DNA of 33,273 nucleotides, from assembly GCA_903882645.1 (NCBI GenBank), contig CAIRXZ010000279.1, positions 1 through 33,273 on the forward strand, written 5' to 3'. Positions 1 through 33,273 of this stretch are shown here, piece after piece. The stretch is from an uncultured Acidobacteriia bacterium (GTDB lineage: Bacteria; Acidobacteriota; Terriglobia; Bryobacterales; Bryobacteraceae). Position 1 is the stretch's first letter. The number at the start of each line of letters is the position of its first letter. The position numbers and the translations under genes were made by a program. Under the pieces are notes generated by a model, which had not been told where the DNA came from, did no database searches, and was given only the letters and a program-made list of their open reading frames with translations.

Positions 1-34
1 CAGAGCCGCGACCGTTAGGGAGCGGTTCTTGGGT

Positions 35-1054
35 TCACCCCACATATCTCGCGTACAAGCTTCGCGCCACTCCCGTGTCGGCGGTCCCCTTGACGATGGC
101 GCGGCCATCGGGGAAGATGGTCATCTCGTAGGGCGCGATTCGAAACCGCAACGCGAATTCGCCGGCCCGGACCTCGCCCAGCGGCTCGAGCCGGGCCTTC
201 AACTCGGCCAAGTCGATGGGCCGCTCGCGTTCGTGGATCTGGACGGCGTTGCGCCCGCACATCCGCACAGGAGGACGGGCGGATTCGTCGAGGTTCGGGA
301 ATTCACGCTTCCCGCAACAGGGGCAGTCCGGGTCCGGCGGGCGCCCTTGGATCTGGCGAATGCCGCCCTCCCACACGTCGATGGCCGTGATTTCTCCGCG
401 AACCAGATCCGCGCGGCCGGAGAGGATCTTCAGCGCGTCCGCCACCTGAAACGACGCCACCGCGGCCACGATCGCGTTCAGAATTCCGGCCGTCTCACAG
501 GTGGGCTGGATGAGGGAAGGCGGATCGGGGTAGACGCACCTCAGACACGCTGTGCGCCCAGGGATCACCGGCATGGTTAAGCCGTAACTGCCCACGGCGC
601 CTCCGTAGATCCACGGCTTTCCCCGGCTCACCGCGAAATCGTTTATCAAATACCGCGTTTCGAAGTTATCCGTGCCATCCAGAATCACGTCCGCGGGGCC
701 CAGCAATTCCGCCACGTTCCCGGCGGTGAGATCCGCAACCACGCCGCGCGCCCGCACTCCGGAGTTGATCTTCGCGATGCGCCGCCCGGCCGCGACGGCC
801 TTGGGCAGCGCCGCGGCGGCGTCGGATTCCTCGAACAGCCACTGGCGCTGGAGATTGCCCGGCTCGACGTAATCGCGGTCGATGATCGTGATCGCCCCGA
901 CCCCGGCCCGGGCCAGCGCGGCGGCGTGAAAACTGCCGAGCGCGCCGCAGCCCGCAATGGCGGCGTGCGACCGGGCCAGCGATTCCTGGCCGCGTTCCCC
1001 AATGCCCGGGAACAGGATTTGCCGCGAGTAGCGCTCGCGATCGGCCGCGTCCAT
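35..1054 (-). CDS. ThiF/MoeB/HesA-family E1-like adenylyltransferase
   Basis: Family members adenylate the C-terminal Gly-Gly of a ubiquitin-like sulfur carrier (ThiS or MoaD type) for thiamine or molybdopterin synthesis. In the 339-residue product I see the nucleotide-binding GCGALG at 35-40, the acidic DRD at 59-61, DGTDN at 126-130, zinc-binding CxxC pairs at C170/C173 and C244/C247, and the PTCETAG segment with a candidate catalytic Cys186. About 75 residues (from 265) follow the second CxxC pair. This is a short C-terminal domain, not a rhodanese. The ATG at 1054 is preferred because the reading MDAADRERYSRQ matches the family N-terminus; an upstream in-frame start at 1087 would add 11 unlikely residues. 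It is divergent from the BamA-family gene with about 43 bp between them. No thi or moa genes adjoin it, so the choice between ThiF and MoeB roles is open. Confidence 0.85.
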   Translation of the reverse strand: MDAADRERYSRQILFPGIGERGQESLARSHAAIAGCGALGSFHAAALARAGVGAITIIDRDYVEPGNLQRQWLFEESDAAAALPKAVAAGRRIAKINSGVRARGVVADLTAGNVAELLGPADVILDGTDNFETRYLINDFAVSRGKPWIYGGAVGSYGLTMPVIPGRTACLRCVYPDPPSLIQPTCETAGILNAIVAAVASFQVADALKILSGRADLVRGEITAIDVWEGGIRQIQGRPPDPDCPCCGKREFPNLDESARPPVRMCGRNAVQIHERERPIDLAELKARLEPLGEVRAGEFALRFRIAPYEMTIFPDGRAIVKGTADTGVARSLYARYVG

Positions 1055-1097
1055 GAACCCGATGGTAACAAACTTGCTATGAAGCACTTACGTTATT

Positions 1098-4097
1098 ATG
1101 AAGTTCGTGCGCACGCTGTCCGCCGGTCTCTCATCGGTCCTCTTGGCGCTCGTGGCAACACAGCCCGTGCTTCGGGCGCAATACCAAAAGTTCGAGGGGA
1201 AAGAGATCGAAAGCGTCCGGTTCGATCCCGCCGCGCAGCCGCTGGACTCCGCGGAACTATCGGAGATTGTGCCTCTCAAGGCGCGTGCGCCTTTGAGGAT
1301 CGCGGATGTGCGCGCCGCCATCGAGCGCCTGTTCGCCACGGGCCGCTACGCCGATATCCAGGTGGATGCGAAACCGTCGGACGGCGGCGTGGCTCTGACC
1401 TTCCTCACCAGGAACAGTTGGTTTATCGGCGATGTCATGGTGACGGGACGCGTTTCGAGCCCGCCCAACGCCGGCCAATTGGAGAACGCGGCGCGGCTGG
1501 AGCTGGGCGCTCCCTACACGGACGCCCTGCTCGACAGCGCGCTGGCCGCGCAGCGGACGTTGCTCGAAAGCAATGGTCTCTACGGCGCCAAGATCGGCTC
1601 CGCTCCGGATTTCGACGCCGGCCGGGCCTACCAGCAAGTGAATCTCCGCTTCACGGTGGAGAGCGGCCGGCGCGCCAGTTTCAGCGCGCCGGAACTCGTG
1701 GGGGATTTGAAGATGGACCCGGCGAAGGTGCTCGCCGCGGCCAAGCTCCGCCGTTGGGTCATCCACACGTGGAAGCCGGTCACGCAGACCCGCATCCGCC
1801 AGAGCCTGGACGGCATTCGCTCGCTTTATCAGAAAGAGAACCGCCTCGAGGCCAAGATCTCGCTCGAATCCATCCGTTACGACGCGGCGGCCAATCGGGT
1901 CGTCCCGACTCTCCGGATCGACGCCGGTCCGCGCATCGAGCTGAACCCCATCGGGACGAAGATCTCGCGCACGAAAATGCAGCGTTACCTGCCTGTATTC
2001 GAGGAGCACTCGCTGGACCGCGACCTGCTGACGGAGGGCGCGCGGAACCTGACGGGATATTTCCAGTCCAGGGGCTATTTCGACGCCCGGGTACAGTTCA
2101 ACGAGCAGCGCGTCGTAAACGACAAGGCCTCGATCGACTTCCTGATCGACACCGGCCCGCGCCACAAGCTCGTACACATCGGGATCGCCGGAAACCGGTA
2201 CTTTCCGGTCGATACCATCCGGGAGCGGATGTTGCTGCGGACCGCCTCCTTTCTCCAGTTTCCTCACGGGCGTTACAGCGAAGGCCTTATAAGCCAGGAC
2301 GAATCCTCCATTGTCAGCCTCTATCAGGCGAACGGATTCCGGGATGCCCGGGTAACCCACCGGCTGGAGGACCCCTACCAGGGCAAGGAGGGCGACATGG
2401 CGGTATTTCTCGATATCGACGAAGGACCGCAGTACTTCATCGAGAGCCTTCAGGTGGACGGCATCGAGAGCCTGGACAAGACCGATCTCCTCTCTATGCT
2501 CAGCTCCGTGGCCGGGCAGCCCTTCAGCGAATTCAACGTCGCGGTGGACCGCGATGCCATCCTGGCCCGCTACTTCGAGAAGGGGTTCCCCAACGCCACG
2601 GTCACGTGGAGCTCCAAGCCGGCCGCACATCGGCATCGGATGGACCTACGCTACGCTATCAGCGAAGGGCAGGCGCAACTGGTGCGCCAGGCGATCGCCA
2701 CCGGTCTCGTGACCACGCGGCCGAGCCTGATCAGACGGTACCTCACCCTGAATCCCGGCGATCCGATCTCTCCCGCCGCGATCACCGATATCCAGCGCAA
2801 GCTTTACGATCTTGGCGTATTCGCGAAAGTCGACGCAGCCATCCAGGATCCCGACGGCGATACCAGCCGCAAGTACGTGCTCTACAACGTGGAGGAAGCG
2901 CGGCGGTACTCGGCGGCGGCCGGCTTCGGCGCTCAACTGGGGAAAATCGGCGGCTGCAATACTTGCCTGGACGCCCCCGCCGGCGTGACCGGCTTCTCCC
3001 CGCGCGTCTCGCTCGACCTGACGCGCAGCAATCTTTGGGGCGTCGCGCACAGCATCAGCCTGCGCACGCGAGCGTCCACAATCGACCAGCGCGCGATCCT
3101 GAATTACTCGTGGCCCCGATTCGAGCGCGACGACAACCTCAATCTCTCTTTTACCGCCATGTATGAGCACTCGCTCGACATCCTGACGTTCAATTCCAGA
3201 CGGGAGGAGGTATCGGCGCAGTTGTCGCAGCGGTTTTCGAAGACCCTCACGCTGTTCTATCGATACTCCTACCGGCTGGTGAACGTGAGCGACCTGAAAG
3301 TCACGGAGTTTCTGATCGGCCAGCTCTCCCAGCCCGTGCGCGTCGGCATGCCGTCCCTGAACCTGGTGCAGGACCGGCGCGACGATCCGGCCGAGCCGCA
3401 CAAGGGCATCTACAACACGCTCGACCTTGGCATCGCCGAGCACATGTTCGGTTCCCAGCGCAATTACTCCCGCGTCCTGGCGCGCAATTCCAGCTACTAC
3501 CCGCTAGGGAAGAGACTGGTCCTGGCGCGCAGCACGGAGTTCGGATATCTCCACGCGTTCAGTTATCAATGCGACCCGAGCGCCGAGACCAGTTGCGCTC
3601 TCAACGCAATTCCGCTGGCCGAACGGTTTTTCGGCGGCGGCGGAACGTCGCAGCGCGGTTTCGCCGACAACCAGGCCGGTCCAAGGGATACGGGCAGCGG
3701 GTTCCCGCTGGGAGGCACGGCGCTGCTGTTCAACCAGACCGAACTCCGCTTTCCGCTGATCGGCGAAGATATTGGAGGCGTACTTTTTCACGACCTCGGC
3801 AACGTGTATTCCAGCCTGGGCAACATTTCGTTCCGCACAAACCAGCACGGTCTCCAGGACTTCGACTACATGGTCCACGCCGTGGGATTCGGAATTCGCT
3901 ACCGCACCCCCATCGGGCCGGTGCGCGCGGACTTTGCGTACAGCATCAACCCGCCCTATTTCTACGGCTTCAAGGGCACGCAGCAGGAATTGCTCAACGC
4001 CGGCCTGAACCCCTGTCCGCCCAACGTCCCGAATCAGTGCCAGGTGCAAAACTCAGGCCACTTTCAGTTTTTCATTTCGGTAGGACAGACCTTCTGA
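1098..4097 (+). CDS. BamA/TamA-family outer-membrane protein with about seven POTRA units
   Basis: This is an Omp85-superfamily protein that inserts or exports proteins across the outer membrane. The 999-residue product has a signal peptide (about 1-27, ending LRA). A series of POTRA-like beta-alpha-alpha-beta units follows at roughly 31-105, 106-190, 191-277, 278-354, 355-445, 446-526 and 527-603. A D15-type barrel of about 395 residues ends in the terminal Phe typical of outer-membrane proteins (GQTF). Seven POTRA units is more than the five of E. coli BamA or the three of TamA; the count is mine by eye. The conserved barrel region includes ERFFGGGGTSQRGF and PIGPVRADFAYSIN. Downstream lie a SurA-like protein and a TamB-like protein, which supports a TamA-like or general assembly role. 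Whether it is the cell's main BamA cannot be settled from one window. Confidence 0.9.
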   Translation: MKFVRTLSAGLSSVLLALVATQPVLRAQYQKFEGKEIESVRFDPAAQPLDSAELSEIVPLKARAPLRIADVRAAIERLFATGRYADIQVDAKPSDGGVALTFLTRNSWFIGDVMVTGRVSSPPNAGQLENAARLELGAPYTDALLDSALAAQRTLLESNGLYGAKIGSAPDFDAGRAYQQVNLRFTVESGRRASFSAPELVGDLKMDPAKVLAAAKLRRWVIHTWKPVTQTRIRQSLDGIRSLYQKENRLEAKISLESIRYDAAANRVVPTLRIDAGPRIELNPIGTKISRTKMQRYLPVFEEHSLDRDLLTEGARNLTGYFQSRGYFDARVQFNEQRVVNDKASIDFLIDTGPRHKLVHIGIAGNRYFPVDTIRERMLLRTASFLQFPHGRYSEGLISQDESSIVSLYQANGFRDARVTHRLEDPYQGKEGDMAVFLDIDEGPQYFIESLQVDGIESLDKTDLLSMLSSVAGQPFSEFNVAVDRDAILARYFEKGFPNATVTWSSKPAAHRHRMDLRYAISEGQAQLVRQAIATGLVTTRPSLIRRYLTLNPGDPISPAAITDIQRKLYDLGVFAKVDAAIQDPDGDTSRKYVLYNVEEARRYSAAAGFGAQLGKIGGCNTCLDAPAGVTGFSPRVSLDLTRSNLWGVAHSISLRTRASTIDQRAILNYSWPRFERDDNLNLSFTAMYEHSLDILTFNSRREEVSAQLSQRFSKTLTLFYRYSYRLVNVSDLKVTEFLIGQLSQPVRVGMPSLNLVQDRRDDPAEPHKGIYNTLDLGIAEHMFGSQRNYSRVLARNSSYYPLGKRLVLARSTEFGYLHAFSYQCDPSAETSCALNAIPLAERFFGGGGTSQRGFADNQAGPRDTGSGFPLGGTALLFNQTELRFPLIGEDIGGVLFHDLGNVYSSLGNISFRTNQHGLQDFDYMVHAVGFGIRYRTPIGPVRADFAYSINPPYFYGFKGTQQELLNAGLNPCPPNVPNQCQVQNSGHFQFFISVGQTF

Positions 4098-4116
4098 TGC
4101 GGTGGATCTGCGACCA

Positions 4117-4333
4117 AGCCCCGAGAGGGGCGCTAGAGAGTAGCCCAGGGCGCAAGCCCTGCGGAACCGGTCCGGCAACATGCCAGCCCCGTAGGGGCGC
4201 AAGAAGTCCCTTCGCGCCTGCGGAGCGATCGCTCAAGATGGAGCGGTTCTTTCGCCCCTCCGGGGCTTTCCGCTGCGCGCGCTTGTTCCCACGGCTTACG
4301 CCGTGGGCTACTTTCCAGCGCCCCTCCGGGGCT
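4117..4333. repeat. MITE-like palindromic element with about 45-bp inverted ends
   Basis: The 280 bp between the BamA-family gene and the SurA-like gene hold an inverted-repeat structure. The left arm, 4117-4161, begins AGCCCCGAGAGGGGCGCT and continues with a TAGCCCAGGG...CAAGCCCTG hairpin. The right arm, 4288-4333, is its imperfect reverse complement, ending GCGCCCCTCCGGGGCT. Two more copies of the AGCCCCG/CGGGGCT core lie inside, near 4185 and 4255. There is no transposase. The element resembles a non-autonomous repeat or paired REP-like units. It contains open reading frames by chance (high GC), which are not believed to be genes. Confidence 0.75.
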
Positions 4334-4378
4334 GATCGCGGGGAAGGTCCCGGCCGAAATGTACAGACTTGGAAGGGC

Positions 4379-5041
4379 TTGCAGGGGCGTGGGGCAGGCG
4401 CTTTCGCCTGGCTTCTGCTCTTTGCGGCGGCTTTCCCGCTGCGCGGCGAGATCGTGGACCGCATTGCCGTCTCGGTGGGCAACCGCGTCATCACGGCCAG
4501 CGATATCGATCGCGAGATTCGCGTGACGGCGTTCCTGGACGGCAGGGCGCCGGATTTCAGCCCGGCCGGGAAGCGCGCGACGGCCGGCCGCCTGGTGGAG
4601 CAGCAACTCATCCAGCGCGAGCTGGAGACCAGCCGTTACACGATTCCATCCGCCGCGGAGATGGAACCGGCGTTCGAGAAGTTCAAGCGGGAGCGCTTCC
4701 CGAACCAGGCGGACTACGAGCGCGCGCTGGCCGCCGCCGGCCTTTCCAGCCAGGACGTGAAGGACGAACTGCTCTGGGCGCGCAGACTGACGTGGTTCGT
4801 CAATGCGCGTTTCCGGCTCGGCGTGCAGGTGACCGAGGAGGAGATCCGGGACTACTTCGAGAAGGCGGTGAAGCCCGCCGCCGAAGCCGCTCATCCCCGC
4901 GATCCGGTGACGCTCGACGAGTACCGCGACAAGATCGAAGAGACCCTCGCCGGGCCGCGCGTGGACCGGGAAGTCGACGCCTGGCTCACGGAGGCCCGCA
5001 AGCGCACCGAAATCGTATATCACGTCGAGGCGTTCCAGTGA
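4379..5041 (+). CDS. SurA N-terminal-domain-like periplasmic chaperone, no PPIase domain
   Basis: The product (220 residues from a TTG start) has a hydrophobic leader (AWLLLFAAAFPLRG) followed by VDRIAVSVGNRVITASDID, the hallmark opening of SurA-type periplasmic chaperones. A helical region ends in TEEEIRDYFEK and a C-terminal helix. No parvulin peptidyl-prolyl isomerase domain is visible, so it is probably a chaperone module only. The start is uncertain. No ATG is suitably placed in frame, and TTG at 4379 follows GGAAGG closely and gives a complete signal peptide. An in-frame ATG near 4238 would read through the upstream repeat and is unlikely. The stop overlaps the GTG of the TamB-like gene (GTGA), implying translational coupling. 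The role would be escorting outer-membrane proteins to the assembly machinery encoded next door. Confidence 0.75.
   Translation: MQGRGAGAFAWLLLFAAAFPLRGEIVDRIAVSVGNRVITASDIDREIRVTAFLDGRAPDFSPAGKRATAGRLVEQQLIQRELETSRYTIPSAAEMEPAFEKFKRERFPNQADYERALAAAGLSSQDVKDELLWARRLTWFVNARFRLGVQVTEEEIRDYFEKAVKPAAEAAHPRDPVTLDEYRDKIEETLAGPRVDREVDAWLTEARKRTEIVYHVEAFQ
4389..4410 (-). repeat. GCAGGCG/CGCCTGC palindrome, inverted copy inside the SurA-like leader
   Basis: These 22 bases are the exact reverse complement of 17084-17105, which sits upstream of the DHDPS-family gene. The core is GCAGGCGCTTTCGCCTG, preceded by GTGGG. In this copy the repeat lies within the predicted signal-peptide codons of the SurA-like gene (encoding GAGAFAW). 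Confidence 0.8.
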
Positions 5042-8000
5042 CCCGCAAGCGTCTCGCCCGGATCGTCGCGTGCTCCGCCGCCCTGCTTGGGATTCTCGTC
5101 TTGTCCGGAGCGCTGGCGGTCCGCAGCCATTGGTTCCGCGAGCTGGTGCGGCGGCGGCTGGTGAGCGCCGTCGAGACGGCCACGGGCGGACGCGTGGAGA
5201 TTGGGGCGTTCACGCTCGACTGGTGCCGCCTGCGCGTGGAAGCCGACGGCTTCACGATTCACGGGACGGAACCGGCGGGCAAGCCGCCGCTATTCCACGC
5301 CGCCTCCGTCGCGGTGGGGCTGAAAATCGTTTCCGTTTTCGAGCGGCGGGTGGACATCGAATCTCTGGACGTCGCCGAACCCCGCGTCTATCTGATCCTT
5401 TCTCCCGACGGGCGCACGAACGTCCCCGAGCCCCGGTCCGGGAACAGTAAGCGGAATCCGGTGGAGACCGTTGTCGACCTTGCCATCGGCCGCTTCAGCT
5501 TGCGGGAGGGCGTTTTTGAGGTGGAATCGCGGGGCGCGACGCCGTTCGACGTCCGCGGCCGCGGTCTGCGCGCGAACTTCGGATACGAACGGGCCGGCCG
5601 GCGCTACCGCGGCGGCCTGAGCGTTCAGCCGCTCGATCTCGACATCGCCGGCTACGCCGCAACGCCGGTGAACGTCACGGCGGACCTGACGGTGGAGAGG
5701 AACCGGATTCTGATCGAGTCGGCGGCGTTCGAGACCGGCGCCTCGCGCGTTCAGTTCTCCGGCGCCGTGGAGGATCCGGCCTCTCCGCGCGGCTCGTTTC
5801 AATACGAGGCGCGCGTTTCTCAAGGCGACGTAGCGCGCTTCCTGCGCACCAAGCTGCTGGAGAGCGGGACCGTTCAAGTGAGCGGCCGCGCCGTGTGGAA
5901 CGGCTCCACCCAATTCTCCGTGCTGGGCGCTCTGCGCGGCTCCAACCTGGAGTACCGCGACGCCTCGATCCGGTTGCGCGATTTTCGCGCCGAGGGCGCG
6001 CTCTCGGCCGGCCCCAACGGAATCGATGTCACCGGGCTGCGCCTTGCGGGGTTCTGGGCGCCGCCCGCGAACAGCGTCCCCGTGGATGCGCTTATCGAGC
6101 GCGCGACGGTGCGCGGCGCCGACCTCGGCTTCCAGGGCATCACTTTGGCCCTGTTAGGCGGCAGCTTCCAGGGGAAAGGCCGCCTCCTGAACCTGGACCG
6201 CTATCACGTGGACGGGGAGATCGCCGGCTTCCAGGCTCGCCGCGTGGTAGCCGTTTACAGTTCCGCGCCGCTGCCGTGGGATGGGCGCGGTTCGGGACCC
6301 CTCACGCTCGAAGGCTCGTTCCTCAAGCCGGACGAACTGCGCGTTTTCACCAGCCTGTCGGTCACGCCCGAACCCGGTGGAGCGCCGGTGCGCGGGCGGA
6401 TTACCGCGGGCTACGAGGCTGCCAGCGGAATCCTGGATCTCGGCCGCTCGACCATCGCGCTGCCCGCTTCGCGCGTGGATTTCAGCGGCGCGATGGGCCG
6501 CCAGTTGCGGGTCCACCTGGAAACCCGCGATCTCAACGAGCTTCTTCCAGCCGTGGGAGAAGACGCCGCGTCGGTTCCCTTGAAGATTGAAAACGGGTCC
6601 GCTCTGTTCGACGGCGCGGTCACCGGCAGCATCGACGATCCGCGGATCGCCGGCCGCCTCAGCCTAGCTCGTTTCTCGTATGCCGGGAAGGCCTTCGATT
6701 CGCTGGTTGCGGATGCGGCGGCGTCGCCCGAAAGCGTGCGTCTGGACAATGCCGCGCTGACGGCCGGCGCGGTGCGCGCGCAGTTCCACGCGGAGGTTGC
6801 GCTGCGCCAGTGGAAAACCGCGCCGGACAGCGCCATCTCCGGCAACGCGACGGTCCGCAACGCGCCCCTGAGGGAACTTGCGGCACAACTCGAATGGCGG
6901 GGCGCGTCCGTGGCGGGCACGCTCGATGCCACCGCGCAGGCGGCCGGCACGGTCTCGAACCCCGTCGTCCAGTGCGATGTGGACGTCTCCAGGGGCGCGT
7001 TCGGCGGCGAGCCGTTCGATCGCGTAACGGCCCACGTGAGTTACTCCGGCCGCTCGCTGGAGGTCTCTTCGGCGCAGATCGCCGCGGGGGCTAAGCAGGT
7101 GCGGCTGGACGCGGCATATAGCCACGCCGCCGGCGATTACGGAACCGGCCGTCTGCGGCTCCAGGCCGCCAGTAACGCCATGCCGCTGGAACAGGTCCAC
7201 ACACTCGCCGAGGCGCGGCCGGGCATAAAGGGGACGATTCAAGCGACCGTGAGCGGAGCGGCCGATATCGGACCGGCGCGCCCGGGCCGGCGCGGCTTCG
7301 ACATCGCCGAACTGCGCGCGGACATCGTTTTGCAAGGGGTCCAACTGGCCGGGCATGCGCTGGGCAACGCGCGCCTCACGGCGGTTTCCGAAGGGAGGAC
7401 GCTGCGCGCGCACCTGGATTCGGACTTGGCCGGCTCGGCCGTGCATGGAGACGGATCGTGGCGCATGGAAGACGATTATCCCGGCAAGGCGAACGTCTCC
7501 TTCTCCCGGCTCGATCTCGCCCGCTTGCGCGAATGGCTGGCGCCTTCGGCGTCTGGCGCTCCCTCGCCGTTCACCGGGTCCGCCGAGGGTCAACTGAGCC
7601 TCGATGGCCCCCTGCTCCGCCCGGAGGCGCTCAAGGCCGAGCTGCGCATTCCGAAGTTCGAACTTGGCCTCGCCCCCGGGGCCCGCCCGGCCGGCGACGC
7701 CGCGGCGTCCACGATCCACAACAGCGGCCCCATTGTGGCTGCGATGGCGAACAACGTAATTACCATCGGGAGCGCTCATTTTGAGGGCCGCGGCACGGAT
7801 CTGACCATCGCCGGCAAGGCGGCGCTTACCGAGAGAAGCCCATTTGACCTCCGGGTGAACGGCCAGGCGGATCTCAGCATCCTGGAGGACTTCTTTCCGG
7901 GCCTCCATTCCGCCGGATCGGTCACGGTTTCCGCCACCTTGCGCGGACCGCTCGATGCGCCGCAACTCGGGGGACGCGCGGAGGTGCGCAACGCTTCGCT

Positions 8001-9135
8001 GAACGTCACCGATTTTCCAAACGGGCTTTCCAACGCGAACGGCGTGATCCTATTCACCGGCAGCCGCGCCACCATCCAGAGTCTCAGCGGGGAAAGCGGC
8101 GGCGGCAGGGTGGAGCTTTCGGGCTTCGCCGGCGGCGAGAGCGGTCAGACGGTCTTCCGGCTGCACGCCAGCGCTCAGAATGTGCGGGTGCGCTATCCGG
8201 CGGGCGTCAGCACCGTGGCGAACGCCAGCCTGAACCTCACCGGCTCGCCGGAGCGCAGCATGCTCGCCGGAACGGTCACGGTTCTGCGCACCGGCTTTAA
8301 TCCGGAGGCCGATTTCAGCTCCGTGCTCGCCAGTTCCGCCGGACCCGTGCAGACGCCCTCCGCGCCCACCGGCCCGCTGGGCGGCTTGAACTTCGATATC
8401 CAGATCCAGACCGCGCCGGACGTCCAGGTGCAGAGCTCGCTGACGCAGGATATCGGGATCGAGGCGAATCTCCGGTTGAAGGGGACGGTGAGCAATCCCG
8501 GGCTGCAAGGGCGCGTCAACATAACCCACGGCCAGTTACTTTTCTTCGGGACCAAGTACAACATCAACCAGGGGTCCATCGCGTTTTACAACCAGGCGAA
8601 GATCGAGCCGGTAGTGAATGTCGATCTGGAAACCAAGGCCAAGGGAATCGACGTTACGCTGACAGTTTCGGGGCCGCTCGGCAAGCTGAACCTGACGCCG
8701 CGGTCCGACCCGCCGCTCCAATTCAATGAAATCGTGGCGTTTCTGGCCAGCGGGCAAGCCCCCACCTCGGACCCAACGCTGCTGGCGCAGACCAACACGG
8801 CGCCGCAATCCTGGCAGCAAATGGGAGCGTCCGCCCTGCTTGGCCAAGCTATCGCCAGTCCCGTAACGGGCCGGTTGCAGCGCTTCTTCGGCGTGAGCAG
8901 CCTGCGCATCGACCCGACCCTGCCCGGCGTTCAGTACAACCCCCAGGCGCGCATCACTTTGGAGCAGCAGGTGACGCCGGCGATTACGTTCACCTACATT
9001 ACCGTGATCAACAGCAGCAACCCTCAGGTGGTGAGCGTGGAGTGGAATCTGAGCAAGCAATGGTCCGTGAGCGCCCTGCGCGAGGAGAACGGGGTTTTCG
9101 GGTTGGATTTCTTTGTCAAGCGGCAGTTTAAGTAA
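5038..9135 (+). CDS. tamB: TamB-like translocation/assembly module protein (DUF490)
   Basis: TamB-family proteins span the periplasm from an inner-membrane anchor to an Omp85 partner and act in outer-membrane protein or phospholipid delivery. The 1365-residue product has one N-terminal membrane segment (about 9-29) and a very long stretch of repeating beta-strand sequence. Its C-terminal DUF490 region includes [32 protein letters not shown] and [14 protein letters not shown]. The length is close to E. coli TamB (1259). The GTG start at 5038 overlaps the previous stop by 4 nt; longer in-frame readings run through the SurA-like gene and are rejected. Its position in the same cluster as the BamA/TamA-family gene fits a TamA-TamB-like pair with a chaperone between them. 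Confidence 0.9.
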
Positions 9136-9216
9136 AGGGTGCGGCGGGCTCCCAAACCCCCGTCCGCCCGAACTTCCCCTTGCCATGGCGCGGATCTGCC
9201 TGAAACAATAGGATCT

Positions 9217-10470
9217 ATGCGGATACGCGTACTGGGAATCGTGCTGGCGGGCGGAAAGGGGACACGGCTCTTCCCGCTGACCAAGGAACGGGCCAAACCG
9301 GCCGTTCCGTTTGGGGGGAAGTACCGGATCATCGATTTCGTCCTCAGCAACTTCATTAACTCCGGGATCTATTCGGTTTACGTGCTCACGCAGTTCCGCA
9401 GCCAGTCGCTGCTACAGCACTTGAGCGAGGGCTGGCAGTTCGGCGGGCTGCTCAAGACGCAGTTCATGATTCCCGTCCCCGCCCAGATGCGCTCGCCGGA
9501 CGAGACGTGGTATCAGGGCACGGCCGACGCCATCTACCAGAACATCAACCTGGTCGAGCAATCCGATCCGCACCTGGTGGCCATTTTCGGCGCCGACCAC
9601 ATCTATCGCATGAACATCACCAGCATGATCGAGTATCACGTCCAGAAGGCGGCCGAAGTGACTGTGGCGGCCATTCCTGTGGAACGGAGCCTGGCAAGCG
9701 AGCTGGGCGTGATCGAGGCGGCCGAAGACGGGCGCATTCTCGGATTTCACGAGAAGAACCCCGAAGCGCCCGCGATTCCCGGCGACGGCGAGCGGGTGTT
9801 CGCCTCGATGGGCAACTACGTCTTCTCCACCCGCACCCTGCTGCGGTTGCTCCGCGACGATGCGGCGGACGAGAGCAGCCACCACGATTTCGGGCACGAC
9901 ATCCTGCCGCGCCTGGCGGGCAAAGGCAATATCTACGCCTACGATTTTCAGACCAACCGGATACCCGGCGAGCCGCCCGACGCCGCCCCATACTGGCGCG
10001 ATGTGGGAAGCATCGACTCGTATTACGAAGCCAACATGGACTTGCGCTCGGTCACCCCGGCGCTGAACCTCTATAACCGGGAATGGCCGGTGCGCACCAC
10101 CAGTTACCCGGACCCGCCGGCGAAGTTCACCTTCGACGAGCTGAACCGGCGGGGGGAAGCGATCGACTCCATCGTCTCGGGCGGCTGCATTCTGTCCGGC
10201 GGGCTGGTGCGGAACTCCATCCTGGGGCGCGGCGTGCGGGTGCACACGGGAGCGCAGGTGGACGACTGCATCATTCTGGACAATTGCGATATCGGCCGCC
10301 GCGCCAAGCTTCGCCGCACCATTGTGGACAAGAACGTGCGCGTGCCGGAGGACGCGGTGATCGGGTACGAGCTGGAAGCCGACCGCTTGCTCCACTTCGT
10401 CACCGAGAGCGGCATCGTGGTCGTCGCCGGCAACCGTTCGCCCATCGACCTTTCGGGGTTGGTGGTGTAA
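9217..10470 (+). CDS. glgC: Glucose-1-phosphate adenylyltransferase
   Basis: The enzyme makes ADP-glucose from ATP and glucose-1-phosphate, the committed step of bacterial glycogen synthesis. The 417-residue product has the nucleotidyltransferase signature [11 protein letters not shown] at 12-22, then [15 protein letters not shown], the substrate-region motif [22 protein letters not shown] and [17 protein letters not shown]-terminal left-handed beta-helix-type region follows ([20 protein letters not shown], then [13 protein letters not shown]). This is the normal family length and architecture. ATG 9217 gives the usual N-terminus; reading from further upstream adds 26 non-homologous residues. 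AGGA lies 3 nt before the ATG, and an AACAAT hexamer ends 7 nt before it. No other glg genes are in the window. Confidence 0.95.
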
Positions 10471-10502
10471 GCCGGTCCGCCGCTCCCGGGCGGAAGCCGT
10501 TC

Positions 10503-11099
10503 ATGGAACAACAAATCATCGCGTGGATCGCGCAGTACGGGTACTTTGCGATCTTCCTGCTGCTCGTCTTCGGAGTCGTGGGACTGCCCGTGCCCGACGA
10601 GACGCTGCTCACCTTCACCGGGTACCTGGTGTTCCGAGGACATCTCTCCCTGCCCCTGGCGTTCGCGGCGGCGCTGGCGGGCAGCCTCTGCGGCATCACC
10701 ATCAGCTTTACCCTGGGGCGGACATTCGGGCTGGCTCTGATCCACCGCTACGGCAAGTACTTGCGCATCCGCGAGGAGCACATCGACAAGGCGCATGCCT
10801 GGTTCGCGCGCGCGGGCCATTGGAGCCTGACGTTCGGCTATTTCGTACCCGGAGTGCGCCACGTCACGGCCTACGCCGCGGGCATGAGCGAAGTGGAGCC
10901 GCGGCAGTTCGCCTTGTTCGCCTACAGCGGCGGCGTCGCCTGGGTCACGACGTTCCTCAGCCTCGGGTACTTTCTGGGCGACCGCTGGCAGTCGGTCCAA
11001 AAGAACATCGATCGCTACCTGCTCGCGGGATCGGCCGGCGTGGCTCTTCTGATCCTGACAGGTCTGGCGTGGCGGCGTTGGGGCCGGACGAGGCGGTGA
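10503..11099 (+). CDS. DedA-family membrane protein (VTT domain)
   Basis: DedA proteins are small inner-membrane proteins; some members flip undecaprenyl phosphate or phosphatidylethanolamine. The 198-residue product shows the typical order: an N-terminal re-entrant/hydrophobic segment (AIFLLLVFGVVGLPVPDETLL), the helical segment with GSLCGITISFTLGR, an amphipathic part (KAHAWFARAGHWSLTFGYFVPGVRH) containing the conserved F-x-R/P-G-x-R type motif, then two C-terminal membrane helices. ATG 10503 lies 32 nt after glgC, so they may be cotranscribed, though no functional link is obvious. The substrate cannot be assigned. Confidence 0.9.
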   Translation: MEQQIIAWIAQYGYFAIFLLLVFGVVGLPVPDETLLTFTGYLVFRGHLSLPLAFAAALAGSLCGITISFTLGRTFGLALIHRYGKYLRIREEHIDKAHAWFARAGHWSLTFGYFVPGVRHVTAYAAGMSEVEPRQFALFAYSGGVAWVTTFLSLGYFLGDRWQSVQKNIDRYLLAGSAGVALLILTGLAWRRWGRTRR

Positions 11100-11257
11100 T
11101 CGGCGGAGCTTGATTCGCGGCATGGGGGTGGCGTTGGCGACCGAATTCACCGCTCTCTTACGTTCGCGGCCCGGCTTGACGGCCGCGGTGAAAGGCCGGA
11201 GAATGGTGGCTGCCACCGGTTAAGATGGAATGGGTGGGAACGAAAGGACGGTAACTC

Positions 11258-11626
11258 TTGAGAATGCGCAGAATGCTCTTTTTGCTGGCGGTATTGGCCG
11301 CGGTGGCTTTCGCGGCGGACGTGGACGTGACTGGCAATTGGAAAGCCAGCGTGGAGACTCCCAACGGATCGATGGATCTCACGTATGTTTTGAAGTCCAC
11401 CGGGAACGTTGTAACGGGGACGATTCAGTCCCAGATGGGCGAGATGAAGATCGACGAAGGCAAGATCGATGGCGACAAGATTTCGTTCTCCGCCACGATC
11501 GAGAACATTGGCAAGATCAGTTACTCCGGGACAGTGAAGGGCGACGAGATGACGTTGAACTTCACCTTCGGAGGCGGAGGCGACATGCCCCCGATGCCCG
11601 CAATCGTCGCCAAGCGGGTCAAGTAG
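11258..11626 (+). CDS. Small secreted beta-rich protein, unknown function
   Basis: The product is about 122 residues with a clear signal peptide (MLFLLAVLAAVAFAA) and a mature domain of alternating strands: VTGNWKASVETPNGSMDL, GNVVTGTIQSQMGEMKIDEG, ISFSATIENIGKISYSGTVKGDEM. It ends with a Gly/Pro-rich tail. The pattern is lipocalin-like and recalls small secreted proteins I associate with acidobacteria; I cannot name a function. Start choice: TTG 11258 has AGGA 9 nt upstream, whereas ATG 11264 and ATG 11270 are 15 and 21 nt from it. All three leave the signal peptide intact, and ATG 11264 is a reasonable alternative. The 158 bp upstream hold a GGTGGC/GCCACC palindrome and a TAAGAT hexamer near 11220 but no convincing -35. 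Confidence 0.75.
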   Translation: MRMRRMLFLLAVLAAVAFAADVDVTGNWKASVETPNGSMDLTYVLKSTGNVVTGTIQSQMGEMKIDEGKIDGDKISFSATIENIGKISYSGTVKGDEMTLNFTFGGGGDMPPMPAIVAKRVK

Positions 11627-11646
11627 CCTCTGTGTTTATTTGCGAG

Positions 11647-11680
11647 CGGGCAGGCCGCGAAAAGCGATGGCCCGCCCCAC
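11647..11680 (+). repeat. GC-rich palindrome ending GCCCCAC upstream of ppk2
   Basis: Imperfect palindrome with arms GGGCAGGCC and GGCCCGCCC around an AT-richer centre. It ends in GCCCCAC at 11674-11680, 13 nt before the ppk2 start. It belongs to the leader-palindrome set seen also at 13281, 14877, 17084 and 32311. Confidence 0.55.
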
Positions 11681-11693
11681 CGGAATAAGCCCC

Positions 11694-12503
11694 ATGAATA
11701 AACTCGAACGCGCTCTCCGCGTGCCTCCCGGGTCCAGGATCAAGCTGGCCAATATCGATCCCGCCAACACGCACGGAGTTCTGAAAGCCGAAGCCGCGGA
11801 GAGGCTGACAAAAAACCTCGAGCGGCTCTCGGAGCTGCAATACCGGCTCTACGCGGAATCCCGGCGGGCCCTGCTCGTGGTGCTGCAGGGCATTGACGCC
11901 GGCGGCAAGGATGGAACCGTCCGCCACGTCATGAGCGGCCTGAACCCGCAAGGCGTGAGCGTCACCTCTTTCAAGGTCCCCGAGGGCGCGGAGAAGCGCC
12001 ACGACTACCTCTGGCGCGTACACCAGGCGGTCCCGGAATGGGGACAAATCGGCATTTTCAACCGCTCCCATTACGAAGACGTGCTGGTGGTCCGCGTACA
12101 CAATCTCGTACCCAAAGCCGTCTGGTCGAAGCGATACCGCCAGATCAACGATTTTGAGCGCATGCTCAGCGAGAACGGCGTGGTCATCCTCAAGTTCCTG
12201 CTTTACATTTCCAAAGAGGAGCAGGCCGAGCGCTTCCGCCTTCGCCTGGAAGACAAAACCAGGACCTGGAAGTTCTCGCCCGCCGACCCGAAGGAACGCG
12301 TGTACTGGGACCAGTACATCGAAGCGTACGAAGAGGCCCTGCGCAAGTGCGCGACGAGGTGGGCGCCGTGGTACGTCATTCCCGCGAACAAGAAATGGTT
12401 CCGGAACCTGGCGGTTTCACAAGTGATCGTGGACGCCTTGGAGCGCATGAATCTGAAGTACCCCAAGCCGGCGGCGGAGCTCTCGGCCGTCAAGATTAAG
12501 TAA
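11694..12503 (+). CDS. ppk2: Polyphosphate kinase 2 family (PPK2)
   Basis: PPK2 enzymes transfer phosphate between inorganic polyphosphate and nucleotides. The 269-residue product has the Walker A-like GIDAGGKDGT at 66-75, VPEGAEKRHDYLWRVH, the Walker B-like region IFNRSHYEDVLVVRV, the KFLLYISKEEQAERF helix and the C-terminal APWYVIPANKKWFRN motif. Length and N-terminal helix agree with one-domain PPK2 proteins that use AMP and/or ADP (class III-like), but the class is inferred from appearance. ATG 11694 is favoured because homologues of this type start shortly before PPGSRIKL; an in-frame ATG at 11667 would add nine residues from repeat DNA. The Shine-Dalgarno is weak. Confidence 0.92.
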   Translation: MNKLERALRVPPGSRIKLANIDPANTHGVLKAEAAERLTKNLERLSELQYRLYAESRRALLVVLQGIDAGGKDGTVRHVMSGLNPQGVSVTSFKVPEGAEKRHDYLWRVHQAVPEWGQIGIFNRSHYEDVLVVRVHNLVPKAVWSKRYRQINDFERMLSENGVVILKFLLYISKEEQAERFRLRLEDKTRTWKFSPADPKERVYWDQYIEAYEEALRKCATRWAPWYVIPANKKWFRNLAVSQVIVDALERMNLKYPKPAAELSAVKIK

Positions 12504-12524
12504 CGCGGCACGCGCAACCGGCCG

Positions 12525-12533
12525 TGCTAAAAT
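12525..12533 (+). promoter_or_regulatory. Candidate extended -10 promoter for dciA-gatC
   Basis: TGC-TAAAAT forms an extended -10 element 15 nt before the dciA ATG, within the 45-bp gap after ppk2. No good -35 is seen, as is common with extended -10 promoters. Confidence 0.4.
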
Positions 12534-12548
12534 GAAGCTCCAAAACCA

Positions 12549-12950
12549 ATGGAGATCGCCAGCAGGGTCATTCGCGGCATGAGACTGGCCGGCGAGCCCG
12601 TCACCGACGAACAGCTTGCTTGCGCCGCATGGCCGCAATCGGTCGGCAAGAAGGTCGCCGGGCACACCCGCGCCGCGCGCATGGTTCGCACGCGCCTGGT
12701 GATCGAGGTGGAGGATCGTATCTGGCAGCGGCAGTTGTTCACGCTGTCCACCCAGATTCTGGGCCGGCTGGAGAAGAACCTCGGCCGCGGCGTGGTGGAA
12801 GACCTGGAATTCCGCATCGTTCCGGGACGGCGCGAACCGGGGCGCGCGGCGGCGTCGGTTCCGGCGCTGGCTCCCGACGAAGCGGCGGGAATCGCCGACC
12901 CGGTCTTGCGCTCGATTTATAGGGCATCCCGAAAAAGGGCTCAGGCGTGA
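12549..12950 (+). CDS. dciA: DciA-family helicase loader (DUF721)
   Basis: DciA loads or manages the replicative helicase DnaB in bacteria lacking DnaC/DnaI. The 133-residue product has the DUF721 core: WPQSVGKKVAGHTRAARMVRTRLVIEVEDRIWQRQLFTLSTQILGRL (shown across 12615-12770), where the conserved W-x(5-6)-G, H-T and V-x-s-x-x-W-a-x-x-L pattern is recognisable. A low-complexity Ala/Pro/Arg tail follows. It lies 45 nt after ppk2, and its stop overlaps the gatC GTG by 4 nt, so the two are translationally coupled. Confidence is high for the family and moderate for the function. Confidence 0.85.
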   Translation: MEIASRVIRGMRLAGEPVTDEQLACAAWPQSVGKKVAGHTRAARMVRTRLVIEVEDRIWQRQLFTLSTQILGRLEKNLGRGVVEDLEFRIVPGRREPGRAAASVPALAPDEAAGIADPVLRSIYRASRKRAQA

Positions 12951-13240
12951 GAATCACCGAAAAGGAAGTCCGCTACGTGGCCGGCCTGGCCAACCTGAAG
13001 CTCGACGACGCCGAGGTGGCGCGCTTCCGCGCGGACCTGGACGGCATTCTCGAGCACATGGACAAGCTCAACGAAATCGACACGGCCGGCGTGGAACCCA
13101 TGGCTCAGGTGCTCTTCGGGCAGGCTGCCGGTCTGCGCGAGGACATTCCCGAGCAGCCGCTGGGAAACGAAGCCGCCCTGGCCAACGCCCCGCGGCGCGG
13201 GCCGGGATATTTCAAGGTTCCGAAAGTCGTCGAACGGTAA
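12947..13240 (+). CDS. gatC: Aspartyl/glutamyl-tRNA amidotransferase subunit C
   Basis: GatC is the small chaperone-like subunit that wraps GatA in the GatCAB complex, which converts Glu-tRNA(Gln) or Asp-tRNA(Asn) to the amide. The 97-residue product has the family layout: ITEKEVRYVAGLANLKL, a helical hairpin with LDGILEHMDKLNEID, the TAGVEPMA turn, LREDIPEQPL, and the C-terminal GPGYFKVPKVVER that contacts GatA. GTG 12947 overlaps the dciA stop (GTGA). gatA follows after 69 bp containing a palindromic repeat. Confidence 0.93.
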   Translation: MRITEKEVRYVAGLANLKLDDAEVARFRADLDGILEHMDKLNEIDTAGVEPMAQVLFGQAAGLREDIPEQPLGNEAALANAPRRGPGYFKVPKVVER

Positions 13241-13280
13241 GCGGCTTGCCGCCCGGAGCAGCATGGCCGCAACCAAGACA

Positions 13281-13308
13281 AGAAGGCGGACCGGGAGGTC
13301 CGCCCCAC
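13281..13308 (+). repeat. Palindrome GGCGGACC..GGTCCGCC ending GCCCCAC, directly before gatA
   Basis: GGCGGACC and GGTCCGCC form an 8-bp stem around GGGA. The GGGAGG inside it (13293-13298) is also the only Shine-Dalgarno-like sequence for gatA. The GCCCCAC tail (13302-13308) is 1 nt from the ATG. It is nearly identical over 28 nt to 32312-32339. Confidence 0.8.
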
Positions 13309-13309
13309 C

Positions 13310-14749
13310 ATGGACATCGCTTCTCTGAGCATCGATAGCATCCGCGAGGGTCTGCTCTCGCGCCGATTCAGCGCGGCCGAGCTGGCCGCCGACGCCCTCC
13401 GTTTCGCCGAAGCCGCGAATCCGGAGACCGGCGCCTACCTGCGTTTCTCGCCCGAGCGCGCGCTGGCCTCCGCGCGGCGCGTGGACGAGCGGATCGCGCG
13501 CGGCGAAGATCCCGGCCCGCTGGCCGGCGTGCCCGTGGCGGTGAAGGACGTGATCCTCACCAAGGGCGTCACCACCACGTGCGGCTCGAAACTGCTGGCC
13601 GGCTACGTTCCTCCTTACGATGCCACGGCCGTGGTCCGAATGGAGGAGGCCGGCGGCGTGATCCTCGGCAAGACCAATTGCGACGAGTTCGCCATGGGGT
13701 CCTCGACCGAGAATTCGGCTTTTGGCCCGGTGCGCAACCCGGTGGCGCTCGACCGCGTCCCTGGCGGTTCCAGCGGAGGTTCGGCCGCCGCGGTAGCCCA
13801 GGGAACGGCGGTTGTCGCGCTCGGCTCCGACACGGGCGGTTCCATTCGCCAGCCGGCTTCCTTTTGCGGCGTGGTGGGAGTGACGCCCACCTATGGCCGG
13901 GTCTCGCGGTTCGGCCTCACCGCCTTCGCCAGCTCGCTCGACCACATCGGCCCGTTCGCCCGGAACGTGAAGGACGCCGCGACGCTCCTGCGGGCGATCG
14001 CGGGCCGGGACGTCCGCGACTCCACCTCGGCGGGGGTCCCGGTCCCCGATTATGCGGCGCTCCCCGGCGGCGGCGTAAAAGGCCTGAAGCTTGGACTGCC
14101 CCGCGAGTATCTAAAAGACTTGAAGAGCGAAACGGGCGCACTGATCTCGGGCGGCGTGGACGCGTTCCAGCGGCTTGGCTGCGAGGTCCGCGAGATCAGT
14201 CTGCCTTCGACCGATTACGCCATCGCGTGCTACTACATTATTGCGACGGCCGAAGCCAGCTCGAACCTGGCCCGCTTCGATGGCGTGCGGTATACCAGTC
14301 GCTCGGCGAGTTCCGAAACCCTGGCGGATATGTATCGCAACAGCCGCGGCGAGGGCTTCGGCGCCGAATGCAAGCGCCGGATCATGCTGGGAACCTATGT
14401 CCTGAGCGCGGGATACTACGATGCGTACTATCTGAAGGCTCAGAAGGCGCGCGCGCTGATCGCGGGCGATTTCGCCAGGGCGTTCGAGGAAGTGGACGCC
14501 ATTGTGGCGCCCGTCTCGCCCTTTCCGGCTTTCAAACTGGGCGAGAAGGTGGACGACCCGCTGGCCATGTACCTGTCCGATATTTATACGATCACCGGCA
14601 GTTTGGCGGGCATTCCGTGCATGAGCGTCCCATGCGGGAAGACCGCCGGGGGGCTGCCGGTAGGGATGCAGATCCTAGCCACGCATTTTGGCGAGCCCGT
14701 CATGTTCCGGGTAGCCAGCGCGTTCGAGCAAGCCGGCGGAGTGAATTAG
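13310..14749 (+). CDS. gatA: Aspartyl/glutamyl-tRNA amidotransferase subunit A
   Basis: GatA is the glutaminase subunit of GatCAB and releases ammonia from glutamine for tRNA amidation. The 479-residue product shows the amidase-signature triad Lys79 (VPVAVKD), cis-Ser154 ([11 protein letters not shown]) and nucleophile Ser178 ([10 protein letters not shown]), with the usual GatA region [30 protein letters not shown] (across 13615-13705). It has the normal length. ATG 13310 matches the family N-terminus, and its ribosome binding site appears to be donated by the palindromic repeat just upstream. gatC is 69 bp upstream; gatB is not in the window. Confidence 0.95.
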
Positions 14750-14782
14750 AAACCGGCACGGAATACAAAACGAGAAGACAGA

Positions 14783-14803
14783 AGTCAGGAGTCAGGAGTC
14801 AGA
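14783..14803. repeat. Three tandem AGTCAGG heptamers
   Basis: Three head-to-tail copies of a 7-bp unit (AGTCAGG, AGTCAGG, AGTCAGA) lie in the 182-bp gap between gatA and sodA. The rest of the gap holds no gene apart from a second palindrome at 14877. Confidence 0.7.
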
Positions 14804-14876
14804 AGCAAACCTGCGCCGATGCAGAAAAAGGGGGCGCGAGGATTTCGGACCTCCGCTGGCGGACGTCTCGACGAAC

Positions 14877-14901
14877 GGGCCGGCCGGGAGGCCCGCCCCA
14901 C
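14877..14901 (+). repeat. Palindrome GGGCCGGCC..GGCCCGCC ending GCCCCAC upstream of sodA
   Basis: GGGCC and GGCCC arms around GGCCGGGA form a compact palindrome ending in GCCCCAC (14895-14901). The tail ends 30 nt before the sodA start. It has the same orientation as the copies before gatA and the aldo/keto reductase. Confidence 0.7.
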
Positions 14902-14931
14902 AGCACTCATCAAGAGGATAAGGAGAAGAAT

Positions 14932-15543
14932 ATGCCTTTCACGTTACCGCCGCTTCCGTATGCGCCCGACGCGCTGGAACCTCACATCGACAAGGCGACC
15001 ATGGAGATCCACCACGGCAAGCACCACGCCGCTTACGTCAACAACCTGAACAAGACGCTCGAATCGGCCCCCGAGCTGGCCGGCAAATCCATCGAGGAAT
15101 TGCTGGCCCACAATTGCGCGGCCGTCCCGGAGAATATCCGCACCGCGGTGCGGAACAACGGCGGCGGCGTCGTCAACCATTCGATGTTCTGGAAGATCAT
15201 GGCCCCGGGCGCCGGTGGAGCGCCCATCGGCAACGTGGCCCAGGCCATCACCGCCACGTTTGGCGGCTTCGACGCGTTCAAGGAGAAGTTCAGTCAAGCC
15301 GCTCTTACGCGTTTCGGCTCCGGCTGGGCCTGGCTCGTCAAGTCCAGCAGAAAGTTGGATATCATCTCGACCGCCAACCAGGACAGCCCGCTGTCGGAAG
15401 GCAAGTGCCCGGTCATGCTATTGGACGTGTGGGAGCACGCCTACTACCTGAAGTATCAGAACCGCCGCCCGGACTACATCGCCGCGTGGTGGAACGTGGT
15501 GAACTGGCCGGAAGTCGAAGGACGCTTCAACTCCGCGAAGTAG
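14932..15543 (+). CDS. sodA: Superoxide dismutase, Mn-type (Fe/Mn family)
   Basis: It converts superoxide to hydrogen peroxide and oxygen, probably in the cytoplasm, as there is no signal peptide. The 203-residue product has the four metal ligands His27 (MEIHHGKHH), His83 (VVNHSMFW), Asp165 and His169 ([13 protein letters not shown]), plus FGSGWAWLV at 128-136. The TANQDSPL segment, with Gln150, is the pattern of Mn enzymes rather than the AxTP pattern of Fe enzymes, so Mn or cambialistic use is inferred. A strong Shine-Dalgarno AGGAG (14921-14925) sits 6 nt before the ATG. Confidence 0.95.
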
Positions 15544-15553
15544 GCGCCCAGGA

Positions 15554-15575
15554 GGGGTCGGGCATGCCCGACCCC
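15554..15575. terminator. Perfect 22-bp palindrome after sodA, possible terminator
   Basis: GGGGTCGGGCA is followed immediately by its exact complement TGCCCGACCCC, 10 nt after the sodA stop. There is no T-run. It may act as a hairpin terminator or simply be another dispersed repeat; GGGGTCGGGC recurs after the aldo/keto reductase at about 33231. Confidence 0.5.
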
Positions 15576-15675
15576 TACGCGAGGTAGTTCTCCGACACGG
15601 CGACTACGGGGCCACGGGGAAGGCGCGACAGGCGCCGCCGATTCGGGGCCCGCAACCCCGATGAGTTGGACGCTC

Positions 15676-16008
15676 TCACCGGTCGCGCGCGTTGATCTGC
15701 ATTTCACGTCTGAGAACCTGGTTCATGTATGTCTGGTACTTCTTTCCTTGTCCTCGAAACCACGCGAGCACATCGGCGTCCACGCGAATGCTCACCAACT
15801 GCTTGATTGGCCGGTAGAAACGCCCGGTCTGGATGTCGGACATTCTAGGATTGCCTTCCGGCGCGTCGGAGAAGTCGATCTGCGAATCGGGGAAAGCCGC
15901 GAGCCGTTCGAGTTCTCGGCGCTGCTTGTCACTGATGGGCGTGGTAAAGAGCGCGCTCGCTGGGACTCGCCTTTCTTGCCGAGATAATGCGGATTTCTTC
16001 TTCACCAT
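15676..16008 (-). CDS. brnA: BrnA-family antitoxin
   Basis: BrnA neutralises BrnT and represses the operon through a C-terminal DNA-binding ribbon-helix-helix domain. The 110-residue product has ISDKQRRELERLAAFPDSQIDFSDAPE in its N-terminal half. The typical BrnA C-terminus follows: KQLVSIRVDADVLAWFRGQGKKY, then TYMNQVLRREM. The ATG at 16008 lies inside brnT (80-nt overlap) but is supported by GAGGA (complement at 16014-16018) 5 nt upstream. No later in-frame start keeps the N-terminal region. It is cotranscribed with brnT. Confidence 0.9.
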   Translation of the reverse strand: MVKKKSALSRQERRVPASALFTTPISDKQRRELERLAAFPDSQIDFSDAPEGNPRMSDIQTGRFYRPIKQLVSIRVDADVLAWFRGQGKKYQTYMNQVLRREMQINARDR

Positions 16009-16213
16009 GTGGTTCCTCGCTTGTGTGAACTACGAGCAGGATCGCGATGCCGCCGGCGCAGCCGATCGAGCGCCAGCGTTCCTCTTCGTCGACCACGCGA
16101 TCCCGGTACGAGACGACGTTGGGATCTTCGAAAACCCGCGCCGCCGTTTCAAACGAAACGCCATGTTTCCGGCGGTTGATGCGGTTCTTGTTCTCATCCC
16201 ACGCGAAAGTCAT
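15929..16213 (-). CDS. brnT: BrnT-family ribonuclease toxin
   Basis: BrnT is a RelE-fold RNase that blocks translation until BrnA binds it. The 94-residue product has the family pattern FAWDENKNRINRRKHGVSFETAARVFEDP (split across 16125-16210), the DRVVDEEERW segment, and the C-terminal EIRIISARKASPSERALYH. Its 3' end overlaps brnA by 80 nt, more than the few nucleotides usual for coupled genes. A palindrome and a TACAAT hexamer lie just upstream. It is a chromosomal type II toxin-antitoxin system between sodA and prmA. Confidence 0.9.
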   Translation of the reverse strand: MTFAWDENKNRINRRKHGVSFETAARVFEDPNVVSYRDRVVDEEERWRSIGCAGGIAILLVVHTSEEPHGEEEIRIISARKASPSERALYHAHQ

Positions 16214-16226
16214 GTGTATCTACAGA

Positions 16227-16249
16227 ATTGTAGCACGCTGGGGCTACAA
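16227..16249 (-). promoter_or_regulatory. brnTA promoter -10 with overlapping operator-like palindrome
   Basis: TTGTAGC (16228-16234) and GCTACAA (16243-16249) form a perfect 7-bp inverted repeat with an 8-nt spacer, beginning 14 bp upstream of the brnT start. On the - strand, TACAAT (16227-16232) overlaps the near arm and is a fair -10. The placement is what one expects for a BrnA autoregulatory operator. Binding is inferred. Confidence 0.55.
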
Positions 16250-16270
16250 CGGTGGACGCGCGCATTGGGC

Positions 16271-17035
16271 TCAGAACACCATCAGCGCCCAGTCTCTCTT
16301 TTCGCGCACTTCGCGCGGCGTCGGCATTGCCTTTCGCACCATGTCCGTTTCGCTCCGCTCGAATCCGCTGGCGATCAGGACGCCGCCCGCGCGGCGCGCG
16401 CGCAGCAAATCCGGCGCAAGCCGAATGACGGCCTCGGGTGAAATGTTCGCCAGCACCACATCCGCGCACCCGGACGCCACCGCATCGGCCGATCCCACGA
16501 ACCGGTTGGGGGCGCCGTCCGGCGAGCCGGCGATCTCCACCGCAACCCGGTCGGTATCGCAGGCGTAGACCTTCCCCGCCCCCAGCAAAACGGCGGCGCG
16601 CGCCAGAATTCCCGATCCCGTGCCCACATCGAGCACGCTCAGGCCCGGCCTCAGGTAGTCTTCGAGCACCTCCAGGCACAACTGCGTGGTTTCATGCACG
16701 CCCGTGCCAAACGCCAGCCCCGGATTCACGGCGATCCGCAATCGCCCGGCCGGCGCCGGATCGTCGCGCCACGCGGGCGCGAGGTAAAATCGGGCGCCCA
16801 CTTCCATCGGCTGCAAAAGATCGCGCGCCGCCCGCACCCAATCGCGCTCCTCTTCGACGCGCAGCCGCGAGCCGGGGTACATCTTCAGCAGTTCGCCGCG
16901 GCCGGCGCCGTCCTCGAAGAACGCGCGCACGCTGCGCGCATCCAACTCCACGATTCCAGCCGATCCGCGCTCCCACAGTTCGGCGACCAGAAAGTCCCGG
17001 TCTTCCGAGCCGCATTCGATTTCCAGAGAGAACAT
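16271..17035 (-). CDS. prmA: Ribosomal protein L11 methyltransferase
   Basis: PrmA trimethylates lysines of ribosomal protein L11 using S-adenosylmethionine. The 254-residue product carries the PrmA signature PGLAFGTGVHETT at 105-117, the SAM-binding DVGTGSGILARAA from 136, and VLANISPEAVIRLAPDL for the NI/P substrate motif near 195. The N-terminal substrate-recognition domain is a little short compared with E. coli PrmA (293 residues). It lies on the - strand upstream of brnT with a 57-bp gap, and is divergent from the DHDPS-family gene. Confidence 0.92.
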   Translation of the reverse strand: MFSLEIECGSEDRDFLVAELWERGSAGIVELDARSVRAFFEDGAGRGELLKMYPGSRLRVEEERDWVRAARDLLQPMEVGARFYLAPAWRDDPAPAGRLRIAVNPGLAFGTGVHETTQLCLEVLEDYLRPGLSVLDVGTGSGILARAAVLLGAGKVYACDTDRVAVEIAGSPDGAPNRFVGSADAVASGCADVVLANISPEAVIRLAPDLLRARRAGGVLIASGFERSETDMVRKAMPTPREVREKRDWALMVF

Positions 17036-17083
17036 TAGCCCTCGTTGTGGGTGCTAGTGGGATTCCGATTCACGGCCGATTGG

Positions 17084-17105
17084 CAGGCGAAAGCGCCTGC
17101 CCCAC
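17084..17105 (+). repeat. Palindrome CAGGCG..CGCCTG ending GCCCCAC upstream of DHDPS-family gene
   Basis: CAGGCG and CGCCTG flank an AAAG centre, ending in GCCCCAC (17099-17105), 32 nt before the ATG. The exact reverse complement of these 22 bases occurs at 4389-4410. Confidence 0.8.
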
Positions 17106-17137
17106 CACCCCCATCTTGTTATGGTGGTAACAGAAAG

Positions 17138-18022
17138 ATGAAACTACAAGGTATTTTCCCACCAATCGCCACTCCGTTCGATCACAACGGCGACATCTAC
17201 GCCGCCAAGGTGCGGCACAATGTCGAAAAATGGAACCGCACCGCGCTCAGCGGCTACGTCGTGCTGGGGTCCACCGGCGAAAGCGTCATGGTCACCACGG
17301 AAGAGAAGATCCAGTTGTGGGAGATGGTGGCGAAGTACGCCGCCCCCGAAAAGCTGCTGATCGCCGGAACCGGGGTGGAGAGCGTCCGCGAGACCGTGCA
17401 ACTCACCAACCGGGCAGCCGAAATCGGCTACAAGGCCGCGATGGTGCGCACGCCGCATTACTACAAGAACGCGTTCAGCCGGCCGGAAGCCCAGATGTTG
17501 TACTTTCGCGCCGTGGCCGACCAGGCGCGCATCCCGATCGTGATCTACAACTGGCCGCAGACCACCGGCATCGACATCCCGGCCGAGGCCGTCGCGGCCC
17601 TCTCCGAGCATCCCAACATCGCCGGCGTGAAGGAAAGCTCCGGCAGCCTGGAGAAGGTCATGCAGATGCTGCGTGAAACCAGGGCGGGCTTCAACGTGCT
17701 GGTCGGCTCGGCGCCCACGCTGTGGCCCTCCCTGCTGATGGGCGCGTGCGGCGGCATTCTGGCATACGCAAACGCCGCGCCTTATTCCTGCATCGCCATC
17801 TGGGAGGCGCATTTGAGGCGCGAGGAAGCCGCCGGCCTGGACTGGCAGAACCGCATCGCCCACCCCGCCCGCCTGGTGACGGTCAAGTACGGAATCCCCG
17901 GCCTCAAGTACGCGATGGACCTGAACGGATACTACGGCGGTCCGCCGCGCTTGCCTCTGACCCCGCCCACGGCGGAGGCGAAGAAGGAAATCGAGGAAGC
18001 GTTTCAGGATCTGAAGGGGTAG
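17138..18022 (+). CDS. Dihydrodipicolinate synthase/N-acetylneuraminate lyase-family protein
   Basis: This is a class I aldolase-type TIM barrel acting on a pyruvate-like donor through a Schiff base. The 294-residue product has the family TGE motif (GSTGES at 44-49), Tyr137 (PIVIYNWP) and the Schiff-base Lys165 (AGVKESSG). The substrate may be aspartate semialdehyde (DapA), a sugar acid, or 4-hydroxy-2-oxoglutarate. The residues visible do not decide, and no lysine genes are nearby, so a generic family call is safer. ATG 17138 gives the normal N-terminus MKLQGIFPPIATPF; upstream in-frame codons run through the palindrome at 17084. It is divergent from prmA. Confidence 0.88.
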   Translation: MKLQGIFPPIATPFDHNGDIYAAKVRHNVEKWNRTALSGYVVLGSTGESVMVTTEEKIQLWEMVAKYAAPEKLLIAGTGVESVRETVQLTNRAAEIGYKAAMVRTPHYYKNAFSRPEAQMLYFRAVADQARIPIVIYNWPQTTGIDIPAEAVAALSEHPNIAGVKESSGSLEKVMQMLRETRAGFNVLVGSAPTLWPSLLMGACGGILAYANAAPYSCIAIWEAHLRREEAAGLDWQNRIAHPARLVTVKYGIPGLKYAMDLNGYYGGPPRLPLTPPTAEAKKEIEEAFQDLKG

Positions 18023-18067
18023 CGTCTCTTAAACCCTGCCAGATCGTACGCATGATAAGAGAAGACA

Positions 18068-21000
18068 GTGGCCGAAACAAGTACTTCATCTGTGACAGCA
18101 GCGGCAGGAAGGGCACGACATAGCGGAGCGAGTTTGTGGGCGGCGTGGCGTGAAGTGGCGCTGATCGCGGCGTGCGCCGGCGTACTTGCGGTGCAACTGC
18201 TGCTGCCGGGCTTCATTGGCCTGGCAGACAACGGCGATTTTCCGAAGATCGCCGGCCGTCTCTGCATTGGTCCCGCCGACCCCCAGGCCCGGACGTTCGA
18301 GTATTTCGAGTCCGACTATTTGCGGACGCCGCGATATTGCTGGCAGAGCGGCATCCCTTCCTCGGAGAGTGTTCCGGTCAAGTTAGCGGCCAGGTTCCAG
18401 AAAACGGCGGGAGGGGCCGGGCATTTCGATATCCGCTGGCTGGGAGCGGTCCACGCCTCTGTCTTCCTGGCATTCTACTACGTGCTACTGACGCTGTTGA
18501 GGCCGCTCGGAGGATGGCGCTGGCTGGTGTTGGCCGTAGCCGCGCTGTGGATCTTCGCGGATGTGAGCTACATTTCGTATTTCAATTCCTTTTACACCGA
18601 TACCGCCGCCTTGCTGGGCGCCATGCTGGCGATCGCCGCGGCCCCTTGGCTCCTCCCGATGCGCCGCGCCCGAGTGGTTCCGTTGATCGTATTTGCAGCC
18701 GGCGCCCTGGCGTACGTCACGTCGAAAGGGCAGCATGGGCTGTTCGGTCTTGTCCCCGCCTCGTTTGCGCTCGTGCTGGGTCTGCGGGCGCGGAGCGTCG
18801 TGCGCTGGGCGGCATGGGCGACGGCTGTAGGCCTGTTGGCCGGTTCAATTTGGGTATTCGCGGCTACGCCAGCCTGGAATCCTCAGTTGGAAAGGTTCAA
18901 CGTTATCTTCTTTAACATCGCCAAGAACTCGCGCGCCCCGTTTCAAGATTTGCGGGAATTGGGCCTTGATGCCGGGGATTTGCCCTATGTCGGGATGCTC
19001 GCTTTCACGCCTGGCAGCCCCACCAACGACGTTGCTTGGCTGGACCGTTTCGGCAGACGGACCAGCTACTCGAAGGTTCTGGCTTTCTACACGCGTCATC
19101 CGGACAGGATGCTGTCAATGTTGCGAATGACTCTCAAAGGAGACGCATCGCAGATCCGGCCTAACTTGTCCAACTTCCGAAGACAGGAGGGAAGACCGGC
19201 GGGCGCCATAACGCAGAGGTTCGGTTCATGGAGTTTCCTCAGGAGTTGGCTCTTGCTCCACTGTCCCGTGCATATGCTGGTCTGGTACGCCCTGATCCTC
19301 GTTGGCGTCCCCTCTTTGCTCTTGCGCGCAAGGTTCAGTTCGCTTCGTCCTATTGGCTGGATCGTGTTCGCCGTCGCGCTCGTCGGGGCAGGCGAGTTTG
19401 GCGTTGCGACCTTGGCGGACGCATCCGAAACCTATCGGCATCTGTTGCTTTTTCACCTGCTGACCGACTTTACGATCTTCCTGACTCTCCTGGCGGCGCT
19501 GTCCGGCCGCGCGTGGGCCGCCCGCCCCGGAATACCAGCGGGTCTTGGCGTGACTTCAGGAAACGATGAGCCTCCGCTCCGCGAGCTCTTGAGGCCAATT
19601 CAGAGCCGCGAGCGTGAGCGGCCGGTTTCAGAAAAACTGTTTTCGCTTCTCCTCCCGATCATCGCGGCAGCCTCGCTGATTCCAAGGCTGATTCTGGGGG
19701 CGTCGCAGTTCATTCACTACGACGGCTACATGCACATCTTCATCGCGACTCAGGACCGGTGGAAGTTCTTCTGGGTCGAGAACCGGGGAGATGCCCATCC
19801 TCCGCTGTTCTATGCCCTGCTTCACTTCGTGTCGCTGCTCGGGCATTCCCACCTGGTCTACCGCTCCATCGGAATCCTCGCGGGATGCGCTTCGACTTAT
19901 GTCATCGGCCTGGTGGCCGCGAAGGTGTGCAGGAATGCGGCTATCGCTCTCCTGGCGGCCGCGGCGTATGGTTTCGCCATCACGAATATCGATCTTACAA
20001 TCGATGTTCGGGGCTACCCGATAGCAATTCTCTTCGTTCTGCTGGCCTTTCACGCGTACCTGGACTATCTCGCGCGGCCCTTGAGCGACGCCGCGCCGGG
20101 GGCCGTTGCGCGTTTCGGATGTTTCACGGCGCTGGCGATTCTGAGCGAATACTGTTCCGTGTTCTTCTTGGCCGCGTGCCTTGTAGTCCCATGGGTAAGA
20201 GCGTTGACGGACAAGGACTTCCGCCGGGCTTTACTTGTTTCAGTAAGGCGCCTTTGGCGGCCCTGGGCGCTTACATTGGGGGGAGTGGCCGGAGTCGTCT
20301 TCGTCTTATACCGCGTACATTTGCGTTATCAACCGGCAGTCGAGGACAATGTATCTACGTTTTATTGGAGCCCTCAGTCGGGGACCTCTCTATGGCGATT
20401 CCTCATTGACGGCCTGCGCCTGGAAATCGACTATTTCTTTCCACTGCCTGTAGACTCCAACATGAAGGCGGGCTTGATCGTTGTCCTGTTTCTTGCGGCG
20501 TTCTTCTATCTTGTGTTCTTCCGGAAGGGCCGTTCCAAGGATGCCGTCGCGGCCATGGCTCCCGCGATGCTGGCGGCCCTGGTGTGCGAACTCGTGATTC
20601 TCTCCCTCATGGGAAAGTACCCGTTTGGCGGCGAACTGCGCCACCAGTCGATCATCGCTCCGTTTGTTGTCCTGACTGGTTTTGTCGTTGTGGAGCGGTT
20701 CGTCGCGGCGCTAAGGTATCGCCCTGCGAGAGCCGCGGCGGTCACTCTTGTTCTTGCTCTTATCCTGGTGAATTTCGACTACCGATGGAGCCGCTTCCCT
20801 AAAGTCCCGCAGGAATTAGCCTCCGAGCAATATAGGACGTTTCGCTCACTCTTCCCCGAGGGAACCGCGATTTACGCGGACAGCTTTTCGGCAACCGTGT
20901 ACTTCATTCACAACCACAATTCCCCGTGGGCATTCGAGCGGCGATACGGCATCGGGTCGGATTGGGTTTATGTATACCGAACGAAGGACGAACTGGGCCG

Positions 21001-21268
21001 CGGTATCGAGATCGTACGGGACCGGGAGGTGTGGAATTTCGACTTGTCCGATCCGGGGACTTTCAAACGGCTGGCTGAGTCTATTCGCGCGTCGGGTCTG
21101 AGAAGCGCCGCCCTGTTCTGGATCAAACAGGATGGCGCTGCCTTGGAATCCAGAGCCGCCAGAGCCGAGGAAAGCCGGTACCGGGCGTACGCGAGCGCGG
21201 CAGGTCTGACCTACAAGCGATCGTATTTCGACGGGAGCCAAGGCTACATAGAGCTGGAAGTCAACTGA
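18068..21268 (+). CDS. Large multi-pass membrane protein: two GT-C-type glycosyltransferase modules in one chain
   Basis: The 1066-residue product (GTG start) has two halves. Residues about 30-490 form a multi-helix module with GLADNGDFPKIAG near 50 just after the first helix, where GT-C enzymes put an acidic loop. It also carries YISYFNSFYTDTAALLG and TSKGQHGLFG. Residues about 525-1066 form a second module with FIHYDGYMHIF and ENRGDAHPPLFYALLHF, the D-x-HPPL pattern of GT39/ArnT-like lipid-linked sugar transferases. About nine more helices and a soluble C-terminal tail follow. A charged linker (near 490-520) joins them. There is no frameshift or internal stop. The DNA looks less GC-rich than its neighbours and the flank beyond 21.3 kb is decayed, suggesting transfer. 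Donor and acceptor are unknown. Confidence 0.75.
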   Translation: MAETSTSSVTAAAGRARHSGASLWAAWREVALIAACAGVLAVQLLLPGFIGLADNGDFPKIAGRLCIGPADPQARTFEYFESDYLRTPRYCWQSGIPSSESVPVKLAARFQKTAGGAGHFDIRWLGAVHASVFLAFYYVLLTLLRPLGGWRWLVLAVAALWIFADVSYISYFNSFYTDTAALLGAMLAIAAAPWLLPMRRARVVPLIVFAAGALAYVTSKGQHGLFGLVPASFALVLGLRARSVVRWAAWATAVGLLAGSIWVFAATPAWNPQLERFNVIFFNIAKNSRAPFQDLRELGLDAGDLPYVGMLAFTPGSPTNDVAWLDRFGRRTSYSKVLAFYTRHPDRMLSMLRMTLKGDASQIRPNLSNFRRQEGRPAGAITQRFGSWSFLRSWLLLHCPVHMLVWYALILVGVPSLLLRARFSSLRPIGWIVFAVALVGAGEFGVATLADASETYRHLLLFHLLTDFTIFLTLLAALSGRAWAARPGIPAGLGVTSGNDEPPLRELLRPIQSRERERPVSEKLFSLLLPIIAAASLIPRLILGASQFIHYDGYMHIFIATQDRWKFFWVENRGDAHPPLFYALLHFVSLLGHSHLVYRSIGILAGCASTYVIGLVAAKVCRNAAIALLAAAAYGFAITNIDLTIDVRGYPIAILFVLLAFHAYLDYLARPLSDAAPGAVARFGCFTALAILSEYCSVFFLAACLVVPWVRALTDKDFRRALLVSVRRLWRPWALTLGGVAGVVFVLYRVHLRYQPAVEDNVSTFYWSPQSGTSLWRFLIDGLRLEIDYFFPLPVDSNMKAGLIVVLFLAAFFYLVFFRKGRSKDAVAAMAPAMLAALVCELVILSLMGKYPFGGELRHQSIIAPFVVLTGFVVVERFVAALRYRPARAAAVTLVLALILVNFDYRWSRFPKVPQELASEQYRTFRSLFPEGTAIYADSFSATVYFIHNHNSPWAFERRYGIGSDWVYVYRTKDELGRGIEIVRDREVWNFDLSDPGTFKRLAESIRASGLRSAALFWIKQDGAALESRAARAEESRYRAYASAAGLTYKRSYFDGSQGYIELEVN

Positions 21269-21311
21269 ATGATACCCGCCCTCGGCCACGCCCGGAAAGC
21301 GCTGCCAGCAC

Positions 21312-21533
21312 TCAGTCGAAATGCTCCTCGGAATAGTCCAGCGCCTGCCGCGGAAAGTACTCGATGCGGCCCGGATTGGACTGGTCCGCCCGGTCCTCGC
21401 CGAACGCTTCGTCGAGGATCCGCCGAAAATCCTCCGAGCAGAGGCGATGGCCCAGGTTGGTAATGAAGCTGACGTTCTGCTGGGTGGCGCCGCCCCCTTG
21501 CCTGGGGCGCGCCCCGGCCGCGCAGAGTGGCTT
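21312..21533 (-). pseudogene. 5'-truncated C-terminal coding remnant
   Basis: The - strand frame closed by TGA at 21312 reads like real protein (VSFITNLGHRLCSEDF, RRILDEAFGEDRA, then YFPRQALDYSEEHFD). An in-frame stop precedes it at 21534-21536 with no start between. I do not recognise the family. It looks like the 3' end of a deleted gene, possibly unrelated to the glycosyltransferase remnant upstream. Confidence 0.45.
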
Positions 21534-21766
21534 TCAGCGAATCCGGAAGTAGCATCGAACCACCCGCATCGGAACGCCTAACGTCGGTCCGAAGCGGGCG
21601 CGCCGGTTGACTGCCGGAGGCGTCGCCCGCCGCCCCGCGAACGGGGACGTGGCCGCGACCGCCTCCAGAGCCGGAAACGACCGCGCGCGCATGAGAGTCG
21701 AACGCCTTTCGGCGCGCCGATAGCAATTGAGAGGTTTTCCCAACGAGCGGGTGGCCACTCCTTGCG
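21534..21766. other. Non-coding or decayed stretch between two remnants
   Basis: No frame here gives a recognisable protein on either strand. Short open frames exist but are Arg/Pro/Ala-rich, as expected from GC-rich non-coding DNA. With the remnants on both sides, this looks like the scar of gene loss. Confidence 0.5.
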
Positions 21767-22279
21767 TCAATTCCGGGTAACGTCACTGTCCACGAATTGA
21801 TACACCTCATACGTCGGCCGGCCGAAGCTGTCGGGGATCACCGCGAGGATCCGACGCCGATACCCCGCCGCCGCTTGGAGAAGCTTCGCATCCACGGCCA
21901 GCAGACCGCACCCGATGACGGCCGCGCGCGCGCCGGCGATTCTTCGCAATAGCAGGAAGAACAGCCAGACGCCGGCCACGCCGAACAGGAGCGCAGGCTC
22001 GCGCAGACTCCAGACTCCCGGCTGGAACACGGCGAAGACCGCGCGGTAGATCCAGGCCTTGAGGGTCCCCAGATAGCTCATCAGCATGAGGGGCAGGTGG
22101 GAATGCCCGAGGGGAACGGAATATCCGGCGAACGGCTGCAGGAAGGCGGACCCGAACAGAGCTTCGTCGTTCTGGATGCCGAGCAGGGGAAGAAACGCCT
22201 GGCCCGCCAAAAAGAAAAAAGTACATGCCGCGATAGCGAGGTGAACAGGCAGGCGTTTATCGGCGTGGCGCATCGTCAT
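21767..22279 (-). pseudogene. Internally deleted GT39-like membrane glycosyltransferase
   Basis: The 170-residue open frame begins like a GT39/PMT-type enzyme. It has a membrane helix (AIAACTFFFLAGQAFLPLLG), the acidic NDEALFGSAFLQPF loop, HSHLPLMLMSYLGTLKAWIYRAVF and another helix pair up to about residue 130. It then jumps to AGYRRRILAVIPDSFGRPTYEVYQF, which reads like the soluble C-terminal end of such proteins. Intact family members are about 450-600 residues, so most middle helices are missing. The frame is still open, so a short product could be made, but a functional transferase is unlikely. It is opposite in strand to the large GT-C gene. Confidence 0.65.
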
Positions 22280-22903
22280 CTGAATTGGCTGAAATAAACG
22301 GTCATGTTAGCATCCCGTTGACGAGAGGGCCGGCGTCTTCGCGCGGCGCCAGGCGATACCGGCCGGATTCCGGTCTATGTCTGAACGTCGGGAACCGGCT
22401 CACGGCTCCCGCGGCGGCAAGCGCGAACCGGCGATCATGGTCGGCGCTCTTCGGGTTTGCCGACGGTTGCCGTTCACACGCAAATTCGATTTTCCGCGCA
22501 CTCGGGGCGATTGCTGTGAACATGCTGTAAACAAAGAACTTCTCCGAAGCCAAAAGCACATGCCGAGCCCGCCCGCGGGCCGATTCGGCGCTGCCCCGCT
22601 GCTAGAATTTCATCAGGGAAGGATTGCCTCGCCAGCTTGGCAGACGCTGGAGATCGACGCATTCTTCCGCTGACATCCGAAACCCCCAATAGAAAAAGGA
22701 TGAGACAAAGCGGCTCGCAGACCATCTATTCGATTAGGGCGGAATCAACAGAAATTCCTGTGTTCAGCCGATAAGAGGATGGATTGAAAGTTTCGGCGTG
22801 CAAAGAGCGCGCCCAGTACGTTTCGAGTTTGGCGCGCGGATTGCTAAGTTTTTCCGGAGGCGCCCGATCTAGCCCGAATGGGCCTCTTCCGGGGCTGAAA
22901 CTT
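22280..22903. other. Long intergenic stretch without a recognisable gene
   Basis: I find no supported gene on either strand. The stretch holds an extended -10-like TGC-TAGAAT at 22600-22608 (+ strand) with no gene start close after it, a CCCGCGGG palindrome at about 22573, and a locally AT-richer part (22680-22800). It leads into the promoter at 22904. Confidence 0.5.
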
Positions 22904-22932
22904 TTGACACCGGTTTTTCCGTCTATTACATT
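22904..22932 (+). promoter_or_regulatory. Sigma-70 promoter of the DksA/TraR-like gene
   Basis: TTGACA at 22904-22909, a 17-bp spacer and TACATT at 22927-22932. This is the clearest housekeeping promoter in the window. A transcript would start near 22939, leaving a leader of about 60 nt before the ATG at 22998. Confidence 0.75.
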
Positions 22933-22997
22933 TGCGGAGGGTGAAGGCATTTTGCAGAGGGAATAGGAACCGGCTTCAGGCCGGGGGAGATGGACCA

Positions 22998-23387
22998 ATG
23001 AACAGAACCGACATGGAAAGATATAAAGCGATGCTGGAGGCCAAGCGGGTCGAACTGTCCGCCGGGCTCCGACACCGGGAAGACATCGCTATTGAAAAAA
23101 CACCGGACGCCCTGGATGAAGTGCAACTTGCCGGAGAGCGCGAGTTGGCTATCCGTAACTTGGACCGCGAGTCGAACCTGCTGCGCAATGTGCGAGGCGC
23201 TTTGATTCGCGTCGCGGACGGCAGTTACGGCATCTGCATGCATTGCGAAGAGGAGATCAGACCGAAGCGGCTGGAAGCGGTGCCGTGGACCAAGTACTGC
23301 ATCCGGTGCCAGGAAGCCGCCGACCGGCACGAGTTCGAGGCCGAAGCAGCCGAAACCCTTGAGGAGCTCCTCCCGACTGCCGCCTAG
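22998..23387 (+). CDS. DksA/TraR-family C4 zinc-finger protein
   Basis: DksA-type proteins enter the RNA polymerase secondary channel and modulate transcription, often with ppGpp. The 129-residue product has an N-terminal coiled-coil region (MERYKAMLEAKRVELSAGLRHREDI), an acidic tip with DALDE at 37-41, a second helix (GERELAIRNLDRESNLLRNVRGAL) and the zinc finger C80-x2-C83...C101-x2-C104 (GSYGICMHCEEEI, KYCIRCQE). It lacks the longer N-terminus of E. coli DksA and resembles the short general-stress or YteA-like members. ATG 22998 has GGGGGAGA starting 15 nt upstream. It is flanked by a strong promoter and a clear hairpin terminator, so it is monocistronic. Confidence 0.9.
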   Translation: MNRTDMERYKAMLEAKRVELSAGLRHREDIAIEKTPDALDEVQLAGERELAIRNLDRESNLLRNVRGALIRVADGSYGICMHCEEEIRPKRLEAVPWTKYCIRCQEAADRHEFEAEAAETLEELLPTAA

Positions 23388-23400
23388 GTTCCGGCTGTTC

Positions 23401-23428
23401 AAGGGCGCGAGAGAAATCTCGCGCCCTT
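23401..23428. terminator. Hairpin terminator between convergent genes
   Basis: A perfect 12-bp stem (AAGGGCGCGAGA / TCTCGCGCCCTT) closed by a GAAA loop lies 13 nt after the zinc-finger gene stop and 51 nt from the stop of the convergent NHL-type gene. The A/T-ended stem lets it serve both strands. Confidence 0.8.
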
Positions 23429-23479
23429 CGTGTCTGCGGGAGCGGCGGTTGCGCCGCTCGCCGGTAGTCCCGATTCCGG

Positions 23480-26311
23480 CTATTGCACCGGGGCCTGCAC
23501 GGGGTTGACCACCGGGAAAGTCGCCAGGTTGCTCAGAAAAGCGTTCTGCGTGATGGTCAATGGCGCGAACGGATCGGTGCTTAGAGTGGACTGGAGCTGC
23601 AGCATCACCTCGAACACCCCGAAAGTGCCGGGCTTGGCCGCGACCTGAAGGACGTTGGCGGTCACGCCGGCGCTGGCCGCGCCCATTGCGTTCTGGGGCG
23701 TTGTGACCGGCGTGTTGGCGGGGAACTTCCGGCCAGTCACAAAGGCCGCGGCCGTCGCGTCGTTCGCAACCGGCAGACCAAGCCCGGTGGCATAGATCAG
23801 GATCGTTTCGCCCACCACCGCGGGGTTGTCGGGGGTCACCAGCGAGTACTGCACGCTGGCGCAACACAGGTTGTCGGTGAACGCCGTGAGCGTCAGTTCA
23901 CCCCCGTTGGTCACCGGGGCGGGCTTGTAGGCCACGCTGTAGGGCATGCCCTCCGCGGCCGGACCCTGGATGCGGGCCTGCAGAATGATGCGCGTGTACT
24001 CCGCCGTGGGAATGGCCCTGACTTGCGGATCGGCCAAGTTAATCATGGCGGCGAAAGCGTCGCGGACGCTCGCCAGCGTGTCCGTGCTCTGCACCGTATA
24101 GGAGTATATGCGCCCATTAATGCTGATCTGGCCGACATCGCCGGCAATGATGCCGCCGTCCACCGAGATCACGCCGGTCGCGTAACTGGACCCGTGGAGC
24201 ACTACCGCCGGACGCTGCGCGCCGCCGGTGAAGTACGTGAAAATCCCGGGGTTCGCCGGCACGATGGTAACCGCTACCGGAGTGGTCGCCACCACCGTGC
24301 CGTCGCTTGCAACGGACCGCACGAACGCATTGATGCTGGTGGTGTCCGCCACTTCCCACGGGATCTGAGCGTTAATCTGGCCGGGCGACACGTACAGCAG
24401 AGGCGCGCGGATGCCGTTCAAATAAACCTCGGCCCCCGCCAGATCCGTTGGCAATTGGTTCTGGCTCAGGTCCGCCACGGCTGTGCCGTAGGCCAGAACC
24501 GAGCCGGTGTTGGCGAAGATCGAAACCAGCGACCCCGGCGCAATCTGGGACGCGTCGTAGCCGCCGGTCAGCGACCCTCCGGGGGTTTGCACCGCGAGCT
24601 TCGCGTTGGCCGAGACCGCGGCCGTATAGTTTACGTTGTTCCCGGCCACGCCCTCCGCCCGCGCGTACAGCCGGACCGCGCTGTTCACGTGATCCGAGAC
24701 GGCTATCAGGTAGGGATCGCCCGCCCCGCCGTTACTGGAGTTGATTGCCGCGGCCACCCCGTCGCACACGGTGCTCAGCGTATCGTTGGACACCACCGTG
24801 TAGGTATAGGTGTTCGTGGTGGTCGTCCCGTTGGTGGTCTCCGAGACTGTGATTGTGACGACGTCTCCCGCATTGATGGCGCCGGAGAAATTCACGACCC
24901 CCTTTGAGTAGACATCGAAGCTCGCGCCGTTACGCACGCCCGAATACGGGATGCTGTTCGCGCCCATCGAAAAAACTGAAATCCGCCGGTTGAAGGCGTC
25001 GCTCACGAAGAGGTTCGTGCCGTCCCAGGCGAGCGACATCGGCGTTTGCAGCGAGTCGGCCGCGTCATAAGCCTGGGTGACGTTCGTCCCGAGCGCAGTG
25101 CCGAACTGCCCCAGCACGACGTCCGCCGAGGCCCCGCTCTGGGATGGGATCTTGTTGAAGATCAGGACCCGGTCGTTGCCGCCATCGGCCACGAACAGCC
25201 GGTTCCCGGCGGACAGCACGAAACGCGGGAAGTTCAGCGTGGCGTTGCAGAGATTGGGATAGGTGGGGTTGCTGTTGACGTCGACCCCGTTGGACACCGT
25301 GCAGAGCACCGGAGTTTCCACGCAAGCCGCCCCGATCGGGTTCGTCTGGCACGCAGTGCTGGTGGTGTTGACGGAATACGCGTTATTGGGGATCGAGCTG
25401 ACCAAGTCCGGCTGGCCGATCGCGGCGTCCGCGGGGGCTGCGTTCGAAGTGGGAATGGCGTTCCAGACCAGCACCCGGTTGTATCCCAGGTCCGCCACGT
25501 AGAGCCGCTGGCCATCGGAGGTCACCGCCACCGGGTTGAGCATGTTCGACGGGTTGGCGGCCGTGGTCTGTTGCGTGATGTCGATCTGCACGTAGGTGGT
25601 GAAGTTGGGCTGGCCCAAAACCACGTCGGCCGCCGCGCCGTTCGTGGCCGGAATCTGGTTGTAGATCAGCACGCGGTTGTTCTGCGTGTCCGCGACGTAC
25701 AGCTTCCCGTTCTGGATCCATACGCCCTGCGGCCCGAGCAGGGAGCTGGCGTTGGGAATGTTGTTTGGCGGCACGATGCTGCTCGTGAAATTCGGCTGCC
25801 CCACCACCACGTCGGCGGGCGCGTCGTTCGTCCGCGGGATGCGGTTCCAGATCAGGACCCGGTTGTGATCGGTATCGGCGACTGCCAGGTGGACGCCGTC
25901 GGACGCCACCGCGGTGGGCGTTCGCAGGCTGCTCTGCGTAATTGTGAGACCCAGCGCGGTAGTGGTGAAGTCCGGCTGGCCGAGAACCAGAGTGGCTTGG
26001 CCCAGGCACGCGGGGCACTTCCGGTTGTACGTCAGCTCGGCCGTGGGACTGGGCAGTTGGCTCGACAGGTTCTGAAACGCGAGCACGCGATTGTTGGACG
26101 GGGTGGCCTGCACGCGGTTCGAATCCGCCACAAACAGAGTGTCGGCCGCGTACGCGATGCCCGAGGGGGCCCCGAGAACGGTGTCGCTGGAATTCGGATC
26201 CTGGTTGGTGAAGGTCGCCTGGCCAATCACCAGCCTCGCGGCCTGTCCGGTCGTGAAATCGGCGGCGGCGGCCGCCGCCCCGAAAAGTAGGAAAACGGCA
26301 ATACACTTCAT
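23480..26311 (-). CDS. Secreted NHL-type beta-propeller protein with a Solibacter-type (TIGR03437) C-terminal domain
   Basis: The 943-residue product has a signal peptide (MKCIAVFLLFGAAAAAA). About 430 residues of repeats follow, alternating VxGQPxFT-type and ADxxNxRVLIWN-type motifs, i.e. NHL-like blades. Around residue 475 is a module reading INAGDVVTITVSE...YTYTVVSNDTLSTVCDGVAAAIN. From about 590 comes the TIGR03437 region (IAPGSLVSIFANTG, YLNGIRAPLLYVSPGQINAQIPWEV). That domain is interrupted near 717-800 by a second copy of the same kind of module (IAGDVGQISINGRIYSYTVQSTDTLASVRDAF) before it resumes at DNPAVVGETILIYATGLGLP. The start is ATG 26311; an upstream TTG lies inside the promoter -10. 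The role is probably extracellular or surface binding; the ligand is unknown. Confidence 0.85.
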   Translation of the reverse strand: MKCIAVFLLFGAAAAAADFTTGQAARLVIGQATFTNQDPNSSDTVLGAPSGIAYAADTLFVADSNRVQATPSNNRVLAFQNLSSQLPSPTAELTYNRKCPACLGQATLVLGQPDFTTTALGLTITQSSLRTPTAVASDGVHLAVADTDHNRVLIWNRIPRTNDAPADVVVGQPNFTSSIVPPNNIPNASSLLGPQGVWIQNGKLYVADTQNNRVLIYNQIPATNGAAADVVLGQPNFTTYVQIDITQQTTAANPSNMLNPVAVTSDGQRLYVADLGYNRVLVWNAIPTSNAAPADAAIGQPDLVSSIPNNAYSVNTTSTACQTNPIGAACVETPVLCTVSNGVDVNSNPTYPNLCNATLNFPRFVLSAGNRLFVADGGNDRVLIFNKIPSQSGASADVVLGQFGTALGTNVTQAYDAADSLQTPMSLAWDGTNLFVSDAFNRRISVFSMGANSIPYSGVRNGASFDVYSKGVVNFSGAINAGDVVTITVSETTNGTTTTNTYTYTVVSNDTLSTVCDGVAAAINSSNGGAGDPYLIAVSDHVNSAVRLYARAEGVAGNNVNYTAAVSANAKLAVQTPGGSLTGGYDASQIAPGSLVSIFANTGSVLAYGTAVADLSQNQLPTDLAGAEVYLNGIRAPLLYVSPGQINAQIPWEVADTTSINAFVRSVASDGTVVATTPVAVTIVPANPGIFTYFTGGAQRPAVVLHGSSYATGVISVDGGIIAGDVGQISINGRIYSYTVQSTDTLASVRDAFAAMINLADPQVRAIPTAEYTRIILQARIQGPAAEGMPYSVAYKPAPVTNGGELTLTAFTDNLCCASVQYSLVTPDNPAVVGETILIYATGLGLPVANDATAAAFVTGRKFPANTPVTTPQNAMGAASAGVTANVLQVAAKPGTFGVFEVMLQLQSTLSTDPFAPLTITQNAFLSNLATFPVVNPVQAPVQ

Positions 26312-26355
26312 GCGGAATGTGGAAGAACTCGTTGCAATGGCCAATGTGATTCTCA

Positions 26356-26361
26356 ATTATA
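26356..26361 (-). promoter_or_regulatory. Perfect -10 (TATAAT) for the NHL/TIGR03437 gene
   Basis: TATAAT on the - strand, 44 nt before the ATG at 26311, with no clear -35. It explains why the longer open frame starting inside it is not the true N-terminus. Further upstream (26411-26420) is a CACACGTGTG palindrome that could be an operator. Confidence 0.55.
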
Positions 26362-26532
26362 GCAAGCGCGCGCCGATAAACCGCGATGCCTTCGTGGCGC
26401 CTGCCGGTCACACACGTGTGAGTGAACGGCACGCTTCAACCCCCCGCCCCCGCAACGGAACCCGGCGGGCATGGAACTTAAGGCCAAACTCGCTGAAGTA
26501 CCAGCGGGACCATGCACGCGCCATGCCAGCCC

Positions 26533-26623
26533 AAGCTCTCAGCTCTCAGCTTTCAGTTCCGGACGCCGGCCGAAGGCCGGCTGTCCGCGAAGCTGACGGC
26601 TGAAAGCTGAGAGCTGACAGCTT
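26533..26623. repeat. Large nested inverted repeat (24-bp arms) in a divergent intergenic region
   Basis: The left arm 26533-26556 (AAGCTCTCAGCTCTCAGC...) and right arm 26600-26623 match with one mismatch over 24 bp. Inside, CGGACGCCGGCC and GGCCGGCTGTCCG form a second GC-rich hairpin. The arms are built from AGCTCTC/AGCTTTC-type heptads. The element fills part of the 332-bp gap between divergent genes and ends 20 bp before the next start. It is probably a dispersed repeat and could also block read-through. Confidence 0.8.
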
Positions 26624-26631
26624 GTTTTTGG

Positions 26632-26637
26632 CATAAT
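26632..26637 (+). promoter_or_regulatory. CATAAT -10 placed for a leaderless transcript
   Basis: CATAAT ends 6 nt before the GTG at 26644, so transcription would begin at or next to the start codon. No Shine-Dalgarno is present. The same spacing occurs before the aldo/keto reductase at 32356. Confidence 0.4.
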
Positions 26638-26643
26638 CGGAAC

Positions 26644-27738
26644 GTGCGCGCCCTCATCCTGTTGGCCGCCGTTCCCTCGCTGTTCGCGCAGCCGGCGCAA
26701 ACACCCGCGCCGGTGTTCACGCGCGAAGGCATCGTTCCGCTCGAAGGCAACCGTCCGAAGCTCCTGGCGCCGGGAGCGGTCGTGGAACTCTACGGCCGGC
26801 ATCTGGCGCCCGATCCGTGGTGCGGCGAAAACCCCACGCCTCCCGCTCCCTACCCTGTCGAAGTTTGCGGAGTCCGCGTTCTGGTTGGAACCAGCCCGGC
26901 CGGGTTGATGCACGTCGGCTCCAGCCAAGTCAATTTCAAGATCCCGGCGGACGCGCCGGCCGAGGGCGCCGTACCGATTCAGGTTTGCGTGCGCGGCGTG
27001 TGCAGCGCTCCCATGTCAGTGCAATTCGGTACGCCCAAGGCGTTCCTTCGGTTGCGGGGAAGCGCGTCGGTTCACATGCCGGTCTGGGTTGAAATCGACG
27101 CGCCGGCGCCGGACCAAGTCAGGTATCCATGCGCGGACTGGCCCTGGAGCTTCGACGGCTACCAGTTTGAGGTGCGCCGGAACGGCCAACCGCTTGCGCC
27201 GGCGCCGCCGCCGAAGCGCGCCGGCGCGGCCCTCTCTTCAGGCCTTGAACCCAGCAAAGGCGGTTGCGGGGGCTTCGCTGCGCCATCCGCGCTTCCGCTT
27301 CATCTGCTCTACGATTTCGACCAGCCGGGCGTGTATTCGGTCCGCTTCACAGCTATGCAGCTTGTCGGACCGAGCCCCGGGATCGCATCCTGCCAATCGG
27401 ATTGGACCGACATCACCGTGGATCCCTACGCCGGCTCCAAACGCGACGAATGGCTTCAATCCATGGCGCAAAGACTGAAATCCGCCTCGCCACAGGTCCT
27501 GATCGCGGACGTCATCCCCTCGCTGCTCGCGTGGCCGGACGACAAGGCGCTCACCGTTCTCCTGCCGCTTCTCGCCCTGCCGGGTCCGAGAAGCGGCAGC
27601 GATCCGATCGGTTACGCCGGGCAATTCGCCCGCGCCAGCCTGGCCGCGTTCGACGACGATGTGCTCCGCCGCATCATTCCGCCGGACCGGCTTCTGAGTC
27701 TTTGTCCGCCCGATGGCCGCTGCCGCGCTACGAACTGA
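26644..27738 (+). CDS. Secreted protein with a TIGR03437-like N-terminal half, unknown function
   Basis: The 364-residue product (GTG start) has a short signal peptide (MRALILLAAVPSLFA). Residues about 40-130 recall the Solibacter-type domain (LLAPGAVVELYGRHLAP, VCGVRVLVGTSPAGLMHVGSSQVNFKIPADAP in two parts). A middle part with Trp, Cys and Tyr (YPCADWPWSFDGYQFEV) and a helical C-terminal region (WLQSMAQRLKSASPQVLIADVIPSLL) follow. Several cysteines suggest disulfides. It is divergent from the NHL/TIGR03437 gene, suggesting shared control or a functional pair. The function is unknown. Confidence 0.75.
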   Translation: MRALILLAAVPSLFAQPAQTPAPVFTREGIVPLEGNRPKLLAPGAVVELYGRHLAPDPWCGENPTPPAPYPVEVCGVRVLVGTSPAGLMHVGSSQVNFKIPADAPAEGAVPIQVCVRGVCSAPMSVQFGTPKAFLRLRGSASVHMPVWVEIDAPAPDQVRYPCADWPWSFDGYQFEVRRNGQPLAPAPPPKRAGAALSSGLEPSKGGCGGFAAPSALPLHLLYDFDQPGVYSVRFTAMQLVGPSPGIASCQSDWTDITVDPYAGSKRDEWLQSMAQRLKSASPQVLIADVIPSLLAWPDDKALTVLLPLLALPGPRSGSDPIGYAGQFARASLAAFDDDVLRRIIPPDRLLSLCPPDGRCRATN

Positions 27739-27766
27739 GACGGCCAAGCCATAGCACTGCTCTACC

Positions 27767-27781
27767 CACCCAAACTGGGTG
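27767..27781 (+). terminator. Weak hairpin after the secreted protein gene
   Basis: CACCCA-AAC-TGGGTG forms a 6-bp stem 28 nt after the stop, followed by ATTTG. It is a weak terminator candidate. The rest of the 213-bp gap to the cytochrome gene holds a TTGACA at 27899 without a good -10. Confidence 0.3.
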
Positions 27782-27951
27782 ATTTGCCCCAGTAGTCTGG
27801 CCGGAATGCCCGCCAAAGCGTTGCAAGAATACGCAAAACGTCCATGCCTGTTGGGTTTCGTCATTTTCGGGCCATTTGGACCTTGCTTTGCTCTCCCGTT
27901 GACAACTCTCCGTGTGAGCGGCCGTAGCCGCCCTCAAACCGGGGAGGCAGT

Positions 27952-28437
27952 TTGCCCTGGAAAGGGGGGACCTTGCGCCAGTTCTTCCGGAACTCGGGTC
28001 ATCTCATTCGCCTCGCGGCCGTGCTGATCGCGGGACTCTGCGTCTTCCTGCTGATTCGTACCGCCCTGATTCCGAAAGCTTTCGGCAAGTACGGACACTA
28101 TAGCCCCGGGGCGCTCGACGTTATCCGCCAGCGCCCGGTCTCCTACGCGGGCCAGGACACTTGCGTAATGTGCCACGACGGCGAGGCCAAGGAACGCGCC
28201 TCGGGCCGGCACGCGCACGTCGCCTGCGAGGCTTGCCACGGGCCGCAGGCGGCCCACGCCAACGCCGACGACCCCTCGGCCCACAAGCCGCGGTTGCCCG
28301 ACGTCGCCAACCTCTGCCGGCGGTGCCATGAGAAGGATGCCGCCAAACCCGCCCACTTCCCGCAGGTGGTCACCGCCGAACATTCCGGCGGCGCGGCCTG
28401 CAACTCATGTCATCAGCCCCATAACCCGCATCTCTGA
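27952..28437 (+). CDS. Membrane-anchored tetraheme cytochrome c
   Basis: The 161-residue product has an N-terminal membrane helix (about 18-41) and four CxxCH heme sites at 71-75 (CVMCH), 92-96 (CEACH), 122-126 (CRRCH) and 150-154 (CNSCH). The heme domain should face the periplasm, and extra histidines could be distal ligands. Starts: TTG 27952 has GGGGAGG (27941-27947) 4 nt upstream. TTG 27973 also follows a G-run and would give MRQFFRNSGH; both keep the anchor. It is followed after 14 nt by the Fe-S gene and then by nrfD, so it is probably the periplasmic electron-exchange subunit of that complex. It resembles the small multiheme subunits of NrfBCD- or DsrJOP-type units, but the assignment is by architecture only. 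Confidence 0.88.
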   Translation: MPWKGGTLRQFFRNSGHLIRLAAVLIAGLCVFLLIRTALIPKAFGKYGHYSPGALDVIRQRPVSYAGQDTCVMCHDGEAKERASGRHAHVACEACHGPQAAHANADDPSAHKPRLPDVANLCRRCHEKDAAKPAHFPQVVTAEHSGGAACNSCHQPHNPHL

Positions 28438-28451
28438 GCCAAGGAGCCATG

Positions 28452-29201
28452 ATGGAACTCAGCCGGCGAGACCTGATTACAATAGGCGGCAAGCTGCTCG
28501 TCCTGGCGTCCGTGGGAGCCGCGTTTGAGGAGATCACGGGCGCCGCCCCGCCCAGCGAAGCCTACAAAATGGCCGAGCACTGGTGGGGCATGATCGTCGA
28601 TATCGACAAGTGCATCGGCTGCGGCAACTGCGTGCGCGCCTGCTCCAATGAAAACGGCGTTCCCAAGGGATACTTCCGCACCTGGGTGGAGCGCTACGAA
28701 GTCGAGAATGTGGACGGCAGGCAGGAGCCGCACGTGGAATCGCCCAACGGCGCGATCGACGGCTTCCCGCCCTCCACGCGCCAGGACGTCAAGAGCTTCT
28801 ACGTGCCCAAGCTCTGCAACCATTGCGTCGATTCGCCCTGCGTGCAGGTCTGCCCCGTGGGCGCCACCTTCGTCAGCCCGGATGGCGTGGTGCTGGTGGA
28901 TGAGAACTACTGTTTGGGCTGCCGCTATTGCATCCAGGCGTGCCCATACGGCTGCCGCTATCTGCATCCCGAGAAGAGAACGGCCGACAAGTGCACGCTC
29001 TGCTACCACCGCATCACCCAGGGGCTGACCACCGCCTGTTGCGAAAACTGCCCCACCGGCGCCCGGCAACTGGTGGATTTCAAGAACCCCAAGGACCCCG
29101 TCCACGAGTTTCTGCGCACGAATAAAGTGGAAGTCCTGAAGCCATACATGGCCACTGGAGCCAAGGTCTACTACAAAGACCTCGACGGCTCGGTGCGATA
29201 G
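28452..29201 (+). CDS. Tat-exported four-cluster [4Fe-4S] ferredoxin subunit (NrfC/PsrB/DsrO type)
   Basis: The 249-residue product begins with a twin-arginine motif (SRRDLITIGG) and hydrophobic stretch, so it is folded before export. Four cysteine groups are visible: C54/57/60/64 (CIGCGNCVRAC), C122/125/130/134 (CNHCVDSPCVQVC), C154/157/160/164 (CLGCRYCIQAC), and C181/184 with C196 or C197 and C200. This is the ordinary layout of electron-transfer subunits of molybdopterin-type or NrfD-type complexes. Of two adjacent ATGs (28449, 28452), the second is 5 nt from AAGGAG and is preferred. The gene is tightly spaced with the cytochrome (14 nt) and NrfD (7 nt) genes. Confidence 0.93.
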   Translation: MELSRRDLITIGGKLLVLASVGAAFEEITGAAPPSEAYKMAEHWWGMIVDIDKCIGCGNCVRACSNENGVPKGYFRTWVERYEVENVDGRQEPHVESPNGAIDGFPPSTRQDVKSFYVPKLCNHCVDSPCVQVCPVGATFVSPDGVVLVDENYCLGCRYCIQACPYGCRYLHPEKRTADKCTLCYHRITQGLTTACCENCPTGARQLVDFKNPKDPVHEFLRTNKVEVLKPYMATGAKVYYKDLDGSVR

Positions 29202-29208
29202 GAGCGAA

Positions 29209-30384
29209 ATGGCGATTCCCGGCGTTGAAGGGTTCATGTATCCGAACGAGGTGGAGCTGCAATGGGGCTTGCTGATCGTGCTCTACCCGTACATCACCGG
29301 CCTGGTGGCAGGCGCGTTCATTCTGGCTTCGCTCGAACGGGTATTCAAGGTCGAGGCCGTGCGGCCTACCTACCGCCTGGCGCTGCTCACCGCGCTGGCG
29401 TTCCTGCTGGTTGCCCCGCTGCCGCTGCAGCTCCACCTGGGCCACCCGGAGCGTTCCATGGAGATGTACCTCACGCCGCACACCTCCTCGGCCATGGCCA
29501 TGTTCGGCTTCGTATACCTGTGGTACCTCACGGTAGTGCTGCTGCTCGAAATCTGGCTGGAATACCGCGCCGATATCGTGCATATGGCGCGGACCTCCAC
29601 CGGCCTGAAGGGCCTGATCTACAAGGCGCTCACTTTGGGATCGATGAACGTCAGCCCCGCTTCGCGCGTCATCGACGATAAGGTGGGTTATGCCGTCACC
29701 GTGATCGGCATCCCTTCGGCGTTCCTGCTCCACGGCTATGTGGGCTTTATCTTCGGCTCCGTGAAAGCCAACCCGTGGTGGTCCACGCCGTTGATGCCCA
29801 TCGTGTTTCTGTTTTCCGCGATGGTCTCCGGCATCGCCGGCGTGATGGTGCTCTACATGGCCGTCATGAAGGCCAAGAAAATGCCCATCGACATGCGCTG
29901 CGTGGACACCATCGCCAAGTACCTGTTCTACACCTTCGTCATCGACTTTTCCCTCGAGATGCTGGACCTGGTGCACCGCACCTACGAGGCCGACGAGTCG
30001 TTTCGCAGCCTCAACTTCATGGTGCATACGCGCCTGTGGGGATCCCAGGTGATCCTGCAGATCTTTCTCTGCACGCTCGTGCCCCTCGCTTTGCTGGCTT
30101 CGACCCAGTTGTTCAGGATCGGGGAGGCCAAGCGCCGGGCGATGTATCTAATCACGGGCCTGCTGGTGCTGGTGGGCATCTTCGCCATGCGTTGGAACGT
30201 GGTCATCGGCGGCCAGTTGTTCTCCAAAAGCTTCCTGGGTTACACGAGCTTCAAGGTGCAATTCGCCGCGCGCGAAGGGCTGCTTACGGCCATTGCCCTG
30301 ATGATCCTGCCATTTGCGATATTTGTTGCGCTGGTGAAGCTCCTGCCTCCGTGGCCGGAGACCACCGAAGCGCCGGGCGATTGA
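29209..30384 (+). CDS. NrfD/PsrC-family quinone-interacting membrane subunit
   Basis: NrfD-type subunits oxidise or reduce membrane quinones and pass electrons to the Fe-S partner. The 391-residue product has about nine or ten hydrophobic segments, starting after NEVELQWGLLIVLYPYITG. It shows LVAPLPLQLHLGHPERSMEMYL, which carries the family's HLG-x-P motif near 80, and HTSSAMAMFGFVYLWYL, then HGYVGFIFGSVKANPWWSTPLMP. AGGAG lies 4 nt before the ATG. It is third in an operon with the tetraheme cytochrome and ferredoxin subunit. No catalytic molybdopterin or reductase gene precedes or follows it in the window. Confidence 0.93.
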   Translation: MAIPGVEGFMYPNEVELQWGLLIVLYPYITGLVAGAFILASLERVFKVEAVRPTYRLALLTALAFLLVAPLPLQLHLGHPERSMEMYLTPHTSSAMAMFGFVYLWYLTVVLLLEIWLEYRADIVHMARTSTGLKGLIYKALTLGSMNVSPASRVIDDKVGYAVTVIGIPSAFLLHGYVGFIFGSVKANPWWSTPLMPIVFLFSAMVSGIAGVMVLYMAVMKAKKMPIDMRCVDTIAKYLFYTFVIDFSLEMLDLVHRTYEADESFRSLNFMVHTRLWGSQVILQIFLCTLVPLALLASTQLFRIGEAKRRAMYLITGLLVLVGIFAMRWNVVIGGQLFSKSFLGYTSFKVQFAAREGLLTAIALMILPFAIFVALVKLLPPWPETTEAPGD

Positions 30385-30472
30385 CGGAGCCGCTAGGGGC
30401 CGGAGGGGCCGGGCATGGCCGGCCAACGATTTTTCACGGCTTCTGACGGCCGATTGCGCGAAGGAGGCTCGA

Positions 30473-32251
30473 GTGCCGCAACCCGAACCCGCGGCGGCTC
30501 CGGATTGGAGCGCCTTGCAGCGCGAGTTGCGCGGCCTCGAAGGCCGCATTGCGCAGATCGAACGCCACCTGGCTCTAACGCCGCCGGAGTTGCTCGCGTC
30601 ATCCGGATTGGCTCCGGAGGATGCCTCCGGCCCATCCGCCGGCCCGGAGCCGTCCGCCGCTTCCATCTTCCCCCTCGCCGGCCGAGCTTTGCTGGGCCTC
30701 GCCGGCGCCTACCTTCTGCGGGCCTTGACCGAATCCGCGGTTCTGTCCTCCGGAGCCGGCGTCGCGATCGGCATTCTTTACGCCATCCTCTGGCTGGTGT
30801 GGGCCGCGCGCACGCCCGCCGAACGCCGCCTGGAAACCGCCCTCCACAGCGTGACCTCCGTGCTGGTGCTCGCGCCCCTGCTGTGGGAGGCCGCCCTGCG
30901 CTTCCATGCGATCTCCACCTGGACCGCGGGCGCCATCCTCCTGTTCTTCACCGTCTTCGGGCTGGTGGTCTCCTGGCGCAAGAATCTGCTGGTAGTCGCG
31001 ACCATCGCCATGCTCGCGGGATTAGGCACGGCAGCCGCCCTGCTGATGGCCACTCACGACGTCCTGCCGTTCACATTCGTGTTCCTGGCAACCGCCGCCG
31101 CCGTGGAGATCTCCGCCTGCCTCGACCATTGGCTGAGCGAGCGCTGGCTGGCCGCCGCCGCCGCCGATCTTTCGGTGCTGCTGGCCACCTGGCTGGTCAC
31201 CAACGAACGTGGATTGCCGCGGGCCTACGCTCCCATCCCGCCGGGCTGGCTTCTGGCGGCGCAGGCGGCGCTGCTCGCCATTTATCTCTCCAGCATCATT
31301 GTCCGCACCCTGCTGCGCGGGTTCACCTTCACCGCGTTCGAAACCGTGCAGTGCGCCCTGGCCTTTGCCATCGGGGTAGGCGGCGGTCTTCGCCTCTCCC
31401 AGGGGGCCCCCGCTATTGCCGCCCTGGCTCTGGCGTGCTCCATGGCTTGTTACCTTGTGGCGTTCACCCGCCTGGAGCGCCAGCCTTCGCGCGGCCGCAA
31501 TTTCTACACCTATTCGACGTTCGCGCTCCTGTTGGCGCTGACCGGCAGCCGCATTCTGCTTTCCGGAGCGGCGTTGGCCGCCGTGTGGGCGGCCTTGGCC
31601 ATTGGCTTCATCTGGGCCGCCGGATTCCTGGGGCGCCTGACGCTCGAAGCGCACGGAGCGGTTTACCTGCTGTTGGCTCTGATCTCTTGCGGCGCGCCGC
31701 GGCTGGCCGCCAGCTTCCTGCTGGGATCCGATCTCCCCGGCCCGAACCAGGCGGCGCTCTGGGCGGGCGCGGCCGCGGCCCTCCCCTGCTACTTACTGGC
31801 AAGGCGCTGCGCCGCCGGACGCGATGGCTTCGCCGCTCGTCTCAACCGCCTGGCCATCGCCGGCGCTTTGACGTGGCTTTCCGCGGGAGTCCTCGCCTGG
31901 GCGCTCACCGCCGCCTACCATGCCGCGCGCGGCGCCGGAGCCAGCCACGCTTACTGCGCCACGTTGCGTACCACCGTGCTGGTTGCTTCGGCGCTGCTGC
32001 TCGCCTGGGCCGGCTCGCGCTGGAAGAACTGGGAGCTTTCCCTCCTCACTTACCCGCTCATGGCGTTAGGCGCGTACCGCCTCCTGGCGGAGGATCTCCA
32101 TCAGGACCGCAAGGCCGTGCTTTTCCTCTCCCTCCTGGTCTACGGCGCCGCCCTCACCGCTCTGCCTCGTTTGTACCGAGGCCAGTGGGGCGGACCTCCT
32201 GGTCTGCCTGCTCTCCGCGACGCACGTTCGAGCGATGCCAGACTCGACTGA
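30473..32251 (+). CDS. DUF2339-like polytopic membrane protein
   Basis: The 592-residue product starts with a short helical, coiled-coil-like segment (LQRELRGLEGRIAQIERHL) and a Pro/Ala linker, followed by about 16 hydrophobic segments rich in Ala and Leu from residue 60 to about 565. The layout matches DUF2339 proteins, whose function is unknown; the family call is tentative. GTG 30473 is well supported by AAGGAGG 5 nt upstream. The last 23 or so residues (from about GQWGGPPGLPALRD) are encoded by the left arm of the inverted repeat at 32184, so the native C-terminus may have been replaced. It lies 88 bp after the NrfD gene. Confidence 0.75.
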   Translation: MPQPEPAAAPDWSALQRELRGLEGRIAQIERHLALTPPELLASSGLAPEDASGPSAGPEPSAASIFPLAGRALLGLAGAYLLRALTESAVLSSGAGVAIGILYAILWLVWAARTPAERRLETALHSVTSVLVLAPLLWEAALRFHAISTWTAGAILLFFTVFGLVVSWRKNLLVVATIAMLAGLGTAAALLMATHDVLPFTFVFLATAAAVEISACLDHWLSERWLAAAAADLSVLLATWLVTNERGLPRAYAPIPPGWLLAAQAALLAIYLSSIIVRTLLRGFTFTAFETVQCALAFAIGVGGGLRLSQGAPAIAALALACSMACYLVAFTRLERQPSRGRNFYTYSTFALLLALTGSRILLSGAALAAVWAALAIGFIWAAGFLGRLTLEAHGAVYLLLALISCGAPRLAASFLLGSDLPGPNQAALWAGAAAALPCYLLARRCAAGRDGFAARLNRLAIAGALTWLSAGVLAWALTAAYHAARGAGASHAYCATLRTTVLVASALLLAWAGSRWKNWELSLLTYPLMALGAYRLLAEDLHQDRKAVLFLSLLVYGAALTALPRLYRGQWGGPPGLPALRDARSSDARLD

Positions 32252-32340
32252 ATCCCGGCGGGCCGTATTCTCAAATCAGTCTCAGCGGTTCTCGACAGCA
32301 GCCGCCCATTAAGAAGGCAGACCGGGAGGTCCGCCCCACT
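32184..32340. repeat. MITE-like element with 28-bp inverted ends
   Basis: The left end 32184-32211 (AGTGGGGCGGACCTCC...) and right end 32313-32340 are inverted copies with two mismatches in 28 bp, enclosing about 100 bp with no gene of its own. The right end is nearly identical to the repeat before gatA (13281-13308). The left end lies inside the DUF2339-like gene, and the right end sits 27 nt before the aldo/keto reductase start. No transposase or clear target duplication was seen. Confidence 0.75.
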
Positions 32341-32355
32341 CTGCGCGCCGCGCGC

Positions 32356-32361
32356 GATAAT
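32356..32361 (+). promoter_or_regulatory. GATAAT -10 placed for a leaderless transcript
   Basis: GATAAT ends 6 nt before the GTG at 32368, the same spacing as CATAAT before the GTG at 26644. No Shine-Dalgarno is visible between them. Confidence 0.4.
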
Positions 32362-32367
32362 GGCGTC

Positions 32368-33219
32368 GTGACGAAGCGTCTCTTCGGGACTACGGGCGTG
32401 GAAGTCCCGGTGATCGGGCAAGGCACGTGGATGATCGAAGGCTCCCGGAGCAAGGAGCTTGGGGCGATCGAAGCTCTGCGCGCCGGAATCGATCTCGGCC
32501 TCACGCACATCGACACGGCGGAAATGTACGGCGGCGGCCGGGCCGAGGAACTCGTGCGGGAAGCCATTCGGGGCCGGCGCGAAGAGATATTCCTGGTCGG
32601 CAAAGTGCTGCCGTCCAACGCCAGCTACGAGGGCACGCTGCGCGCTTGCGACCGCAGCCTGGCGAGGCTCGGGACGGACTACCTCGACCTGTATCTGCTG
32701 CACTGGGAAAGCAGCTACCCGATCGGCGAAACCATGCGGGCGATGGAGCGGCTGATCGACGACGCCCGCATCCGCTCCGCCGGCGTCAGCAACTTCGACG
32801 TGGCGCAGGTCCAGGCGGCGCAGGCCGCCTTGCGGAACCATCCGCTGGCCGCCAACCAGGTCCTCTATCATCTCCGCGAGCGCGGCATCGAGCGCAGGCT
32901 GATTCCGTACTGCCAGGAGTGTGGGATCGCCGTCGTCGCCTACACGCCCTTCGGGCGCGAGGCGTTTCCGCGCTCGGATTCTTCCGGCGGCCGGGTGCTG
33001 GGGGACGTGGCCAGGCGCAACGGGCGCACCGTGCGGCAGGTGATTCTCAACTTCCTCACGCGGCTGCCGGACCTGTTCACCATTCCGAAAGCCGCCAACA
33101 TCGAACATATGCGGGAGAACGCCGGCGGCAGCGGCTGGACGCTTTCCCCGGAAGACATCGCCGCGATCGGCCGCGCGTTCCCCGCGCCGGATCGCGATGC
33201 GCCCCTGGCGATGCTTTGA
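32368..33219 (+). CDS. Aldo/keto reductase
   Basis: AKR-family enzymes reduce aldehydes or ketones with NAD(P)H in a TIM barrel. The 283-residue product has the catalytic tetrad Asp49 and Tyr54 (HIDTAEMYG), Lys79 (FLVGKVLP) and His112 (YLLHWES). It also has AGVSNFDVAQVQ, the strand VLYHLRERGIERRLIPYCQECGI (in two parts) and the C-terminal cofactor segment FTIPKAANIEHMRENAG. This is the normal length. It starts at GTG 32368 because the product then opens with TKRLFGTTGVEVPVIGQGT; the nearby ATG (32360) is out of frame. The substrate is unknown. Confidence 0.92.
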   Translation: MTKRLFGTTGVEVPVIGQGTWMIEGSRSKELGAIEALRAGIDLGLTHIDTAEMYGGGRAEELVREAIRGRREEIFLVGKVLPSNASYEGTLRACDRSLARLGTDYLDLYLLHWESSYPIGETMRAMERLIDDARIRSAGVSNFDVAQVQAAQAALRNHPLAANQVLYHLRERGIERRLIPYCQECGIAVVAYTPFGREAFPRSDSSGGRVLGDVARRNGRTVRQVILNFLTRLPDLFTIPKAANIEHMRENAGGSGWTLSPEDIAAIGRAFPAPDRDAPLAML

Positions 33220-33249
33220 GCGGTTCGTGGGGTCGGGCTTTCAGCCTGC

Positions 33250-33269
33250 CGCCGGGCTTTTGCCCGGCG
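33250..33269. terminator. GC-rich hairpin after the aldo/keto reductase
   Basis: CGCCGGGC-TTTT-GCCCGGCG is a perfect 8-bp stem with a 4-nt loop, 31 nt after the stop. It lies within a GGGGTCGGGC-type repeat similar to the one after sodA. The window ends here, so any T-run cannot be judged. Confidence 0.5.
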
Positions 33270-33273
33270 TCTC

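Follow-up and report, generated by a model that had tools for sequence, protein, structure and literature searches.

The window analyzed here, a stretch of 33,273 nt whose internal positions serve as coordinates, carries on its forward strand the three genes that a sequence-only reading had described: a c-type tetraheme cytochrome with a predicted N-terminal membrane anchor (27973 to 28437), a Tat-type ferredoxin with four [4Fe-4S] sites (28449 to 29201; 250 amino acids [aa]), and an NrfD-type integral membrane quinone subunit (29209 to 30384; 391 aa). The assignment of these genes to a single operon was borne out, and no catalytic gene is present within positions 27973 to 30384. For the cytochrome, a start at 27952 (161 aa) had been proposed, but TTG at 27973, directly after a G-rich run resembling a ribosome-binding site, is more probable and gives a protein of 154 aa. 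The gap of 7 nt to NrfD was as first measured, while that of 14 nt to the ferredoxin applies only to a start at ATG 28452 and shrinks to 11 nt for ATG 28449. The triad itself thus stands, but the unit is larger than three genes. Behind NrfD lies D4 (30473 to 32251, forward strand; GTG start, 592 aa), a polytopic protein whose family is related to DUF2339 but divergent from it; it had been listed as a mere neighbor and is actually a conserved fourth member. Between NrfD and D4, a hairpin followed by a T tail (30407 to 30424, forward strand) resembles a terminator; this is a consensus match rather than evidence of function, and positions 27600 to 30600 contain 4 such sites versus 2.4 expected in shuffled sequences.

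The order of the genes is conserved among relatives. Of 41 loci from 40 genomes (one genome contributing two), 39 have the cytochrome gene upstream of the ferredoxin gene, and in the two others the available upstream DNA is just 0 and 90 nt long. These 39 were found by direct heme scan, compared to 22 found by the simple codon-score caller that was used for gene calls. D4 is the next gene on the same strand after the triad in 33 of the 41 loci. In a set of 121 loci (some contigs counted twice), the order cytochrome-ferredoxin-NrfD-D4 recurs, with D4 present in 85 and the next commonest family in 9. A further 109 loci, overlapping with the 121, have the ferredoxin beside NrfD in 107 cases and the cytochrome in 103, all misses being loci with less than 800 nt of upstream DNA.

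The individual proteins show the expected cofactor signatures. Four CXXCH motifs and six other histidines of the cytochrome are invariant in all 35 tetraheme orthologues, and an octaheme form occurs in some relatives; the window protein scores above the cutoff for Paired_CXXCH_1 (21.8 versus 20.6 bits) and slightly below that for Cytochrom_c3_2 (24.6 versus 25 bits). The ferredoxin starts with an SRR twin-arginine motif and matches Pfam Fer4_11 (86.9 bits) along with other Pfam families, whereas its best NCBIfam matches (TtrB, DsrO, and NrfC) all fall below their cutoffs. All 41 ferredoxins conserve its 16 Fe-S cysteines without exception, and 34 of them, as called, have an RR pair near the start.

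NrfD belongs to its superfamily by a wide margin (PF03916, 127 bits against a cutoff of 25.8). Its structural model (pLDDT 74.8) has the fold of ActC from alternative complex III (Z 32.5 to 33.9 over 362 to 366 residues, rmsd 2.9 to 3.1) and also resembles PsrC (Z 19.4), although a sequence profile retrieved nothing among PDB sequences at an E value of ≤1. In a phylogenetic tree, the window NrfD falls into a clade of its own, and it scores below the NrfD and DsrP cutoffs. The nearest named sequence in the tree is E. coli NrfD, on a very long branch; the branches of ActF, HybB, and the protein from locus L274 are likewise long, and the positions of all four are unsure. Among the best 80 of at least 518 matches in a scan of genome contigs, 79 had acidobacterial titles. 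The three nearest nontriad NrfDs that we examined are 30 to 34% identical to the window protein; two of them precede a protein of ∼1,050 aa (the one that was scanned is TtrA-like), and the third is cut by a contig end. A plasmid search for NrfD returned 17 records, the top-ranked being 29% identical and from a haloarchaeon; another haloarchaeal plasmid match has a molybdopterin oxidoreductase adjoining it.

Complexes of this kind have already been described. In the excerpts consulted of the papers cited here and below, Geobacter CbcSTU (Cbc4) is described as a tetraheme cytochrome, an FeS protein, and an NrfD/b-type membrane subunit without a catalytic subunit (PMC11434368, PMC10989804); it acts as a menaquinol:ferricytochrome c oxidoreductase, and SirCD replaces CymA (PMC11434368). 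The window triad has the gene content by which that type is defined (PMC11434368), a likeness of parts and description, and it differs in its conserved fourth gene and in the octaheme form of some relatives. Modules of similar build by description, in which quinol-oxidizing FeS and NrfD subunits are combined with a multiheme cytochrome replacing the molybdopterin subunit, occur in other phyla, in MBNT15 and Melioribacter roseus, with D4 not mentioned in the excerpt (PMC9386147). What is new here is the Acidobacteriota clade and its octaheme variant.

Membership in NrfABCD, DsrMKJOP, alternative complex III, and, by the scores given further below, QrcABCD was rejected. NrfBCD shares a multiheme cytochrome c, FeS protein, and NrfD with the window triad, but NrfB has five hemes (PMC8076601) instead of four, and NrfABCD was rejected on scores (NrfC, 138.8 of the required 377.6 bits; NrfD, 48.2 of 347.6) and on the lack of an NrfA match in the same genome. 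The periplasmic arm of DsrMKJOP, DsrJOP, likewise combines heme c, FeS protein, and NrfD, with three hemes rather than four; DsrO reached 166 of 200 bits and DsrP 43 of 350, and the genome has no DsrA match. Alternative complex III (ActABC), a quinol:cytochrome c system, shares the fold of the NrfD model. Its ActB is a fused protein of ∼1,000 aa and its ActA carries five hemes, whereas the window FeS protein is unfused at 250 aa and the window cytochrome has four. A separate set of the ACIII-like type (a 5-heme cytochrome, a 1,001-aa fused FeS protein, and NrfD) is present on another contig of the same genome.

In another reading, which we consider very improbable, the triad anchors to the membrane a nitrite, sulfite, or molybdopterin reductase that is encoded elsewhere; several observations bear on it. 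The neighborhood survey found no family besides the four genes in more than 9 of the 121 loci. One member was scanned from each of five of the commonest families (9, 6, 5, 5, and 5 loci), and these proved to be a 3-keto-disaccharide hydrolase, a histidine kinase, a metallo-beta-lactamase fold protein, a sulfatase, and a mandelate racemase family protein, none of them a respiratory enzyme. Elsewhere in the genome, no match was obtained with PF02335 (NrfA) or TIGR02064 (DsrA), and both PF00384 (molybdopterin) proteins lie on contigs without NrfD, one of them in a nuo-like gene order. NrfA above 180 bits, a threshold we set ourselves since the curated cutoff was passed by 59 of 150 genomes, many by short matches, is, if at all different, less frequent in triad genomes (9/50 versus 33/100 others, shared ancestry ignored). 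DsrA is commoner in them (13/50 versus 3/100, shared ancestry again ignored), which favors an anchor role and counts against a stand-alone conduit, and the TtrA-like protein following one of the nearest nontriad NrfDs likewise favors an anchor role; the one dsr cluster that was scanned, in contrast, carries its own DsrP (457.9 bits). The original suggestion of a stand-alone quinone:periplasm conduit appears probable, given that no recurrent catalytic neighbor was seen and the genome lacks NrfA and DsrA matches. The finding that would have counted against it, a matching catalytic gene elsewhere in the genome, did not turn up in the checks of NrfA, DsrA, and the genome's PF00384 proteins. Multiheme neighbors (≥5 CXXCH motifs, the triad cytochrome aside) were called in 5 of the 121 loci by a caller that misses short genes. 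At one of these, L063, genes for a Rieske protein, cytochrome b, and a nine-heme cytochrome start 1 nt after the triad, so some lineages may instead pair the triad with a bc-type complex.

The window D4 protein scores 8.7 bits against PF10101 (DUF2339), far below the cutoff of 33.6, while 6 of 23 D4 relatives match at an E value of ≤0.01 and the copy at locus L237 exceeds the cutoff (35.7 bits). The model of the window D4 (pLDDT 88) has an N-terminal helix that we read as a coiled coil, and a Foldseek search gave no PDB match at an E value of ≤0.001; the top rows were mostly helical-repeat proteins, many of them designed, the first at an rmsd of 13.9. No D4 match was found in plasmids. Within the family (a draw of 150 genomes), D4 occurs in 44 of 50 triad genomes versus 2 of 100 others, three of the triad genomes having it on another contig; in the phylum sample (396 genomes), D4 is present in only 24 of 54 triad genomes and also in 42 genomes lacking the triad (shared ancestry ignored in both comparisons). 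Since 6 of the 50 triad genomes lack D4 and some genomes carry it in the triad's absence, D4 is no obligate subunit. We regard it as a probable partner of the module, serving in assembly, in the lipid or quinone environment, or as an extra subunit, rather than as a chance neighbor.

This view is strengthened by D4 genes away from window-type triads. From 44 loci, one without a strong D4 was removed; a near copy from an already represented genome and a locus with a partial D4 copy and unresolved neighbors had been left out beforehand. Removal of four loci with a window-type triad nearby reduced the resulting 43 to 39. A respiratory module lies within 5 kb of D4 in 28 of these 39, versus 1 of 20 control places, which were hand-chosen distant positions on D4-bearing contigs from 20 of these genomes; the list of modules was drawn up after some loci were already known. 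It comprises another FeS-NrfD triad, a bc-type complex with multiheme cytochromes, [NiFe] hydrogenase, and another multiheme gene. Outside a genus that supplied 13 loci, the count is 15 of 26, and after subtraction of loci that supplied queries, 12 of 23 (P = 0.0009 versus controls). These counts speak against D4 being an unrelated general membrane protein that is merely carried along, involved for example in lipid homeostasis, and we think such a role for D4 rather unlikely, even though it is compatible with the triad being a conduit. In its favor, Arc3A, a DUF2339 protein of Pseudomonas aeruginosa, limits lysophospholipid accumulation according to the excerpt consulted (PMC8926400), and at 11 of the 39 loci (11 of 26 outside the one genus) none of the listed modules lies within 5 kb. 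D4 resembles the DUF2339/Arc3A group in that some of its relatives match PF10101 and differs in the low score of the window protein and in its respiratory context. Its recurrent partnership with several different respiratory complexes looks new: the excerpts consulted, with PMC8926400 as the paper on DUF2339 among them, contain no report of a DUF2339 protein with respiratory complexes, and a single listed paper, PMC13066512, contains DUF2339 together with quinone and respiration terms.

We propose, at a probability of about 0.7, that the products of the four genes form a single membrane module, a quinol:periplasmic-cytochrome oxidoreductase working like CbcSTU. Quinol, probably menaquinol, would be oxidized at the periplasmic face of NrfD, and electrons would pass through the exported ferredoxin, by way of its four [4Fe-4S] clusters, to the four hemes of the anchored cytochrome. 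From there they would go to other periplasmic multiheme cytochromes, with no dedicated reductase as recipient. A decaheme set on contig C185 of the same genome is a candidate end point, from which electrons would leave the cell; there, an OmcA/MtrC-family gene (505.1 bits against a cutoff of 209.3) stands beside a DmsE-family, MtrA-like gene (263 against 192.2). At locus L152, the triad is adjoined by divergently oriented relatives of both the DmsE-type gene and its neighbor. This is the only one of 121 loci with a DmsE-type neighbor, which argues against a link with the triad, and the gene does not track the triad among genomes (49/50 triad genomes, 91/100 others). An MtrB-like barrel beside the decaheme genes was not recognized by Pfam in the L152 protein or by NCBIfam in the L152 and C185 proteins.

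NrfD complexes can also run in the opposite direction, as QrcABCD, which reduces menaquinone, illustrates (PMC13059093). In that case hydrogen or other donors would reduce periplasmic cytochromes, and the module would pass their electrons on to the quinone pool, as do QrcABCD and NhcABCD, cytochrome c3:quinone oxidoreductases composed of a multiheme cytochrome c, FeS protein, and NrfD (excerpts of PMC8076601 and PMC13059093). The [NiFe] hydrogenase operons that adjoin D4 at loci L237 and L245 would suit such a role. We nevertheless judge it unlikely, as QrcC reached only 96.7 bits against a cutoff of 400, QrcD was not among the matches of the window NrfD at an E value of ≤0.001, and no neighbor family besides the four genes occurs in more than 9 of the 121 triad loci.

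A broader view of D4, which we advance tentatively and at less than even odds, is that several structurally unrelated modules, all linked to quinone and facing the periplasm, share its family as a partner needed for their function (two kinds of NrfD triad, bc-type complexes with 8- to 11-heme cytochromes, and [NiFe] hydrogenases). D4 might then assist quinol-to-periplasm electron export in general, conceivably as a ring-like membrane protein that manages the quinone or lipid surrounding the complexes, with MtrC/MtrA-type outer-membrane cytochromes at the end of the chain.

Acidobacteria of soils, though abundant, are poorly understood. If the proposed oxidoreductase is real, it would provide these cells with a branch of the respiratory chain leading to a periplasmic or extracellular acceptor beside the ACIII-like complex of the same genome, and with the decaheme genes on C185, an extracellular end point can be tested. 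Should several respiratory modules indeed share D4 as a partner, part of the DUF2339 family would gain a testable function, and D4 would become a genomic marker for further quinone-linked conduits.

Gene reading and family scans confirmed that the cytochrome, ferredoxin and NrfD genes recognized in the sequence-only reading are real. The window, which is the complete contig C279 (33,273 bases) of a 5.27-Mb draft genome, encodes this triad on its forward strand: a cytochrome (27973 to 28437, with a likely TTG start at 27973) that has four CXXCH motifs and a hydrophobic N-terminal segment interpreted as an anchor; a ferredoxin (28449 to 29201); and NrfD (29209 to 30384). A twin-arginine motif (SRRDLI) at the start of the ferredoxin points to the periplasmic side, and all 16 of its cluster cysteines are invariant across 41 orthologues. 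NrfD scored 127 bits against PF03916, and its AlphaFold model (pLDDT 74.8) could be superposed on ActC of alternative complex III over 362 to 366 residues (Z 32.5 to 33.9, 2.9 to 3.1 Å) and on PsrC with a Z of 19.4. A gene 5' of the triad (26644 to 27738) encodes a secreted protein with the Solibacter C-terminal domain TIGR03437 (44.7 bits); this gene and the one preceding it (23480 to 26311) adjoin the triad in only one of the 40 other loci surveyed (L075).

This survey covered 40 orthologous loci from genomes of the same family, or 41 with the window. The cytochrome gene lay 5' of the ferredoxin gene in 39 of the 41, the remaining two stopping at a contig edge. Four haems were found in 35 loci and eight in four divergent ones, where the cytochrome appears to be the four-haem form duplicated in tandem; eight-haem cytochromes were seen in the divergent relatives L062 to L065, L241 and L242. 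Directly 3' of nrfD and on the same strand, 33 of the 41 loci carried a gene, here called D4 (window 30473 to 32251, 592 amino acids), for a DUF2339-related polytopic membrane protein, with a length of 505 to 601 amino acids wherever a contig end did not cut it. In a larger set of 121 loci that included these 41, D4 was present in 85 and the next most frequent neighbour family in 9. The DUF2339-like neighbour noted earlier thus exists but is more than a mere neighbour, being a recurrent fourth gene. The conserved unit is four genes, in the order cytochrome, ferredoxin, NrfD and D4. D4 started within 10 nt of the nrfD end, or overlapped it, in 15 of the 33 loci; the two window genes are separated by 88 nt, which include a terminator-like hairpin.

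Among 150 family genomes, D4 occurred in 44 of the 50 with the triad versus 2 of the 100 without it. Three triad genomes (G036, G015 and G142) had D4 on a separate contig, and in the two genomes without the triad (G082 and G035) one copy each lay beside genes for a Rieske protein, cytochrome b and a cytochrome with nine or eight haems; G035 had a second, partial copy. In a phylum-wide sample, D4 was found in 66 of 396 genomes but in only 24 of the 54 with the triad, which counts against a link between the two. In 13 loci of one genus, D4 headed an operon encoding another triad of tetrahaem cytochrome, FeS protein and NrfD, and two further families had D4 adjacent or close to this second triad. 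Rieske and cytochrome b genes with 9- to 11-haem cytochromes were close to D4 in five further loci, and two loci placed it alongside [NiFe] hydrogenase operons. Gene sets of the bc type (Rieske, cytochrome b, 8- to 11-haem cytochromes) recurred near D4 in L191, L193, L250, L251, L252, L254 and L256. Under uniform scoring, a D4 locus counted when a listed module, or any gene containing four or more CXXCH motifs, lay within 5 kb. Such a module or gene was present in 32 of 43 loci and, once four loci with a window-type triad nearby were removed, in 28 of 39, against 1 of 20 control places chosen in these genomes. Two points weigh against the association: the module list was drawn up after some loci had been seen, and 11 of the 39 had no listed module within 5 kb. 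The count was 15 of 26 outside the over-represented genus and 12 of 23 without the loci that had supplied queries.

The D4 model (pLDDT 88) has 17 helices of at least 18 residues, and a search against solved structures gave no clear fold relative. Judged by sequence, its relationship to DUF2339 appears distant. Arc3A, the one studied DUF2339 protein that we found, is described as limiting lysophospholipid accumulation (PMC8926400); by analogy, a role of D4 in lipid or quinone handling would be a lead, not a result.

Membership of the window NrfD in the NrfD (48 of 347.6 bits, score versus curated cut-off), DsrP (43 of 350) and HybB (30 of 450) families was rejected, and the ferredoxin fell below the cut-off in all 25 families shown out of 46 matched. 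In a 38-row tree, window-type NrfDs formed a single clade (98/98), placed on long branches close to the NrfD of E. coli and to anchors of molybdopterin enzymes. Among the nearest NrfDs from outside the triad, three were examined, and two of these sit 5' of a ∼1,050-amino-acid protein; the one such protein scanned is TtrA-like, which suggests that a cytochrome took over from a molybdopterin subunit. Other arrangements were also seen. In L275 (1517 to 9556), small proteins, one of them with four haems, are encoded together with a 673-amino-acid protein whose NrfD part groups loosely with ActC and ActF. Three genomes (L039, 20 to 4944; L273; L276) carry an FeS-NrfD pair without a cytochrome (the L039 NrfD being HmcC/HybB-like), followed by what, on inspection of the sequences, read as a sensor kinase and a response regulator; such a set is possibly a quinone or redox sensor.

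Neither NrfA nor DsrA was found in the window's own draft genome. Of its two PF00384 proteins, one lies in a nuo-like gene order and the other on a contig without NrfD. Across the family, NrfA (>180 bits) was not enriched with the triad (9 of 50 genomes versus 33 of 100 others, p = 0.057). DsrA was enriched (13 of 50 versus 3 of 100, p = 4.5e-5), but since 37 of the 50 triad genomes had no DsrA over the cut-off, this perhaps reflects anaerobic lifestyles. The own genome also holds a second tetrahaem-FeS-NrfD triad (contig C259, 448 to 3612, minus strand; L037), whose NrfD scores 420.6 bits for DsrP, above the cut-off of 350, even though no DsrA was detected.

The window triad probably works as an electron path from quinol to periplasmic cytochromes. 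Quinol would be oxidized at the NrfD site on the periplasm side, and electrons would pass through the ferredoxin and the tetrahaem cytochrome to other periplasmic cytochromes. On contig C185 of the same genome (L301, 675 to 6951, minus strand), adjoining genes encode decahaem cytochromes of the OmcA/MtrC family (505.1 of 209.3 bits) and the DmsE family (263 of 192.2 bits), the latter also the family of MtrA, followed by a protein without family assignment and a four-CXXCH protein. This set is likely an outer-membrane electron conduit, and the decahaem pair is a candidate end point for the triad's electrons. Divergently oriented genes beside the triad of another acidobacterium (L152) encode relatives of two of these proteins, the DmsE-type cytochrome (39% identical) and the family-less protein (28% over 213 residues). 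However, DmsE-type genes occurred in 140 of the 150 family genomes (49 of the 50 triad genomes and 91 of the 100 others), and family scans of the L152 and C185 proteins recognized no barrel protein of MtrC/MtrA-type conduits, so the link is suggestive only. Elsewhere the triad adjoins bc-type genes. In L063 (5515 to 12112, minus strand), genes for a Rieske protein, cytochrome b and a nine-haem cytochrome begin 1 nt after an octahaem triad and, with a c554-like multihaem gene in the same orientation, continue it as if all formed one operon; in L178, cytochrome b and eight-haem cytochrome genes lie behind D4 in the opposite direction. The c554-like cytochromes of L059 (8559 to 9659), L064 (12501 to 13601) and L063 (5515 to 6477), three triad loci without an adjacent D4, have four or five called CXXCH motifs and weak similarity to the ExtKL family. 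On charge movement, a family review argues for possible ion translocation by NrfD subunits (PMC8076601), whereas QrcABCD is described as taking up protons without pumping (PMC13059093).

Clear NrfD orthologues were present in 50 of the 150 family genomes, full-length copies being 58 to 100% identical and the next matches at most 35%, and in 54 of the 396 genomes of the phylum-wide sample, with identity down to 43%. A scan of 84,980 species genomes gave at least 518 matches, of which the 80 top-ranking ones were kept, each at least 68% identical; 79 of these 80 had acidobacterial record titles. The remaining record (L190) is titled Bifidobacterium breve, and its contig encodes a typical acidobacterial triad copy; it is probably a mislabelled or mixed bin.

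A stand-alone conduit of this kind has published precedents: the same working principle is described for CbcSTU in Geobacter and SirCD in Shewanella (PMC11434368) and for comparable modules in MBNT15 and Melioribacter (PMC9386147). G. metallireducens is listed as having CbcSTU genes (PMC10989804), and an acidobacterial genome study places the NrfD proteins of that genome in DsrMKJOP, Qrc, Hyd and DmsC groups (PMC10564751). In the literature consulted, we found neither the window-type NrfD clade nor a D4 protein within modules of this type. Only the variant therefore counts as new, and D4 is the part of the unit most worth testing.
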